From Pyramidobacter piscolens W5455 (GTDB lineage Bacteria > Synergistota > Synergistia > Synergistales > Dethiosulfovibrionaceae): a stretch of 64,000 nucleotides of DNA. The translations under genes were made by a program, and so were the position numbers. The DNA lies in the NCBI RefSeq assembly GCF_000177335.1, contig NZ_ADFP01000071.1:1-64000 (forward strand), written 5' to 3'. Every line of letters starts with the position of its first letter. Positions within the stretch are counted from its first letter, which is position 1. Shown here piece after piece: positions 1-64,000 of this stretch. Under the pieces are notes generated by a model, which did not search any database, was not told the origin of the DNA, and was given only the letters and a program-made list of their open reading frames with translations.

Positions 1-267
1 GCGGGCGCGCAGCGCGTCGGCGACGCCGGCGGCGAGCGGGCCTTCCGGGCCGACGATGGCCAGGTCGATCTGACGATCCTCGCAGAACGCGGCCAGCGTT
101 GCGCCGTCTGTGACGCTCAGCGCATGGCACTCCGCTTTTTGGGCGATACCGGGATTGCCGGGGACGGCGTAGAGTTTCCCGCAGCGGGGCGAACGGGCGC
201 AGGCGGATACGAGCGCGTGTTCGCGGCCGCCGCCGCCGAGAACGACAATGTTGAGTCTGCTGGTCAT
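1..267 (-). CDS. purD: Phosphoribosylamine-glycine ligase, N-terminal part (PurD, partial)
   Basis: This is the first 89 codons of GAR synthetase, which ligates glycine to phosphoribosylamine in step 2 of purine synthesis in the cytoplasm. The minus-strand reading starts MTSRLNIVVLGGGGREHAL, the nucleotide-binding opening of the PurD ATP-grasp family, and later has the family-typical IDLAIVGPEGPLAAG. The gene runs off the left edge, so the ATP-grasp core is not visible. It begins 3 nt after the purH stop and is the last visible gene of the purine operon. Confidence 0.93.
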   Translation of the reverse strand, partial: MTSRLNIVVLGGGGREHALVSACARSPRCGKLYAVPGNPGIAQKAECHALSVTDGATLAAFCEDRQIDLAIVGPEGPLAAGVADALRAR

Positions 268-270
268 GGC

Positions 271-1791
271 TTAATGGCGGAAGGTGCGGTGCCCGCTGAT
301 GAACATGGACACGCCGAGTTCCCGGGCGCGCGCGGCGACCTCTTCGTCGCGGACCGAGCCGCCCGGCTGGATGACGGCGGCGATCCCGGCGGCGGCCGCT
401 TTTTCGACGCCGTCGGGGAACGGGAAGAACGCGTCCGAAGCCATCACCGCGCCCTTGGCCTTCTCGCCGGCCTGACGCGCCGCGAAATCGACGGCGAAGA
501 CGCGGCTGCAGAATCCCATGCCGATGCCGACGGCTTCGCCGTTTTTGACCATGGCGACGGCGTTGCTCTTCGACACGGCCGCGACTTTCCAGGCCAGCAC
601 GAGATCGTCCCAAAGGTCGGGACGGGGCGTGCCGATCCATTGACCTTTTTTCTGATCGGGAAGAGGGGCCAATTCGTCGCTTTGCACGAGCATGCCGCAC
701 CAGGTTGAAACCATCTGCCGGTCGAAAACGCGCCCGCCCTTCCACGTCATGACGCGCAGGTTTTTGCGCTTCTCGGTCAGGAGCTTCAGCGCCGCGTCGT
801 CGATGGAAGGACACAGCAGCACTTCGGTGAAGTGTTTGGAAATGGCTTCGGCCGTTTCGAGGTCGATGTGGCGGGTGACGCCGACGACGCCGCCGAACGC
901 CGACAACGGATCGCAGGCGAAGGCGCGGTCGTAGGCTTCCGCGACCGATTTTCCGACCGCCATGCCGCAGGGCGTGGTGTGCTTGATGACGACGGCGCCG
1001 ACGTCGCTCTGCAGCATGGCGGTGGCGCGCATGGCCGTGTCGAGGTCGAGCAGATTGTTGTAGGAGAGTTCTTTGCCGGCCAGCTGCGTCACGGGGAAGT
1101 CGGCCAGCGGCGGAAGGTAAACGCCGGCGTGCTGATGGGGATTTTCGCCGTAGCGCAGTTCCTGCTTGCGCACGAGCGGCAGCGTCACGGAATCTTCACC
1201 GCTTTCTTCGCCCATCTCGCGGCGCAGCCCGGCGCCGATGGTCGCGTCGTAGCGAGCGGTGGCGTCGAAGGCGCGAAGCGCCAGGCGGCGGCGCGTTGCG
1301 GGCGTCACGTCGCCCTCGGCCTTGAGCTCTTCGAGAACGGGCGCGTAATCGGCCGGATCGGTCATGACCGTTACGTAGCGGTAGTTCTTGGCGGCCGCGC
1401 GGATCAGCGCCACGCCGCCGATGTCGATGTTTTCGATCAGCGCGTCGAGGGCGGCGCCGGAGCGGGCCGTCTTTTCGAACGGATAAAGATTGGCCGCCAC
1501 CATGTCGATGCCGTCGATGCCATGATCTTTCATGTCCTTGACGTCGGCGGGCAGATCGCGGCGGGCCAGGATGCCGCCGAAAACAAGCGGATGAAGAGTC
1601 TTCACCCGGCCGCCGAGGATGTGAGGAAACTTGGTGACGTCGGAAACTTCGACGACGGGAACGCCCGCGTCGCGGAACATCTTCGCCGTGCCCGAGCTCG
1701 ACAAAATCTCCCAGCCCAGTCCCACGAGAGTTTGGCCGAGTTCAAGCGCTCCCGACTTGTCGGCCACAGAAATAAGCGCTCTGCGTTTCAT
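271..1791 (-). CDS. purH: Bifunctional AICAR transformylase / IMP cyclohydrolase (PurH)
   Basis: This 506-residue enzyme carries out the last two steps of IMP synthesis: formylation of AICAR with 10-formyl-THF, then ring closure to IMP. The N-terminal cyclohydrolase domain starts [19 protein letters not shown], and the transformylase part contains [15 protein letters not shown] and [14 protein letters not shown]. The frame is open further upstream, but ATG 1791 has a strong AGGAGG site about 8 nt ahead and matches the family N-terminus. It lies 11 nt after purN and 3 nt before purD. Length is normal for the family. Confidence 0.97.
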
Positions 1792-1802
1792 GTACAGACC
1801 TC

Positions 1803-2372
1803 CTATGAAATCCGCTTGATGTAGTCTTTCAACGCCTGCCAGTAGATCTGATGCTCCACGGCGTGAATCTTGGCCGCAAAAGTCTCGATCGTGTCTCCGA
1901 CTTCGCGGGCGACTTCGCGCTGCGCCAGGATCGGGCCGTGATCCATCTTCTCGTCGACGAGGTGGACCGTGACGCCGCTGACCGGTTCGCCGCTTTTCCA
2001 AAAGTCCTCGATGCCGTGAGCGCCGGGAAACTTCGGCAGCAGCGCCGGATGGATGTTGAGGATGCGCCCTTCATGGCGGCCGACGAACTTGCCCGTCAGC
2101 AGGCGCATGAAGCCGGCCAGGACGAGCAGATCGATCCCGCGCTCCTGCCAAAGCTTTTCGAGGGCGGCTTCGCCGGCGGCGCGTCCGTCTCCATAGGGCA
2201 GCACGGCCGTGGGAATGCCGCGCTGCCGGGCGAGGCGTAGCCCCGCCGCGAAAGCGTTGTCGCTGGCCACGAAAAGCGGCTGCACGTCGGCTTTTTCCGC
2301 GGCGATGCGATCGACGATGGCCTCCATGTTCGTGCCGCGGCCGGAGACGAGAATGCCGATTTTGCAGGTCAT
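1803..2372 (-). CDS. purN: Phosphoribosylglycinamide formyltransferase (PurN)
   Basis: The 189-residue GAR transformylase uses 10-formyl-THF to formylate GAR. The phosphate-binding start MTCKIGILVSGRGTNMEAI and the catalytic region NIHPALLPKFPGAHG, with the Asn-x-His pair, are present, followed by the VSGVTVHLVDEKMDHGPI segment carrying the catalytic Asp. The start codon overlaps the purM stop by 4 nt (ATGA), indicating translational coupling. Length is usual for PurN. Confidence 0.97.
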   Translation of the reverse strand: MTCKIGILVSGRGTNMEAIVDRIAAEKADVQPLFVASDNAFAAGLRLARQRGIPTAVLPYGDGRAAGEAALEKLWQERGIDLLVLAGFMRLLTGKFVGRHEGRILNIHPALLPKFPGAHGIEDFWKSGEPVSGVTVHLVDEKMDHGPILAQREVAREVGDTIETFAAKIHAVEHQIYWQALKDYIKRIS

Positions 2373-3364
2373 GCCCTGACGACGCGCCCGACGCGGCGCG
2401 GTTTTTCGCCGAGAGATTCGAGGACCGCGACGACCCCGGCCTCGTCTTCGGGCGAGACGATGAAGACGTAGCCGATGCCGAGGTTGAACACACGGCGCAT
2501 CTCCTCTTCGGGAACGCCCTTGGAGGCGATCAGATCGAAAACGGCCGGGCGCGGCCAGTCGTAGCTCAGCTTGCAGACGCAGGGGGCGGGGATGACGCGG
2601 TTGATGTTGTCCTCGAGGCCGCTGCCGGTGATGTGCGCCATGGCCTTGACCTTGCCCGTCTTCGTCGCCGCGACGGCCTGGGGAACGTAGAGGCGCGTCG
2701 GCTTCATCAGCGTTTGTCCCAGCGTTTCGCCCGCGACGGGGCCTTCTTTGTCCAGACCGTGGGCGATCTCATCCGCCAGCGCCGAACGGACCAGCGTGTA
2801 GCCGTTGCTGTGGACGCCGGAACTGTGCAGGCCAATGATGACGTCGCCCTCTTTGACCTTGGAGCCGTCGATGATCTCCGATTCTTTGAGCGTGCCGACG
2901 GCGAAGCCTGCCAGGTCGAAACTTTCCTTGCCGTAAACGCCGGGCATTTCCGCGGTTTCGCCGCCGAGCAGCACGCAGCCGCAATACTCGCAGGCCTCGA
3001 CGACCGACGTGACCACGGCGGACATCATCTCTTCGTTCAGCGCGCCGCAGGCGATGTAATCGAGAAAGAAGAGCGGCACGGCGCCGCCGGTGACCAGATC
3101 GTTGACGTTCATGGCGACGAGGTCCTGCCCGAGACCGTCGTAAATCCCCGAGGCGCGGGCGATTTCCACTTTCGTGCCCACGCCGTCGCAGCAACCGGCG
3201 ATCAGGCGGTCCCCGTCGAGGCGCATCAGCCCGCTGAATCCGCCGATGCCGCCGACCACCCGCGGATCGGATTTGTGGCGTTTCATAATGCCCTTGATCG
3301 TTTCAACCCAATGGTCGCCGCCCTTGATGTCGACGCCGGCCTTTTCGTACGTCAGATTGCCCAT
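2369..3364 (-). CDS. purM: Phosphoribosylformylglycinamidine cyclo-ligase (PurM)
   Basis: AIR synthetase (331 residues) closes the imidazole ring of FGAM with ATP. It starts MGNLTYEKAGVDIKGGDHWV and contains the family stretches CDGVGTKVEIA, DLVAMNVNDL and GGETAEMPGVY. It is slightly shorter than many PurM proteins, with no obvious missing block. ATG 3364 follows an AGGAC-type ribosome-binding site. It is separated from purL by about 150 nt, the only sizeable gap in the operon. Confidence 0.97.
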   Translation of the reverse strand: MGNLTYEKAGVDIKGGDHWVETIKGIMKRHKSDPRVVGGIGGFSGLMRLDGDRLIAGCCDGVGTKVEIARASGIYDGLGQDLVAMNVNDLVTGGAVPLFFLDYIACGALNEEMMSAVVTSVVEACEYCGCVLLGGETAEMPGVYGKESFDLAGFAVGTLKESEIIDGSKVKEGDVIIGLHSSGVHSNGYTLVRSALADEIAHGLDKEGPVAGETLGQTLMKPTRLYVPQAVAATKTGKVKAMAHITGSGLEDNINRVIPAPCVCKLSYDWPRPAVFDLIASKGVPEEEMRRVFNLGIGYVFIVSPEDEAGVVAVLESLGEKPRRVGRVVRA

Positions 3365-3514
3365 GGTCTTCTGTCCTCCAATTAGTCAAAGCGAGATATT
3401 TCGATTGCAGACGGTTCAGCAGCGTCCGTCAGCTCAAACTTCGGCGCGGCGCGAAAAAAACGCCGCGGTCGCGCGAACCGCTGCCGGTGGAGGGACGCGG
3501 CTCGCGCTGGAATT

Positions 3515-5638
3515 TTAAAGATTTCTGAACGCCTTGTTCAGCGCCTCGACGCTGCGAAGGCATTTTCCGCCGACGGCGAGGCATGGACCGCCGACAACGC
3601 CGATCTCTTCGAGGGGCACGTCCTTCCAGCAGCGCCGGAACTCTTCGACCTTCGCGGCCGGCACGGCGTAGATCGCCGCGGTCGCTCCTTCTCCGAAAAG
3701 ATCGGCGGCGCTGTAATCCTTGTCTTTCAGATCGGCGCCGACGCCGCTCTCGATCGCTTCTTTGGCGACGGCGACGAGCAGGCCGCCGCCGATGATCGGA
3801 CGGGCGCTGTCTGCCGCCCGGGCTTTTGCCGCAGCCAGCGCGGCGGCGTTGAACGCGCGCTCGCGCTCGGGCACGAAGGGAACGGGACGTCCGGCGAAGT
3901 CGTGCGCGTAGTGGCGTTGATAGACGCTCGCCGCCAAAGTGCCTTCGTTCCAGCCGGCCAGGAAAAGGATATCGCCCTCGTTCCACCGGCCGCATTTCAT
4001 GACGGCCGGCGCCTCGACGAGGCCGACCACGCCGAGCAGCGGCGTGGGAAGGATCGCCGTGGCGGACGTTTCGTTATAGAGGCTGACGTTGCCGGAGACG
4101 ACGGGGCAGTCGAGCTCGCGGCAGGCGGACGCCATACCCTCGACGCTGTGCGAGAGCACCCAGAAGTGCTGAGGATTTTCCGGCGAAGGGAAGTTGAGGC
4201 AGTTGGTTAAACCGCCCGGAACGGCGCCGGCGACGGCAAGCGCGCGGCAGGAACGGGCCACCAGATTGGCCGCCGCCCGTTCCGGATCGAGTTCGCAGCT
4301 CCAAGGATCGGCTTCCATGCTGACGGCGCACAACCGTCCCGAGTCGGCGACGCGGAAAACGCTGACCGGCGAGCCCGGACCGACGACGGTATTCGCCTGC
4401 ACCATCGAGTCGTACTGGACGTAAATGTCTTCTTTGCAGTGCAGATTGGAATCCCCCAACAGATCGACAAGGGCCTGAGCCGGACAGGGCGCGTCGAGTT
4501 TCAGCTCTTTGTTCCAGCGGGCTTCGAGGTTCGGACGCTGCTGCGGCCAGTCGATAGTGGGGCAGTCGCTGCCGATCGTCGTGGCGGGAATGTCGGCGAC
4601 GATCTTGCCTTTCCAGTAAATGCGGTAATGGTCGCCCTCTTCGGTGCGGCCGATCTCCGTGGCGTCGAGCCCCCATTTTTCGGCGATCGCGTAAATTTCG
4701 GGCATTTTCGCGTCTTCGACGATCAGCAGCATGCGCTCCTGAGACTCCGACAGCGCGATTTCCCACGGCTCCATGCCTTCCGCCCGCAGCGGCACCTTGT
4801 CGAAGTCGATCGTCATGCCGACGCCGCTTTTGGCGGCCACTTCCGAGGAGGAAGAGAGGATCCCGGCCGCGCCCATGTCCTGCATCGACACGAACAGGCC
4901 GGCGTCGCGCATCTCCAGACAGGCTTCGGTGAGCAGCTTTTCGACGAACGGGTCGCCGATCTGGATCGAAGGGCGGCTCTCCTTGGTGTTGTCTTTCAGT
5001 TCCGTGGAGGCGAACGCCGCGCCGGCGATGCCGTCGCGCCCCGTTTTGGAGCCGAGGATGACGACGGCCTGGCCAGGCCTGGCCGTCTGCGAGCTGACGA
5101 TCTTGTCGAGGTGGACCGTGCCGATGTTCATGGCGTTGACGAGCGGATTGCCCTCGTAGGTGGAATCGTAACAGGTCTTGCCGCCGATGGTGGGCACGCC
5201 GATGCAGTTGCCGTAGCCGCCGACGCCCTTGACGACGCCGTCGTGGACCGGCGACTGCTCGGAGCCGAAGAACAGCCCGTCAAGCGAGGCGACCGGCCGA
5301 GCGCCCAGAGCGATGATGTCGCGGATGATGCCGCCCACGCCGGTCGCCGCCCCCTGATAGGGAGCGACCGCCGAGGGATGGTTGTGGCTCTCGACCTTGA
5401 AGGCGATACCGATGCCCGCGCCGCCGTCGATGACGCCAGCGTTCTCGCCGGGACCGAGGACGACGAACCTGCCCTCTTTGGGAAGCTTTTTCAGCAGCGG
5501 GCGCGTGGATTTGTAGCTGCAGTGTTCCGACCACATCACGCCCATGATGCGCAGTTCGAGTTCGTTGGGCTCGCGTCCCAGCGTTTTTTTCAGGGAAAGA
5601 TACTCGGACTCGCGGAGTCCTGCTTCTTTGTAATTCAT
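3515..5638 (-). CDS. purL: Phosphoribosylformylglycinamidine synthase subunit II (small PurL)
   Basis: The 707-residue small-type PurL forms the FGAM synthase complex with PurS and PurQ, converting FGAR, ATP and glutamine-derived ammonia to FGAM. Conserved stretches include IMGVMWSEHCSYKSTRPLL near the N-terminus, the metal/ATP site KVESHNHPSAV, and QDMGAAGILSSSSE. The start overlaps the purQ stop by 4 nt. The separate PurS and PurQ genes show this is the three-subunit arrangement of Gram-positives and many other bacteria, not the large proteobacterial PurL. Confidence 0.97.
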   Translation of the reverse strand: MNYKEAGLRESEYLSLKKTLGREPNELELRIMGVMWSEHCSYKSTRPLLKKLPKEGRFVVLGPGENAGVIDGGAGIGIAFKVESHNHPSAVAPYQGAATGVGGIIRDIIALGARPVASLDGLFFGSEQSPVHDGVVKGVGGYGNCIGVPTIGGKTCYDSTYEGNPLVNAMNIGTVHLDKIVSSQTARPGQAVVILGSKTGRDGIAGAAFASTELKDNTKESRPSIQIGDPFVEKLLTEACLEMRDAGLFVSMQDMGAAGILSSSSEVAAKSGVGMTIDFDKVPLRAEGMEPWEIALSESQERMLLIVEDAKMPEIYAIAEKWGLDATEIGRTEEGDHYRIYWKGKIVADIPATTIGSDCPTIDWPQQRPNLEARWNKELKLDAPCPAQALVDLLGDSNLHCKEDIYVQYDSMVQANTVVGPGSPVSVFRVADSGRLCAVSMEADPWSCELDPERAAANLVARSCRALAVAGAVPGGLTNCLNFPSPENPQHFWVLSHSVEGMASACRELDCPVVSGNVSLYNETSATAILPTPLLGVVGLVEAPAVMKCGRWNEGDILFLAGWNEGTLAASVYQRHYAHDFAGRPVPFVPERERAFNAAALAAAKARAADSARPIIGGGLLVAVAKEAIESGVGADLKDKDYSAADLFGEGATAAIYAVPAAKVEEFRRCWKDVPLEEIGVVGGPCLAVGGKCLRSVEALNKAFRNL

Positions 5639-6342
5639 CGGCGAAGGCCTCCTTCAAGCCAGCTTTTTACGGAAGTCCAGAATCCGGCGCCGTCGTTTCC
5701 GCCCAGCAGCAGATCGCTGTAGCGCTCGGGATGCGGCATCAGTCCCAGCACGTTGCCGCGTTCGTTGACGATGCCGGCGATATTGTTCAGCGCGCCGTTG
5801 GGATTGCTTTCCGGGGTGATATTGCCCCGCGCGTCGCAGTAGCGGAAAGCGATCCGCCCTTCGCCTTCCAGGCGCTCCAACCCTTCGGCGTCGATGTAAT
5901 AGCGTCCCTCGTTGTGGGCAATCGGGATCGTGAGCACGTCGTTCTTTTTGTATCGAAGCGTAAAAGGCAGATCGTCGCGCTCCACGCGGACGGTGACGGG
6001 CTTGCAGACGAAATGCATGCAGTCGTTGGCAAGGAGCGCGCCGGGAAGCAAACGGCTTTCGGTCAGAACCTGAAAGCCGTTGCAGATGCCGAGAACGAGC
6101 CCGCCTTTGGCGGCATGTTCCTTGACGGCGTTCATGATCGCCGAATTCGCGGCCATAGCGCCGCAGCGCAGATAATCCCCGTACGAAAAACCGCCGGGGA
6201 GAACGACCAGATCGGTACGGTCGGGAAGGGCCGTTTCCTTGTGCCAGACGGTGACGGCCGTCGCTCCTGCGACCGAAGCCGCCGCTTTTACGGCGTCCTG
6301 GTCGCAGTTGCTGCCGGGGAAGACGACAACGGCGGTTTTCAT
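5635..6342 (-). CDS. purQ: Phosphoribosylformylglycinamidine synthase, glutaminase subunit (PurQ)
   Basis: The 235-residue class I glutamine amidotransferase supplies ammonia to PurL. It begins [18 protein letters not shown] and has the nucleophile elbow VLGICNGFQ with the catalytic Cys, plus a C-terminal GLMPHPER containing the catalytic His and a nearby acid. The frame is open 22 codons upstream, but ATG 6342 gives the canonical N-terminus and a 4-nt overlap with purS. It also overlaps purL by 4 nt. Confidence 0.97.
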
Positions 6343-6596
6343 GCGCGGGGTGCCTCCGGCTCGATCGTGAACTCTTCGATAATGTCGTTGACGAGCAGAT
6401 CGTCGCACATCTTCTCGACCTGTGCGACGGCTTCGGCCTCGGAGGCGGCGTCGACGTCGAGATGGATGTACTTGCCGACGCGCAGATCTTTCAGGCAGCC
6501 GTACCCCATGCCTTTGAGAGACGCCGCGACCGTTTTGCCCTGAGTGTCGAGCACGCCTTCTTTGAGAAAAACAAGCAGACGGATTCCGTAAGTCAT
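6339..6596 (-). CDS. purS: Phosphoribosylformylglycinamidine synthase subunit PurS
   Basis: This 85-residue small subunit bridges PurQ and PurL in the FGAM synthase complex. The sequence MTYGIRLLVFLKEGVLDTQG followed by GYGCLKDLRVGKYIHLDV matches the PurS fold and its conserved LK-x-GVLD-x-QG. I chose ATG 6596 rather than the upstream ATG 6629 because an AGAGGT site lies 8 nt before it and it gives the family length. It is the first gene of the purine operon. Confidence 0.95.
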   Translation of the reverse strand: MTYGIRLLVFLKEGVLDTQGKTVAASLKGMGYGCLKDLRVGKYIHLDVDAASEAEAVAQVEKMCDDLLVNDIIEEFTIEPEAPRA

Positions 6597-6746
6597 CAGT
6601 TCATACCTCTTTCTGGAATTGCATTCCAAATAATTTTCTCCCCGAACGCCGGAGAACGTTTAAAAGCCGTTCCTTAAAAGTTGTTGCCGACAATACAGTT
6701 TCAGGTCCGTCCCCAAAATATCCACGGGCCCGAACGCAGAGATTGC
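6597..6746 (-). promoter_or_regulatory. 5' leader of the purine operon, with candidate PurR boxes
   Basis: About 150 nt separate the predicted transcription start from purS. I found no purine, PRPP or ZTP riboswitch core here. Two CCGAAC hexamers (plus strand 6642-6647 and 6730-6735) resemble the core of the PurBox bound by Bacillus-type PurR, and a purR gene is present at 17910. They lack the AT-rich flanks and tight inverted spacing of the Bacillus boxes, so the assignment is weak. A 6-bp hairpin (UUCUCC/GGAGAA) surrounds the first hexamer. Confidence 0.3.
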
Positions 6747-6752
6747 ACTGAC

Positions 6753-6781
6753 ATTATTCTTCATTGCGAGATAAAAGTCAA
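6753..6781 (-). promoter_or_regulatory. Sigma-70-type promoter of the purine operon
   Basis: Read on the minus strand, TTGACT (6781-6776) and AATAAT (6758-6753) are separated by exactly 17 nt. This places the start of transcription about 150 nt before purS. The divergent lepA promoter is on the other strand of the same intergenic region. Confidence 0.6.
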
Positions 6782-6970
6782 TAAACACGACGCGCGAATT
6801 TTTGTCGAAAGAGGAGCCGAATTCTCGTTTGGCGGCCGTTCGTTGCAATAAATCGAGTCGTTGTGTGCGCGTCGAAACTCTTTCTGCAAATAATAACAGA
6901 GAAAGGAGCTTTCGCGAAAATTTTTATTTTTTTTGACGGCTGGCATTTGAAAGTCTAAAATCAAAAAAAC

Positions 6971-6999
6971 TTTGTGCTGGCAGGAAAATCGTGTATACT
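6971..6999 (+). promoter_or_regulatory. Sigma-70-type promoter of lepA
   Basis: TTTGTG (6971-6976), a 17-nt spacer and TATACT (6994-6999) form a good vegetative promoter. It lies just upstream of the GTG start at 7057, so the longer open frame beginning at 6991 cannot be the true lepA start. Confidence 0.6.
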
Positions 7000-7056
7000 A
7001 GCTTGCAGATCAGAAACCGCAATTTTTGTATCACGCAAGAAAGAAGGACGATTTTT

Positions 7057-8877
7057 GTGACGGCCGATCCTCGAAAAATACGCAACTTTTCAATTATCGC
7101 TCATATCGACCACGGCAAGTCCACGATCGCTGACCGGCTGCTGGAATCGACGGGAACGATCGCCAAACGGAACATGAAGGAGCAGATCCTCGACAACATG
7201 GCGATCGAGCGGGAGCGGGGCATCACCATCAAATCCGTGCCCGTGCGCATGGATTACCGTGCCGCCGACGGGCAGACGTACGTGCTGAACCTGATCGACA
7301 CGCCGGGGCACGTCGATTTCGGCTACGAAGTGTCGCGCTCTCTGGCGGCCTGCGAAGGCGCGCTGCTTGTCGTGGATTCCACGCAGGGAGTCCAGGCGCA
7401 GACGCTGGCGAACGCTTACAAGGCGGTCGATCACGATCTGACGGTGCTCCCGGTTCTGAACAAAATCGATCTGCCCTCGGCGCGCCCGGAGGAAGTCCGC
7501 CGCGAGATCGAAGACGTGATCGGCATCGACGCTTCGGAGGCCGTGTGCTGCAGCGCCAAGGAAGGCATCGGCATCCGGGACATTTTGGAGCAGGTCGTCG
7601 CTCGCGTCCCCGCGCCGCGGGGGAGCGAAAGCGCGCCTTTGCAGGCGCTGATCTTCGACGCCGTTTACGACAACTATCGCGGCATCGTCTGCTATGTCCG
7701 CATCATGAACGGCGCCATGCGCCCGGGCGACGCGATAAGAATGATGGCGACGGGCACTTCCTATGCGGTCGAAGAGGTGGGCGTCTTTTCGCCGGGCTGG
7801 ACGCCGGTCGATGCGCTCGGGGTGGGGGAAGTCGGGTACTTTACGGCGAGCATCAAGACGCTTGACGAAGCGCGCGTCGGCGATACGGTGACGAACGTCG
7901 CCCGGCCGGCGGAAAAGGCGCTTCCCGGTTACCAGGCGGTGAAATCGGTGGTCTATTGCGGTTTTTACCCGGTGGAGCGCGACGACTTCCCGCAGCTGCG
8001 CGACGCTTTGGAAAAATTGAAGCTGAACGACGCCTCGCTGACTTACGATCCTGAGACTTCGACGGCGCTGGGATTCGGATTCCGCTGCGGCTTCCTCGGA
8101 CTGCTGCATATGGACATTTCGCGCGAGCGGCTCGAGCGCGAATTCGACGTTCATCTCGTCGCCACGGCTCCCAACGTGGTGTACCGCGTCGTCAAAAAGG
8201 ACGGCGAAGTCGTCGAAGCGCACCGCCCCGGCGATTTTCCTCCGGAGGGCGACGTTCAGGAAGTCCAGGAGCCGATGATCCGGCTGACGGTCTACACGCC
8301 CAAGGATTACGTGGGCAAGGTCATGCAGCTCTGCCAGGACAAACGCGGCGTGTATATCAACCTCGACTACATCACGCCCGAACGGGCGCGGCTTGCCTAC
8401 GATCTGCCGCTGGCCGAGTTCATCGTGGAATTCTACGACAAACTGCAGTCGCTGACGCGCGGCTATGCGTCTCTCGACTACGAGCATATCGGCTTTCGGG
8501 CGTCGAAGCTGGTCAAGGTGGACATGCTCATCAATCAGGAGCCGATCGACGCGTTTTCGTTCATCTGCCACGTCGACGACGCCTATCACCGCGGTCACGC
8601 CTCGGCCATGAAGCTGAAAACGCTGATCCCCAACCAGCTTTTCGAAGTGCCGATCCAGGCGTCGATCGGCAAAAAGGTGATCGTGCGCACCAACGTGCGC
8701 GCTCTGCGCAAAGACGTGCTCGCCAAGTGCTACGGCGGCGACATCTCGCGCAAGAACAAGCTGCTCGAAAAACAAAAGAAGGGCAAGGAACGCCTGAAGC
8801 AGATCGGCAAAGTCTCCATTCCGCCGGAAGCGTTCCTCTCGTTCCTCGACGTGAACGATGAAGAGGATGACAAATAA
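7057..8877 (+). CDS. lepA: Elongation factor 4 / LepA, ribosomal back-translocase GTPase
   Basis: This 606-residue translational GTPase acts on the ribosome. G1 is AHIDHGKST, switch I ends in RGITIK, G3 is DTPGH and G4 is NKID; the C-terminal LepA-specific part contains the conserved [17 protein letters not shown]. The start is taken as GTG 7057, with an AAGAAGGA site about 9 nt before it and the family-typical opening before [10 protein letters not shown]. The 3' end overlaps the next gene by 20 nt, so the two are probably co-transcribed. Confidence 0.96.
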
Positions 8878-9997
8878 CCGCTGCCTCTCGCTTTACGTCC
8901 ATGCGCCTTTTTGCCGTTCCAAGTGCCCGTACTGCGCGTTTTACAGCTTTGCGCCGCGAAGCGGGCAGATGGAGCGGTGGCTGGCGTGTCTTGCCGCGGA
9001 ACTGGAAACGATAAAGAGCGGGCTTGGCGAAGGAGAAAGTTTTTCTACGGTCTATATCGGCGGCGGCACGCCGTCGTATCTTCCCTTGGCTCTCTGGCGC
9101 AAACTGCTCGGCGCGCTGGGCAAGGTGCCGCGGGAGCCCGCCTGCGAGTTTACGGTCGAAGCCAATCCCGAGAGCGTCGACGAGGAAAAACTGGCGCTCT
9201 GGAAAGATTTTGGCGTCACTCGCGTCAGCGTGGGCGTACAATCCCTCGACGATCGGGAACTGAAAACGATGGCCCGACCGCACGACAGCGCGCAGGCGCT
9301 GAGGATTCTCGAACTCTGCATGAAAAAGGGTTTTCGCGTCAGCGCCGATCTGATCTTCGGCCTGCCGCGCCAGACGCTGAGGCGCTGGCACGAAAGCATG
9401 TCGAAGCTCGTCGCCGAAGGCGTGACGCATCTGTCCGTCTACCAGCTCATGATCGAAGACGGCAGTTTCTGGGGGCGCTGTCGGCCGTCGGGACTGCCGG
9501 ACGGTTATCCGATGTACCGTTGGGCGCAGTATTATCTGCCGCGCCAAGGATTGAAACAATATGAAATCGCCAGTTTTGCGGTCCCGGGATTTGAAAGCCG
9601 GCACAATCGAGCCTATTGGAAGCGCAGCGACGTATATGCCGCCGGGCCTGCCGCCTGGGGCTTCCTGGGCGGCGTCCGCTTCGCCAACTGCCGCAGCCTG
9701 GCACGGTGGGCGGAGCGGATCGAGAACGGACAAAGTCCCGTGGAATTTCGCGAGAAACTTTCCGCGGCGCAGGAAGCTTCGGAAGCGGCGATACTGGCGC
9801 TGCGCACGAGCGAAGGCATCCATTTCGAGGAGTTTGCCGCGCGCTATGGCAAAAGGTGGCTCGACGCGATAACGAAGCGCCTGCGCGCCCTGCCGGAGGC
9901 GGATTTTGTCTGGAGCGGGAACGGCGTGGCCCTTTCGCCGCGGGGAATGCGCGTCGGCAATTCGATCTGGACGGAACTGATGGATTTGGAGCGGTAA
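8858..9997 (+). CDS. hemW: HemW-like radical SAM protein (heme chaperone / HemN family)
   Basis: The 379-residue protein has the radical SAM cluster motif CRSKCPYC near residue 19, followed by [18 protein letters not shown] and the HemW-family [10 protein letters not shown]. HemW, often mis-annotated as oxygen-independent coproporphyrinogen oxidase, delivers heme; the true HemN has extra cysteines not seen here. The gene starts inside the 3' end of lepA; lepA-hemW adjacency is common. ATG 8867 is an alternative start. No other heme gene is nearby. Confidence 0.88.
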
Positions 9998-10010
9998 AGA
10001 GGCCATGGGA

Positions 10011-11906
10011 ATGAACGATTTTTTGCCGGTCTGCCGGCGCGACATGGAGCGCCGCGGCTGGGACCAACTGGATTTTCTGTTTGTCACCGGCGATGCTTAC
10101 GTGGATCACCCGACGTTTGCCAACGGTCTGATCGCCCGCTGGATGGAATTCCTCGGCTATCGCATCGGCGTGATCGCCCAGCCCGACTGGCGCGGCCGCA
10201 GCGATTTCGAAGCGATGGGGGAACCGCGGCTGGCCGTCTTCGTGTCGGCGGGCAACTTGGATTCCATGCTGAACAAGCTGACCGCCTCGCGCAACAAGCG
10301 AGGTCACGACGCCTATTCGCCCAACGGCGAAGCCGGACATCGCCCCGATCGGGCCACGATCGTCTACTGCAACCGCGTCCGCGAGATCTGGGGGAGAAAG
10401 CCGCTGATCGTCGGCGGCATCGAAGCCAGTATGCGCCGTTTCAGCCATTACGATTACTGGTCGGACAAGGTGCGCCGCCCGATGCTTGCCGACTGCAAAG
10501 CGGATCTTTTGATTTACGGCATGGGCGAACTTCAGCTGAAGGAAATCGCCGCCCGGCTCGAGGCGGGCGTGCCGGCGCGCGAGATCGACTCGGTGCCGGG
10601 CACCTGCGTGATGAAAAAGTCAAAGCCGGGGGACTGCGTGGAAATTCCCCCCTACGAGGCGGTCGCGGCCGACAAAACGGCTTATGCCGAAGCGTTCCGC
10701 CTGCAAAGCCTGGAACAGGACCCCATCCGCGGCACGGCGGTGGCGCAAAAAGTCGGCGACCGCTACATGGTGCAGAACAGGCCCATGCGCCCGCTGACGA
10801 CGGAAGAATTCGACCTGGTCAACGAGCTGCCGTTTACCCGCGAAGCCCATCCCATGTACGACGCCCGCGGCGGAGTCCCCGCCATTGAAGAGGTGCGCTT
10901 CAGCATCAACAGTACGCGCGGATGCTTCGGCAGCTGCGCTTTCTGCGCGATCCACGCCCACCAGGGGCGCATCGTTCAGGCGCGAAGCGAGGAGTCGATC
11001 CTGCGGGAAGCCCGCGAGATGACGCGCCACCCGAAATTCAAAGGCTACATTCACGACGTCGGCGGCCCGACGGGGAATTTCCGTTCTCCCGCCTGCGAAG
11101 ATCAGCTGCGCCGCGGCTGCTGCCGCCACCGGCAGTGCCTTTCGCCGAAGCCGTGCCCTCATCTGAACGCGACTCATCGTGAGTTCATCCGGCTGCTTGA
11201 AAAACTGAGAGCCGTTCCCGGCGTGAAAAAAGTTTTTATCCGATCGGGACTGCGTTACGATTATATCCTCGCCGATCCCGAGGGCGGACGGTTTATCGAC
11301 GCGCTGTGCCGCTATCACGTTTCCGGGCAGCTGCGCGTGGCGCCGGAGCATGCCAGCCTGCGCGTGCTCCGTTTGATGGGCAAGCCGCCCGTCGAGGAGT
11401 ACGTGCGCTTTAAAAAGCTCTTCGAAGAGGCGACGCGGCGCGCGGGGAAAGAGCAGTACGTCTTGCCGTATCTGATTTCCAGCCATCCGGGATGTACGCT
11501 GAAAGACGCGGTCGAGCTGGCGGAATTTCTGCGCGATCAGCGTTTCACGCCGGAGCAGGTGCAGGACTTTATCCCGACGCCGGGCAGCCTCTCGACCTGC
11601 ATGTTCTATACCGGGCTCGACCCGGCGACGGGCGAAAAGCTGTACGTCCCCCGCGGCGGTCATGAAAAAGCCCTGCAGCGCGCGCTGCTTCAGTATCGGA
11701 AGCCCGAAAATTACGACCTTGTGGCGGAAGCGTTGCACAAAGCCGGCCGCGACGACTTGATCGGCTGGGACGAGCGCTGCCTGATCCGCCCGCCGAAGAG
11801 GGGCCGGCAGGGGATTTCTGTGAAACGAAAAGGACGGAACGCGTCTTTCGCTTCGGGAGGAGAAAAAAGGAAATATGGCCAACACACTCGCCGAAACCCT
11901 GACTGA
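10011..11906 (+). CDS. YgiQ family radical SAM protein (UPF0313)
   Basis: This roughly 630-residue protein matches YgiQ. The N-terminal part has DFLFVTGDAYVDHP, IGVIAQPDW and SNGEAGHRPDRAT-like stretches, VGGIEASMRRFSHYDYWSD follows, and the radical SAM motif is CFGSCAFC. The function is unknown; a modification or Fe-S enzyme is inferred from the fold. ATG 10011 has an AGAGG site 8 nt upstream; ATG 10005 is possible. The stop lies 31 nt inside murB, an unusually long overlap suggesting co-transcription with hemW and murB. Confidence 0.9.
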   Translation: MNDFLPVCRRDMERRGWDQLDFLFVTGDAYVDHPTFANGLIARWMEFLGYRIGVIAQPDWRGRSDFEAMGEPRLAVFVSAGNLDSMLNKLTASRNKRGHDAYSPNGEAGHRPDRATIVYCNRVREIWGRKPLIVGGIEASMRRFSHYDYWSDKVRRPMLADCKADLLIYGMGELQLKEIAARLEAGVPAREIDSVPGTCVMKKSKPGDCVEIPPYEAVAADKTAYAEAFRLQSLEQDPIRGTAVAQKVGDRYMVQNRPMRPLTTEEFDLVNELPFTREAHPMYDARGGVPAIEEVRFSINSTRGCFGSCAFCAIHAHQGRIVQARSEESILREAREMTRHPKFKGYIHDVGGPTGNFRSPACEDQLRRGCCRHRQCLSPKPCPHLNATHREFIRLLEKLRAVPGVKKVFIRSGLRYDYILADPEGGRFIDALCRYHVSGQLRVAPEHASLRVLRLMGKPPVEEYVRFKKLFEEATRRAGKEQYVLPYLISSHPGCTLKDAVELAEFLRDQRFTPEQVQDFIPTPGSLSTCMFYTGLDPATGEKLYVPRGGHEKALQRALLQYRKPENYDLVAEALHKAGRDDLIGWDERCLIRPPKRGRQGISVKRKGRNASFASGGEKRKYGQHTRRNPD

Positions 11907-12825
11907 TTCGGGATTGATCTGGAAAGCCGGCGTGCCGCTGCGAAATCTATGTCACTGGAAGATCGGCGGCCCCGCGGATTATGTGATCGAACCGCGTAGC
12001 GCGGAGGAGACCGCGTCGGCGCGCCGCCTTGCCATAGAGGCAAACGTTCCGTTTCTTGTCATCGGCCACGGTTCCAACATGCTTTTCGACGACGCCGGTT
12101 ACCGTGGCGCGATCATAAAACTGGGCAGCAGGATGAGCCGCTGTCGTTTTTCCGGCACGAGGGTCAAAGCGGAAGCCGGGATCTGGGCTCCGGCGCTGGC
12201 GCGGGCGTGCGCCGGGCGCGGCCTGACGGGGCTCGAACATATCGTGGGCATCCCCGGCAACTTGGGCGGATTGCTTTATATGAACGGCGGCAGTCTCAGA
12301 AAGAATATCGGCGACGCCGTTGTCTGCGTGGACATTTTGGACGAACAGGGGAACAGTGCCGCCGTCTCTTCCGCGGAGTGTCGTTTTTCTTACCGTCATT
12401 CGGTTTTTCAGGAGAAGAAGAGCGTTATTCTCGGCGTGGAACTGGAACTTCGGCAGAGCACTCCCGATGAAGTGCGCCGAAATATGTTGGCCGTCCTGAA
12501 AGAACGCCGGGAAAAGTTTCCTCTGGACCTGCCCAACTGCGGTTCGGTGTTTAGCAACGAGCCCCGGCTTTACGAAACGTACGGGCCGCCGGGCATGGTG
12601 ATCGAGCAGACGGGACTGAAAGGCGTTCGCGTCGGCGATGCGGAGATCAGCGCGCGCCATGCCAACTTTATCGTCAATTGCGGACGGGCTTCCTCGGCGG
12701 ATGTTTTCGCGCTGATCAGGCACGTCCGACGGAAAGTTCTGGAGCGGACGGGATTTCTGCTGCACTGCGAGGTCTGTTATGCGGCCCCGGACGGCCGATG
12801 CGGGCGTCTTGACGCATTCCTGTAA
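11875..12825 (+). CDS. murB: UDP-N-acetylenolpyruvoylglucosamine reductase (MurB)
   Basis: This 316-residue FAD enzyme makes UDP-MurNAc in the cytoplasm for peptidoglycan. The FAD-binding region has CHWKIGGPADYVIEP and VIGHGSNMLF, then GLEHIVGIPGNLGGLLYMNGG; the C-terminal domain has LPNCGSVFSNE, containing the catalytic Ser, and RHANFIVN. This C-terminal arrangement suggests the type II (Gram-positive-like) form. ATG 11875 follows GGAGAAAAAAGGAAAT. It ends just before a strong bidirectional terminator. Confidence 0.96.
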   Translation: MANTLAETLTDSGLIWKAGVPLRNLCHWKIGGPADYVIEPRSAEETASARRLAIEANVPFLVIGHGSNMLFDDAGYRGAIIKLGSRMSRCRFSGTRVKAEAGIWAPALARACAGRGLTGLEHIVGIPGNLGGLLYMNGGSLRKNIGDAVVCVDILDEQGNSAAVSSAECRFSYRHSVFQEKKSVILGVELELRQSTPDEVRRNMLAVLKERREKFPLDLPNCGSVFSNEPRLYETYGPPGMVIEQTGLKGVRVGDAEISARHANFIVNCGRASSADVFALIRHVRRKVLERTGFLLHCEVCYAAPDGRCGRLDAFL

Positions 12826-12832
12826 ATAAAAA

Positions 12833-12865
12833 ATGGAAGCTCCTCATTTCCGGAAGAGCTTCCAT
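12833..12865. terminator. Bidirectional intrinsic terminator between murB and yedF
   Basis: A 10-bp perfect stem (ATGGAAGCTC / GAGCTTCCAT) with a 13-nt loop is flanked by A-rich sequence on the left and T-rich sequence on the right. It can stop transcription of the converging murB and yedF genes. Confidence 0.85.
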
Positions 12866-12891
12866 CATTTTTGGATTCGACGTCGGGAATT

Positions 12892-13491
12892 TCACAGAGA
12901 AAGAGTATTGCAGGCAAGCAAGGTGGAAACGATCTCGAACATGTTGGAGACGATCCCGACCCCGACTTTTTCCATCAGGCCGAAGTGCTTCAGGCAGGTC
13001 CCGCAGACAAGCACCGTGCCGCCCCGCGCCACATAATCGCGAAGCGTTTCGGCGCTGGACGTGTCCCGTTCCGCAAGCTTGACGCCCTCGTTCATCAGGG
13101 CGATCACGGCCGGGCGCTCGTTTTCGTCGTACTGTACCAGCGTGCCGAGAAACGCTTTCATCAGCACTTCGCCGAGTTGCGGATCGTCGCCGCCGATTCT
13201 GCTGTGAGCGATGAAAACGGCGTTCTTCAGTCTGGCCGACGGCATCAGGTCGCAGCCGCAGAATTCGGGAGCCGGCAGCGAACCGTCGCGGGTGCCGGTG
13301 ACGGTGAAATCTTTGCCTTCGCCGCTGACCACGGCTCTGTAGCCCTTGCTTTCGAAAAAGCGCGAGACGTTCTGCGTGGCGGGGACGTTGTCCACGCGCA
13401 CGGCGACGGCGTCGGGATTGTCGGCGACGGCGTTTTTGGTCATGATCACGGGTTCGGGGCAGGCTTTGCCTCTGGCATCGATTTGAATCAT
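12892..13491 (-). CDS. yedF: Selenium metabolism protein YedF (TusA-like plus DsrE-like domains)
   Basis: The 199-residue protein has an N-terminal TusA/SirA-like domain (MIQIDARGKACPEPVIMTK, with the CPxP motif Cys) and a C-terminal DsrE-like domain (LKNAVFIAHSRIGGDD to GTVLVCGTCLKHFGL). This is the architecture of the YedF family that co-occurs with selenium-use genes. It may bind or deliver selenium, but the exact role is not established. It is divergent from selA. ATG 13491 has GGAGG 8 nt upstream; the frame is open further but lacks a better site. Confidence 0.92.
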   Translation of the reverse strand: MIQIDARGKACPEPVIMTKNAVADNPDAVAVRVDNVPATQNVSRFFESKGYRAVVSGEGKDFTVTGTRDGSLPAPEFCGCDLMPSARLKNAVFIAHSRIGGDDPQLGEVLMKAFLGTLVQYDENERPAVIALMNEGVKLAERDTSSAETLRDYVARGGTVLVCGTCLKHFGLMEKVGVGIVSNMFEIVSTLLACNTLSL

Positions 13492-13599
13492 TTTTCTTTC
13501 CTCCAATTCCAATATTCGTGAGATAATAAACGACGACAATAATGATTATAGCATTCAAGGTTAAAAATGCTACTCGAAATTTACTGTGGGAGCGTGTTC

Positions 13600-15030
13600 A
13601 TGTTGATTAAGAAGCAGAGTAAGGTCGAGTCCGTTCAGGAGGTAATGCGGTCGCTTCCTTCCATGGAAAAAATTCTCACCGACGGCCGCTTGGGCGAATT
13701 CGACGGCATTATCGACCGCGACAGTCTCAAACGCATGTGTCGCGACGCTCTGGAACGCTGGCGCGACATGATTCTCGACAGAGAAGTGCTGAGTTTTGAC
13801 GGCGACGTTTTTTTTGCGGAACTGCGTCAGGAATTGAAACGTCGGCTGCGTCCCAGTCTGCGTCCCGTGCTGAATTGCACCGGCGTCGTGGTGCACACGA
13901 ATCTCGGGCGCTCCTGTCTTTCCGCCGAGGCGGCCGAAGCGGCGCGCGCGGCCGCCTGCGGGTACAGCACGCTCGAGTACAATCTCGAAAGCGGCGCGCG
14001 CGGGCACAGGAACTTCCACGTGGAATGGCTTCTTTGCCAGCTGACGGGAGCCGAAGCGGCGCTCGTCGTGAACAACAACGCGGGCGCGGTGCTGCTGGTG
14101 CTCGCCGCGCTGGCCGGCAAAAAGGAAGCGGTCGTGTCCCGCGGGGAGCTGGTGGAGATCGGCGGTTCGTTCCGCATTCCCGACATCATGAGCTTCGCCG
14201 GGGCCCGCCTGGTGGAGATCGGCTGCACGAACCGCACCCACTTGAAAGATTACGAAAACGCGATTACCGACGAAACGGCGATGCTGCTCAAAGTCCATCC
14301 GTCGAATTTCCGCATTACGGGGTACGTGTCCCTGCCGCTCCGGGAGGATCTGGCCGAACTGGCCCATGCCAAGGGGCTGCTGATGATGGAGGATTTGGGA
14401 AGCGGCATTCTCGTGGACGCGCAAACGCTGGGGCTTGAGGGCGAGCCGACCGTGAACGAGTGTCTCGAAGCCGGCGTTGACGTCGTCACTTTCTCGGGGG
14501 ACAAACTTCTCGGCGGTCCGCAGATCGGCGCCATCGTCGGCAGGAAAGAGATCATCGATCGGATCCGCAAGTACCCGCTGCTGCGCGCTTTGCGCTGCGA
14601 TAAAATGACGCTGGCCGCCATGGAGGCAACGCTCCGCATTTATCTTCGCGGCGACTGGGAAAAAATCCCTTCACTCGGCATGATCGCCGCGTCTGAAGAC
14701 GAATTGAAAGCGCGGGCGGCCGCCTTGAAAAAAAGAATTGATGCCGAGCTGGCCGATTTCTGCCTGCACACGAAAGTCGTGCCGGTCCAAGACGCCGTCG
14801 GCGGCGGCGCTTATCCGGAACGTCCGCTGCCGGGCTGGGCGGTTTCGCTGCTTCCGGCCAACGAGAATTTAAACGCCGGCATTCTGCAGGAACGCCTGCG
14901 CCGCTGTACTCTGCCCGTCGTCGCCGGAGCGCGCAGCAATGAGCTTTTGCTCCATATGCGCACGCTCCCGGCCGAGAACGAGAGCGTCTTGATGGATTCG
15001 CTGAGAGAAGCTCTGGTGACGGAACGATGA
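13600..15030 (+). CDS. selA: L-seryl-tRNA(Sec) selenium transferase (SelA)
   Basis: This PLP enzyme of about 476 residues converts Ser-tRNA(Sec) to Sec-tRNA(Sec) using selenophosphate. Conserved stretches include [15 protein letters not shown]-like sequence (here [15 protein letters not shown]), [11 protein letters not shown] and the PLP-lysine region [12 protein letters not shown]. Several starts are possible; ATG 13600 has a GGGAG site 7 nt upstream. The stop overlaps selB by 4 nt. Together with selB this shows the host can translate UGA as selenocysteine. selC and selD were not found in the window. Confidence 0.96.
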
Positions 15031-16946
15031 GCCGGCGCGAAATTTCGCTCGTGGTCGGAACCGCGGGGCACATCGACCATGGCAAAACGCAGTTGGTCAA
15101 AGCTCTGACGGGAATCGACTGCGATCGTTTGGGCGAAGAGAAAAAACGCGGCATCACGATCGAACTGGGATTCGCGCCGCTGGTCCTGCCCAGCGAGCGC
15201 GTGATCAGCCTGATCGACGTTCCCGGTCATGACCGTTTCATCCGGCAGATGGTGTCGGGAGCTTCCGGCGTCGACGCGGTCATGCTGGTCGTCGCTGCGG
15301 ACGAAGGCGTGATGCCGCAGACGCGGGAACATCTGGACATCCTGTGCCTGCTTGGCGTTCAGCACGGCATCGTCGCCATCACGAAAAAGGATCTGGTCGA
15401 CGAAGAGATGCTCGCACTCGTCGAAGAGGACGTCCGCACTCTGACGGCCGGCACGTTCCTCGAGGGCTGCCCGGTCGTGAGCGTCTCTTCGGTGACCGGC
15501 GCCGGCATCGACGAATTACGGCGCGCGCTGGAGCGTCTGGTGGATCAGGTAAAGCCGCGGGAGCGCAGCGGCGCTTACTTCATGCCGATCGACCGAGCGT
15601 TTCCCGTGGCGGGATTCGGCACGGTCGTCACCGGTACGGCCTACAAAGGGAGCATTGCTCCCGGCGAGGAGATCGAAGTCTATCCTTCCGGGCGGAGATC
15701 GCGCGTGCGCTCGGTGCAGGTCCACGGGAAAACCGTCGAGTCCGCCTATGCCGGACAGCGCGTCGCCATGTGCCTGAACGATCTCGATCTGAATGAGATC
15801 CGGCACGGCGACGTCGTCTGCGCGGACAGCGTCTACAAAGCGACATCGTGTCTTGACGTGATGCTCAAACTGCTCGGCTTCGTTCCCGAACCTCTGGAAC
15901 ATTGGCAGCGCGTCCGGCTTCACATCGGCACGTCCGACGTCCTGACCAGAGTTTCCCTGCTCGACGAAAAAAATCTCCGTCCCGGTCAGACCGCCCCCGT
16001 TCAGCTGGTTCTGGAAGAGCCGGTGGTCGCTTCGCTGGGGCAGCGCTTTGTGATCCGCTTTTACAGCCCGCTGCGGACGATCGGCGGCGGAGAAGTGCTC
16101 GTCCCCTATGCGAGCCGCCCCTCGGGCAGGAAACGCCGCGAATCGGAACGCGACCGTCTGGTCGCGCTCAGCGGGACGTTGACCCGCGAGGAACGGGTCG
16201 GCGCGATCGTGAACTTCGAGGGGAGCCTTTCCATGAGCGAACTCATGGTGCAGGCGCAAGAGCGCCGTCAGGACCTTGCCGCGGTCCTCGAGAAGCTGGA
16301 AAGCGGCGGCAAATTGGTGCGTCTCCACGTCGGCGACGGCATGATCTTTTCGGCGGAAAGCTATCGGAACGCCGTGGAAAAACTTCGTGCCGCAGCGAAG
16401 GCGTTCCATGCCGCTTATCCGCACCAGCGCGGGATCGCGCCGGAATCGCTGATCAATCAGGTCTTCTCTGAGTCGGAACGGAAAATCGGCCGCCTGATCC
16501 TGGAAAAGGCCGTCGAGCAGAGCCGGTTCAGAGTTGACGGAGACGTGCTGGCGCTGCCGAAGTTTGCAGCCGTCGACGACTCTGCGTACAGCGAGGCGCG
16601 GAAAAAACTGCTGGATCATTGTTCCAGGTGCGGTTTTCAGCTGCCGGAAATCGAGGCTTTGCCGAAAAACCTGAACATGACGGCCGGAGATTTTAGAAAA
16701 CTGCTGGATCAGCTGAAAAAGAACAATGAAGTCGTCGTTCTTGAAGGGACGTTTGTCCTCGCGGTCGAGATTCTCAATCCGCTTCTGGCCCGGCTGAGCC
16801 GGATCGAGGGAGGGTTCACGCTGGCGCAAGTGCGGGATTTGACGGGCAGCAGCCGCAAGTTCGTCCTGCCTGTCCTTGAGTACATGGACGGAAGAGGGAT
16901 CACGCGGCGCGTCGGCGAAAAGAGAATTCTCTTGAAAAAAGACTAA
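15027..16946 (+). CDS. selB: Selenocysteine-specific elongation factor SelB
   Basis: This 639-residue GTPase carries Sec-tRNA(Sec) to UGA codons marked by a SECIS hairpin. The G-domain has [38 protein letters not shown] and TKKD. The long C-terminal part is the expected array of winged-helix domains that bind the SECIS RNA. Length is normal and no domain is missing. It is translationally coupled to selA by an ATGA overlap and followed by a terminator. Confidence 0.97.
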
Positions 16947-16990
16947 AAAGCAGAGTCTTCTCCGGAATGAAGAGGCGCTGATTATTTCAA

Positions 16991-17014
16991 AAAGAGGCTC
17001 CGGCCTCTTTTTTT
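16991..17014 (+). terminator. Intrinsic terminator after selB
   Basis: The stem AAAGAGGC / GCCTCTTT with a 4-nt loop is followed directly by four more T residues. It ends the selAB transcript but stands only 28 nt before the ispE start. Confidence 0.85.
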
Positions 17015-17041
17015 GTCGCAGCGTGCAGGAGGCTGATCGAG

Positions 17042-17878
17042 GTGGAATTTCGGAACTGCTGGGCCAAGATAAATCTGTCTTTGCGAGTTGTGGGCAGGCT
17101 GCAATCCGGTTATCATGACCTGTGCTCCGTCTTTTTCAAAATCGGGCCGGTTGATTGCTTGACAATTAATGAGGACGTAGAGGATAATGTAAGGGTAATT
17201 TTTAGCCGGACAAAGTCAGGCATCCAGGGACGCAATATTCTTTTGAAAGCGCTGGACAGGATCCGCGCTGCGGGCATCGCCGTACCGCCGCTGGACATGC
17301 GCCTCGAGAAAAGAGTACCGCCGGGAACGGGGCTGGGCGGCGGCAGCGGCGACGCCGCCGCGCTTTTGGATTATCTGGCGTCGGCGGGGTATCCCGTGGG
17401 ACGATTCGCTGCGGAGATCGGCGCCGACGTTCCGTTTCTGCTCAGCCGGGTTTCTGCGGCGCTTGCGCGGGGGGCGGGGGAAAAACTCTCGCCGCTGCAG
17501 GCCTCCCCAGCCCAATGGCGAGTCGTCGTCGCCATACCGACGTGGCGTTGTGTGACGGCCGATATGTTTGCCAGACTGGACGAATATTTTCATGACGAAT
17601 GGAAAAGCACGAGCGAGCGGGCGTGCTCGGAAGCGCGTCAAGTTTTTGACCGGCTTGTGCGCGGAGAGTTCTGCGGCCTGCTGCCGAACGATTTTTCCGA
17701 TCTGCTTTTAAGGGAACGCGGCGAATATCGAGCGCTTTTTGCCGATTTTTATCGGAGCGGGGCCATCGCCTGGGGAATCAGCGGCAGCGGCAGCTCTGCC
17801 TTTGCCTTGTGGAATAAGAACGACTTTCGCGGTTTCAGCACTGCGTTGCCCTGGGTGGAGGACGTGCTTGTTTTTTGA
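17042..17878 (+). CDS. ispE: 4-diphosphocytidyl-2-C-methyl-D-erythritol kinase (IspE)
   Basis: The 278-residue GHMP kinase phosphorylates CDP-methylerythritol in the MEP isoprenoid pathway. It begins with the family-like CWAKINLSLRVVGRLQSGYH and has the ATP-binding loop PPGTGLGGGSGDAAALL plus a C-terminal SGSGSSAFAL. The start is GTG 17042, 9 nt after AGGAGG. It is followed 31 nt later by purR, the same ispE-purR order as in Bacillus subtilis. The preceding terminator leaves little room for a dedicated promoter. Confidence 0.95.
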   Translation: MEFRNCWAKINLSLRVVGRLQSGYHDLCSVFFKIGPVDCLTINEDVEDNVRVIFSRTKSGIQGRNILLKALDRIRAAGIAVPPLDMRLEKRVPPGTGLGGGSGDAAALLDYLASAGYPVGRFAAEIGADVPFLLSRVSAALARGAGEKLSPLQASPAQWRVVVAIPTWRCVTADMFARLDEYFHDEWKSTSERACSEARQVFDRLVRGEFCGLLPNDFSDLLLRERGEYRALFADFYRSGAIAWGISGSGSSAFALWNKNDFRGFSTALPWVEDVLVF

Positions 17879-17909
17879 ATCGATCGAAAAAGAAAAGGTG
17901 TGACACGAC

Positions 17910-18698
17910 ATGAAAGGTCAGCGTACGGAACGGCTTATTCGTATAACTTCCAAATTTCTTTCTTCCCCGTCATGTCAGATTTCACTGACCGGTCTGGCCG
18001 ATGAGTTCGGGGTTTCGAAGACCGTGATCAGCGATGATGTGTCCATGGTGAACGATGCCCTGACGCAAGAGGGATACGGCCATCTGGTCGTAGACCGTGG
18101 CCGCACCGGAGGAGCTTTTCTCGTCCCCGCATTGTCCCCGGAACGGCGCGAAGAGTTTTTGAAGAACGTCGCGAAAATCCTTTCCGCCCCCAGCCGTTTG
18201 CTGCCGGGAGGGTTGATTTATTATGCGGATATCCTCTTCAATCCCGTCTATACGGATATCTTGGGATTGGCTTTCGCTTCGGATTTTAAAGGGCTTCATC
18301 CCACTTTGATCATGACCTCGGAGGTAAAAGGAATCCCCCTTGGGCTGGCGACGGCCCGGGCTTTGGGCGTGCCTCTGGCGGTGTGCCGTTTTCGAAACCG
18401 CGCCAGCGATGGGCCGGCCGTCTGCGTGCATTATCCGACGCAGAGCGGCGAAGTCCGCTCGATGTACATGGGAACGAAAATCCTTTCGCCCGACGACAAG
18501 GTGCTTCTGATCGACGATTTCATGCACGGCGGCAGCACTGCGGCCGGAATGGCTCAGGTCGTGCGTGAATTCCGCGCGGAATTGGTCGGGATGGGCGTGT
18601 TTATCGTCGTGGACGAGCCGGAGGAAAAAGCCGTCAGCGAATATAAAGCTTTATTGAAGCTCTCTTTGCATGGCGAGGAGCGCGTTTCGCTCTTTTGA
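17910..18698 (+). CDS. purR: Purine operon repressor PurR (bacillary type)
   Basis: The 262-residue protein has an N-terminal winged helix (residues about 1-75, with SLTGLADEFGVSKTVISDD) and a phosphoribosyltransferase-like domain with the PRPP-binding loop VLLIDDFMHGGSTAAGM. In Gram-positives, PRPP releases this repressor from PurBox operators of purine genes. It is unrelated to the LacI-type PurR of E. coli. A purine operon lies 11 kb upstream and is the obvious target; candidate boxes there are weak. Confidence 0.93.
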   Translation: MKGQRTERLIRITSKFLSSPSCQISLTGLADEFGVSKTVISDDVSMVNDALTQEGYGHLVVDRGRTGGAFLVPALSPERREEFLKNVAKILSAPSRLLPGGLIYYADILFNPVYTDILGLAFASDFKGLHPTLIMTSEVKGIPLGLATARALGVPLAVCRFRNRASDGPAVCVHYPTQSGEVRSMYMGTKILSPDDKVLLIDDFMHGGSTAAGMAQVVREFRAELVGMGVFIVVDEPEEKAVSEYKALLKLSLHGEERVSLF

Positions 18699-18716
18699 TG
18701 CGCATGGAATGACGGG

Positions 18717-18745
18717 TTGACTCATGTCGTGGCGCTGGTTATAAT
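18717..18745 (+). promoter_or_regulatory. Consensus sigma-70 promoter of the ferredoxin gene
   Basis: TTGACT (18717-18722), a 17-nt spacer and a perfect TATAAT (18740-18745) lie 28 nt upstream of the ferredoxin ATG. It may also drive the downstream tRNA-Met, since no terminator is seen between them. Confidence 0.8.
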
Positions 18746-18772
18746 TGTGCGTCGTGGGAAGGGGACTGGCTC

Positions 18773-18952
18773 ATGTTTGTGACCCTAGATACGGAGAAAT
18801 GTATTGGCTGCGGCGTCTGCGTACAAATCGCGCCGGACGTTTTCTCTCTTGACGAAGCGCGCGGCGTGGCGAAAGTCATTCGCCAGGAAGGCAATGCAGC
18901 GGTGGAGCAGGCTGTGAAAAGCTGTCCGGTCTCGTGTATTGCGGTTGAATAA
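18773..18952 (+). CDS. Small [4Fe-4S] ferredoxin
   Basis: This 59-residue electron carrier reads MFVTLDTEKCIGCGVCVQIAP and ends SCPVSCIAVE. The cluster ligands are C10, C13, C16 (CxxCxxC) and C51 followed by Pro, the single-cluster pattern of Thermotoga-type ferredoxins; C55 is an extra cysteine. ATG 18773 follows GGGAAGGGGACTGGCTC and a consensus promoter. It is a single-gene unit upstream of tRNA-Met. The redox partner cannot be told from context. Confidence 0.92.
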   Translation: MFVTLDTEKCIGCGVCVQIAPDVFSLDEARGVAKVIRQEGNAAVEQAVKSCPVSCIAVE

Positions 18953-18984
18953 CGTCGTTCGTCGTCTGGTTGCATGATCTGAGA

Positions 18985-19059
18985 GGGCCCATAGCTCAAG
19001 GGCAGAGCTGCCGGCTCATAACCGGGAGGTTCCAGGTTCGAACCCTGGTGGGCCCACCA
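18985..19059 (+). tRNA. tRNA with anticodon CAT (probably tRNA-Met)
   Basis: The 75-nt cloverleaf includes an encoded CCA. The acceptor GGGCCCA pairs with TGGGCCC, the D-stem is GCTC/GAGC, the anticodon loop is CTCATAA (CAT at 19017-19019), and the T-arm is CCAGG TTCGAAC CCTGG. The outermost anticodon-stem pair is a G-G mismatch. An elongator Met or a lysidine-modified Ile2 tRNA cannot be separated by eye. Confidence 0.93.
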
Positions 19060-19090
19060 TTTGTCTGTTACGTGATTGAATTTTTTGCGA

Positions 19091-19117
19091 AACCTCGCTT
19101 GCGGCGAGGTTTTTTTG
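19091..19117 (+). terminator. Intrinsic terminator after tRNA-Met
   Basis: The 8-bp stem AACCTCGC / GCGAGGTT has a 5-nt loop and is followed by a run of T. It ends the ferredoxin/tRNA unit. Confidence 0.85.
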
Positions 19118-19245
19118 TTATACTGTGTGTGTCGCTTTGCGGCTCTTCCTCGAAACGCCGCAAGGTTTGAGCTTTTATAAAGGAACACCTTTGTCGAAAA
19201 TACAAAGCTGCCGTGTACGGCAGCGTTCCAGGGAGGCTGAAGGCA

Positions 19246-20784
19246 TTGAATAAGTTGAAGGGGAAGATCGGCGAGGCACTCAAGTCAGTTACGCCTATTT
19301 CTCTCTTGGTCGTTGTGCTGAGCGCATTGATCGTCCCCATGCCTGCGGAGATACTGATGCTTTTTCTTGTCGGCGCGGTGCTTTTGATCGTGGGGATGGG
19401 GCTTTTCTCTCTCGGCGCGGACATGGCCATGATGCCGATGGGGGAGGGCGTCGGAAAGCAGATCACTCTGCTGCGCAAACTTTCCTTTGCCGTGCCCGTC
19501 TGTTTTTTGCTTGGTCTGATCACGACGATCGCCGAGCCGGATCTGCAGGTATTGGCCGGGCAGGTGCTGGCGGTTTCGGATTTTATGCTGATCATCACGG
19601 TTGCCGGCGGCGTCGGCGTTTTTCTTGTCATCGCGATGCTTCGCCCTCTATTGAAGATCGAGCTTGCTCACGTTTTGTTGTTTCTGTATGGAGTGGTTTT
19701 TCTTCTCGCGTACTTTACGCCGCAGTCTTTTATTCCCGTCGCTTTCGACGCCGGCGGCGTCACGACGGGACCGATCACCGTCCCGTTTATCATCTCTCTC
19801 GGCGTCGGCATGGCGTCGATGCGCCACGATGAATCGTCTCAGGAGGACAGTTTCGGTCTCGTTTCCCTCTGCAGCGTCGGCCCCATCTTGACGGTGATGC
19901 TCCTGGGAATGATCTACGATCCCCAGACGGCGGCCGTATCTCAAACGATTGCCTCGATGGACAAGATGACCTCGATCGACATTGCCGAAAGCTTCTTTGT
20001 AAGAATCCCCGCTTATTTGAAAGAAGTCTCGCTCGCCTTGACGCCCGTGGTCGCTTTTTTTGTCGTTTTCCAAGGGATCTTTGCCCTTTTCCGCCGCGGC
20101 TCTCTTGTCCGCATCGTCGTGGGGGTTGTCTATACGTTTCTCGGGCTCGTGCTTTTTCTTACCGGCGTCAACGTCGGCTTCATGCCGGCCGGGCACTTTA
20201 TCGGCAAGTCGCTGGCCATGTCCGAGTACAGATGGCTGCTGCTGCCTCTCGGATTGATTATCGGTTATTATGTGGTTGACGCGGAGCCGGCCGTCCACGT
20301 TTTGAACAAGCAGGTCGAAGAGATTACCGGCGGCACCATTTCGCAACGGGCCATGCATGTCAGCTTGGCCTGCGGCGTGGCCTGTTCCGTTGCGTTTGCG
20401 ATGCTGCGCGCGATTACGGGACTGTCCATTTACTGGATCATCATTCCGGGTTACGCGCTGGCGCTTGTTCTGACCTTTTTCGTCCCTCCCATTTTTACCG
20501 GAATCGCCTTCGACTCCGGCGGCGTTGCCAGCGGCCCCATGACGGCGACGTTTCTTCTGCCTTTGGCCATGGGCGCGTGCGAGGGCGCGGGCGGTTCCAT
20601 CCTGACGGACGCGTTTGGCGTCGTCGCCATGGTGGCGATGACGCCGCTCATCTCGATCCAAATTCTCGGCGTGCTCTATAACATGCGCCTGAGGGCCGCT
20701 GCCAAACAGCCGCCGGTCAGTAAGGTTTACGACAACTTCGTTATTATCGAGTACACTCCGGAGGAGCTTGCGTATAATGACTGA
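19246..20784 (+). CDS. DUF1538 family multi-pass membrane transporter
   Basis: The 512-residue protein is almost entirely hydrophobic helices and shows two internal halves with matching motifs: FDAGGVTTGPITVPF near residue 180 and FDSGGVASGPMTATF near residue 420. This duplicated DSGG-GP motif is typical of DUF1538 membrane proteins, whose substrate is unknown. TTG 19246 is chosen because AGGGAGG lies 9 nt upstream; the GTG at 19213 falls inside a 7-bp hairpin (19207-19224) with no ribosome-binding site. It overlaps the PII-like gene by 8 nt. Confidence 0.85.
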   Translation: MNKLKGKIGEALKSVTPISLLVVVLSALIVPMPAEILMLFLVGAVLLIVGMGLFSLGADMAMMPMGEGVGKQITLLRKLSFAVPVCFLLGLITTIAEPDLQVLAGQVLAVSDFMLIITVAGGVGVFLVIAMLRPLLKIELAHVLLFLYGVVFLLAYFTPQSFIPVAFDAGGVTTGPITVPFIISLGVGMASMRHDESSQEDSFGLVSLCSVGPILTVMLLGMIYDPQTAAVSQTIASMDKMTSIDIAESFFVRIPAYLKEVSLALTPVVAFFVVFQGIFALFRRGSLVRIVVGVVYTFLGLVLFLTGVNVGFMPAGHFIGKSLAMSEYRWLLLPLGLIIGYYVVDAEPAVHVLNKQVEEITGGTISQRAMHVSLACGVACSVAFAMLRAITGLSIYWIIIPGYALALVLTFFVPPIFTGIAFDSGGVASGPMTATFLLPLAMGACEGAGGSILTDAFGVVAMVAMTPLISIQILGVLYNMRLRAAAKQPPVSKVYDNFVIIEYTPEELAYND

Positions 20785-21487
20785 GAAATTGCCCGTAATG
20801 GAACTCATGGTCACGATTGTCGACCGGACCAAAGCGCTTCAGGCCACAAATTTCTTCAAAGGGAAAAACGTTTCCCTGACGCTTTCCTGCTGGGGGAGAG
20901 GAACGGCGAGCACCGAGATTTTGGACATCCTGGGCATTGGCGAAAAGGAAAAAGTCGTGGTGTTCAGCCTGACCCCGCGTTCCTGGATTCCCGCTCTCAT
21001 CACCCAGATCTCGGACGCCATGCAGCTTCGCAACGCCGGGCGGGGGATCCTTTTTACCGTACCGCTTTCATCCGTGAACCAGGGAATACCGCGTCGTTAC
21101 CTGTCAGCCATTCGTGAGAAAAAAAACGAGGAGCGCGTCATGTATAAGACTAACGAAAACAAATACGAATTGATCATTGTCAGCACGGAAGATGGTTTCG
21201 TCGATTCGATCATGAAATCCGCCCGGAGCGCCGGCGCGCGCGGGGGGACCGTGATGAGGGCCCGCGCTGTCGGCGACGAAAATACGGAAAGTTTTTTCGG
21301 GTTGAAGCTGTATGATGAAATGGAAATCCTGGCAATACTGGTTCAACGCGAAGAAAAATTGAAGATCATGTCCGCCGTCAGCAAAACTCTGGCGGAGAAA
21401 TCCCCGGAAATGGGCACGATCTTTTCGGTGCCGGTCGACGATGTTGTAGGAGTCGGCGCGGTCCTGGAGAGTCCCGACCCGGCGTAG
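20777..21487 (+). CDS. Tandem PII-like (GlnK-fold) regulatory protein
   Basis: The 236-residue protein appears to hold two PII-like domains: residues about 8-105 (LMVTIVDRTKALQATNFF to RGILFTVPLSSV) and about 120-232 (YELIIVSTEDGFVDSIM, RAGGTVMRARA-like, MGTIFSVPVDDVVGV). The canonical uridylylated Tyr of GlnB is not evident. Overlap with the DUF1538 gene strongly implies it regulates that transporter, as GlnK does AmtB. ATG 20777 has GGAGGAG about 10 nt upstream, inside the 3' end of the transporter gene. The ligand is unknown. Confidence 0.78.
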   Translation: MTEKLPVMELMVTIVDRTKALQATNFFKGKNVSLTLSCWGRGTASTEILDILGIGEKEKVVVFSLTPRSWIPALITQISDAMQLRNAGRGILFTVPLSSVNQGIPRRYLSAIREKKNEERVMYKTNENKYELIIVSTEDGFVDSIMKSARSAGARGGTVMRARAVGDENTESFFGLKLYDEMEILAILVQREEKLKIMSAVSKTLAEKSPEMGTIFSVPVDDVVGVGAVLESPDPA

Positions 21488-21640
21488 CAACGAGAGATCT
21501 GAATTCGATCGTTGGCGGATCGCGCGTGAGGCGCGCGGATAATGGACGGGCATATTAAAACTTTTGCGCGATCCGTCATGTCGATTTTTATGTATTAATA
21601 TGCTATACTAAAGCCGCGCGGGCCGCTTGCCCAGAAAAAT

Positions 21641-21673
21641 AAAAAAATCCGCAAGACGGTTCGTCTTGCGGAT
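21641..21673 (-). terminator. Intrinsic terminator after tRNA-Val
   Basis: On the minus strand a 12-bp perfect stem (ATCCGCAAGACG / CGTCTTGCGGAT, 3-nt loop) is followed by T7. It lies 14 nt past the tRNA-Val CCA end. Confidence 0.9.
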
Positions 21674-21686
21674 ATGCCGGTCTCGA

Positions 21687-21761
21687 TGGTGGGCGATACA
21701 GGGTTCGAACCTGTGACCTCTTCCGTGTGAAGGAAGCGCTCTTCCACTGAGCTAATCGCCC
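21687..21761 (-). tRNA. tRNA-Val (anticodon CAC)
   Basis: The minus-strand 75-nt cloverleaf has acceptor GGGCGAT/ATCGCCC, D-stem GCTC/GAGC, anticodon stem CTTCC/GGAAG with loop TTCACAC (anticodon CAC), T-arm ACAGG TTCGAAC CCTGT, and an encoded CCA. It reads GTG valine codons. Confidence 0.96.
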
Positions 21762-21938
21762 TTTTTGTTTGCAACGTATGAGATTATAAATGCTCGGTGC
21801 GATTTTTGCAACCCCCAAAAGGGAGAAGTTGCTTGTATACGGCGTTTTGCTTTTGTGGTAAGATTTGAAAGAGTTAGATGGATAAAATGCGCTGTATGCA
21901 GTCGAATGGATACCTCATCGTGTGGGAGAGTGGCCAAA

Positions 21939-22370
21939 ATGATCGATATGTCCTATTTAACGGGCGGAAAAATTTATTGGGACGATTGGCGTTTTGAGCC
22001 ATGGCAAAGCGGCAGCGCGTCGGGGGTTTATCGTCGGGTCGATTTCATAAAAGCGGGATTGCTTGGCGAGGTTGGCCGTTATAAAGCGGATGATTACATC
22101 ATCTGGAAATATGAGGATGGGGACGTCGAGCATCTGTTCAAAAATGTCAGGCACCAAAAAGGCTTAATGCTTCAACGCTATATTTTCGTCCGCCCAGAAG
22201 GGAATACCACTTCAAGGAGCAAATCTTTTCGGATGGGATTCAGCGGCTTTGTCGAGGTCTATCAGTATACGCCTCTGGGAGATTCATTGAAAAGGCTGAC
22301 CGATCTTACCCAGCTCATCGATGCGGCCCACAAATATGCCTTGGCTCATAAGGGGGAGTCGTCGGTATAA
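21939..22370 (+). CDS. Hypothetical protein of unknown family
   Basis: I do not recognise this 143-residue soluble protein. It is rich in aromatic residues at the start (YLTGGKIYWDDWRFEPWQS), with a middle basic stretch and a C-terminal helix (LKRLTDLTQLIDAAHKYAL). There is no signal peptide, membrane segment or metal motif. ATG 21939 has GGGAG about 10 nt upstream; the frame is open upstream across the antisense tRNA-Val, which argues against the longer form. It stands alone between tRNA-Val and cstA. Codon use looks normal, so it is probably real. Confidence 0.65.
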   Translation: MIDMSYLTGGKIYWDDWRFEPWQSGSASGVYRRVDFIKAGLLGEVGRYKADDYIIWKYEDGDVEHLFKNVRHQKGLMLQRYIFVRPEGNTTSRSKSFRMGFSGFVEVYQYTPLGDSLKRLTDLTQLIDAAHKYALAHKGESSV

Positions 22371-22491
22371 AGCGCAAGCGTGGCAAGATTTCATGGGGTG
22401 AGTGCCGGTGGGGAAGCAGGTCCTCCCGGTTCACGATAGAAAAACGCCCAAGACGGAAGGGCGCAAAAAATTATATGGAGGTGTGTTTTAT

Positions 22492-24150
22492 ATGCTGTTT
22501 CCAATGATGTTTGGTATTTCTGCTGTCATATTTATCATCGGCTACATCGTTTATGGGCGCTTTATGGCGAATGTGTACGGCCTTTCCGACACGAACGAGA
22601 CTCCTGCTGTCAAGTTCGAAGATGGGATCGACTACTGTCCTGCCCATCCGGCCGTCTTGCTGGGGCACCACTTTGCTTCGATTGCCGGCGCTGGCCCCAT
22701 TACGGGGCCCATCGCCGCAGCCATGAAGTTTGGCTGGCTGCCCACGATTTTGTGGTGCGTCATCGGTTCCACCTTCCTCGGCGGACCGCATGACATGGGC
22801 GCGCTGGTCGCCTCTCTTCGCCATGACGGCCAGTCGATCGGCGCGGTTGTCGAAAAATGGATCGGCAAAACGGGAAAATTCCTTTTCCTGAGTTTTACCA
22901 TCCTCACGCTGATCCTCGTCGTCGCCGTCTTCCTGGTCATGTCCGCCGGCACGTTTGCGGCTGATCCTGTCGTCGCCTTTGTCAGCACTCTCTATATTGT
23001 CCTGGCGATCATCGCCGGCTTCATGATCTATCGCTGGCACGTTCCTCTCTGGGTCGTCACGATCGTCATGCTCGCCTTGATCGTCGGCGGTTGCGTCAAG
23101 GTCAACGCCGAGACGGCCCCCTGGCTGATCAACACCGTTTTTGCCCATGACATCAACTTCTGGAACGCGTTCCTCGGCGTTTATATTTTCTTCGCTTCCA
23201 TTCTGCCGGTGTGGATGCTCCTTCAGCCCCGCGATTATCTTGCCTCATACTTCCTGTATTTTGCCGTGATCGTTGGCGCGTACGGCATGTTCGCCGGCAG
23301 CGCGCTCGATTCGAAAACCGTTTCCGTGGTGGCTGCCAACGTCCGCTACTTTGGCTTCTCTTCCAGCGCCATGTGGCCTGCCATGTTCGTCCTGGTTGCC
23401 TGCGGCGCCATTTCCGGCTTCCATAGCCTCGTCGGCAGCGGCACGACGTCCAAGCAGCTTCGCAAGGAGAAGGACGCCGTTCTTGTCGGCTATGGCGCGA
23501 TGCTGATCGAAGGCCTGGTGGCCGTCATCTCCATCGGCACGCTGATGGTGATCGGCCTCGAGGGCGCAAAGGGACTTTCTCCCGTGCAGATTTTCTCGTT
23601 GGGTTTTGGCAAGTTCTCGACGCTCGTTGGACTTGACGCCACGTTCGGTGCCCGTCTGGGCGCCATCGCCATCAATAGCTTCCTGCTGACCTCTCTTGAT
23701 ACGGCGACCCGTCTGGCCCGCTATCAGGTCCAGGAGATCACCGGCGGCAAAGTCAGTATGTATCCTGCGACGATTTTCGTTATCGTCCTCGCTCTTTGCC
23801 TGGTCTACACCAAGACTCACGATGTGAGCGGCAAGGTGATCGCGGCATGGCTGGCGATCTGGCCCATTTTCGGCGCCGCCAACCAAATGGTCGCCGCTTT
23901 GAGCCTTCTGAGCATCGCCGCCTGGGTCAAACTGGGCCTCAAAAAGAAGCATACTTTCGTGTATGCTCCCTTCTGGTTCATGCTTGTAACGACGGTCTTC
24001 TCGCTGATCATCGAGGTGAAGGAACGGTTCGCGGTTGCCCAGCCCAACTATCTGCTTTCCAGCTTGGCGGTTATCCTCATCGTTCTGGGGATCGCCATGT
24101 CCATCGCTGGAATCAGGACGATGCATTCCAGCGAAAAGCAAAGCGCCTGA
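22492..24150 (+). CDS. cstA: Carbon starvation protein CstA family transporter
   Basis: The 552-residue multi-pass inner-membrane protein is in the CstA family, linked to peptide or pyruvate uptake. Diagnostic stretches are HHFASIAGAGPITGPI, GSTFLGGPHDMGALVASLRHDG and SFLLTSLDTATRLARY. It is the shorter form lacking the long C-terminal extension of E. coli CstA. ATG 22492 has GGAGG 10 nt upstream; the leader (22371-22491) contains a small CGCCC/GGGCG hairpin of unclear use. A strong terminator follows. Confidence 0.93.
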   Translation: MLFPMMFGISAVIFIIGYIVYGRFMANVYGLSDTNETPAVKFEDGIDYCPAHPAVLLGHHFASIAGAGPITGPIAAAMKFGWLPTILWCVIGSTFLGGPHDMGALVASLRHDGQSIGAVVEKWIGKTGKFLFLSFTILTLILVVAVFLVMSAGTFAADPVVAFVSTLYIVLAIIAGFMIYRWHVPLWVVTIVMLALIVGGCVKVNAETAPWLINTVFAHDINFWNAFLGVYIFFASILPVWMLLQPRDYLASYFLYFAVIVGAYGMFAGSALDSKTVSVVAANVRYFGFSSSAMWPAMFVLVACGAISGFHSLVGSGTTSKQLRKEKDAVLVGYGAMLIEGLVAVISIGTLMVIGLEGAKGLSPVQIFSLGFGKFSTLVGLDATFGARLGAIAINSFLLTSLDTATRLARYQVQEITGGKVSMYPATIFVIVLALCLVYTKTHDVSGKVIAAWLAIWPIFGAANQMVAALSLLSIAAWVKLGLKKKHTFVYAPFWFMLVTTVFSLIIEVKERFAVAQPNYLLSSLAVILIVLGIAMSIAGIRTMHSSEKQSA

Positions 24151-24176
24151 GACGACTGAAACTGAAATGGACAAAA

Positions 24177-24207
24177 AATCTTCCTCTCCGGAGGAAGATT
24201 TTTTTTT
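24177..24207 (+). terminator. Intrinsic terminator after cstA
   Basis: The stem AATCTTCCTC / GAGGAAGATT with a TCCG loop is followed by seven more T residues, and A residues upstream extend the pairing. Confidence 0.92.
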
Positions 24208-24235
24208 GTGAACGAAAAGATCCCGTTTCATGCGA

Positions 24236-24286
24236 ATTCTTGATAGAAAGTCTTGGCGTAGTTTGCTTGGCGCAGCAAAAGAGTTC
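24236..24286 (+). repeat. Dispersed 51-bp noncoding repeat, copy 1
   Basis: This segment aligns without gaps to 56592-56642: the first 16 bases (ATTCTTGATAGAAAGT) are identical and 39 of 51 positions match overall. Both copies start shortly after a strong terminator. Function is unknown. Confidence 0.55.
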
Positions 24287-24320
24287 ATCCTTGTTTTCGT
24301 TAAACAGGGCACAAGTTCTT

Positions 24321-24347
24321 CGCCCTTTTCGGCACGCGAAAAGGGCG
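24321..24347. other. 11-bp perfect hairpin in the noncoding stretch before the GntR gene
   Basis: CGCCCTTTTCG (24321-24331) pairs with CGAAAAGGGCG (24337-24347) around a 5-nt loop. No T run follows on either strand, so it is not a normal terminator. The rest of 24151-24509 holds a terminator and a repeat copy, and I see no gene in it. Confidence 0.45.
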
Positions 24348-24509
24348 TGAGATCCTGTGTTGCGTGATTTTTGTAACACCACCGTGTGTAGCGCGGCGTT
24401 TTTCAATCGGGGCTTTTATTTTTCGATATGCGTTATCTACTTGCCTGCTCCTCGCGAAATGGTGAGTTTAAGAAAGGGGCCATCGTTTTTACAATGTTAA
24501 TTATTGCAT

Positions 24510-24538
24510 TTGACAAAGAGTTGTAATTTTGATATTAT
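24510..24538 (+). promoter_or_regulatory. Sigma-70 promoter of the gntR-aco-TRAP island
   Basis: A perfect TTGACA (24510-24515), a 17-nt spacer and TATTAT (24533-24538) sit about 145 nt before the GntR gene, at the head of the catabolic island. Confidence 0.8.
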
Positions 24539-24551
24539 TCAAACACAACAC

Positions 24552-24586
24552 GGTATTTTTTTGGTATACTGAAAAAATACTACCGG
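24552..24586. promoter_or_regulatory. Candidate GntR operator (inverted repeat)
   Basis: GTATTTTTT and AAAAAATAC form inverted arms about a central TGGTATACTG, with a further CGG/CCG outside. FCD-type GntR regulators usually bind short dyads with a GTATAC-like centre. It sits just downstream of the -10 element, a position suited to repression, so autoregulation is a reasonable guess. Confidence 0.45.
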
Positions 24587-24682
24587 GATTTTATGATGTT
24601 CTAGCGCGTAAATGGAAAGTGAAAAGCCGTTCTTTTTAAGAAGATTTTACGTTATGCTGCAACGTTAAAGGGAGGGGAAATA

Positions 24683-25309
24683 TTGTCTGCTACGAAAAGG
24701 GACATTGCGTACAAAAGAATCAAAGAAATGATTCTTCAGGGAGATTTAACGTCGGAATTCACCCCTTCAGAGAAAAGTCTAGGTGATGAGCTCGGCATGA
24801 GCCGAACCCCTGTACGTGAAGCTCTTCAGCGGCTGGTCATGGAGGGATTCATGAAGGGGTGTTCGCATAAAGGTTCTATGGTCAACGAAATCTCGATAGC
24901 CGAAGCTGTGGAGATCGTGGAGTTGCGCATGGCTGTGGAGGAGTTTGTCATTCAGAATCTCAGTCTTCCTCTGAGCGACGAACAATGCGCGAAGCTGCAG
25001 GCGATGGTCGATTCTCAGGAGGAGCTCGCAGCCGCCGGCAATTCGTCGGCTTTCCTTGAGAGCGACGTGGAATTTCACGACTATCTGGCAAGTCTTTACG
25101 GCAATCAGCTGCTGAGAGACACTCTCAAAAGCGCTCGTGAGCGCTTTCTCGCCCCCGGCGGAGTCATTTTGCGCAACAAACCTCAGATGCTGGAGGCGCT
25201 GGAAGGGCACGTGAAAATACTTGGTGCCCTGCGAAAGGGGGACTCGGAAGAGGCCAAGCGGCAGATGCACGCCCACATGGTTTTTGCGAAACACGTGCTG
25301 ATTTCTTGA
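24683..25309 (+). CDS. GntR family transcriptional regulator (FadR/FCD subfamily)
   Basis: The 208-residue regulator has an N-terminal winged helix (residues about 5-75, with LGDELGMSRTPVREALQRLVMEG, the GntR signature) and an all-helical FCD ligand domain (about 80-205) containing D-x-x-FH (VEFHDYLASLYGN) and later conserved His residues that bind a metal and carboxylate ligand in this family. It starts at TTG 24683, 6-7 nt after GGGAGGGG. It heads the dehydrogenase/TRAP island and is the likely local regulator, probably sensing an organic acid. Confidence 0.9.
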   Translation: MSATKRDIAYKRIKEMILQGDLTSEFTPSEKSLGDELGMSRTPVREALQRLVMEGFMKGCSHKGSMVNEISIAEAVEIVELRMAVEEFVIQNLSLPLSDEQCAKLQAMVDSQEELAAAGNSSAFLESDVEFHDYLASLYGNQLLRDTLKSARERFLAPGGVILRNKPQMLEALEGHVKILGALRKGDSEEAKRQMHAHMVFAKHVLIS

Positions 25310-25408
25310 TGGAGCGTGAGAAGACAGAGGTTCAAGGGAGTTACTTCACCTCACGATGGAGTCCACTTCACCGAGAGGAGTCAAAAAATCGTTAGGGAGG
25401 TTGTTTGG

Positions 25409-26413
25409 ATGAGTGCACTTGCCATTCATAAGGAACCGACGGTTCCTGTGGGGAAGTACAGCAAAAAACTCTTGACGGAGCTCTACGGAAAGATGGTAAC
25501 CATCCGGCTTTTTGAACAGACGGTCGAATCTCATTTCCTCGCGGGTGAGATCCCTGGGTTCGTGCACCTCTACATCGGCGAAGAAGCCATTGCTGCTGGT
25601 ATTATGGCGAATCTAACCAATCGCGATTACATCGAAAGTACCCATCGCGGCCATGGCCATACAATCGCCAAAGGAGCCGATCTAAAACGCATGATGGCCG
25701 AAATCTTTGGCAAAGCCACGGGCTACTGCAAAGGCAAGGGTGGTTCTATGCACATCGCGGATTTTAGCATCGGCATGCTCGGGGCTAACGGCATTGTGGG
25801 CGGCGGCTACACTTTAGCAGTTGGCGCTGGATTAGCCACAAAACTTTCTGGCGAAGACAAGGTTTCCGTTGTGTTTTTCGGCGATGGCGCTTCCAATCGC
25901 GGCACTTTTCACGAGGCTCTGAACATGGCGGCCATCTGGCAGCTGCCAGTGTTATTCGTTTGTGAAATGAACCAGTGGGCTTCCACGACTCCTTACAGAA
26001 CCACCACATCCGTAGAAAACATTGCCGATCGTTGCCAGGGATACTCCATTCCCGGCTATGTTGTGGACGGAAACGATGTTTTAGCTGTGTATGAGGCCGC
26101 GAAGGACATTGTCGCTGATATCCGCGCGGGGACAGGTCCCGCCCTCTTGGAGTGCAAGACGTATCGAATCAAGGGACACTTCGTGGGTGACCCCGAGAAA
26201 TACCGCACAAAAGAGGAAGTTCAGCACGAATTCGAGACCAACAACCCGATCACCCGTTTTGAGGAAAAAGTTCTGAAGGCCGGGGCCTTGACTCAAGCTG
26301 ATCTCGATGCCGTTTATAAGCAGGCAGAACAAGAAATTGCCGAGGCACTGAAGTTCGCCAAGGAAAGTCCGGAACCCGCGCCTGAAGCGATCTATGAGGA
26401 TCTCTACGTATAA
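25409..26413 (+). CDS. acoA: Thiamine-PP-dependent dehydrogenase E1 alpha subunit (acetoin/2-oxoacid type)
   Basis: This 334-residue E1alpha subunit pairs with the next gene. It contains HLYIGEEAIAAGI, the conserved STHRGHGHTIAKGAD, and the TPP-Mg motif GDGASNRGTFHEALNMAAIW. Sequence type and operon match acetoin dehydrogenase AcoA, but pyruvate or branched-chain 2-oxoacid substrates cannot be ruled out. ATG 25409 has AGGGAGG upstream; the frame is open earlier without a good site. It is co-directional with GntR (100 nt gap). Confidence 0.88.
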   Translation: MSALAIHKEPTVPVGKYSKKLLTELYGKMVTIRLFEQTVESHFLAGEIPGFVHLYIGEEAIAAGIMANLTNRDYIESTHRGHGHTIAKGADLKRMMAEIFGKATGYCKGKGGSMHIADFSIGMLGANGIVGGGYTLAVGAGLATKLSGEDKVSVVFFGDGASNRGTFHEALNMAAIWQLPVLFVCEMNQWASTTPYRTTTSVENIADRCQGYSIPGYVVDGNDVLAVYEAAKDIVADIRAGTGPALLECKTYRIKGHFVGDPEKYRTKEEVQHEFETNNPITRFEEKVLKAGALTQADLDAVYKQAEQEIAEALKFAKESPEPAPEAIYEDLYV

Positions 26414-26428
26414 GGAGGCTCGTCAGCT

Positions 26429-27406
26429 ATGAAGACCATCACTTTTTCTCAGGCAACTCAAGAGGCCATGATCGAAGAGATGGAGCGTGACCCCTCCGTA
26501 TTCGTCATGGGAGAGGACATCGCCCGTCAGGGAGGCATTTTCGGCCAATTCAAGGAACTCCCGGGACGCTTCGGCACTGATAGAGTCCGTGACACGCCGA
26601 TCAGTGAAACGGCGATCGTCGGTGCTGCCGTCGGGGCTGCTCTTGCGGGTATGCGTCCCGTTGCCGATATGCATTTTGCCGATTTTATGCTCGTCTGCGG
26701 CGATGAGGTGTTCAACCAAATGGCTAAAGTTCATTACATGTTCGGAGCGCAAAAGACTGTTCCCATGGTCCTCCGCGCTCCTGATGGATTGATCAGCCAG
26801 GCTGCCGCACAGCATTCTCAAATGGTTGAGGGGATTTTTGCACATATTCCTGGATTGAAGATTGTTTCCCCCTCCAATCCCGCCGATGCGAAAGGTCTCT
26901 TGAAATCTGCGATTCGTGATGACAACCCCGTTATATACTTTGAGCACAAAGCCCTGTTCAGCACCAAAGGCGAAGTCCCGGAAGACAGCGATTTTTACGT
27001 TCCCATCGGCAAGGGAAGAATTGACAAGGCCGGTACGGACGTGACAGTGGTTTCCTGGTCTCACTGTTTGCACACTACGTGCCAGGAAGTCGTTAAACTG
27101 GCAGAAAAGGAAGGTATCAGCGTTGAGCTGATCGATCTTCGTACGATCGTTCCCTGGGATAAGGAAATGGTTCTTGAGTCCGTTGCGAAGACTAGTCGCC
27201 TCTGTATTGTCCATGAGGCTGTGAAGCATGGCGGTTTTGGCGGTGAAATCGCCGCTACCGTTGCTGAAGAAGCCATCGGAATGCTTGATGCGCCGATCCT
27301 TCGTTTCGGAGCTCCCTTTACTCCGGTTCCCTTCGCTCGTACGCTGGAGCAGGCCTACCGACTTTCGCCGGAGAAGATCATGGCTGGCATCAGGAAAATG
27401 TTCTAG
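26429..27406 (+). CDS. acoB: Thiamine-PP-dependent dehydrogenase E1 beta subunit (acetoin/2-oxoacid type)
   Basis: This 325-residue transketolase-like beta subunit has FVMGEDIARQGGIFGQFKEL, the typical RVRDTPISETAIVGAAVGAAL and the C-terminal LRFGAPFTPVPFA. It forms the alpha2beta2 E1 component with AcoA, decarboxylating or cleaving the substrate and passing an acyl group to lipoyl-E2. It follows acoA by 15 nt with an AAGGAGG site. The 160-nt gap to dctP has a small AAGCTCT/AGAGCTT hairpin and may contain a second promoter. Confidence 0.9.
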   Translation: MKTITFSQATQEAMIEEMERDPSVFVMGEDIARQGGIFGQFKELPGRFGTDRVRDTPISETAIVGAAVGAALAGMRPVADMHFADFMLVCGDEVFNQMAKVHYMFGAQKTVPMVLRAPDGLISQAAAQHSQMVEGIFAHIPGLKIVSPSNPADAKGLLKSAIRDDNPVIYFEHKALFSTKGEVPEDSDFYVPIGKGRIDKAGTDVTVVSWSHCLHTTCQEVVKLAEKEGISVELIDLRTIVPWDKEMVLESVAKTSRLCIVHEAVKHGGFGGEIAATVAEEAIGMLDAPILRFGAPFTPVPFARTLEQAYRLSPEKIMAGIRKMF

Positions 27407-27567
27407 TGTTTCTTTTGTGAATCTTAGGAACATGACGTGAAAGTTATTTTTATTATGATCGTTGAGATTCTTAAGTAAATAGATGTTGTGTTGCGAGTAT
27501 TACGAGGCGTTTTGAAGCTCTTTTGAGAGCTTAATTCATGCTCAAAATAATGTGAGGAGGGTATTTT

Positions 27568-28638
27568 ATGAAAAAGTTTGCAGTAGTGTTGTTGGCACTC
27601 CTGGCTGTTGGCATTACCGTTCCTGCTATGGCAGCCTACAAAAGCGAGTACAAACTTGATATCGTTCCCAGCATTACCACCGCCTGGGGGCAGGGAGCTC
27701 AATACTTTGCAGATCTGGTTCGTACCAGAACGGACGGGCGCGTCAACATTAAGGTCTATCCCAACGCTCAATTGACTACCGGCAAGCAGACCAATGCCTT
27801 TATGATGATCCGCAACGGGGCTATCGACTTTGCCTGTCAGTCCTCGATCAACTGGTCGCCTCAGGTGGTGGAGCTGAATCTTTTCGCTATGCCCTTCTTC
27901 GTGGCGGAGCAGCCCGATCGCTATGCCGCGATGGATGCCATCACAGGCGGCAAGAGCGGCGCCATGATCAAGACTGCCGTGGAGCTCAAGGGCGTTAAAG
28001 TTCTCGCTTACGGCGAAAACGGATTCCGCGAGTTGACCAACTCGAAAAGGGAGATCCACACCCCGGAGGATTTCAAAGGGTTGAAGCTCCGCGTCGTTGG
28101 CTCCAAACTGTTCCTCGACACCTACAAAGCTATGGGAGCCAATCCCATCGCCATGAACTGGTCCGATACGATGACTGCCCTGCAGCAGGGCGTCGTCGAC
28201 GGCCAGGAGAACCCAATCAACACCTTCTACCCCGTAAAAGTCTACGAGTACAACAAGTACATGCTAGACTGGCACTGTGTAATCGATCCCACATTGTTCT
28301 CGGTGAACCCTGGCGTCTGGAAGTCCTTCACTAAGGAAGATCAGGCAATCATCGAGGAAGCGGCCAAGGAAGCCGCGAAATTCCAGATTGCCCTTGCCCG
28401 GATTGGCCTTGACGACGGCTGGGCCTATGATTACCTTGCCAAGATGAACAAGTTGCCCGAAGTTACCGACTGGTATAAAGAACTCGCCAAGGTCGGAATG
28501 GTCGTCACCAAGCTGACTCCGGAGCAGACCGCCGCCTTCGCCGCTCTGGCAAAACCGGTTCGCGACGAGTGGTACAGTAAGTTCCCTCAGATCATGGATC
28601 AGGCAGTCGCAGATATGGCCGCCGTCGCCAAGAAGTAG
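27568..28638 (+). CDS. dctP: TRAP transporter solute-binding protein (DctP family)
   Basis: The 356-residue periplasmic receptor has a signal peptide (MKKFAVVLLALLAVGITVPAMA, cut after AMA near residue 22-23). Family features follow: FADLVRTRTDGRVNIKVYPNAQL, the substrate-carboxylate Arg region KGLKLRVVGSKLF, and SDTMTALQQGVVDGQENP. It binds an organic acid for the DctQM permease. ATG 27568 is preceded by GAGGAGGG. It lies inside the dehydrogenase operon, so its ligand is probably the E1 substrate or a precursor. Confidence 0.95.
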   Translation: MKKFAVVLLALLAVGITVPAMAAYKSEYKLDIVPSITTAWGQGAQYFADLVRTRTDGRVNIKVYPNAQLTTGKQTNAFMMIRNGAIDFACQSSINWSPQVVELNLFAMPFFVAEQPDRYAAMDAITGGKSGAMIKTAVELKGVKVLAYGENGFRELTNSKREIHTPEDFKGLKLRVVGSKLFLDTYKAMGANPIAMNWSDTMTALQQGVVDGQENPINTFYPVKVYEYNKYMLDWHCVIDPTLFSVNPGVWKSFTKEDQAIIEEAAKEAAKFQIALARIGLDDGWAYDYLAKMNKLPEVTDWYKELAKVGMVVTKLTPEQTAAFAALAKPVRDEWYSKFPQIMDQAVADMAAVAKK

Positions 28639-28662
28639 TTCTCTCGGTATTTCATACAGAAA

Positions 28663-28686
28663 GGGGAGCGCGCAAAAGCGCTCCCC
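28663..28686 (+). other. Intra-operon stem-loop between dctP and dctQ
   Basis: GGGGAGCGC and GCGCTCCCC pair perfectly over 9 bp with a 6-nt loop. No T run follows, so it is more likely an mRNA 3'-end stabiliser that raises the receptor message over the permease message than a full terminator. Confidence 0.6.
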
Positions 28687-28759
28687 ACTTAACTGAGCGT
28701 TTTCTCGACAGCGCAACTTTTCTGTTCCGGTACACTTTCAACGTGAAAGGAGCAGCGTT

Positions 28760-29230
28760 ATGTTGAAAAAATTCTTCGCTCACTTTGAAGAGATCGTGGG
28801 CGCGGTTGTCCTTTTTATAATGGTTTCGATTACCTTCGTAAACGTGATAACTCGCTATGTTATTGTATATCCGCTTTCGTTCACCGAGGAAGTGACGGTT
28901 AACCTTTTTGTGTGGCTCGTGATGGCGGGGACATCCTTGGCCTTCCGCCAGAATGCGAATCTAGCCATGACCTTTGTGTATAATCATCTACCAAAGAAAG
29001 TTCGCAAGATTTGTTTCTGCTTTTCTTGCTTTCTGACGGTGGTCTTCCTCGGTCTGCTGACGTGGCTCGGAACCTCTCAGGTGATAGATGAGATTGAACT
29101 CGGATCTGTCACGGAATCGCTCGCTATCCCATCGGCCGTGTATTCTGCTGCGGTCCCCTTCTTTTCTGTAATTATTTTGATTAGATTTTCGCAGGCTGCG
29201 CGTGATTTCGTCGCGCAGGGCAGATATTGA
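28760..29230 (+). CDS. dctQ: TRAP transporter small permease subunit (DctQ family)
   Basis: The 156-residue inner-membrane protein has four predicted membrane segments (about 10-32, 45-65, 84-106 and 125-147), the standard DctQ topology, with FTEEVTVNLFVWLVMAGTSLAFR being the conserved region. It partners with DctM. ATG 28760 follows GAAAGGAGCAGCGTT. It ends 17 nt before dctM. Confidence 0.92.
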   Translation: MLKKFFAHFEEIVGAVVLFIMVSITFVNVITRYVIVYPLSFTEEVTVNLFVWLVMAGTSLAFRQNANLAMTFVYNHLPKKVRKICFCFSCFLTVVFLGLLTWLGTSQVIDEIELGSVTESLAIPSAVYSAAVPFFSVIILIRFSQAARDFVAQGRY

Positions 29231-29246
29231 GAAAGGGGCGATTCTT

Positions 29247-30545
29247 ATGAGCGAATTCTTTTCGGATTCGGCGCTCTGGACTGTCATCCTTTTCTTCATC
29301 CCTCTGCTTCTCGGCGTGCCTATCGCCATTTCCCTGGGCATGACGGCCATCGTCGTCGCCATTGGTTGGGATATGGGTTACCAGATGCTTTCCTACAGCT
29401 ACTTTTCAGGCATTGCCAAGTTCCCTCTGCTCGCAATCCCTTTCTTCGTCATGGCTGGCGTCATTATGGAGAAGGTGGGGATCGCGGAACGCCTGATCGC
29501 CCTGATTAAGCAGCTTGTGGGCGACATGCCCGGCGGACTTGCAGTGGCGACCGTTCTCGTCGCCGCTTTTTGGGGGGCCGTTTCGGGGTCGGGGCCTGCT
29601 ACGGTGGCCGCCCTGGGACTTATCCTTATCCCCGGCATGGTCGACGCTGGATACGATAAACCCTTTGCGACGGCCGTGGTGTCGGTCGCGGCAGGGCTCG
29701 CCATCATCATCCCTCCGAGTATTTGCTTCATCGTCTACGGGGATATCATGGAACAGTCCATCGGCACGCTGTTTGCTGCCGGCGTGTTCCCCGGGCTGGT
29801 GGTTGCCGGATGTCTGTGCGTTCTCGTTTATCTCGTATCGGTAAAACGCGGCTACCGCGGCGCGCCCCGGGGGGCTTCCAGGGAGGTGTGGAAGGCCTTC
29901 GTGGATGCCTTATGGGGACTTATTACTCCTGTGATTATCCTCGGCGGAGTGTACGGTGGAATTTTCACTCCGACCGAAGCCGCAGCTGTGGCCGTATTCT
30001 ACGGCCTGTTTGTCGGCATGGTGGTCTACCGCACCATGTCGTGGAAGATGTTCTACGATATTCTCGTCGACACGGTAGTGTCGACCGCCGTAGTCATGCT
30101 CGTGGTCACCTGCGCCGGGCTTTACGGCTGGATTGGAGCTACTATCGGCCTGATCGATAAAATTGCGGCGGTCCTGTTGTCTGTTTCTGATAGCCCCGTC
30201 ATTATCCTGCTCATGATCAATGTGATCTTGCTTTTTGCGGGCATGCTTCTCGATGCTATTTCGATCTGCTACATCTTTCTGCCTATTCTGATGCCCATTA
30301 TCGCTCATTTTCAGTGGGATCCCATCTGGTTCGGCGTCATGATGACCGTCAACTTGGCAATCGGGCAGGTCACGCCTCCTGTAGCGGTCAATCTCTATGT
30401 TGGGGCTCGCATCAGCAACCTGTCGATTGAAGATATAGTTCCAGACGTTCTTCCTCAACTTTTTGCCGCTCTGATTGCGCTGTTGCTGATCACGCTGTTT
30501 CCCTCGATTACGACGGCTCTTCCTCATTGGATGGGTATGCTGTAG
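29247..30545 (+). CDS. dctM: TRAP transporter large permease subunit (DctM family)
   Basis: The 432-residue multi-pass permease forms the Na+-coupled transport channel. It has IPFFVMAGVIMEKVGIAERLI, the conserved GAVSGSGPATVAALG and the C-terminal GQVTPPVAVNLYVGARIS. Length and helix count fit DctM. ATG 29247 has GAAAGGGG about 9 nt upstream; the earlier in-frame start would overlap dctQ without a good site. Confidence 0.95.
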   Translation: MSEFFSDSALWTVILFFIPLLLGVPIAISLGMTAIVVAIGWDMGYQMLSYSYFSGIAKFPLLAIPFFVMAGVIMEKVGIAERLIALIKQLVGDMPGGLAVATVLVAAFWGAVSGSGPATVAALGLILIPGMVDAGYDKPFATAVVSVAAGLAIIIPPSICFIVYGDIMEQSIGTLFAAGVFPGLVVAGCLCVLVYLVSVKRGYRGAPRGASREVWKAFVDALWGLITPVIILGGVYGGIFTPTEAAAVAVFYGLFVGMVVYRTMSWKMFYDILVDTVVSTAVVMLVVTCAGLYGWIGATIGLIDKIAAVLLSVSDSPVIILLMINVILLFAGMLLDAISICYIFLPILMPIIAHFQWDPIWFGVMMTVNLAIGQVTPPVAVNLYVGARISNLSIEDIVPDVLPQLFAALIALLLITLFPSITTALPHWMGML

Positions 30546-30721
30546 GTTTCTTCGGCCTTCTCCTATTCGTTCGGATGGGAGAGTTGCAGCGTTGCTTTGG
30601 CTGCGTGGATGGAGAAGGCAGGAGCAAACTTTTCTGGACACTTGGTCGGCGAGCCGGAGTGTTTGAACAGGAGGCATCTTGGCATCGGATTCTTTATTAT
30701 AGGGAAAGAGGGAATTGATTC

Positions 30722-32176
30722 ATGGCAACTTCTATTACAATGCCCAAACTCGGTCTGACGATGACTGAAGGAACGATTTCGAAATGGTTGAAGAAAGAAG
30801 GAGATTCAGTTGCGACGGGAGACTCCCTGTTCGTCGTTTCTACCGACAAGCTGACCTACGAGTATCGGGCGGAGGTAAACGGAACGCTGCTGAAAATCGT
30901 CGTGCCCGAAGAGGGAACAGTTACCGTCGGCGGCGAAGTGGGCATTGTAGGAGGCGTCGGCGAATCGGTCGAGGCCGCTCCCGCGGCGAAGGTCGTTTCC
31001 GTCAAAGTCCCGGAAGCCAGCGTGACGTTACCCTTAGCGGCGGTATCGCCGCTAAGGGAGAGCTCTGTTAACGTTTCGCCCAAGGCCCGCGCCTTTGCGA
31101 AAGCCCGTGGTATCGATCTTTCACTGATCGTGGGACACGGCGAGCCTCCCATGGTTCACCTCTCGGACGCCAGGGCCTATGCGGATGCCCGTACCGTCAA
31201 TGCGACGCCTAAAGCGCGGAGTCTGGCCAAAGAGAGAAAGGTGGATCTTTCCGCTGTCGCTGGTCACGGAGAGCCGCCTATGATCCATGTGGCCGACGTG
31301 GAAGCATGGCTTGCCGCGAATAAGGTCAAGTCATCGCCGCTCGCCGCGAAGATGGCTGCGGAGCTTGGCGTGGACATGGCTGATTTGGGGCTCGGCCGTC
31401 GTCGCGTCATGAGCGGCGATGTCATGAAAGCCGCTGGGATCGTTCCCGCAGCTTCTGCCACCAAAGTCTCAGAGGCTGTGAAACCCTGTGAGAACGACGC
31501 GGACGCAAGACCCATGACGAAAATGCGTCAGATTATCTCGGAGCGCATGACCGAGAGCGTCACTGCGATTCCCGCGGTCAATTACCAGACCGACGTGGAC
31601 TGCACTGCTCTCAAGGCGATGCGCAATGCGTTGAAGAACGACGGCGCCAAGGTCTCCTTTAATGACATTATCATGAAGGCCTGCGCTCGAATTCTTATGG
31701 AGATGCCCATGTGCAACTGCTCGACCGACATGGAGCGCAAGTGTTATGTCATGCATGGCTTCGTCAATATTGGCCTTGCTGTGGCGGTGGACGGCGGCTT
31801 GGTCGTTCCCAACGTCAAGAACGTGCAGACCAAGGGACTGGCAGAAATTTCAGGCGAGAGCGCGGCGCTTGTGGAAAAGGCCCGCAGCGGCAGTTTGATG
31901 CCCGACGACATGTCCGGTGGCACCTTTACGATTTCCAGCCTGGGCATGTTCGGCATCAAGCACTTTACGCCCATCATCAACCCGCCTGAATCCTGCATTC
32001 TCGGTGTAACTATGATCGAAGAGCGTGCTGTGGTCCGGGATGGACAGATCGCGATCCGCCCAATGAGTACCTTCTGCCTGACCGCCGATCACCGTTCTGT
32101 GGACGGCGCCGACGCGGCGAAGTTCTTGCAGAGGCTGAAGGAGCTCCTGGAAAATCCTTACCTGATGCTGCTCTGA
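30722..32176 (+). CDS. acoC: Dihydrolipoamide acyltransferase E2 with three E3-binding domains
   Basis: The 484-residue E2 core of the dehydrogenase complex has a lipoyl domain at 1-77 with the lipoylated Lys in STDKLTYE (K43). Three successive peripheral-subunit-binding-like segments follow, near 117-152, 161-197 and 204-240; each starts with SP/TP-x-A and contains a V/IDLS- or VDMAD-like turn. A chloramphenicol acetyltransferase-fold catalytic domain with DHRSVDG occupies about 255-484. Most E2 proteins have a single binding domain. The acyl group is acetyl if the substrate is acetoin or pyruvate. It lies 177 nt after dctM. Confidence 0.92.
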   Translation: MATSITMPKLGLTMTEGTISKWLKKEGDSVATGDSLFVVSTDKLTYEYRAEVNGTLLKIVVPEEGTVTVGGEVGIVGGVGESVEAAPAAKVVSVKVPEASVTLPLAAVSPLRESSVNVSPKARAFAKARGIDLSLIVGHGEPPMVHLSDARAYADARTVNATPKARSLAKERKVDLSAVAGHGEPPMIHVADVEAWLAANKVKSSPLAAKMAAELGVDMADLGLGRRRVMSGDVMKAAGIVPAASATKVSEAVKPCENDADARPMTKMRQIISERMTESVTAIPAVNYQTDVDCTALKAMRNALKNDGAKVSFNDIIMKACARILMEMPMCNCSTDMERKCYVMHGFVNIGLAVAVDGGLVVPNVKNVQTKGLAEISGESAALVEKARSGSLMPDDMSGGTFTISSLGMFGIKHFTPIINPPESCILGVTMIEERAVVRDGQIAIRPMSTFCLTADHRSVDGADAAKFLQRLKELLENPYLMLL

Positions 32177-32253
32177 AGAAGAAGGGCTCTGGCGAGAGAA
32201 CGTTCGGTTCCTCCTCTTGTATTTTAGATATTGCGAAAGAAGGATAAAGATCA

Positions 32254-33975
32254 ATGGCTCAATCCATCACCATGCCTAAGCTTGGCCTGACGATGACCGA
32301 AGGCACCATTTCAAAATGGAACAAGGCTGAAGGCGACGCTGTTGCCGTCGGCGAAGTTCTTTTCGTCGTGTCCACCGATAAGCTGACCTATGAATATCAG
32401 TCGGAGGTCTCCGGGGTGCTTCTTAAAATTGAGGTGCCCGAGAACTGCAGCATTGCGGTGGGTGGGGAAGTTGCGCTTGTCGGCGAGGCCGGCGAGGTCG
32501 TCTCTTCGAGGTCTGCGCCGCCGCGGACTTCAGACGGGAAAGAGACGTCCGTGGCCCCGGCCGCGGTCTCCTCTGCAGCGTCTTCCGCCGGCAAGAAAAA
32601 AGTCGTCGTCATCGGCGGGGGCCCCGGCGGTTATGTCTGCGCCATCCGTTTGGCGCAGCTTGGGGCCGACGTCACACTCGTGGAGAGGGAGAGAGTGGGC
32701 GGCACTTGTCTCAACGTGGGGTGCATTCCCACCAAGGCTCTCGTCAAATCGGCCGAACTCTACGGCGAGATGAAACACGGGGCGGATTTCGGCGTCCTGT
32801 GCAGCGGCCTTCGCGTGGATTGGGCTGCCGTTCAGAATCGAAAAAACGCGGTCGTCGAGCAGCTTGTAGATGGGGTGTCAGGGCTTCTGACCGCCAATAA
32901 AGTTGCCGTCGTCTCCGGCGAAGCTCATTTTCTCTCTTCCTCCGCCGTCGAAGTGTCGGGCAGGACCATCCAGGCCGATGCCTTTGTGATTGCCGCCGGC
33001 TCGGCTCCCGTGATTCCTGCAATTCCGGGAATCGAGTCTGAGGGCATCGTGACGAGTACCGAAGCCCTTTCCTTCGCGAAACTGCCTGAAAAGCTCCTTA
33101 TCGTGGGCGGAGGCGTGATCGGCATGGAGTTTGCCTGCTTGTACGCGACTCTGGGCGTGGATGTGACCGTCGTCGAGATGATGCCGGCAATTCTTCCCCC
33201 TGCCGACGAGGAAATGGGAGTCATCGTCCGCAAGCGCATGGAAGCCCTTGGGGTGAAAATCCATACGAGCTGTAAGGTGACTGGTTTTGACTCCATTTCG
33301 AGCGGCGTGATGACCCATGTGCTCGATTCTCTGGGCAGAGAGCTGCAGTTCAGCTCCGACAAGGTTCTTCTTTCCATCGGCAGGCGCGCCGACACGGCAG
33401 CTCTGAACCTTGATGCCGCGGGAGTGAAGGCCGAGCGCGGCCGCATCGCCGTTAATAAAAAGATGGAAACTTCCGTCAGGAACATTTACGCCATCGGCGA
33501 CTGCTGCTCGCCCATCATGCTGGCGCATGTGGCTTCCGCGGAGGGGGAGGTCGCGGCGGAAAATATCATGGGGGCCTCCTGTGATATGGACTATAAGACC
33601 GTCCCATCCTGCGTCTATACTCTTCCTGAAATGGCCTGGGTGGGCATGACCGAGAAGGCTGCTGTTGAAACGGGACGCAAGATCAAAGTCGGGAGGTTCC
33701 CCCTGATAGGGAACGGCAAAAGTCTGATCATGAACGAAACCGATGGCATGGTCAAGATCATCGCCGATGAGAAATATGGCGAAATCCTCGGCGTTCACAT
33801 CGTCGGCCCCCATGCTACGGATCTGATCGTCGAAGGTGCCCTGGCGCTCAGACTTGAGGCGACTGCGGACGAGATCATTTCTACCGTTCACGCCCATCCC
33901 ACGGTGGGCGAAGCGCTCGCCGAAGCGACGCTGGATCTGCAGGGCAGAGCCATACACTTGCCGCCACAGGCATAG
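32254..33975 (+). CDS. lpdA: Dihydrolipoamide dehydrogenase (E3) with N-terminal lipoyl domain
   Basis: The 573-residue flavoenzyme re-oxidises dihydrolipoamide with NAD+. Residues 1-80 are a lipoyl domain (STDKLTYE), very similar to that of the neighbouring E2. After a flexible linker come the FAD motif VVIGGGPGGYVCAIRLA, the redox disulfide GGTCLNVGCIPTKAL, the NAD motif IVGGGVIGMEFA and the C-terminal HAHPTVGEAL with the catalytic His. Lipoyl-E3 fusions occur in several acetoin and pyruvate dehydrogenase operons. ATG 32254 follows AAGAAGGATAAAGATCA. Confidence 0.95.
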   Translation: MAQSITMPKLGLTMTEGTISKWNKAEGDAVAVGEVLFVVSTDKLTYEYQSEVSGVLLKIEVPENCSIAVGGEVALVGEAGEVVSSRSAPPRTSDGKETSVAPAAVSSAASSAGKKKVVVIGGGPGGYVCAIRLAQLGADVTLVERERVGGTCLNVGCIPTKALVKSAELYGEMKHGADFGVLCSGLRVDWAAVQNRKNAVVEQLVDGVSGLLTANKVAVVSGEAHFLSSSAVEVSGRTIQADAFVIAAGSAPVIPAIPGIESEGIVTSTEALSFAKLPEKLLIVGGGVIGMEFACLYATLGVDVTVVEMMPAILPPADEEMGVIVRKRMEALGVKIHTSCKVTGFDSISSGVMTHVLDSLGRELQFSSDKVLLSIGRRADTAALNLDAAGVKAERGRIAVNKKMETSVRNIYAIGDCCSPIMLAHVASAEGEVAAENIMGASCDMDYKTVPSCVYTLPEMAWVGMTEKAAVETGRKIKVGRFPLIGNGKSLIMNETDGMVKIIADEKYGEILGVHIVGPHATDLIVEGALALRLEATADEIISTVHAHPTVGEALAEATLDLQGRAIHLPPQA

Positions 33976-33996
33976 ACAATTTGAGGATGCATTCAG

Positions 33997-34040
33997 CAAG
34001 AGAGGGTGATTCGTGCGACGACCATCCTCTCTTGTCTTAA
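33997..34040 (+). terminator. Terminator-like hairpin after lpdA
   Basis: CAAGAGAGGGTG (33997-34008) pairs with CATCCTCTCTTG (34023-34034), 12 bp with one G-U, and is followed by the weak T-containing TCTTAATTG. It probably ends or attenuates the dehydrogenase transcript before lplA. Confidence 0.6.
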
Positions 34041-34325
34041 TTGATGCAGCGCTTCCCATAAGATGGATTCACGCTGTTTCTTACTGGAAGACGACAAACG
34101 AATTGTCTCGCCCCCGAGGGAGTCCACTCGCTCGGACGTGCTCGACCGCTGTGGAGTCTGCGTAACTCGCTTAGTGGCTTGACCTTGGCCTTTCCTCGGA
34201 GAATTTCTGTTGTGAATGAGTGTGAATGGCTTAGAGGCTGAACTTGGCAGCTTACGGAGTCTCTGTGTTTTTTACGAGGAATCACGGACTGCGGACGACG
34301 CTTAAAGACAGGGGCAGGTAGGACG
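34041..34325. other. Noncoding stretch between lpdA and lplA
   Basis: I see no gene here. The segment 34122-34151 resembles 36384-36413 (22 of 30 bases identical) and more loosely 56640-56670, so it may hold a degenerate dispersed element. It forms the lplA leader. Confidence 0.3.
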
Positions 34326-35324
34326 ATGAATTTCACCTATGTATTGAACGACAATCACGATCCCCGGCGCAATCTGGCCTTGGAGGAAAGCCTTTTTCTA
34401 AAGGCGCAGAGCGACAAGGAAGGTTTTCTGATGCTCTGGAGCAACGATCCCACGGTGGTGGTGGGGCGTTTTCAAAATACGGCCGAAGAGGTGAACCGGA
34501 AATTCACCCAGGAACGGAATGTCTTCGTGGTGCGCCGTATTACGGGCGGCGGAGCCGTTTACCACGACAGGGGAAATCTGAATTACACAGTCATTCTTCC
34601 CACCGAAGACGCGGCTACGCTGGACATCCATTCTTTCTCGATACCTTTGCTTGGTTATCTTGCGTCGCTGGGAGTCAGGGCAGAGCGTACGGGCCGAAAT
34701 GACGTGACCCTCGAAGGACGCAAATTCTCCGGCGTGGCGCAGCATTCAGGCGGCGGCGTGGTGCTCCATCACGGCACGATCCTCTTTGATTCTCGGCTGG
34801 AGGACGTCGTGGACTCCTTGAGAGTGGATCCTGAAAAATTTCAGTCCAAGGGCTTGAAATCCGTACGCAGCCGCGTGACGAACCTTTTGCCCTGTCTGAA
34901 AAACCCCGTTGCCATGGAAGAATTTCAGTCAGGCTTTGCCGACGAGCTGATTTCCTTTTATCGGGCTGAAACGGTCAGAACGCCTTCGAACGACGAAGCA
35001 GAGAAAGCGGAAGAGCTTTTCGCTCAAAAATACTCCCGTTGGGACTGGAACTGGGGGGCTTCTCCGGAGTTCGATTTTACGGACAAGCGGCGTTTTCCCG
35101 GCGGAACCGTGCAGTTCTGTCTGTCGGTGATGGACGGCGTCGTGGAGAACTGCCGTTTTTACGGCGACTTTTTCAGCTATCTTGGCACGGAAAAAGTGGA
35201 GCTGCTTTTACAAGGGCGTCCCTATCCTTTTGAGGGGCTTGAGAAGATTCTACCCGACGAACTCCTCAAAGGCAGCTTTATCGGCGTTGCCCCCTCTCAG
35301 CTTCGGGCTTTTCTCTCTGAATGA
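34326..35324 (+). CDS. lplA: Lipoate-protein ligase A
   Basis: The 332-residue enzyme activates lipoate with ATP and attaches it to lipoyl-domain lysines. It has NLALEESLFLKA, the lipoate-binding RRITGGGAVYHDRGNLNYT, the catalytic-Lys region GRKFSGVAQ and a C-terminal accessory domain. Placed right after the E2 and lipoyl-E3 genes, it most likely lipoylates their two lipoyl domains. ATG 34326 follows GGCAGGTAGGACG. Length is normal. Confidence 0.94.
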   Translation: MNFTYVLNDNHDPRRNLALEESLFLKAQSDKEGFLMLWSNDPTVVVGRFQNTAEEVNRKFTQERNVFVVRRITGGGAVYHDRGNLNYTVILPTEDAATLDIHSFSIPLLGYLASLGVRAERTGRNDVTLEGRKFSGVAQHSGGGVVLHHGTILFDSRLEDVVDSLRVDPEKFQSKGLKSVRSRVTNLLPCLKNPVAMEEFQSGFADELISFYRAETVRTPSNDEAEKAEELFAQKYSRWDWNWGASPEFDFTDKRRFPGGTVQFCLSVMDGVVENCRFYGDFFSYLGTEKVELLLQGRPYPFEGLEKILPDELLKGSFIGVAPSQLRAFLSE

Positions 35325-35349
35325 CCTGGCGAGACGGCAGCGGCGAAAG

Positions 35350-35928
35350 TCAGACCAGTTTTTTCAGCTCCTCGGCCATCAGATGGGCCATCATTTTATG
35401 TCCCTGGGCGGTCAGATGGAGGCCGTCGAGGTAGAATGAAGTTCTCCGAGGATCTGGCATTTGCGCGAACAGCCCCCAGAAATCCACGAAGGGCACCCGA
35501 AAAACTTCGGCGTAACGGCGCAGCCATGCGACATATTGGCGCAGGATCTCTGCGGCTGAACGGAAATCCGTCAGAAGAGACCAGTCGTCCCGTACCAAGC
35601 TGGGCTCGAAAGGAACAGGAAAGCCGATTACGGGGATGATCGCGAGGGATAATGCCTGCTGGACCAACGACCCCATATTGCACCGCGCCGTGCTGTCGCT
35701 TCCCGTCAGGAAAATGTCGTTGCAGCCTCCCATAAGAACAGCGACGTTCGGTTTGAGCCGGGGAACGTCGACGCAAAACCTCGCAAGCATGCCCGACGTG
35801 GCGTCGCCGTTGACCCCTCCGTTGATCATCTCATGACCGGTCGCCGCGCCGACAAGGGCAGGCCAGGCTTCGCGGCGGGAAACTCCGAAGCCGTAGGTCG
35901 TGCTGTCTCCAAGACAATATACGCGCAT
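35350..35928 (-). CDS. SGNH/GDSL hydrolase family protein
   Basis: The 192-residue protein carries the four SGNH blocks: I GDST (nucleophile Ser near residue 9), II a Gly in NGGVNGDATSG, III GGCND, and V DGLHL (catalytic Asp and His). It is an esterase or lipase-like hydrolase acting on an unknown ester. There is no signal peptide, so it is probably cytoplasmic. It converges with lplA (25 nt apart) with no clear terminator between. Start ATG 35928 follows AAAGGAGCGGATAGAAG. Confidence 0.88.
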   Translation of the reverse strand: MRVYCLGDSTTYGFGVSRREAWPALVGAATGHEMINGGVNGDATSGMLARFCVDVPRLKPNVAVLMGGCNDIFLTGSDSTARCNMGSLVQQALSLAIIPVIGFPVPFEPSLVRDDWSLLTDFRSAAEILRQYVAWLRRYAEVFRVPFVDFWGLFAQMPDPRRTSFYLDGLHLTAQGHKMMAHLMAEELKKLV

Positions 35929-36119
35929 CTTCTATCCGCTCCTTTGTAATAAATTGATGCCGTTGTTCGTAGCGGCGAGCCCGCCATTCAATCCATAGGT
36001 GAGGAAGTGTGCTCTCTGAATGTCTTCCTGCTTTGCGCCCTGTTGTTTTCAACTCCTTTTCCTGAAGTCGGTTTTATTGTACTCTTCATGGCATAGAAAA
36101 GAAAAGAAGGGAATACGAT

Positions 36120-36175
36120 GAGTCTGTCTCGAAACTCGCAAAAAAGCGAGAGGCGAGACAGGCTCTTTTATTTGT
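36120..36175 (+). terminator. Orphan intrinsic terminator
   Basis: GAG-CTGTCTCG (36120-36131) pairs with CGAGACAG-CTC (36154-36165) around an inner CTCGC/GCGAG hairpin, followed by TTTTATTTG. No plus-strand gene ends nearby: the closest is lplA at 35324. It may end an lplA 3' extension that runs antisense to the SGNH gene, or a small RNA. Confidence 0.55.
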
Positions 36176-36523
36176 TTCGCGGTTCTCTTTGGGCTTTCTT
36201 TGCGTTGATTTTTTCGTGAGAAATTGTCATGTTGAAGAAAACTGTAAAACTGTTTCAGCGCCCATAAACGTGGTATGATTTAGCGTGGAGTGTTTCTTTC
36301 AAAGAGTTTTTTCTCCTTGTCTGTGATTGATGCCGGTTCTTTGAGAGGACGGATTGACGGCGAGCCGACGACATGCCGGGAGAATCCAGTCGCTCAAGCG
36401 TGCTCGTTTGCTGCATGGTCTGGAGAGCGCGCTTTGCGGCTGCGATTCACTCTTTTGGTCAAGATCAGGATGAATTCCCTGTATAAGTTTTCACGTGGCT
36501 TTCTAAATAATGGAGGAATGACG
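36176..36523. other. Noncoding leader before the PfkB-family gene
   Basis: The PfkB frame stays open upstream to 36290, but there is no family homology and no ribosome-binding site there. A TATGAT -10-like box lies near 36275. The segment 36384-36413 resembles the noncoding sequence at 34122-34151. Confidence 0.3.
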
Positions 36524-37459
36524 ATGATAGTGACTGTAACGTTGAACCCTTCGGTGGATGAAGAGTATTTGCTTGACGAGATCGTTTTGGGCAGCTGGTC
36601 CCGGGCGAATGCTACCCTCAGGATGCCGGGAGGGCGAGGCGTCAACGTGGCTCTGATGCTGACGCAACTGGGGTACAGTGCCGTGGCAATGGGGTTCCTG
36701 GCCGGCTTCAACGGTGAATACATTCGCGACGCGCTGCGCCGGGCAAATGTGACGACGAATTTTGTGCATATTCAGGGAGAGACGCGTACGAATGTTTATC
36801 TTTCCCTGAAAAATCCCGACGAGGGAACGAGTATTTACGAAAAAGGCCCCCGGGTTGACGATGAGGCGCGCAAAAGGTTTCTCATGAATTACAAGCGCAT
36901 GATCAACAGAGCGTCGGCGGTCGTCATCGGCGGCTCCCTCCCGGCGGGAATGCCGAAAGAAACCTATAAGGAACTTTCGCTGATGGCCAAGGAAGCCGGC
37001 TTGCCGGTGTATATCGACGCCTATGGTTCCCCGTTTCTGATGGCTCTGGAGACGCAGCCCCGCATGGCGAAAGTTCCCGATACGCAGATCGAGCATCTGG
37101 CGGGCAGGCCGGTGGACTCTCTTGAGGCTTACGTGGCGGCCGCGCATAAAGTCCACGAGATGGGGATCCCCTGGGGCGTGGTCTCGTATCAGGTTTACGG
37201 CGATGTCTTCGCCACTTCCCATGGGACTTATCTCGCGAAGATGACACGGGACAAAAGCCAAGCCTTTTTGTTTACAGCGCGGGACGCTCTCGTCACCGGG
37301 ATGGTGATTGCGGATGCCGAAGGGATGGGCACGGAAGATTCGATTCGCTTTGCCATGGCGTGCGCGATCGAGAGCTCTACCCATGTGGACAAAAACATCA
37401 AAGGGCGTGCGTCGATAGAGCCGTATATTGATAAAGTTACGCTGGAAAAGCTGGATTAA
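36524..37459 (+). CDS. PfkB-family sugar kinase (1-phosphofructokinase-like), divergent active site
   Basis: The 311-residue protein opens MIVTVTLNPSVDEEYLL and has the sugar-binding GGRGVNVALMLTQLG (usually GGKG), then VIGGSLPAGMP, all typical of the 1-phosphofructokinase/tagatose-6-phosphate kinase branch. The second signature, normally GAGD with the catalytic Asp, reads FTARDALVTG: the Asp is there but the anion-hole glycines are not. The usual KPN-x-x-E nucleotide region reads VPDTQIEHLAG. Substrate and even kinase activity are uncertain. ATG 36524 lies 7 nt after GGAGG. Confidence 0.8.
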   Translation: MIVTVTLNPSVDEEYLLDEIVLGSWSRANATLRMPGGRGVNVALMLTQLGYSAVAMGFLAGFNGEYIRDALRRANVTTNFVHIQGETRTNVYLSLKNPDEGTSIYEKGPRVDDEARKRFLMNYKRMINRASAVVIGGSLPAGMPKETYKELSLMAKEAGLPVYIDAYGSPFLMALETQPRMAKVPDTQIEHLAGRPVDSLEAYVAAAHKVHEMGIPWGVVSYQVYGDVFATSHGTYLAKMTRDKSQAFLFTARDALVTGMVIADAEGMGTEDSIRFAMACAIESSTHVDKNIKGRASIEPYIDKVTLEKLD

Positions 37460-37579
37460 TACTCGCCTCCAATGAAAAAATCTGCGCGCCGTAAAGCCTC
37501 GAAGCGAAGCCCATCCTCTCGGGCGGCGCTCTGGAGAGGCGCGGTATCGAGACCGTTAAAGAGAAAAGAGGGATGATCC

Positions 37580-38704
37580 GTGTTCAGTCCCGGAAAAAAA
37601 CAGCGTTTCTGCATATCCGTTTTTCTGCTGTTCGGCGTGCTTGTCTGCGGCTGTACGGAGCCGGCCTCTGCGCGCAGGAAGAAAGAGTCGGGGATCGAAG
37701 CTTCCGTGAAGCGGGAAGTTGCGATTGGCGCGAGGGTCGCCGAAGAAATTGCCAAAAACATGGAATTTGTTGAAGATCCTCTTGTGACTGCTCGCGTGAG
37801 AGGCATTTTTAATCGTTTGACGCCTTGGGTGAAACGCCCGCTTCCATATAATGTCCATGTCGTGAAAGAAAAATCGCCGAACGCGTTCTGTATCCCCGGC
37901 GGCAACATCTATGTCACAACCGGTCTGATAGATTTCGTCAGGTCCGATGCAGAGCTCGCTTTTGTCATGGCCCACGAGTTGAGTCACGCCGACGGGAAAC
38001 ACGGAATCATCCAGATGGAACGGAACCAGAAGCTTTCGCTTGCGGCTCTGGCGATCGCCGTCGCTTCGCGGGGAGCGGGCGCCGCGATGGTCCTTTCCAA
38101 CGTAGCGGCCGTTGCCGTTTCGAATGCTTACAGCCGGGACCTTGAACAGGAAGCTGACCTCGGCGCGGTGACCATCGCCGAAAATGCGGGATATGAACTG
38201 TCCGCCGGCGTCACGGTCATGGAAAGTCTTGCTGCGGAAGAGCTGAAGCAGCCATGGGTTGATCCCGGCGTTTATCGCGACCATCCCAAAATATCGGAAC
38301 GCATCCATTACATCGCCAGCGCTGTCGAAAGCAGAGGGCATAAAATTCAGCGCAAAGACGTCCTCAAACTGCTGATTCCTCGGCTCGGCGAGGAGGGAGG
38401 CCGGCTTTTGCTGAGAGTTGACGATACGGTGATCGTGCAGGCCCCGGCCTCTTCCGAATCCAGACAGATCTTTGAGGGAGCGCGGATGGTTCTGCAGCGC
38501 GCTCTGCAAATAGAAACTCCCGTGTACGATATTCGCGTCGACGAGGCCGGCGGCCGTCCATCGGCGGTCTATATCGGAGTGAGCTGCGTTTTACGGGAGC
38601 CCTTGCCCAAAGGAGCAGATTCTTTGGGGCACGTTCGTTTACAGCTTGTAAAAGCTTTGACGGAAGCGAGAAAGAAGCATCCGATGGCGAATTACAACCT
38701 GTAA
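37580..38704 (+). CDS. M48 family metalloprotease, probable lipoprotein
   Basis: The 374-residue protein has a hydrophobic N-terminus ending in a lipobox-like VCGC (about residues 21-24), then an M48 peptidase domain with zinc motif HELSHADGKH near residue 134 and the third ligand in the EQEADLGAV region. Family relatives (BepA/LoiP-like) degrade misfolded envelope proteins. After the protease domain is a C-terminal region of about 130 residues that I do not recognise. Start is GTG 37580, 7 nt after GAGGG. It is probably anchored in the periplasm. Confidence 0.88.
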   Translation: MFSPGKKQRFCISVFLLFGVLVCGCTEPASARRKKESGIEASVKREVAIGARVAEEIAKNMEFVEDPLVTARVRGIFNRLTPWVKRPLPYNVHVVKEKSPNAFCIPGGNIYVTTGLIDFVRSDAELAFVMAHELSHADGKHGIIQMERNQKLSLAALAIAVASRGAGAAMVLSNVAAVAVSNAYSRDLEQEADLGAVTIAENAGYELSAGVTVMESLAAEELKQPWVDPGVYRDHPKISERIHYIASAVESRGHKIQRKDVLKLLIPRLGEEGGRLLLRVDDTVIVQAPASSESRQIFEGARMVLQRALQIETPVYDIRVDEAGGRPSAVYIGVSCVLREPLPKGADSLGHVRLQLVKALTEARKKHPMANYNL

Positions 38705-38777
38705 GGCGAATGGGGAGCGAACGTAGAGATGTCTTATAAAGTACTTATATAACGTGCCCCATTCTGGAGGTAGAAAA

Positions 38778-40700
38778 GTGTATATATCCCTCTACAGGCG
38801 GTACAGACCGCAAAAGTTCTCCGACGTCGTCGGCCAGTCCGCGGCAATTGGCGTGATCACACGTGCTATTGAAAGCGGCGCGATAGGTCATGCCTATCTT
38901 TTTTCCGGCCCGAGAGGCTGTGGAAAGACCACCGTTGCGCGTCTCTTTGCAAAAGCGGTAAACTGCCCGTCCAAAACGGGAGCCGAACCTTGCAATGAAT
39001 GTGAAACGTGCCGGGCCATCCGCGAGGGAAGTTGTCTTGACGTCATTGAGATAGACGGCGCTTCCAACAACAGCGTCGACGAGATTCGCAATCTCAAAGA
39101 ACACGTCGCTCTGGCGTCGTTCACCTGTCCGTATAAAGTTTACATCATCGACGAAGTCCACATGCTGTCGATCAGCGCGTTCAACGCGCTTTTGAAAACG
39201 CTCGAAGAGCCCCCTGAACGCGTGATATTCGTTCTGGCAACGACCGCTCCCCACAAAGTGCCCGTGACAATTCGCTCGCGCTGCCAGCATATTCCGTTCC
39301 ACGGCATGACTTTGGAGCAGATCGTCAATCGTTTGAAGCAGGTCTCGGAAGCGGAGCGTATCGATGCCCGGGATGAAGCGCTGTGGGAGATCGCCCGCAA
39401 TTCGGAAGGCGGCATGCGCGATGCGCTGTCCCTGATGGAACAGGCGATCGCTTTGGGCGCCGGCAGCGTGACGCGGGAGACGGTGGATAAGCTTTTGGGG
39501 GGCGGCAGTTCGTCTTCGATTCGTCAATGGCTGTCCGGCAGTCATGCAACGCCGGAGAATTCGCTCCCCATTTTGGAAGGTCTCTTTCGTTCGGGCGCGG
39601 AGCCCGAACGTTTCCTGTCGGTGCTGTTTGCGTGCGTGCGGAATCTATGGCTGCAAAAGCGCTGGGGAGAGAAGATCCTGCGCGCACTGGCGCTTTCGGA
39701 AGAAGAGCGTCAATGGCTGGCGCAGGAGAAAGATTTTCTGTCTTTGCCGCACCTTGAAGAATTAATGGCGCGGATTGCTTCTCTCTTGCCTCAGGTCCGA
39801 CGCGGACTTTCGATCGATGTGCTGTGCGGGCTGTTGGTCAGCTGGACTCTGAAGAGCGCCGTTTCTGAAGTGTCGTTGCCGGACGTAGAGACGGCCGCGT
39901 CGGCGACCAATGTCTCTCCTGAGGGACGCGCGGCGCGGATTCGAAGCGGCGCGCGCGATACGGGTGCGCCCGCGTCCGCTCCGGTACGGAGCCGTCTACC
40001 GGAGAGCGCGCCTTCGGCAGCGCAGAAGGCGCAAACCGCTCCTGAAACGGAAATGCCGCCTCGCGAACAAGCTGCCCGCGCTGAGAGCGGCGCTTCCCCT
40101 TCTGCGGCGGAAGTTCCTTCTGCGGAGACCGTCGGCAGTTTGGCTCCTCTTCACAGCGATGTGAAAGACGCTCTTCTTTCTGCCTTGGGAAAGCAGCCCA
40201 ACGTCGCGGTGCCCTTATGCCTTGCGGATATCGTTTATGATCGGGAGAGGCAGGAATTGGGCATCCTGTTGAACGAAGACGACGTTCAGGCATACGAGAC
40301 GCTGAACAGCGAGCGCATGGCCAAAGCGGCTCAGTCGGTCCTGCACCTGAACGATCTGGAGATTCAGTCCATAAAACTCCAATGTGGAAGCCGCGTTGAG
40401 CGTTTTGATCATCTCGACGCGGAACGTGCTCCCGAGAACACGCCTCTGCAGCTGGCGCTCGCGGAGGATCAGCCCGGGAAGGACTCGCCGTATGCGGGTT
40501 TTCTGCGCCGTGACGCGGAAGCGGCCGCTCCGGAGCGTCTTGAGAAAAGAAACGCTCGTGCCGATAAAAACGCAACCGCTACTCCTTCAAAAAACAGCTC
40601 GCTCGCAGATTATCTGCGGGGAACCTTCATGGAAGGGGATCTGTTGTATTGCCGCCCCCACGAAAGTACTGACGACGCCCCCGACGAGAATGATTCCTGA
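38778..40700 (+). CDS. dnaX: DNA polymerase III subunits gamma and tau (DnaX)
   Basis: The 640-residue clamp-loader ATPase has LYRRYRPQKFSDVVGQ, Walker A GPRGCGKTT, zinc-binding CPSKTGAEPCNECETC, Walker B IIDEVHML and the sensor-1 ATTAPHKVP region. After about residue 390 comes a long Ala/Ser/Pro/Glu-rich linker and a C-terminal tau region. I saw no clear slippery A6G with hairpin that would produce gamma by frameshift. GTG 38778 has GGAGG 7 nt upstream; the earlier in-frame start would place the ribosome-binding site within the gene. Confidence 0.95.
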   Translation: MYISLYRRYRPQKFSDVVGQSAAIGVITRAIESGAIGHAYLFSGPRGCGKTTVARLFAKAVNCPSKTGAEPCNECETCRAIREGSCLDVIEIDGASNNSVDEIRNLKEHVALASFTCPYKVYIIDEVHMLSISAFNALLKTLEEPPERVIFVLATTAPHKVPVTIRSRCQHIPFHGMTLEQIVNRLKQVSEAERIDARDEALWEIARNSEGGMRDALSLMEQAIALGAGSVTRETVDKLLGGGSSSSIRQWLSGSHATPENSLPILEGLFRSGAEPERFLSVLFACVRNLWLQKRWGEKILRALALSEEERQWLAQEKDFLSLPHLEELMARIASLLPQVRRGLSIDVLCGLLVSWTLKSAVSEVSLPDVETAASATNVSPEGRAARIRSGARDTGAPASAPVRSRLPESAPSAAQKAQTAPETEMPPREQAARAESGASPSAAEVPSAETVGSLAPLHSDVKDALLSALGKQPNVAVPLCLADIVYDRERQELGILLNEDDVQAYETLNSERMAKAAQSVLHLNDLEIQSIKLQCGSRVERFDHLDAERAPENTPLQLALAEDQPGKDSPYAGFLRRDAEAAAPERLEKRNARADKNATATPSKNSSLADYLRGTFMEGDLLYCRPHESTDDAPDENDS

Positions 40701-40754
40701 GATGCAGAGAGCCGGACGTTTGAACTTGTTTGTATGACACGAAAGGAGATTTTT

Positions 40755-43700
40755 ATGTCCGCAGAGAAGAATTTCGTTCATCTGCACGTACATACCGAAT
40801 ATAGCCTTCTCGATGGCGCCATACGCTGCGCCGACTTGGCCAAGCGCTGCGCCGAATGGGGCATGCCGGCGGTGGCCATGACCGATCATGGCGTGATGTA
40901 TGGAGCCGTCGAATTTTATCAGCAGTGCAAAAGCGCGGGCGTCAAGCCGATCATCGGCTGTGAAATGTATGTCAGCCCCGATGGCATCGACAATAAAGAA
41001 AAAAAATACAACCACCTTCTGCTGCTTGCCGAGAACGATGAAGGCTATCACAACCTGATCAAACTTGTATCGATCGCCAATACGAGAGGTTTTTACTACA
41101 AGCCGCGCGTCGATCACCAGCTGCTGGCCCAATACAGCAAGGGGTTGATCTGCTCTTCGGCCTGTCTGGCGGGCGAGATTCCCCGTTTTTTGCTTGAAGG
41201 GGACGAAAAAGGGGCGCTGGAACGCGCCCAGATGTACCGCGATATTTTCGGGGCGGAGAGTTTCTTTCTGGAAATCATGCCCAACCAGCTTCCCGAACAG
41301 GTCGCAGTCAACAAAATGATCATCGAGATGGCGCGGAAGAACAACTTCCCGTTGCTTGCGACGAACGACGCCCATTATTTGAACAGCAGCGATTATGACT
41401 GGCACGAACTGCTGCTGTGCGTCGGCACGAAAAAGGTCATCACGGATCCTGGACGCATGTCCTTCAGGGTGAACGACTTCTATTTCAGATCCGCGCAGGA
41501 GATGTGGGGGTATTTCGGCAGCGAGGCTCCCGACTCTCTGGAGAACACGCTGCGGATCGCGGAGCGGTGCCATTTCGATTTTGCCCTGAACACCGGAGAT
41601 TATTTGCTGCCAAAGTTCGAAATCCCGGAAGGGATGACCCTTGACACATACCTTGAAAAAATGGCCCGCAGTGGCTTGAAAGAACGTCTCGGCGTCGAAG
41701 TGATCCCCGACGAATACGAGAATCGTCTGAGTTACGAATTGGGAATCATCAAGCAGATGAAATTTCCCGGGTACTTTCTGATTATCGCGGACGTGATCGG
41801 CGCCTGCAAATCCCACGGCATCCCCATCGGGCCGGGGCGCGGCTCTGCGGCCGGGTCTTTGGTGGCCTATTCCATGAAGATCACCGAGCTGGATCCGATC
41901 AGGTTTGGCCTGATCTTCGAACGGTTCCTCAATCCCGAGCGAGTTTCCATGCCCGACATCGATACCGACGTTTCCGACAAAGGGCGCGACCGGCTGATCA
42001 AGTACGTGGTTGATAAATATGGCGTGGAGAACGTTTCGCAGATCATCACTTTTGGCCGCATGAAATCCAAGCAGGCCATCAAAGACGTCGGGCGCGCCAT
42101 GGGAATGCCTTATGCAGACGTCAACAAGGTTGCCAACCTGGTACCTGACGGCGCCAAGAGCATAAAGGAAGCTGTGGAACAGACGCCGGACTTGCAGGAT
42201 CTCGAAAAGAGCGATTCGCAAATATCGAAGCTGCTGACTTCCGCGAGCAGCATGGAAGGGTTGGCGCGTCATTGCTCACAGCATGCGGCGGGAGTGGTCA
42301 TTACCCCCAAGCCATTGACGGATCTCGTCCCCGTGCGCCAGATCGAAGAGGGGCAGGTCGCAACCCAGTTTTCCATGGACCCCGTTGCCAGCCTCGGCCT
42401 CGTCAAAATGGATTTCCTCGGCTTGCAGACGCTGTCGATCCTTGAAGAGGCGGTCGCCAACGTCAAGCGCAACGGCACGACTCTCGGCGATCTGAACCGC
42501 CTGCCGCTTGACGATCCCGAAGTTTATCGGCTCCTGCAAAATGCGGATACTTTGGGCATATTTCAGCTTGAGTCGTCGGGGATGCGCCGCCTGATCAAGA
42601 AGATGCAGCCCGACCGCTTTGCCGATCTGGTCGCCATTTTGGCGCTGTACCGACCCGGCCCCCTGGAAAGCGGCATGGTCGATCAATATGTAAACTGCAA
42701 GCACGGCGAAGAAGTTCATTATCTGCACCCGCTGCTCGAACCGGTCCTCAACGAAACGTACGGCGTCGTGCTTTATCAGGAACAGGTCATGAAATGCGCT
42801 TCGACGCTCGCGGGCTATACGCTGGGCGGCGCAGACCTGCTGCGCCGCGCCATGGGCAAGAAGAAAAAATCCGTCATGGACGAGCACCGCAGCATCTTTA
42901 TCAACGGCGCGGCCAAAAACGGCATTGATGCCGAGAAGGGCGCGGAGATCTTCGACATTATCGAGAAATTCGCCGGCTACGGGTTCAACAAGTCTCACAG
43001 CGCTGCCTATGCCCTCGTCACCTATCAGACGGCATGGCTGAAAGTGCATTACCCCAAGGAGTTCATGGCGGCGTATCTGTCCAGCAAGATCGGCGCGAAA
43101 AAGGAAGTCATGGCCGAGTACGTGCGCGAGGTTCGCGCCTCGGGCATCGACGTCCTGGCGCCGGATATCAATCAGTCTTATGCGGACTTTACGGCGACGA
43201 AGAATGAAATCCGTTTCGGCCTTGGCGGCGTGACAAAAGTCGGGGAAGCGGCCTTGAACTCGATTTTCAAAGCCAGAGAAGAAGGCGGCCCTTTCAAGGG
43301 CTTCTGGGATTTCATTGTTCGCGTCGACAAGCACAGCGTCGGCAAAGCCGTCATTGAAAGCCTGATCAAGGCCGGCGCCTTCGATAGCCTGAACTCGAAC
43401 CGGAAGCAGCTTTTGACGTCGCTGGACAACCTGTTTGAAGTCGCTTCGAGGCGGGATTCGCAGGGCGATCAAGGGTCGCTCTTCGGCGATATGACGTCCG
43501 AAGACCAGCCGGAGCTCGCCGAAGTTGACGATCTGAACATAACGGAAAAGCTGGAAATGGAAAAAGAAGCGTTGGGCATGTACATCTCGGGGCACCCTTT
43601 CGATGGATTCCGCCGCTTGGCAGCGCAAAAAGCGAACGCCCGTATCGCCGACCTTCCTTATTGGAAAAGCGACACCACGACGCCGACCTTTGCGGGGCTT

Positions 43701-44222
43701 CTGTCGGGGTGGCAGGAAAAAATGACGAAGCGGGGAGACGCCATGGGAATCTTCAGCATTGACGACGGCGAGGACGAGATCAAGGTGATCTGTTTCCCCA
43801 AAGCGCGCAGTGGAAAGTCATGGCTTGAAATAAAGCCGACGTTGTTCGAAGGCAAGCCTTACCTTGTCACCGGGCGACCGGACGACCGCGGTGAAAGAAC
43901 GATCATCGCAACGGACGTTCAACCGCTTGAAAATGACGCTTCAGATCACAATTACGTGGAGATCTGCCTGTCGTTGGACGCTTTGAGGGAGATCCCGCAG
44001 AAAAAATTCCTGACGATGCTGAAAGAACATCGCGGCCGGCAGACGGTTATTCTCAAAGTCGATGATGATGTCGAAACCGCGGCCATAGCGCTGCCGAATG
44101 TAAGAGTGACCTCGTCCAGAGCGCTTGAGGACGATCTTGTCGCGCTTTTTGGAAGAGGAGAAGCGCGGATCGGCGCTTCGTTTCCCGGCGACAGAGAGGA
44201 GACGCCAGTCTATGGAGCATAA
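40755..44222 (+). CDS. dnaE: DNA polymerase III alpha subunit (DnaE)
   Basis: This 1155-residue replicative polymerase has an N-terminal PHP domain (FVHLHVHTEYSLLDGAIRC), the catalytic PDIDTD motif in VSMPDIDTDVSDKGRDRLI near residue 400, the YQEQVMKCA and GYGFNKSHSAAYALVTYQTA segments of the fingers, and C-terminal helix-hairpin-helix and OB-fold regions. Length is standard for DnaE1. ATG 40755 follows AAAGGAGATTTTT. It lies 54 nt after dnaX and overlaps pyk by 11 nt, so dnaX-dnaE-pyk may be one transcript. Confidence 0.97.
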   Translation: MSAEKNFVHLHVHTEYSLLDGAIRCADLAKRCAEWGMPAVAMTDHGVMYGAVEFYQQCKSAGVKPIIGCEMYVSPDGIDNKEKKYNHLLLLAENDEGYHNLIKLVSIANTRGFYYKPRVDHQLLAQYSKGLICSSACLAGEIPRFLLEGDEKGALERAQMYRDIFGAESFFLEIMPNQLPEQVAVNKMIIEMARKNNFPLLATNDAHYLNSSDYDWHELLLCVGTKKVITDPGRMSFRVNDFYFRSAQEMWGYFGSEAPDSLENTLRIAERCHFDFALNTGDYLLPKFEIPEGMTLDTYLEKMARSGLKERLGVEVIPDEYENRLSYELGIIKQMKFPGYFLIIADVIGACKSHGIPIGPGRGSAAGSLVAYSMKITELDPIRFGLIFERFLNPERVSMPDIDTDVSDKGRDRLIKYVVDKYGVENVSQIITFGRMKSKQAIKDVGRAMGMPYADVNKVANLVPDGAKSIKEAVEQTPDLQDLEKSDSQISKLLTSASSMEGLARHCSQHAAGVVITPKPLTDLVPVRQIEEGQVATQFSMDPVASLGLVKMDFLGLQTLSILEEAVANVKRNGTTLGDLNRLPLDDPEVYRLLQNADTLGIFQLESSGMRRLIKKMQPDRFADLVAILALYRPGPLESGMVDQYVNCKHGEEVHYLHPLLEPVLNETYGVVLYQEQVMKCASTLAGYTLGGADLLRRAMGKKKKSVMDEHRSIFINGAAKNGIDAEKGAEIFDIIEKFAGYGFNKSHSAAYALVTYQTAWLKVHYPKEFMAAYLSSKIGAKKEVMAEYVREVRASGIDVLAPDINQSYADFTATKNEIRFGLGGVTKVGEAALNSIFKAREEGGPFKGFWDFIVRVDKHSVGKAVIESLIKAGAFDSLNSNRKQLLTSLDNLFEVASRRDSQGDQGSLFGDMTSEDQPELAEVDDLNITEKLEMEKEALGMYISGHPFDGFRRLAAQKANARIADLPYWKSDTTTPTFAGLLSGWQEKMTKRGDAMGIFSIDDGEDEIKVICFPKARSGKSWLEIKPTLFEGKPYLVTGRPDDRGERTIIATDVQPLENDASDHNYVEICLSLDALREIPQKKFLTMLKEHRGRQTVILKVDDDVETAAIALPNVRVTSSRALEDDLVALFGRGEARIGASFPGDREETPVYGA

Positions 44223-45981
44223 AGTTAAAATCGTCTGCACCCTTGGGCCTGCGAGTCTCAACAGGGAAACTCTCGGCGGCATCGTGGATGCCGGCATGAA
44301 CGTGGCCCGGCTTAATTTCAGCCATGGAACGCATGAGAGCCATCTGGAGGCGCTTCATTTGGTGAGGGATGTCGCCGCGGAGAAAAAAACGTCCGTAGCG
44401 GTCATGCTCGACACCAAAGGCCCGGAGATCCGCACGACGCTGCTCGAAAACGATCAGCCGGTAGCGCTGCAGCAGGGGCAGTTTTTTGAGCTGCGTCCCG
44501 ACGACGGCAGCCGCGGCTGCGACAAATGGGTCTGTGTGACCCATCCGACTCTGGCGCGCGAATGTGCCGTCGGGCAAGACGTCTTTATCGACGACGGCAC
44601 GATCCATCTTAAAATCGTCGAGATCCGCGGCGACGTGCTCGTCTGCAAGGTGATCGTCGGAGGCCTGCTGTCGAACCGAAAGGGAATCAACGTTCCCGAT
44701 GCGGAGATCAGCCTGCCGACGCTTTCCGACAAGGATAAGGCCGACATCCTCTGGGGCGTGGAAAACGACGTCGATTTTATTGCCGTTTCCTTCGTGCGGA
44801 ATCGCGACGACGTCTTGGCTGTCCGGCGCGTGATCGAGGAAGCCGGCGGCGACATCAAGCTGATCGCGAAAATCGAGAGCCGAAAAGCGGTCGAACGCCT
44901 CGACGAGATCGCCGACGTCGTCGACGGCATGATGGTCGCGCGCGGTGATTTAGGGGTGGAGATCCCGACGGAAGACGTGCCCCTGGTTCAGAAACAGATC
45001 ATCGACATCTGCCGCAGCCGGGGAAAGCTGACGATCGTGGCCACGCAAATGCTGGACTCGATGATCCGCAATCCGCGTCCCACGCGGGCGGAGGCGAACG
45101 ACGTCGCCAACGCCGTTCTCGACGGCGCGGACGCGGTGATGCTGTCCGGTGAATCCGCGGCCGGAAAATATCCGGTCCGCGCGGTTGAGACCATGGCGCG
45201 AATCGTCCACCGGGCGGAGGAAGGCCTTGTTCGCTGGCAAAGACCCTTTGCGGTTCCGACGCTGGAGGACAGCGTGCCCGACGGCGTGAGCATGGCGGCC
45301 GTCGAACTGGCGCGAAAATTGAGGGCGCGCGCGATCGTGTCGCTGACGCGCAGCGGTTCGACCGCGACCATGGTCAGCAAATACCGCCCGGAATGTCCGA
45401 TCCTGGCCGTGACTCCGTCGGAAAAGAGCTGCCGTGAAATGTGCCTGTACTGGGGAGTTTTCCCTGTCATGTGCCCGGAAGGGGGCACCGAAGAACAAAC
45501 GATCAAGGACGCCGTGCGAGCCGTCATGCAGCGGGGCTACGCCGAAGAGGGCGATATGCTTGTGATCACTGCCGGAATGCCGCTGGGCGTTTCCGGGACG
45601 ACGAACATGCTGCGCGTTTATACGATCGGCCAGATTGTGGCCAGAGGGCTGCCGGTGCTGCCGGGCGTCGTCACCGGCCGGGTTCTCGTCGTCAAAAAGG
45701 TCGAGGATCTGGTGGGAATTCAGAATGGAGATGTTCTGGTCACCGGCAGCACGACAAAAGACTACGTCAAATATCTTGATAAGGTCTCGGCCGTGGTGAC
45801 GGAAGAGGGCGGTCTCACCAGCCATGCGGCGATCGTTTCTCTGGAGCTGGGGTTGCCCTGCATCGTCGGCGCCAAGGGGGCCGTTGCGTCGCTCCGGACG
45901 GGAATGGTTGTGACGGTCGACACCAAAGCGGGACTTGTCTATAAGGGCGTCGTCAATACCGGCGCACGGACCGGCGCGTGA
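44212..45981 (+). CDS. pyk: Pyruvate kinase with C-terminal PEP-utilising domain
   Basis: The 589-residue glycolytic enzyme converts PEP and ADP to pyruvate and ATP. It begins MEHKVKIVCTLGPASLNRET and has NFSHGTHESH, MLDTKGPEIR, the catalytic KIESRKAVERLDEI and MVARGDLGVEIP. Residues about 475-589 are the extra PEP-utilising mobile-like domain with TSHAAIVSLELGLPCIVG, found in Bacillus-type pyruvate kinases. The start overlaps the dnaE stop by 11 nt, with a GAGGAG site inside dnaE. Confidence 0.96.
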   Translation: MEHKVKIVCTLGPASLNRETLGGIVDAGMNVARLNFSHGTHESHLEALHLVRDVAAEKKTSVAVMLDTKGPEIRTTLLENDQPVALQQGQFFELRPDDGSRGCDKWVCVTHPTLARECAVGQDVFIDDGTIHLKIVEIRGDVLVCKVIVGGLLSNRKGINVPDAEISLPTLSDKDKADILWGVENDVDFIAVSFVRNRDDVLAVRRVIEEAGGDIKLIAKIESRKAVERLDEIADVVDGMMVARGDLGVEIPTEDVPLVQKQIIDICRSRGKLTIVATQMLDSMIRNPRPTRAEANDVANAVLDGADAVMLSGESAAGKYPVRAVETMARIVHRAEEGLVRWQRPFAVPTLEDSVPDGVSMAAVELARKLRARAIVSLTRSGSTATMVSKYRPECPILAVTPSEKSCREMCLYWGVFPVMCPEGGTEEQTIKDAVRAVMQRGYAEEGDMLVITAGMPLGVSGTTNMLRVYTIGQIVARGLPVLPGVVTGRVLVVKKVEDLVGIQNGDVLVTGSTTKDYVKYLDKVSAVVTEEGGLTSHAAIVSLELGLPCIVGAKGAVASLRTGMVVTVDTKAGLVYKGVVNTGARTGA

Positions 45982-46082
45982 TTTTGAGCGAAGGGGCGAT
46001 GTTTTTGCGACGGGTTGTGTGATATGATTTAGCGGTTCTTCCAAAAATATCACAAAAATGAGCCGGAAAAGGAGTGTTGTTC

Positions 46083-46910
46083 TTGTCCGTAGGCGTGCTG
46101 AAATTTTTCAGATGGCAGGATGTCATCGATATAGCACTGGTAACCTATATTATTTATAAGACGCTCAGTCTTCTGGTCGGGACACGGGCGATACAGCTGG
46201 TCAAGGGCCTTTTCCTGCTTGTTGTTCTCTCTTTTGCCGCGCGCTGGCTCAATCTGGATACTTTTTCATGGATCTTGACCCAAGGATTCAGCGCGCTGCT
46301 CATCATCGTGCCGATCATTTTTCAGCCCGAACTGCGTCGCATCCTCGAAGAGCTTGGCCGCGGCAGCATGTGGCGGCGGAGCAAAGCGTTGAAACGGGCT
46401 GAAGTCGTCGCCGACGAAGTCTCGAAGGCGCTGATGTATTGCTGCGCGCATAAAATCGGCGCGCTGATCGTCCTGCAGAGGGGGACGGGGCTGAAGGATT
46501 ACTGGCGGAACGCCGTGCTCCTCAACGCGGATATCACTCAAGAGCTGATCATCGCCATTTTCTGGCCGAACAACCCGCTTCATGACGGGGCCACGATCAT
46601 CGACACGGAGCAGATCATTTCCGCCGGATGCTATCTGCCTCTCACGGAAGATGCGGATCTGTCCCGCTGGCTGGGAACGCGGCATCGCGCCGCGATCGGC
46701 GTGACCGAAGTCTCCGACGCGGTGTCGTTGATCGTTTCCGAGGAACGCGGCGAGATCTCGCTGGCGATCGGCGGAAGAATCTCGAGAAATTTGAAAGAGT
46801 CACAGCTGAAAAAATATCTTGTCCACTATTTTTCCGGGCAGGATCAGGAGCAGCAGGGCGTTCTGGAAAGTCTCAAGGAAGAGCTGCGCTCTTTTGGCGG
46901 CAACGATTAG
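46083..46910 (+). CDS. cdaA: Diadenylate cyclase CdaA (c-di-AMP synthase)
   Basis: The 275-residue membrane enzyme makes c-di-AMP from two ATP. Three N-terminal membrane segments (about 10-95) precede a DAC domain with the two signature motifs DGATII (residue about 165) and RHRAAIGV (about 200). I chose TTG 46083, 8 nt after the GGAG site; the GTG at 46074 overlaps that site. It is followed after 10 nt by cdaR and then glmM, the conserved c-di-AMP/cell-wall module. Confidence 0.95.
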   Translation: MSVGVLKFFRWQDVIDIALVTYIIYKTLSLLVGTRAIQLVKGLFLLVVLSFAARWLNLDTFSWILTQGFSALLIIVPIIFQPELRRILEELGRGSMWRRSKALKRAEVVADEVSKALMYCCAHKIGALIVLQRGTGLKDYWRNAVLLNADITQELIIAIFWPNNPLHDGATIIDTEQIISAGCYLPLTEDADLSRWLGTRHRAAIGVTEVSDAVSLIVSEERGEISLAIGGRISRNLKESQLKKYLVHYFSGQDQEQQGVLESLKEELRSFGGND

Positions 46911-46920
46911 GTGATTGGCG

Positions 46921-48138
46921 ATGAAAAAGAATCAGCCTGCCCGTCTTGACGATTGGCTTTCTTCCAGAAGTTTCTTGGTTGTTGTTTCGTTGATCCTCTC
47001 GTTTGTTTTGTGGTTCTACGTCGTCGGCAATCGCAACGAGGAAATTGCCAAGACGTATGAAGTGCGCCTCGATTTTTTGAACCCCCCCGCGGACCTCGCA
47101 CTTTTCCCTTCCGTAAGGACGGTTGTCGTCACGTTGAACGGCGAGCGTCGGGCGATGAACGTCCTGCAAAACTCCCAGCTCACCTCCGAAGTCGATCTGA
47201 AAGATCTGAGCGCCGGGCGTCATACCGTGCCCATTCATTTCAAAGCGCCGTCTCGCATGAACGTGGCGCAGATCGTTCCCAAGGACGTCGAAATCGAGCT
47301 GGCGCGCATGATCGACAAGGAGCTCAAGGTCAAGATCCTGCCTCCGGAGAACATGCCGGAAGGATACGTCATGGACGGCGCCGCAGCGGATCCGGACGTG
47401 GTGGTGGCTCACGGGCGCGAAGATCAGCTTTCCTCGATTTACGAAATTTCCGTGCGGCCGACTCTGGAGGAACTTTTCCGAGGCGGCGCCTGGCGCATTC
47501 CGCTCAGATCCCCCAGCGGGGTGGAACTGGATTTCTCGCCTGCCGACGTGACCGTGTCCGCAACCTACTATCAGGGAATACCGCGCAAGGAACTTCCCGT
47601 GGAAGTGAGAACTCGCGGCACTCTGCCGCCGAGCCTTCGCCTCCTTTCCGCAAAGGTGGTCCCCGAGACCATTCTTGTCGAAGGACGGGCGGAAGCTTTC
47701 GATCAGGTCGCCAAGCTTTATACGGAGCCGATCAACCTGGCGCGCCTTTCCAAGAGCGCTTCCATACAGACGAAAATTGCGGAGGTTCCCGCCGGCCTGT
47801 CGCTGCTTTCTTCTCCGGCCGTGACCGTGAACGTGGAAGTGAAAACGCTGAACGACACCCGCGACTACGAAGAGATTCCCATTGCGGTGACGGGCGCGTC
47901 CGCCGATGTGCGCTGGGCCGTCGAACCGGCGACGGTGACCGTGTATGTCGAGGGGACCGCCAATGTTTTGCAGGACTTGACGCTGAAAGATCTTGAACTG
48001 ACGGCTTTCGTCGACGTTTCCAATATTGTCGCTCCGTCGATGCGCCTGCCGGTCCATCTGAAACGAAAAGAAATCGCCGGAGTCGAATCGGTCGGCGTTG
48101 AACCGTTGACCGTAAAGGTGACGCGGCAGTCTCAATAA
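46921..48138 (+). CDS. cdaR: YbbR-domain CdaA regulator (CdaR)
   Basis: The 405-residue protein has one N-terminal membrane anchor (about residues 15-38, SFLVVVSLILSFVLWFYVV) and an extracytoplasmic region of about four YbbR repeats, each with a VxVxV strand pair ending in LP or IP (such as REVPAGL-like EVPAGLSLLSS). In Firmicutes it binds CdaA and tunes cyclase activity. ATG 46921 has AGGTGA about 7 nt upstream. Confidence 0.9.
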   Translation: MKKNQPARLDDWLSSRSFLVVVSLILSFVLWFYVVGNRNEEIAKTYEVRLDFLNPPADLALFPSVRTVVVTLNGERRAMNVLQNSQLTSEVDLKDLSAGRHTVPIHFKAPSRMNVAQIVPKDVEIELARMIDKELKVKILPPENMPEGYVMDGAAADPDVVVAHGREDQLSSIYEISVRPTLEELFRGGAWRIPLRSPSGVELDFSPADVTVSATYYQGIPRKELPVEVRTRGTLPPSLRLLSAKVVPETILVEGRAEAFDQVAKLYTEPINLARLSKSASIQTKIAEVPAGLSLLSSPAVTVNVEVKTLNDTRDYEEIPIAVTGASADVRWAVEPATVTVYVEGTANVLQDLTLKDLELTAFVDVSNIVAPSMRLPVHLKRKEIAGVESVGVEPLTVKVTRQSQ

Positions 48139-48162
48139 TCTGCTCTCAGGGAGGAGAAACGA

Positions 48163-49533
48163 ATGGATGTTAAAAGCACGCCGGCGCCGCGTTGTCGCTG
48201 TCTGTTCGGCACCGATGGAGTGCGCGACATCGCCAACAGGGGATCTATGACTCCGGAGATGGCGCTTCGTCTGGGAAGGGCGTATGTCCTGTTTTTGATT
48301 CAGCGCGGCACGCCGCGCCCCAAGATCGTGGTCGGGCGCGATACGCGGCGTTCGGGCAAAATGCTGGAATCGGCGCTTGTCGCGGGAATGATGTCCGCGG
48401 GAGCCGAGGTTATTTTGCTGGGCGTGATCCCGACTCCGGCCGTAAGCTACGGAGTTCTTTTCTTCAAAGCGCAGGGCGGAGCGATCATCAGCGCTTCCCA
48501 TAATCCGCCGGAATACAACGGCATCAAATTTCTCAGCGGCGCGGGACAAAAGCTGCGCGACAGCGAAGAGCTGGAGATCGAGGATTATCTCGGGGACGAC
48601 CTGATCGACGACTGGCGGCCTTCCGGAGCTTCCATCGGCGAGATGGTTTCGGAGGAGGGTTTTGCGATCATGTACGCCGACCGCGTGCTCCAGATCCTCG
48701 ACAGCGATCGCCTTTCCGGCATGAAGATCGTTTTCGACTGCGCCAACGGCGCCGCTTCGACCGTCGTCCCATTGATCGCGCAAAAGCTTGAGTGCGAGAG
48801 CGTGCTGATCGGCGCCGAGCCCGACGGACTGAACATCAACGAGAAAAGCGGCGTCATGCATTTGGAGGCTTTGACCGAGGCGGTGCGGGCAAATGACGCC
48901 GATATCGGCATCGCTTATGACGGAGACGCCGATCGCGTCCTGTTGGTCGACCGGCAGGGCAAGGTCATCGACGGCGACATCGTGCTTTGGGTTCTGGCGC
49001 GCTGGCTGCAGCGGGAAGGCATTCTCGGCAGTGGCGTCGTCGCGACGGTGATGAGCAACGGCATTCTGGAAAATCATCTGCGCAAGGAAGGAATTCAGGT
49101 TTTCCGCTGTGCCGTGGGCGACCGATACGTTCTTGACATGATGAAAAGCACGGCTTCCGGACTGGGCGGCGAACAATCCGGGCACGTGATCATCGACCAT
49201 TACGTCAGAACCGGCGACGGGCTCTGCACGGGCTTCGCCTTCCTGCGCGCATGCCGCGAGTTGGGGGAAGTGCCTGAAACTCTGGTGGACCGTTTCGATC
49301 CGTTCCCGCAGGAACTGACGAATATCACTGTCTCGGATCGGGATAAGGTTATGCAGGACGCGGAATTGAGAAATGCCATCGAACAGACGAATCGCGAATT
49401 GGGGACGACCGGGCGCGTGTTTTTGCGTTCTTCGGGGACGGAACCGCTGATCCGTCTGCTGGTGGAATGCAAGGACCGCGATACGCTCGCGTCGCTGTCG
49501 AAGAAGTTCGGCGCGATGATTCGCGCTCTTTAG
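48163..49533 (+). CDS. glmM: Phosphoglucosamine mutase (GlmM)
   Basis: The 456-residue enzyme converts glucosamine-6-phosphate to glucosamine-1-phosphate for UDP-GlcNAc. It has LFGTDGVRDIAN, the phosphoserine loop ISASHNPPEYNGIK, the Mg motif YDGDADRVLLVD, GGEQSGHVI and the phosphate-binding RSSGTEPLIRLLVE. It lies 24 nt after cdaR, with a GGGAGGAG site. In several bacteria GlmM also binds and inhibits CdaA. Confidence 0.97.
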   Translation: MDVKSTPAPRCRCLFGTDGVRDIANRGSMTPEMALRLGRAYVLFLIQRGTPRPKIVVGRDTRRSGKMLESALVAGMMSAGAEVILLGVIPTPAVSYGVLFFKAQGGAIISASHNPPEYNGIKFLSGAGQKLRDSEELEIEDYLGDDLIDDWRPSGASIGEMVSEEGFAIMYADRVLQILDSDRLSGMKIVFDCANGAASTVVPLIAQKLECESVLIGAEPDGLNINEKSGVMHLEALTEAVRANDADIGIAYDGDADRVLLVDRQGKVIDGDIVLWVLARWLQREGILGSGVVATVMSNGILENHLRKEGIQVFRCAVGDRYVLDMMKSTASGLGGEQSGHVIIDHYVRTGDGLCTGFAFLRACRELGEVPETLVDRFDPFPQELTNITVSDRDKVMQDAELRNAIEQTNRELGTTGRVFLRSSGTEPLIRLLVECKDRDTLASLSKKFGAMIRAL

Positions 49534-49552
49534 AGCCCGCCGCGCTTGTCGC

Positions 49553-49594
49553 ACGGGGAGGATTGGACCGTACGGTTCAATCCTCCCCGTTTTT
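49553..49594 (+). terminator. Intrinsic terminator after glmM
   Basis: The 13-bp perfect stem ACGGGGAGGATTG / CAATCCTCCCCGT, with further pairing across the loop, is followed by TTTT. It separates glmM from the glmS ribozyme unit. Confidence 0.9.
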
Positions 49595-49633
49595 GTGATA
49601 ATATAAACGCCGGGAGGAAACGAACGAACGGAA

Positions 49634-49793
49634 GCGCCAGGACTGAACCGCTTCTCACTCCGCGGCGACAGTCGACGAGGACGAAAGTGATCGAACCATT
49701 CGGCGGATGCTTTCGTGGCGGGCGAAGGGGAGCCATGAACCTCCGTCACAAAACCCCGGGGCGACCCGGGAACAAACGGCGGAGGCCCTTCAA
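49634..49793 (+). ncRNA. glmS self-cleaving ribozyme (glucosamine-6-phosphate responsive)
   Basis: Conserved blocks appear in order: GCGCCAGGACT at the start (self-cleavage expected between A49633 and G49634), CAGTCGACGAGG, GATCGAACCATTCGGCGGATG, and a P2.1-type pair ACGAAAG/CTTTCGT. A P3/P4 part with CCTCCGT pairing to ACGGCGGAGG closes it. It lies directly before glmS. In this known class, glucosamine-6-phosphate activates cleavage, which lowers glmS mRNA. The 3' boundary is approximate. Confidence 0.93.
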
Positions 49794-49813
49794 TGCTGAG
49801 GAGGTTGCTCAGT

Positions 49814-51637
49814 ATGTGTGGAATTGTTGGTTATGTCGGCGCCAAGAATGCCTGCGAGATTGTCGTTCGAGGGCTGGAGCGCCTTGAATATCGCGGGTAC
49901 GACTCTGCGGGAGTAGCCGTCTGCGAGAAGGGCGCCTTCAGGACGGTCAAAACCGTGGGCAAGGTGGCGAAGCTGAAAGAACTTGTCGGAGCGGGCGGCC
50001 TGAGCGGAAACATCGGCATCGGGCACACTCGCTGGGCCACTCACGGCGGCGTGACGACGGCGAACGCCCATCCTCACACCGATGAGAAGCATACGGTGGT
50101 TCTCGTCCACAATGGGATCATCGAAAACTACAAGGAACTCCGCGACGAACTCGTCGCTCGGAACGTGCACTTCAGCTCGGAGACGGATACGGAAGTTGCG
50201 GCGCAGCTTCTTGCCCGGCTCTATGACGGAGAACCTGTCAAAGCCCTGTGCCGGCTCTTCAAGAAGTGCCGCGGAGCGTTTGCCTTTGTGCTTGTTTTCG
50301 GCGATCGACCGGATGAACTCTACTGCGTGAGGAAAGGCGCGCCGCTGGTCGTCGCTCTGGGAGACGGCGAAGCGTATTGCGCGTCGGACGTCCCGGCAAT
50401 CGTCGAGCATGCGGACAAAGTGATCTTTTTGAACGAAGGCGAGATCTGTCGTCTGAGCACATCGGGCGCCGAGTTCTGGGATCTTGACGGCGTTGCGCAC
50501 CAGCGCCGCACTGTTTCCGTGGAAGTGGACGCGGCGATGATCGACAAAGCCGGCTACCCGCATTTCATGTTGAAAGAAATCAACGAGCAGGGCTCCGTCC
50601 TGCGTCGCGCGCTTTTTGGCCGTACCGCAAGCGACCTGATCGATCTCGGCGGCGAGTGGGGGATCGCGCCTGAAAAGGCCAAGACGTTCAAGCGAATGGA
50701 TCTCGTTGCCTGCGGCACGTCCTTCTATGCCGCAACCGTCGCGCAGCGAGTGTTGGAGAAATATCTGAAGATCGACATTCGCGTCGACATCGCTTCCGAA
50801 TACCGATATCGACCGCTCAGAGCCGACGGGGATACCATGGCGGTTTTCGTATCCCAGTCGGGAGAGACCCTTGACACGCTCGAGGCGCTTCGGCATGTAA
50901 AGGGAGCGGGGGCTTACACCGTCGCCGTGACGAACGCCCCCAATTCATCGATTGCGCGTGAAGTGGACGACGTGATCCGCCTGAACGCCGGCATCGAAAT
51001 CGGCGTGGCGGCGACGAAAACGTTCACGGCGCAGATGGCGGTGCTGATTTTGGCCGGGCTGTACCTGGCCAAGCTCCGCGGCGAACTGTCCGCCGCGGAC
51101 GAAAAACGCCTCGCTGGAGCGATGCAGGATTTGCCGTACAAGGTGGAGCAGACGCTGCTTCTGAAAAACTCCGTCAAAGCGCTGGCCCGCAAATTCGGCG
51201 CGGCGCGGGATTTTCTGTTTTTGGGGCGGGGCGTTTCCTATCCGGTGGCCATGGAAGGCGCTCTGAAGCTGAAAGAGATCTCCTACGTCCATGCGGAGGC
51301 ATATGCCGCCGGAGAAATGAAACACGGCCCGATCGCCTTGCTCGACGAGAAACTTCCCGTCGTAGTGATTGCGCCCGCAGACGATCTGTTGGAAAAAATT
51401 CTTGCCAACGTGGAGGAAACTCGCGCCAGAAAAGCGCCGGTAATCATTGTCACCACGGAAAACGTTCCCGACGTGAACGACGCGGCGGGAACGATCAAGG
51501 TACCGATGACCGAAGCCGAGTTAACGCCTTTCCTGACGGTCCTGCCGCTGCAGATATTCGCTTACGAGTCCGCGCTGCTGCGCGGTTGCGATATCGATCA
51601 GCCGCGAAATCTGGCAAAGAGCGTCACCGTCGAATGA
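49814..51637 (+). CDS. glmS: Glutamine-fructose-6-phosphate aminotransferase (GlmS)
   Basis: The 607-residue enzyme makes glucosamine-6-phosphate from fructose-6-phosphate and glutamine. The N-terminal class II amidotransferase starts MCGIVGYVG with Cys2 as nucleophile, then IGHTRWATHG and HNGIIENY; two SIS domains follow (FVSQSGETLDTL, LGRGVSYPVAMEGALKLKEISY) ending in DQPRNLAKSVTVE. ATG 49814 lies about 10 nt after GAGGAGG, just past the ribozyme. A strong terminator follows. Confidence 0.97.
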   Translation: MCGIVGYVGAKNACEIVVRGLERLEYRGYDSAGVAVCEKGAFRTVKTVGKVAKLKELVGAGGLSGNIGIGHTRWATHGGVTTANAHPHTDEKHTVVLVHNGIIENYKELRDELVARNVHFSSETDTEVAAQLLARLYDGEPVKALCRLFKKCRGAFAFVLVFGDRPDELYCVRKGAPLVVALGDGEAYCASDVPAIVEHADKVIFLNEGEICRLSTSGAEFWDLDGVAHQRRTVSVEVDAAMIDKAGYPHFMLKEINEQGSVLRRALFGRTASDLIDLGGEWGIAPEKAKTFKRMDLVACGTSFYAATVAQRVLEKYLKIDIRVDIASEYRYRPLRADGDTMAVFVSQSGETLDTLEALRHVKGAGAYTVAVTNAPNSSIAREVDDVIRLNAGIEIGVAATKTFTAQMAVLILAGLYLAKLRGELSAADEKRLAGAMQDLPYKVEQTLLLKNSVKALARKFGAARDFLFLGRGVSYPVAMEGALKLKEISYVHAEAYAAGEMKHGPIALLDEKLPVVVIAPADDLLEKILANVEETRARKAPVIIVTTENVPDVNDAAGTIKVPMTEAELTPFLTVLPLQIFAYESALLRGCDIDQPRNLAKSVTVE

Positions 51638-51650
51638 AATAATTAAAAAA

Positions 51651-51688
51651 GAACGTTCGGAATGGTTCGGTTCCGAACGTTCTTTTTT
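51651..51688 (+). terminator. Intrinsic terminator after glmS
   Basis: A 12-bp stem GAACGTTCGGAA / TTCCGAACGTTC with an 8-nt loop is flanked by A6 and T6. Confidence 0.95.
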
Positions 51689-51775
51689 GCGGAAGTGGCG
51701 GATCGGAAAGCGGTTTGCGCGCGCTTCCTCTTTTTTGTACAATAAACGCAGTCTTCGGGAAAGGATGAACGCACC

Positions 51776-52177
51776 ATGAGAAAAAGCGTGTTCCTGATGG
51801 CCGTCGCGGGCATCTTCATGGGCTTCGGCTGGCGCGCCGACCACGCCATGAAAATGCGGAAAATGGAAAACGTCGAAACGGTCACGGCGCGATACGTGGC
51901 GGAGCGCGCCGGACGAAAAGATTTTTTCGTCGTGGATCTGCGTGGCGCGCCCTCGCCGGAACGGACGCCGGCCGCTTTCGAAGTCTTTCTGACGCCGGCT
52001 CAGCTCGAAGGAGCCGACGCCGCCGCGCGGCTGGAAGCGGCGGGGATCACCTCCGACGCCGAGATCGTGCTGATCGGCGATTCGCAGGAACAGACGGGCG
52101 CCGCGGCGAAACGGCTTCTGACGCTGCTGAACTGGAACTCGCTGGTCGTGAAACGGCTGGATCCTTCCGCAGCCTGA
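51776..52177 (+). CDS. Rhodanese-fold-like envelope protein lacking the catalytic cysteine
   Basis: The 133-residue protein has a short hydrophobic N-terminal segment (MRKSVFLMAVAGIFMGFGW), either a signal peptide or an anchor. The rest resembles one rhodanese domain: YVAERAGRKDFFVVDLRGA, then AEIVLIGDSQEQTGAAAKRLL where active rhodaneses have a Cys-containing loop. No Cys is present anywhere, so sulfur transfer is not expected. The family assignment is by pattern only. It is a single-gene unit between terminators. ATG 51776 follows GGGAAAGGATGAACGCACC. Confidence 0.55.
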   Translation: MRKSVFLMAVAGIFMGFGWRADHAMKMRKMENVETVTARYVAERAGRKDFFVVDLRGAPSPERTPAAFEVFLTPAQLEGADAAARLEAAGITSDAEIVLIGDSQEQTGAAAKRLLTLLNWNSLVVKRLDPSAA

Positions 52178-52214
52178 AACGGCCCGATGGATAAAAATGA
52201 AGAGGAAAAAAGAC

Positions 52215-52261
52215 AAAAGGCCGTTCGCGCCGGGAAATTTCCCCGGCGCGAACGGCCTTTT
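52215..52261. terminator. Bidirectional terminator, 20-bp stem
   Basis: A perfect 20-bp stem (AAAAGGCCGTTCGCGCCGGG with its complement, 52215-52234 and 52242-52261) ends in A4/T4. It serves the converging rhodanese-like and chromate-transporter genes. Confidence 0.92.
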
Positions 52262-52322
52262 CAGCGGGACGTTTTTAAGCGCGCGTCACGTGTCTCTCAA
52301 GCGAGAGCAGTTTTTCGAAAGA

Positions 52323-52889
52323 TTACGCCGCGGCGAGCGACGCCATGCCGAGGGCGTAGAGGACGACGGCCAGCAGCGCCATGCCGAACAGCAAGATCTG
52401 AGGGTACTTGCGCAGGAACGGGACGGCGAAATAGAACGCGGCGCTCAATCCCGCAAAGGCCCAGAGCTCGCGGCGATGGAGCACGGGCAGCGCCACCGTC
52501 CACAGCGCCACGGCCAGCAGCCCCACCACGACGGGGCGCATGGCGACGCGGATGCGGTCGACCCAAAGGCGCGCCGCGCCGGAAGCGTTCTCGAAAATCC
52601 ACACCAGCGCCATCACCACCAGCAGCGGCGCGACGACAACGGCCACTGTGCCGGTAATGGAGCCGGCGAGCCCGGCGAAGCGGTAGCCCAGCAGCGTGGC
52701 CGAATTGAGAATGATGGGACCGGGCGTCATCTGCGCAAGCGCGACGGTCTCGCTGAACACGCCGGCCGTCAGCCAGGCCTTTTCGGTGACGAAGACTTCA
52801 TAGAGGAACGGCAGCGACGCCAGGCCGCCGCCGAAGGTGAGCAGACTGACCTTGGCGAAGATGAAAAACAGGGCAATCAGATCCGTCAT
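52323..52889 (-). CDS. Chromate transporter family protein, second half (ChrA-like)
   Basis: This 188-residue membrane protein is one of two single-domain ChrA-like proteins in tandem. It starts MTDLIALFFIFAKVSLLTFGGG and has the family LASLPFLYEVFV and ALAQMTPGPIILNSATLLGY. In the two-gene (short-chain) form the products act together. Physiological substrates of such pairs in anaerobes are unclear. ATG 52889 overlaps the upstream partner by 4 nt. Confidence 0.88.
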   Translation of the reverse strand: MTDLIALFFIFAKVSLLTFGGGLASLPFLYEVFVTEKAWLTAGVFSETVALAQMTPGPIILNSATLLGYRFAGLAGSITGTVAVVVAPLLVVMALVWIFENASGAARLWVDRIRVAMRPVVVGLLAVALWTVALPVLHRRELWAFAGLSAAFYFAVPFLRKYPQILLFGMALLAVVLYALGMASLAAA

Positions 52890-53473
52890 GCCCTTTTCCC
52901 TTCCTTCTCGAGAAGCAGGTTGACGATCAGCGCCACGATCGTGCCGCCGATCAGTCCCCACACCGCGGAGACCTTGAAGATCAGCACCGCCGCGGCGACC
53001 AGCAGGCAGATCGCGGCATCCTTAACGCTGACGAGAGCGTTTTTCTTGCCCAGCTTCCAGACGATGGCGCCGAGCACGACCACCAGGCCGGCCGTGGCGC
53101 CGCTGAAGAACGCGGAAATGTAGCCCGAGCCCATGTGCGCCAGCAGCCAGCTGGAAAGCACAAGAATGGCGATGAAGGGCGGCAGCGCCATGCCGAACAC
53201 GGCCGCCGCCGCGCCGGCCGGGCCGCCGAGCGCCAGCCCCGCCTGATAGGACATGCTGATGCCCATCGCGCCGGGAGCCGCCAGCGAAAGCGCCAGCATG
53301 TCGGCCGTTTTTTCTTCGGGAACCAGCCCCGTGCGGTTCACCGCTTCCTGGATCAGGCCGATGAGCACGGCGCCGCCGCCGAGCGTGAAGGCGCTGATCT
53401 TGAAGATCATCATGAAGATCGAAAAAAGCCCGAGCTCCTTTTTTTCTGCCTGTTCTTCTATCTGTGATTCCAC
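52886..53473 (-). CDS. Chromate transporter family protein, first half (ChrA-like)
   Basis: The 195-residue membrane protein has the ChrA domain pattern: FKISAFTLGGGAVLIGLIQEA, LALSLAAPGAMGISMSYQAG and several hydrophobic helices. It pairs with the following homologous gene through an ATGA overlap. The first 15 residues (MESQIEEQAEKKELG) are charged and cytoplasmic. The promoter should lie in 53474-53600. Confidence 0.88.
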   Translation of the reverse strand: MESQIEEQAEKKELGLFSIFMMIFKISAFTLGGGAVLIGLIQEAVNRTGLVPEEKTADMLALSLAAPGAMGISMSYQAGLALGGPAGAAAAVFGMALPPFIAILVLSSWLLAHMGSGYISAFFSGATAGLVVVLGAIVWKLGKKNALVSVKDAAICLLVAAAVLIFKVSAVWGLIGGTIVALIVNLLLEKEGKRA

Positions 53474-53763
53474 TGGAGGATGCCTCTTTTCTCGAAGTTG
53501 AAAACGCCGCTGAAAAGACGGCGAATTCGTACGGTCTGAACGGTAGCAGAATTGTCGCGCCCTGTCAATGAAAATGTTTTTCGTGTTTCGCGATACAAAA
53601 TTGAGGATCTGTACCGACGAAAGGGTATCGGTTGGATTATGTAATTAAGATGGCGTTGCGAAATGCCCCCGCATCGGTTAAAATTTAACACTAGCCATTA
53701 AAACCAAGTCATAAAATTTGTGCGGCGGAAACGTTGGATCACAATAGAGGAGGAACTGAGTGC

Positions 53764-54801
53764 ATGAACAGAGGTATGTCAGTCAGAGGCATTTCCTGGT
53801 GCCTGCCGGAGCGATTCGAGACCAACGAGGATCTGGTCAGGGAATTTGGCACGTGGACGCCCGAAAAAATTTACAAGAAAACCGGCATCGTCAGACGTCA
53901 TATCGCGGACGTCGACAAGCCCGTGTCCCATTATCTGGCCATGGCGGGCGAGAAGTTCTTTGCCGAACGCCCGGCAGTTTCCCGCGACAGCATCGACATG
54001 CTGGTGGTCTGCTGCGAGGCCCGCGACTACATCGCGCCCGCCACTGCGTGCGTGGTCCATCACAAGCTGGGGTTGCGGAAAAGCTGCGGCGCCGTGGACT
54101 ACGAACTGGGCTGTTCCGGTTACGTGTACGGGCTCTCCATCGCCAAGGGCTACATCGCTGCCGGAATCGCCGACCGCGTGCTGCTGATCACCGGCGACGA
54201 AGTGACGCGCTATGTCAACAAACACGACAAGGCGATCCGCACCATTTTCGGCGACGGCTATACGGCCACGCTCCTTGAGGCGAGCGAGCGCGACCGCGTC
54301 ACCGGCTTCGACCTCGGCACCGATGGCTCGGGGCTTCGCGATATCATCATCGAAGCGGGGGAGACGGCGCTGCCCCGTTCGGAAAGCACGGCCGTGGAGC
54401 GGGTGAACCGCTTCGGCAACGTGCACAGCCAGGAGAATGTGGTCATGGACGGCCGCCAGGTGCTCGAGTTCTCCTTGAGAGAAGTTCCCGGTTCGGTGCA
54501 GCGTTGCCTGGAACGCGCCGGCGTCGGAAAAGAGGAGCTTGACCTGATCGTTTTTCATCAGGCGTCCCGGCTTCTGCTGGAGCAGGTGCGAGACGAAATG
54601 CGTTTCCCCGAGGACAAGTTTGTGATCAGCCTTGAAGACAAAGGCAACACGGTCTCTTCGACGATCCCGATCGCGCTGGGCGAATGCGCGGAACAAGGGC
54701 GGCTGAAAGCGGGCATGAAGGTCCTGTTGTCCGGCTTCGGCGTGGGCTTGTCGTGGGGGACGGTGTTGGTGGAGTGGGGGACGGACGACGGCGCAGAATA
54801 G
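53764..54801 (+). CDS. 3-oxoacyl-ACP synthase III family protein (FabH-like)
   Basis: The 345-residue thiolase-fold enzyme has the KAS III triad: Cys in YELGCSGYVYGLSIAKGY, His in VFHQASRLLLEQV and Asn in KGNTVSSTIPIALGE. It would condense an acyl-CoA with malonyl-ACP or a similar acceptor. It is alone, not in a fab cluster, and its N-terminus (SVRGISWCLPERFETNEDL) differs from housekeeping FabH, so a specialised role is possible. ATG 53764 lies 10 nt after GAGGAGG. The gap 53474-53763 holds no gene that I can see. Confidence 0.87.
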   Translation: MNRGMSVRGISWCLPERFETNEDLVREFGTWTPEKIYKKTGIVRRHIADVDKPVSHYLAMAGEKFFAERPAVSRDSIDMLVVCCEARDYIAPATACVVHHKLGLRKSCGAVDYELGCSGYVYGLSIAKGYIAAGIADRVLLITGDEVTRYVNKHDKAIRTIFGDGYTATLLEASERDRVTGFDLGTDGSGLRDIIIEAGETALPRSESTAVERVNRFGNVHSQENVVMDGRQVLEFSLREVPGSVQRCLERAGVGKEELDLIVFHQASRLLLEQVRDEMRFPEDKFVISLEDKGNTVSSTIPIALGECAEQGRLKAGMKVLLSGFGVGLSWGTVLVEWGTDDGAE

Positions 54802-54876
54802 CCGGCGAGAATTGCCGAGGCGGAGCGACAGCGCGGACTTCTCGCGTTTTAATTCGCGGCGTCGCCGCTTGTGACG

Positions 54877-54916
54877 AAAAGACAGCGTCCCGTTTTTCCG
54901 GGATGGCTGTCTTTTT
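54877..54916 (+). terminator. Intrinsic terminator after the KAS III gene
   Basis: AAAAGACAGC pairs with GCTGTCTTTT around an inner TCCCG/CGGGA stem, followed by T residues. The rest of 54802-55043 holds no recognisable gene. Confidence 0.85.
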
Positions 54917-55043
54917 CGTTTGCGAGGGCGCGACGCAGCGCGAGAATGCCGAAACGGCAGCGCCAGCTGCGCAGCTTTTATCGGCGCTTGAAAAATTGTG
55001 AAACTTTTCCGCTGGCGTTTAACTTCTCTTAGCCTTTTTTGTC

Positions 55044-55072
55044 TTGACGCTGAGCTCTTTTTCCGCTATTCT
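55044..55072 (+). promoter_or_regulatory. Sigma-70-type promoter of the decarboxylase subunit genes
   Basis: TTGACG (55044-55049), a 17-nt spacer and TATTCT (55067-55072) lie about 85 nt upstream of the small OadG-like gene. Confidence 0.65.
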
Positions 55073-55158
55073 TATTCGCATCGCGTCTATGATGAAGTTT
55101 TTTAATAGCTTGTATTTATTGGTATTCGATAGTTTTTTCTTGGGCGGAGGTGAACGGA

Positions 55159-55287
55159 ATGGTCTTTGACGGCATGGGCGGGGCTACGGCTCTCACGGCG
55201 ATTGCGTTCGGCGTCGTTTTTCTCGTGCTCGCAGGATTGACCGGCGTGATTTACGCGATGCGTATCGTCAGCGCCGGCCGCAAGTAA
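55159..55287 (+). CDS. Small single-span membrane protein, OadG-like gamma subunit candidate
   Basis: The 42-residue protein (MVFDGMGGATALTAIAFGVV, then a hydrophobic run to IYAMRIVSAGRK) has one membrane helix with a short basic tail, like the N-terminal anchor of oxaloacetate/methylmalonyl decarboxylase gamma subunits but without their long periplasm-distal part. ATG 55159 has GGGCGGAGG about 8 nt upstream. It precedes the beta-subunit gene by 77 nt, which supports the assignment. Confidence 0.6.
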   Translation: MVFDGMGGATALTAIAFGVVFLVLAGLTGVIYAMRIVSAGRK

Positions 55288-55364
55288 GGCTTGCGGAGGG
55301 CGTAAAACGGTTGAAAGCGGCTCGGGCCGCATAATCTTGTGATTTTTCCAAGGAGGAAAAAATT

Positions 55365-56525
55365 ATGAGCGTTGTTTCTGAAGCGTTTGCCCGCATTGTC
55401 GGCGAGTCCGGCTTTGCGGGGCTGACGGGCGGCAACATTGTCATGTTGCTGGTGGCGTTTGTCTTGCTGTACCTGGCCATTGGCCGCGGCTTCGAGCCGC
55501 TGCTGCTGATCCCCATCGCGTTTGGCTGCCTTCTGGCCAACCTGCCTCTGTCGGGCATCACCTCCGGGCCCGTGCTCGACGCTCTGGGCAATGAGACGCA
55601 GGCCGGCGGATTCCTGTACTATATGTCCTTCGGCACGGTCAAGGAGATCTACCCCGTCATCATCTTCATGGGCATCGGCGCCATGACCGACTTTACCCCG
55701 CTTCTGGCCAACCCCATCACGTTCCTCCTCGGCGCCGCCGCTCAGCTGGGCGTTTTCATCGCCCTGTTCGGCGCCATGATGCTGGGCTTCAGCGTACAGG
55801 AAGCCGCTTCGATCGCCATCATCGGCGGCGCCGACGGGCCGACCAGCATCTATCTGTGCTCGAAACTGGCGCCTCAGATTCTCGGCGCGGTCGCCGTGGC
55901 TTCGTACAGCTACATGTCGCTGGTTCCCCTGATCCAGCCTCCGATCATCAAGCTGTGCACCAGCAAGGCCGACCGTGCCATCACGATGGACAAGCTTCGT
56001 CCCGTCAGCAAGCTTGAAAGGATTTTGTTCCCCATCGTCGTCACGGTCGTGACCGGTCTGATCCTGCCCATGTCGGTGCCTTTGATCGGCGTGCTTATGT
56101 TCGGCAATCTGCTCCGCGAGTGCGGCTGCGCCGACCGCCTCAGCGACACGGCCCAGAACGCGATCATGAACACCACCACGATTTTCCTGTCGCTGACCGT
56201 CGGGGCCACGATGGAAGCCGACAAGTTCCTGACCCTCGGCACGATCAAGATCATCGTCCTCGGGCTGATCGCCTTCATGGCCAGCACGGCGGGCGGCTGC
56301 TGGTTCGGACAGATCCTGAAGGGACTGAGCGGCGGCAAGATCAACCCGATGATCGGCGCTGCCGGCGTGTCCGCCGTTCCCATGGCGGCCCGCGTCGTCC
56401 AGGTGGTCTGTCAGAAGGAGAACCCCGGACACTTCCTGCTGATGCACGCCATGGGGCCCAACGTGGCCGGCGTCATCGGCACGGCCGTCGCCGCGGCCGT
56501 CATGCTGACGCTGCTGTCTCACTGA
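55365..56525 (+). CDS. Sodium-translocating decarboxylase beta subunit (OadB/GcdB family)
   Basis: The 386-residue multi-pass membrane protein couples biotin-carboxyl decarboxylation to Na+ export. Landmarks are FGTVKEIYPVIIFMGIGAMTDF, the conserved GGADGPTSIY with the Na+/proton-site Asp, and NPMIGAAGVSAVPMAARVVQ. No alpha or biotin-carrier gene is adjacent, so the partner carboxyltransferase (oxaloacetate, methylmalonyl or glutaconyl) must be encoded elsewhere. ATG 55365 follows AAGGAGGAAAAAATT. Confidence 0.93.
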   Translation: MSVVSEAFARIVGESGFAGLTGGNIVMLLVAFVLLYLAIGRGFEPLLLIPIAFGCLLANLPLSGITSGPVLDALGNETQAGGFLYYMSFGTVKEIYPVIIFMGIGAMTDFTPLLANPITFLLGAAAQLGVFIALFGAMMLGFSVQEAASIAIIGGADGPTSIYLCSKLAPQILGAVAVASYSYMSLVPLIQPPIIKLCTSKADRAITMDKLRPVSKLERILFPIVVTVVTGLILPMSVPLIGVLMFGNLLRECGCADRLSDTAQNAIMNTTTIFLSLTVGATMEADKFLTLGTIKIIVLGLIAFMASTAGGCWFGQILKGLSGGKINPMIGAAGVSAVPMAARVVQVVCQKENPGHFLLMHAMGPNVAGVIGTAVAAAVMLTLLSH

Positions 56526-56540
56526 GTTCTGCAGTCTGCA

Positions 56541-56575
56541 AAAAATCCTCCCGTTCGCGAACGGGAGGATTTTTT
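56541..56575 (+). terminator. Intrinsic terminator after oadB
   Basis: A nearly perfect palindrome, AAAAATCCTCCCGTTC paired with GAACGGGAGGATTTTT, is followed by T and can work in both directions. Confidence 0.93.
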
Positions 56576-56591
56576 GTGGACTGTCATACTG

Positions 56592-56642
56592 ATTCTTGAT
56601 AGAAAGTGTTAATATAGTTTTCTGGGCGCTGCGAGGAAGTTC
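56592..56642 (+). repeat. Dispersed 51-bp noncoding repeat, copy 2
   Basis: This aligns without gaps to 24236-24286 at 39 of 51 positions, including an identical 16-base start and a TAGTTT at the same offset of 23. It lies 17 nt downstream of a terminator. Confidence 0.55.
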
Positions 56643-57044
56643 GGTCGCTCAGAACTGCCTCGACTGCTGCGCAGCTCGCTTTGTGAATCTCGCTCGCGGC
56701 GCCCTCGTGTTCGGCTTTTTTCGATTAAGGAGAATAGTATCAGCCCGTTTCGGGAGCCATGGCAGGGAATGTCGTCTCTTCCCGCGGAAAAACGGCCGAC
56801 GATAGTGCAAAACAGCGCGGCGCCAAGGCGGCAGAGAGAAGTTCTGTGCGCGCTTTCATGGGATAGCGCTCCTCCCGTTGAAAACGGTTTATTTGCGATC
56901 ATGGAGGAAAAAGTTTTTTATGCAATCCGAGGTGTACAATGTCAACATGTGATGACGTCGTTCCTGAAGGGCGGCGTCGCTTTGCAGGCGATCTCGCCGA
57001 CTCGGCCGCGCAGGTATTATTTTTTCGTTCGGGAGAAAAAGCGT
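56643..57044. other. Noncoding stretch, no recognised gene
   Basis: The open frame starting at 56769 shows no protein-like composition until the ATG at 57045. The part just after the repeat (56640-56670) loosely resembles 36384-36413. I see no RNA gene. Confidence 0.3.
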
Positions 57045-57281
57045 ATGAGGCTGTCCTCTGATTTTTTCAGTATTTTCACGCTGACGTTTTGTGCCCATAG
57101 CCTGTTTTCTGCCGGCTGCGTGCCGCCGTCGTTGATTGGCCCCCTGTCGGAGCGCGTGGGACTGGATAGAGTGCTGGCGGTTATCGGCTGTCGTGCGATG
57201 GGAGCATTCCCCGTGATCTGCGCGACGCTGTGGCGTCATCCGCCATTGCGCGCGCAAACGAGCAAGGAGGCAGGATCCTGA
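57045..57281 (+). CDS. Small hydrophobic protein of unknown family, possibly a remnant
   Basis: The 78-residue reading starts MRLSSDFFSIFTLTFCAHSL and has two hydrophobic stretches (about 7-28 and 43-64) separated by a polar SERVGLDR loop, reminiscent of two helices of an MFS-type transporter. A GGGAGAAAAAGCGT site precedes ATG 57045, and its TGA overlaps the RNase H ATG by one base (TGATG), suggesting coupling. It could be a real small membrane protein or a truncated transporter. Confidence 0.35.
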   Translation: MRLSSDFFSIFTLTFCAHSLFSAGCVPPSLIGPLSERVGLDRVLAVIGCRAMGAFPVICATLWRHPPLRAQTSKEAGS

Positions 57282-57937
57282 TGATTCGAGCACATTTTGA
57301 TGGCGCCTCGCGGGGTAATCCCGGCGAGGCCGGCGCCGGCATGGTGATTTACGACGGCGAACGGGCGATCTGGCGCCGTGCGCTGCCGCTGGGCATGAAG
57401 ACCAACAACGAGGCGGAGTATATGGCGCTGAGCCTGCTGGTCGACGAGCTTGAACGCCGCGGCCTGAAGAACGCGGAGATTCGCGGCGACAGCAAACTGG
57501 TGATATCGCAGGTGACGGGGCAGTGGAAGATCAAAGAACCTCGTCTGAAAGCGCTGGCCGATCCGATCATCGAGCGTATCCGCGCTCTGCAGGCGCGCTG
57601 CCGCTGGGTGCCGCGGGCCCAGAACGCCGAGGCCGACCGTCTGTCCAACGTGGCGCTGGACGAGGGCGAATTCATCGAGAGCGCGCCTTCGGATCCCGGC
57701 GAGCCGATTCCTGAAAAACAGGCTGACATTTCCGCCGCAGCCCCGGAGCTGCCGGCGAGAATGCCCGGAGGACCTGAACTTCGGCACGTGGGAGCGAAGG
57801 TATGGCTCGTGAAAGAGAACGGCGAAGAATTTGCCGTCGACGTAGCGCATCGCTGCTGCACCTGTAAGGAGGGACGCAAAACTGGCCGTTGTCGGCATAT
57901 CGAGCTTGTTTTAATGAAAAATCCGACTGTGCTGTAG
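57281..57937 (+). CDS. RNase HI-like nuclease fused to a SWIM-type zinc motif
   Basis: The 218-residue protein has an RNase H domain (1-125) with four acidic residues: D7 in FDGASRGNPG, E46 in NNEAEY, D70 in RGDSKLV and D119 in NAEADRLSN. A Pro/Glu-rich linker (about 130-170) leads to a C-terminal unit with C193-x-C195-x8-C204-x-H206, the CxCxnCxH SWIM zinc pattern that binds nucleic acid or protein. It cuts RNA in RNA-DNA hybrids if active. The fusion is unusual. ATG 57281 has AAGGAGG upstream. Confidence 0.88.
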   Translation: MIRAHFDGASRGNPGEAGAGMVIYDGERAIWRRALPLGMKTNNEAEYMALSLLVDELERRGLKNAEIRGDSKLVISQVTGQWKIKEPRLKALADPIIERIRALQARCRWVPRAQNAEADRLSNVALDEGEFIESAPSDPGEPIPEKQADISAAAPELPARMPGGPELRHVGAKVWLVKENGEEFAVDVAHRCCTCKEGRKTGRCRHIELVLMKNPTVL

Positions 57938-58294
57938 TATCTTTTTCGATGATTTGGGGCGAGCCGCTTCTGTTGTTTGTGCGTGGTTTATCCGGTGAAA
58001 TCAGGCACGTTGCCGAAAATATGACGGAAAGGCGCGGATCGTCTTATATTTTTGTTCATAAAAATCTCAAAATCCTGGGACGAATAAATGAAAATGAGCT
58101 CCACAAAAATGCTGAAAGTGGTATTATGATACGTGTTCGATTGCGTCTATATGACTTAAAAGTTTTTGCAGAGCAAAATAAAATTTCGTCGCAAAGGATT
58201 TCCCGTAAACGCGCCGGCGAATAAAACTTGCCTTAATTCCCGTCAAAATCAGGCAGATGCGCTGCAATCACACACAATGTCCGGGAGGAGACAC
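57938..58294. other. Noncoding leader before the CdaR-like regulator
   Basis: No gene is visible. A TATGAT -10-like box lies near 58125 in an AT-rich patch and could serve the regulator gene. The regulator frame is open back to 58166 without a ribosome-binding site. Confidence 0.3.
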
Positions 58295-59494
58295 ATGCTT
58301 AGACCTATTGCTCAGGAACTTGCGGAAAACATTTCCCGCGTTATCGGTTACGACGTCGTCATCACCGATACCGACGGCATCACGATTGGCTGCAGCGATC
58401 CTGACCGCGGCATCGGCACGCTGAACGAGGCGTGCGCCATTGTCGGGCGCACGGGCCAGTCCCGCTGGGAAACGGAAGAGGACGCCCGCCGTCTGAAAGG
58501 GGTCAAGCCCGGCGTCACCTATCCGATCCTCGATACTGAGCAGCATGTGATCGGCACGATCGCCATCACGGGCGATCCCGAAAAGGTCAAACCGTTCGCC
58601 CAGCTTGTCAAAAGCCAGGCCGAACTTTACCTGAAAGAGCGCATGATCACGCGCGAACTGCTGGAGCGCGAGCGCAATCTTCAGGCTCTGGTGGCCGATA
58701 TCGCCCTGTTCCGCCCCGGCATCAACGATCCGCAGGTGATCGAGACCAAAGCGGCGCTGATGGGTTATGACAAGACGCTGGCCTATTCGGTGATCGAGAT
58801 CGACACGTCGTCGCAAAGCAGCGAGGACGGCGACTATCCCGAACGCGACCGCACGCTGATGGACATCCGCCAGATCTTCAACGCCCCCGGCGACGTTTCC
58901 GGCAGCGTCGGCCCCCACCGCTACGTGGTTTTCCGCAGCGCCATGCGCGGCCGCGAATTCAATCGCGACAAGTTCTACGTGGCGGTGCGCGAGCAGTGCC
59001 TGCAGCTGACCGAGCAGCTCAAGCGCCGCGGCTTTTCCGCCGCGGTCGGCATCGGCAGCGTGCAGGACGGCATCCCCGGCTTGGTCTCGTCGTACCGCGA
59101 GGCGCAGGTCGCCTTGGGCGTCGGCAGCAAGCTGCTTCCGCGCGACAAAGTCCACATCATCACCGACTTCCGCGTCGAGGAACTGCTGCTCTGTTCCGAG
59201 CCCCGCCTGCTCGACAGCATGGTTGAGCGCGAGCTGGCGCCGCTTTTCGTGCGCACTGACGGGGAGGAACTCCAGGAGACGATCGTGGCCTGGTGCGAAA
59301 GCGGTTTCAGCGTCGTGCGCGCCGCTGAACTGCTGCATGTGCACCGCACCACGGTGGACTACCGTCTCGAAAAGCTGGAGAGCATTCTCGGCGTCAAGCC
59401 GCGCGATTTCCGCGAAATGAGCCGCTTCTACTGGTCCGTGATCCTGTGGCGGAACGGCAAGGGCAATCCCAAGACGATCAGAAACAAACGCTGA
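58295..59494 (+). CDS. CdaR/SdaR-type transcriptional regulator (sugar-diacid recognition domain)
   Basis: The 399-residue regulator has an N-terminal diacid-recognition domain (residues 1-135, LRPIAQELAENISRVIGYDV then DTDGITIGCSDPDRGIGT and TGDPEKVKPFAQLVKSQ), a middle GGDEF-like region and a C-terminal PucR-type HTH (SVVRAAELLHVHRTTVDYRLEKLE). Relatives activate glucarate/glycerate catabolism, but no such genes are nearby; the convergent gamma-glutamyltransferase is the closest. It is unrelated to the CdaA regulator at 46921. ATG 58295 lies 6 nt after GGGAGGAG. Confidence 0.9.
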   Translation: MLRPIAQELAENISRVIGYDVVITDTDGITIGCSDPDRGIGTLNEACAIVGRTGQSRWETEEDARRLKGVKPGVTYPILDTEQHVIGTIAITGDPEKVKPFAQLVKSQAELYLKERMITRELLERERNLQALVADIALFRPGINDPQVIETKAALMGYDKTLAYSVIEIDTSSQSSEDGDYPERDRTLMDIRQIFNAPGDVSGSVGPHRYVVFRSAMRGREFNRDKFYVAVREQCLQLTEQLKRRGFSAAVGIGSVQDGIPGLVSSYREAQVALGVGSKLLPRDKVHIITDFRVEELLLCSEPRLLDSMVERELAPLFVRTDGEELQETIVAWCESGFSVVRAAELLHVHRTTVDYRLEKLESILGVKPRDFREMSRFYWSVILWRNGKGNPKTIRNKR

Positions 59495-59549
59495 AAACTC
59501 GTAAAACGAAAAAGATCGGTCGCGTGACCGACGATGTCCTCCGCAGGAC

Positions 59550-59614
59550 AAACGCCAAGCGGCCGGGAATTGATGCATTCATTTGAATCATCAGTTCCCG
59601 GCCGCTTGGCGTTT
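59550..59614. terminator. Long bidirectional terminator hairpin
   Basis: A 20-bp perfect stem (59550-59569 with 59595-59614) continues into an inner TGATG/CATCA stem. T-rich sequence follows on the plus strand. It serves the converging regulator and gamma-glutamyltransferase genes. Confidence 0.85.
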
Positions 59615-59648
59615 GTGTGTTTTTTGAGCGGAGAGGGGACGGTCCCTT

Positions 59649-61256
59649 TTACCAGGCGGCGACGCAGCCGTCGGTGCGCGGCTCGGTGGCGCCGATGAGC
59701 ACGTCGTCGTCGCTGCGCAGGATCATCTGGCCGCGGCCGAAGCTGAGGAAGTCGTCGGTGACGGTCACTTCATGGCCGCGTTTGCGCAGCCCTTCGGCCA
59801 CGGCAGGGTCAAAGCCGGCTTCCAGTTCCACCTTCTTGCCGCCGATCCACTGCCAGCGCGGCGCGTCGAGAGCTTCTTGGGGATTGAGGCCGTAATCGAT
59901 CATGTTCATCAACACCTGTACGTGCCCCTGGGGCTGCATGAAGCCGCCCATGACGCCGAAAGGACCGACGGCCCGGCCGTCCTTCATCAGGAATCCAGGG
60001 ATGATGGTGTGATAGGGCTTCTTGCCCGGGGCAATGCAGTCGTCGGACCGCGGATCGAGCTTGAAGCCGTTGCCGCGGTCGTTCAGCGCGATGCCGCAGC
60101 CGGGGATGACGATGCCGCTGCCGAAGCCGCGGAAGTTGCTCTGGATGTGCGAGATCATGTTGCCTTCGCTGTCGGCGGCGCACATATAAACCGTGCCGCC
60201 GCACTGCGGATCGATGGGCTTCGGCAGCAGCGCCTCTGCGCCGATTTCGCCGCTGCGTCCCGCGGCATAGGCGTCGCTGAGCAGAAAATCCGTCTTCATC
60301 TTCATGAAGCGCGGATCGGCGATGTAAGTCTGTCCGTCGGTGAAAGCCAGCTTCATCGCTTCCAGCTGTTTGTGGACCGTCGGCTCGGCGTCGCGCCCCA
60401 GCGAGGTGTCCATCTTCTGCAGCATGTTCAGCGTCATCAGCGCGACGATGCCGTGGCCGTTGGGCGGAATTTCGCAGACTTCGTAGCCTTTGTAGTTGGT
60501 TCTGATCGGTTCGACCCATTCGGCCCGGTACGCCGCCAGGTCCTCGGCGCGCAGGAGACCGCCCGTCTCTTTCGAGAACGCGTCGAACGCCGCGGCGATT
60601 CGGCCGCGGTAGAAGCTCTCGCAGTTCGTCTCGGCAAGTTCGCGCAGAGTCCTGGCGTGGTCGGGCAGCTTGACGACGCTGCCGACGGCCGGCGCGCCGT
60701 TTTTGAGGAACGTTTCGAGGAACGGACGGAATTCCGGCTTGTCCCTGAACGGCATGAAGACTTTGGCCGCGTCGTTCCAAAGACGGCCGACGATGGGATG
60801 GACAGGATAACCGTTTTCGGCGTAATCGATGGCGGCGGCGAACAACTCTTTGAAGGGCAAGCGTCCGAAACGCCTGTGCAGTTCGCCCCAGGCCGATACG
60901 GCGCCGGGCACCGTGACGGAGTCCCAGCCGCGCTGCGGCATGGAATCGTAGCCTTTGGCCTTCATCTTCTCGAGGGTCTGAAGCTTTGGCGCGCCGCCGC
61001 TGCCGTTGAGCCCGTAAAGTTTGCCGCCGAACCAGACGAGGTCGAAAGCGTCCGAGCCAAGCCCGTTTCCCGTGGGCTCCAATACGGTCATGCAGATCGC
61101 CGTGGCGATCATGGCGTCGACGGCGTTGCCGCCCTTTTTCAGAATGTCCAGTCCGGCCTGGGCCGCCAGCGGCTGAGAGGTGCAGACCATGCCTTTGCGC
61201 CCGTAAATGACGCTGCGGCGGGATGGATAACGATAATTCAGCATGTCGAATTTCAT
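59649..61256 (-). CDS. Gamma-glutamyltransferase family protein
   Basis: The 535-residue Ntn-hydrolase family protein has GGNAVDAMIATAICMTVLEPTGNGLGSD, a catalytic-Thr region CGGTVYMCAADSEGNMIS where self-cleavage would give a small subunit, and GGFMQPQGHVQVL near the end. No signal peptide is visible, resembling cytosolic YwrD-type members rather than secreted GGT, so substrate and location are uncertain. ATG 61256 follows GGAGGAAAAAATC. A TATAAT -10 box (minus, 61346-61341) lies about 85 nt upstream. Confidence 0.9.
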   Translation of the reverse strand: MKFDMLNYRYPSRRSVIYGRKGMVCTSQPLAAQAGLDILKKGGNAVDAMIATAICMTVLEPTGNGLGSDAFDLVWFGGKLYGLNGSGGAPKLQTLEKMKAKGYDSMPQRGWDSVTVPGAVSAWGELHRRFGRLPFKELFAAAIDYAENGYPVHPIVGRLWNDAAKVFMPFRDKPEFRPFLETFLKNGAPAVGSVVKLPDHARTLRELAETNCESFYRGRIAAAFDAFSKETGGLLRAEDLAAYRAEWVEPIRTNYKGYEVCEIPPNGHGIVALMTLNMLQKMDTSLGRDAEPTVHKQLEAMKLAFTDGQTYIADPRFMKMKTDFLLSDAYAAGRSGEIGAEALLPKPIDPQCGGTVYMCAADSEGNMISHIQSNFRGFGSGIVIPGCGIALNDRGNGFKLDPRSDDCIAPGKKPYHTIIPGFLMKDGRAVGPFGVMGGFMQPQGHVQVLMNMIDYGLNPQEALDAPRWQWIGGKKVELEAGFDPAVAEGLRKRGHEVTVTDDFLSFGRGQMILRSDDDVLIGATEPRTDGCVAAW

Positions 61257-61472
61257 GATTTTTTCCTCCGGCTTTCCTTGAGTTGTGAGCGGACTCGCAC
61301 GGCGCCTGACGGTGCAGAGCGTTTTTTCGAGGCCGCCGCTATTATAAAACAGATCCGTCGATTTCGTTCGTGTTTTTCGTGGCCGGATTTACGGTGCCGG
61401 GAACAGATGCAGGAAAGAGGCGAAAATTCCCGCCATGATGATCGAGAACGTTTTCACGCGGATACGAAAAAA

Positions 61473-61509
61473 GAGACCGACTCAGCCTGCAGCAGGCCGG
61501 GGCGGTCTC
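61473..61509 (-). terminator. Intrinsic terminator after the selenoprotein gene
   Basis: On the minus strand GAGACCG pairs with CGGTCTC, with inner GCCTG/CAGGC pairing, and six T residues follow. It lies 9 nt past the selenoprotein stop codon, consistent with 61519 being a true gene end. Confidence 0.8.
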
Positions 61510-61518
61510 GTCTTTTGT

Positions 61519-61857
61519 CTATGAGGCTGAAAGGATGCCGTCGATAGCGTCTTTCAGGTCTTCCCATTCGGGAATGCCGCGGAAGATCACCTTGCCGTTC
61601 AGCACCCAGGTGACTTCGCCGCCGCGCAGGCGATAGCGCAGCGTGTCGAAGAGAAATACGAAACAGCGCGGGTCGTAGAAATCGATGTCGAGGCGTGAGC
61701 CATACTCCTCTTTGAGCTTCATGTAAAGCTGACCAGCCGCGACGCGGTTGGCTGCACCGGGAAAATGTTTCAGCTCGTTCTCGGTGTAGATTGCCGTGCT
61801 TCAGCCGCAGCCCATAATGGGACGTTCACGATAGATCTTGAGTGCCGAAGTTTTCAT
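61519..61857 (-). CDS. Predicted selenoprotein (in-frame TGA as Sec19), thioredoxin-like
   Basis: Reading through one TGA (61803-61801) gives a 112-residue protein: MKTSALKIYRERPIMGCG, then U19, then STAIYTENELKHF, and a 3' half ending in VTWVLNGKVIFRGIPEWEDL. ATG 61857 has AAAGGAG 7 nt upstream. Coding-like sequence on both sides of the TGA, a C17-G18-U19 redox-type motif and a beta-alpha-beta pattern with a NGK-x-x-F-x-G-x-P strand suggest a thioredoxin-fold oxidoreductase. The fold is inferred. It is third in a phosphohexomutase-YbaK operon, followed by a terminator. Conventional annotation would keep only a 67-codon fragment starting at 61722. Confidence 0.82.
61752..61789 (-). promoter_or_regulatory. 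Candidate bacterial SECIS hairpin
   Basis: Starting 11 nt after the TGA, CT-CACCG-GAA pairs with TTC-CGGTG-AG (10 bp, with two A-C mismatches) under a 14-nt G/U-containing apical loop. Position and size match bacterial SECIS elements read by SelB, which lie within the coding sequence just after the UGA. Bacterial SECIS sequences vary widely, so this is supportive, not decisive. Confidence 0.5.
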
Positions 61858-61910
61858 GGGAAGCTCCTTTCTGCTCTTTCATCTCCAGGATGAAAGAGGG
61901 GGTCGGAAGA

Positions 61911-62396
61911 TCAAGCCTGAGGGGGCGGCTCTTTTTTGACGGCCGCTTTCTGCCCCTGGGTGTATTTGCGCAGTGTTTCCGGCGCCACGGGAAAGAAGGC
62001 GTGATCTGTGCCGGCCGCGGCCCAGACGATGGCGTAATTCCACAAATCCTCGTCCAGCAGCGCGGGAAGCGCCTGCGGGTAGCCGACGGGCGGCACGCCG
62101 CCGATCCTGAAGCCGAAATTTTCGAAAACGTAGTCGGGCGAAGCCATGGTGACGTGATGCCCTTGGCTGAGACGCTTGATCTTGCCCGAGTGGGCTTTGT
62201 TCGGACCGGACATGAGCACGAGCCATGGCTGTCCGTCGACCATGAAGATCAGGCTTTTGAGGATCTCGCCTGGCGTCACGCCGATCGCCTTCGAGGCGTC
62301 TTCGACGGTGAAGATGGTGGCGTCGCTGTGAATGATCCGGCCGTCGTAGTGAAGTTCGTCGAGGGCCTTCTGCACTTTTTCAACGGGATCGGTCAT
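61911..62396 (-). CDS. YbaK/ProX-type aminoacyl-tRNA deacylase
   Basis: The 161-residue protein is in the YbaK family of trans-editing deacylases, which hydrolyse mischarged aminoacyl-tRNA such as Cys-tRNA(Pro). Features are DASKAIGVTPGEILKSLIF, the catalytic-Lys/Gly region, and FGFRIGGVPPVGYPQALPALLDEDL. It lies 10 nt after the phosphohexomutase and 53 nt before the selenoprotein gene. ATG 62396 follows AAGGAGGTTCCC. tRNA specificity cannot be assigned from sequence. Confidence 0.9.
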   Translation of the reverse strand: MTDPVEKVQKALDELHYDGRIIHSDATIFTVEDASKAIGVTPGEILKSLIFMVDGQPWLVLMSGPNKAHSGKIKRLSQGHHVTMASPDYVFENFGFRIGGVPPVGYPQALPALLDEDLWNYAIVWAAAGTDHAFFPVAPETLRKYTQGQKAAVKKEPPPQA

Positions 62397-62406
62397 GGGA
62401 ACCTCC

Positions 62407-63789
62407 TTAGATTTTCCACTGGAAGTCGGGCAGTCCGGCGCGGAGCAGTCGGGCGCGGATGTCGGCGGCGATGGCGTCGCGTTTTTCGGGCGTCGTGCCT
62501 TCGCACCTGACGGCCAGCACGGGCTGGGTGTTGGAGGCGCGGATCAATCCCCAGCCGCCGTCGTAAAGGATGCGCACGCCGTCGACGGTGATGGCGTCGT
62601 GGTCTTTGAGCGCCTGCGCGGCGATCTGCTTCATCACCTCGAACTTGCGCTCGTCGGGGCAGTCGATGCGCATTTCCTCGGTGTGATAGTACGCCGGGAT
62701 CGAGGCGCGCATCTGCGCCAGCGTCTCGTTTCCGGCGGCGATGAGGCGCAGCAGCCGGGCGGCGGCGTAGAAGGAATCGTCGTAGCCGTAATATTCGTCG
62801 GCGAAGAACATGTGTCCCGAGTATTCGCCGGCGAAGGGCGCGCCGATGCGTTTCATTTCGGCCTTGATCAGCGAATGGCCGGCTTTGTAGTAATACGGGC
62901 GGCCGCCGAGGCGGCGCACTTCTTCTTCGAGCGCTTTGGAACACTTCACTTCGATGATGGCCGTGGCGCCGGGATGTTTGGGCAGGATCTCGCGCCAGAA
63001 CAGGGCCATGAGAATGTCGCCGCCGACGATCTCGCCTTCGTTGTCGACGACGCCGATGCGGTCGGCGTCGCCGTCGAAACCGAAGCCGGCCTCGGCGCGA
63101 ACTTCCACGACTGTGCGCGCCAGATCCCGCATGTTTTCTTTCTTTTGAGGGTCGGGATGATGATTGGGAAACGTGCCGTCGGGCGTGTCGTACAGGGCGG
63201 TGACGTCGCAGCCGAGGGCTTTGAAGAATCTGCCGGCGAAAAGCGCCGCCGTGCCGTTGGCGGGGTCGATGACGATCTTCATCGGCCGCGGCAGGCGCAC
63301 TTTCGACGCGAGCATGGCGATATACTCGTCGGCGAGGTCGGCCTTTTGCAGCGCTCCCGGCGCGTCGGCGAGGTCGAAATCGCCGGTCTGCGCCATGCGG
63401 CGGATCTTTTGGATCTCTTCGCCGTAGAGCGTGGCTTTCCTGAAGCCCAGCTTGAGGCCGTTCATGTCCTTGGGGTTATGGCTGCCGGTGATCATGACAC
63501 CGCCGTCGACGCCGAAGCGGAAAAAACTCCAGTAGAGCATGGGGGTCGTGACCGTGCCGAGGTCGATGACGTCGAGGCCGCAGGAGCGCAGACCTGCGAC
63601 GGTAGCGGCGCGGATCCGCCCGGTGGAAAGGCGCACGTCGCCGCCCACGGTGGCTTTGAGGATACCGGAGCGTTTCAGATACGTGCCGTAGGCGCGCGCG
63701 ATCGCCAGCACGTTCTCGTCGGTCAGGTCGCTCTCGGCTTCGCCGCGGATGTCGTACTCGCGAAAAATGCGGGAAGGAACGGGGATCAT
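62407..63789 (-). CDS. Phosphomannomutase/phosphoglucomutase
   Basis: The 460-residue alpha-D-phosphohexomutase has FREYDIRGEAESDL, the phosphoserine loop ITGSHNPKDMNGLK, the Mg motif GFDGDADRIGVVD, the sugar-specificity loop GEYSGHMFF and the phosphate loop RASNTQPVLAVR. The GEYSGH form fits dual PMM/PGM enzymes of the AlgC type. It would supply mannose-1-P or glucose-1-P for surface polysaccharides. It heads a three-gene operon. ATG 63789 follows AGAAGGAAAAAACATC. Confidence 0.94.
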   Translation of the reverse strand: MIPVPSRIFREYDIRGEAESDLTDENVLAIARAYGTYLKRSGILKATVGGDVRLSTGRIRAATVAGLRSCGLDVIDLGTVTTPMLYWSFFRFGVDGGVMITGSHNPKDMNGLKLGFRKATLYGEEIQKIRRMAQTGDFDLADAPGALQKADLADEYIAMLASKVRLPRPMKIVIDPANGTAALFAGRFFKALGCDVTALYDTPDGTFPNHHPDPQKKENMRDLARTVVEVRAEAGFGFDGDADRIGVVDNEGEIVGGDILMALFWREILPKHPGATAIIEVKCSKALEEEVRRLGGRPYYYKAGHSLIKAEMKRIGAPFAGEYSGHMFFADEYYGYDDSFYAAARLLRLIAAGNETLAQMRASIPAYYHTEEMRIDCPDERKFEVMKQIAAQALKDHDAITVDGVRILYDGGWGLIRASNTQPVLAVRCEGTTPEKRDAIAADIRARLLRAGLPDFQWKI

Positions 63790-63849
63790 GATGTTTTTTC
63801 CTTCTTTCTGGATGATCTGATCGGGGATGCCGTCTCATGGTTCAAGTTC

Positions 63850-63878
63850 ATTATATCGTCTTAAGGAAGCTTCGACAA
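63850..63878 (-). promoter_or_regulatory. Sigma-70-type promoter of the phosphohexomutase-YbaK-selenoprotein operon
   Basis: On the minus strand TTGTCG (63878-63873), a 17-nt spacer and TATAAT (63855-63850) lie about 60 nt upstream of the first gene. Confidence 0.7.
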
Positions 63879-64000
63879 TTGGATCGAGGCGGGGATCCCA
63901 TTTTCCGCCGGAAAATCTATAATGAAAAACGTTTCCCGGCCTCGGTGATGATGGCGATCCTCTCGAATATTGCGGGCGCTCCACGGCGCTCTCCGTGGCG
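63879..64000. other. Right-edge sequence without a supportable gene
   Basis: A plus-strand TATAAT (63918-63923) without a good -35 box may drive a gene beyond the edge. A short open frame from 63946 or 63949 runs off the end but is too short to judge. CCACGG/CCGTGG near the end can form a small hairpin. Confidence 0.25.

Follow-up and report, generated by a model that had tools for sequence, protein, structure and literature searches.

Does an in-frame TGA near the start of a small minus-strand frame terminate the protein or specify selenocysteine (Sec), and what would the resulting protein do? The window considered here, i.e. the whole stretch of 64,000 nucleotides that was analysed, corresponds to contig C71 of a draft genome of 2.56 Mb, whose named relatives are Pyramidobacter (92% protein identity). 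On the minus strand, the frame opens with an ATG at 61857 and runs for 18 codons to a TGA at 61803–61801, after which 93 sense codons follow before the TAG at 61521–61519. The terminator-like stem that starts 9 nt past this TAG has the arms GAGACCG and CGGTCTC, and a terminator tool gives an inner stem at 61488–61474. The initial annotation, which had proposed a small thioredoxin-like selenoprotein, described this layout of Shine–Dalgarno sequence, 18 codons, TGA, 93 codons, TAG and terminator exactly to the base. No signal sequence is evident by eye, and the protein is probably cytosolic.

Table 1. Positions of the putative selenoprotein gene, its sequence elements and other genes of the window
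Feature	Positions	Strand	Basis or remark
Putative selenoprotein gene (112 aa including Sec19; ends in TAG)	61519..61857	-	Homologues and alignment
In-frame TGA, putative Sec19 codon	61801..61803	-	TGA or TGC/TGT across 67/67 aligned members
Shine–Dalgarno sequence AAAGGAG	61864..61870	-	Sequence; retained in same-genus copies
Intrinsic terminator-like stem and T run	61467..61509	-	Sequence
Cys17, Sec partner in local Cys-Gly-Sec	61807..61809	-	Pyramidobacter and nearest relatives
Cys65 of DPRC motif, candidate resolving cysteine	61663..61665	-	Cysteine survey of aligned members
Weak SECIS-like hairpin after TGA	61755..61786	-	CACCG/CGGTG stem; apical loop of 14 nt, second base G
YbaK/aminoacyl-tRNA editing domain gene, upstream	61911..62396	-	PF04073; order same in genus, not conserved outside
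selA	13567..15030	+	TIGR00474, 554 bits
selB	15027..16946	+	TIGR00475, 369 bits
yedF	12910..13482	-	TIGR03527, 156 bits

The TGA codon and its counterparts in Synergistota

When whole genomes were searched across the phylum, 61 of 188 Synergistota genomes, covering 32 of 63 genera, gave relatives of the protein, and 67 genes, extracted with TGA read through, were aligned (alignment A1). At the column of codon 19 the aligned members carry either TGA (36 genes) or TGC/TGT (31 genes), and no other codon occurs there. Pairing of Sec and Cys at one column is a classic sign of a selenoprotein. Relatives conserve the sequence before as well as after the TGA, and comparisons inside the genus show each part to be under purifying selection, with dN/dS values of 0.10–0.49 for codons 1–18 where defined (few sites) and 0.18–0.28 for codons 20–111. 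The initial annotation had looked for support to homologues with Cys or TGA at position 19, which are those found here, and would have been refuted by a lack of conservation upstream of the TGA, which is not the case. Since the identical column is TGA in all six same-genus genomes and in 37 family members, the in-frame TGA is, from these sequence comparisons, neither chance nor a sequencing error. While TGA is a stop by default and an internal ORF does exist on the minus strand (61722–61519), the possibility that the TGA is a true stop, leaving a disrupted pseudogene, or else a protein of 67 residues that begins at the internal ATG at 61722, is scarcely credible given that 37 members of many genera share the TGA, that Cys otherwise occupies exactly that column and that the codons upstream are conserved under purifying selection.

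Apart from Sec/Cys19, the near- or fully invariant residues of the alignment are Lys7, Pro63, Asp71, Arg74, Trp84, Gly94 and Pro96. The tree contains at least four Sec/Cys changes, and each of its two main clades holds Sec as well as Cys forms. Several genomes possess two or three paralogues, at times one Sec form with one or more Cys forms (loci L051, L054 and L046, L048 and L056, L066); G025 has two Cys copies with 1.7 kb between them, and G148 has two copies in tandem. Genome G032 carries a Cys form. A second in-frame TGA is present in just one of the 37 TGA-form genes, L026 (G121:C2:56596–56919), where at codon 85 it replaces a conserved Trp (TGG) of nearly all members, and this genome has another copy, L043, that keeps Trp at that position. 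Sequencing error, decay and recoding are alternatives for this second TGA, between which we make no choice.

Relatives were not found in the plasmids, phages and viral contigs that were searched. A contig search with the window protein alone returned just Pyramidobacter records and L005, the latter a chance peptide match in an unrelated protein; this search missed Synergistota members that are 40–50% identical and is therefore uninformative on other phyla.

Decoding of the UGA codon

The window encodes SelA, SelB and YedF, as had been noted from the sequence at the outset (Table 1), and tRNA-Sec of the same genome is located on another contig, C51. The selD and grdA genes of this genome also contain an in-frame TGA, in the contexts SSGUAAK and ECFVUTA, respectively, which indicates by homology that UGA is used for Sec in this organism. 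When the machinery was compared by hand with the form of the gene across the genome list, each of the 36 TGA-form genomes proved to have selB and/or tRNA-Sec over cut-off, with selB over cut-off in 32; the four TGA-form genomes without selB are 65–86% complete and have tRNA-Sec. Genomes with neither selB nor tRNA-Sec (G035, G148, G150 and G157) have Cys forms only.

Insertion of Sec at UGA codon 19 by SelB and tRNA-Sec is an inference from homology and from the machinery, and has not been measured. With Cys or TGA homologues at the same column and this machinery in place, the original proposal stands, and the gene at 61857–61519 would almost certainly encode a selenoprotein, a call that is made from sequence, without measurement of selenium in the product. 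It rests on the Sec/Cys pairing and not on a SECIS element.

The SECIS of the window copy remains unproven. Its hairpin has an MFE of -8.6; dinucleotide shuffles give z 0.16, i.e. no excess folding, and synonymous recodings give z -0.94. The hairpin of selD in this genome is, by comparison, strong (-23.4). The published bSECIS model specifies a loop of 3–9 nt with G in the first two positions, a spacing of 16–37 nt and an MFE of <= -7.5 (PMC13188914), and no hairpin inside these strict limits was found in the window copy, the 14-nt loop of which is too long. The limits are met by 50% of TGA forms versus 61% of Cys forms and do not discriminate between them. An RNAalifold consensus on 18 TGA forms yielded zero consensus pairs, and an Rfam scan of the region gave no match up to E 5. 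For the 45 nt after the TGA, the mean z against synonymous recodings is -1.40 in TGA forms (n=36) and -0.43 in Cys forms (n=31), a difference with a Mann–Whitney p of 4e-5 that is optimistic, as related sequences were treated as independent.

Predicted fold, partner cysteines and possible function

AlphaFold2 models were obtained for the window protein (67-row alignment, pLDDT 86, pTM 0.77) and for a distant subgroup (34 rows, pLDDT 89, pTM 0.79), and the two agree. The modelled topology is a strand, a loop of ~25 residues that includes a short hairpin and a short helix, a long helix, a strand, a helix, two strands and a final helix. Foldseek comparison with the PDB placed thioredoxins top for both models and, for the window model, also mouse SelW, with modest scores (TM mostly 0.5–0.7, about 0.55; E-values mostly 4e-4 to 3e-3, the best 4e-4 to 1e-3). 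The predicted fold is that of a thioredoxin, remote from every solved member; the initial annotation, which had suggested structure prediction as a check, is supported in its thioredoxin-like claim by these two confident models and the fold matches. In the models, Sec19 sits in the loop that links the first strand to the long helix, which is the position of the active site in thioredoxin-fold enzymes.

An alternative is that the protein diverged from a known selenoprotein family, namely Brachyspira Sec.1/Sec.2 (PF13192), SelW/Rdx or the HUIPC thioredoxin-like proteins (NF047660). SelW (2npb) is among the fold matches, and there are weak sequence matches to PF13192 (5/67 members, best E 0.0027), NF047660 (6/67, best 0.022) and TIGR00411 (21/67, best 0.0011), but the curated cut-off is reached for none of these three models, and the Sec of Sec.1/Sec.2 lies on an N-terminal extension ahead of the Thioredoxin_3 domain (PMC5330540) and not after the first strand as here. 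We regard this origin as very improbable.

Cys-Gly-Sec, the motif named in the first description of the gene, does not hold as a signature of the family. Cys-x-Sec occurs in Pyramidobacter and its closest relative, and also in a few members further away, the others having CU, UC or UxC, so that the Sec/Cys position alone is invariant while the partner cysteine moves. A vicinal Cys-Sec pair (CU) is found in 16 Sec forms, and in 16 of the Cys forms the two residues on either side of the site include no second Cys. The DPR(C/N/S) motif ends with residue 65; a Cys at this place is found in 23 of the 36 Sec forms but in no Cys form (0 of 31). Sec/Cys and Cys65 have each changed about four times along the tree, and their association is not significant in independent pairs. 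In the model Cys65 comes directly after the second strand. The second strand of a thioredoxin sheet adjoins the first, and for this reason Cys65 is a plausible resolving cysteine, which is inferred without a measured Sec19–Cys65 distance.

It could be considered that the site binds a metal, a metalloid or selenium, the protein being a small thioredoxin-fold carrier or chaperone with Sec and the neighbouring Cys as ligands. The CU pair of the 16 Sec forms, with UC or CxU in others, has parallels in the CU motifs of the organometal-related SaoL, SaoC and HgcA (PMC13188914), but the 16 Cys forms that lack a nearby second Cys do not fit with such a role, neither a transporter nor MerB nor a metal gene was found adjoining the gene, and the fold is a redox-protein fold. 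Binding of this kind is in our opinion improbable.

The best explanation overall is that the gene encodes a thioredoxin-fold Sec redox protein, and we consider this likely. Most likely it would act on a protein disulfide, or on some small substrate in oxidised form, by thiol/selenol redox exchange, with Sec as the attacking residue and a cysteine close by (in the window protein Cys17 and/or Cys65) resolving the intermediate; elsewhere in the family the resolver may be the vicinal Cys or a Cys at +1/+2. Cellular reductants would then regenerate the protein. A redox function of the fold is probable as an inferred activity, and its substrate is unknown, as the neighbours are mostly unrelated housekeeping genes.

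No operon conserved phylum-wide was found, and the neighbours vary across the phylum, including genes for ribosomal protein S9, transaldolase, PCMT, a LysR regulator, uracil-DNA glycosylase, a chloride channel and a lipid A acyltransferase. In the genus, the gene is preceded by the YbaK-like gene and by another that we take to be phosphomannomutase-like. The YbaK-like protein scores 46 of 153 bits, far under the Cys-tRNA(Pro) deacylase cut-off, and judging by this score its substrate specificity may differ from that of the deacylase.

In eight genomes from four genera (G104; G025, G026, G028 and G029; G038; G043 and G044), an EFR1 ferredoxin-family gene is directly upstream (loci L012–L016, L021, L027 and L030), separated from the family gene by 23–32 bp where read. 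The two EFR1 genes that were scanned match NF038196 with 129–134 bits, and the identity of EFR1 across the paired loci goes down to 44%. A role of EFR1 as electron donor in this subgroup of genera is inferred from gene order only and is put forward as a tentative, rather doubtful suggestion. More speculative still is a phylum-wide selenoprotein family with a fixed Sec/Cys position and a partner Cys that has moved repeatedly (CxU, CU, UC, UxC, and a long-range Cys65 confined to Sec forms), where in part of the phylum a dedicated EFR1 flavodoxin-ferredoxin protein would do the reduction, making a ferredoxin-driven selenol reductase system.

Significance and comparison with known families

Synergistota has been described as rich in selenoproteins (PMC5029168), and two of its genomes were examined with deep-Sep, which reported no new family in them (PMC12013277). 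None of the 67 members came near a curated cut-off in Pfam or NCBIfam, and the named NCBIfam/Pfam models of the 119-family prokaryotic selenoprotein catalogue of 2026 were unmatched (PMC13188914), those entries that are defined solely by cd or PTHR models being outside the comparison. The gene had been left without a named selenoprotein family from the start, and these searches bear that out. It is the founding member of a Sec/Cys family with a predicted thioredoxin fold, widespread in Synergistota and new by the sources checked, which we name the Synergistota Trx-fold Sec/Cys family. About a third of the sampled Synergistota species have this family, for which there is neither a Pfam/NCBIfam model nor an entry in the 2026 catalogue, so its Sec forms have presumably been overlooked or cut at the TGA in annotations. 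The occurrence of Sec and Cys forms on one scaffold, with partner cysteines at several positions, offers a natural test of why Sec is kept and of how the resolving cysteine evolves, while the EFR1 linkage provides a concrete electron-donor hypothesis.

Two further candidates were rejected. DUF1462/YuzD, a small thioredoxin-fold protein to which a distant likeness had been offered as a guess in the initial annotation, found no support, with PF07315 matching 0/67 members at E <= 0.1 and absent among the PDB sequence matches. RNA-free ribonuclease P (8ssf) was matched by the A1 profile at E 0.0019 over 38 residues, probably by chance, since the fold and the remaining sequence disagree.

Among known systems, thioredoxins, including the MJ0307-type (TIGR00411; PDB 1nho, 1v98), resemble the predicted topology with an active residue after the first strand, and TIGR00411 has weak sequence similarity to the C-terminal half of the window protein (12.9 bits against a cut-off of 92.75; PF00085 is unmatched). 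Unlike thioredoxin, the Synergistota family has no CxxC and has a longer loop before the long helix, together with the invariant Sec/Cys19, a conserved D/N-P-R motif and Trp84. Selenoprotein W is also a small thioredoxin-like protein whose Sec follows the first strand, in a loop, whereas the Synergistota family has no CxxU and no Pfam Rdx match, and identity over the fold alignment is 17%. The Brachyspira proteins Sec.1 and Sec.2, the first of which is given a CxU motif (PMC13188914), are likewise small selenoproteins with a thioredoxin domain; in the Synergistota family, Sec is instead placed inside the predicted fold itself.
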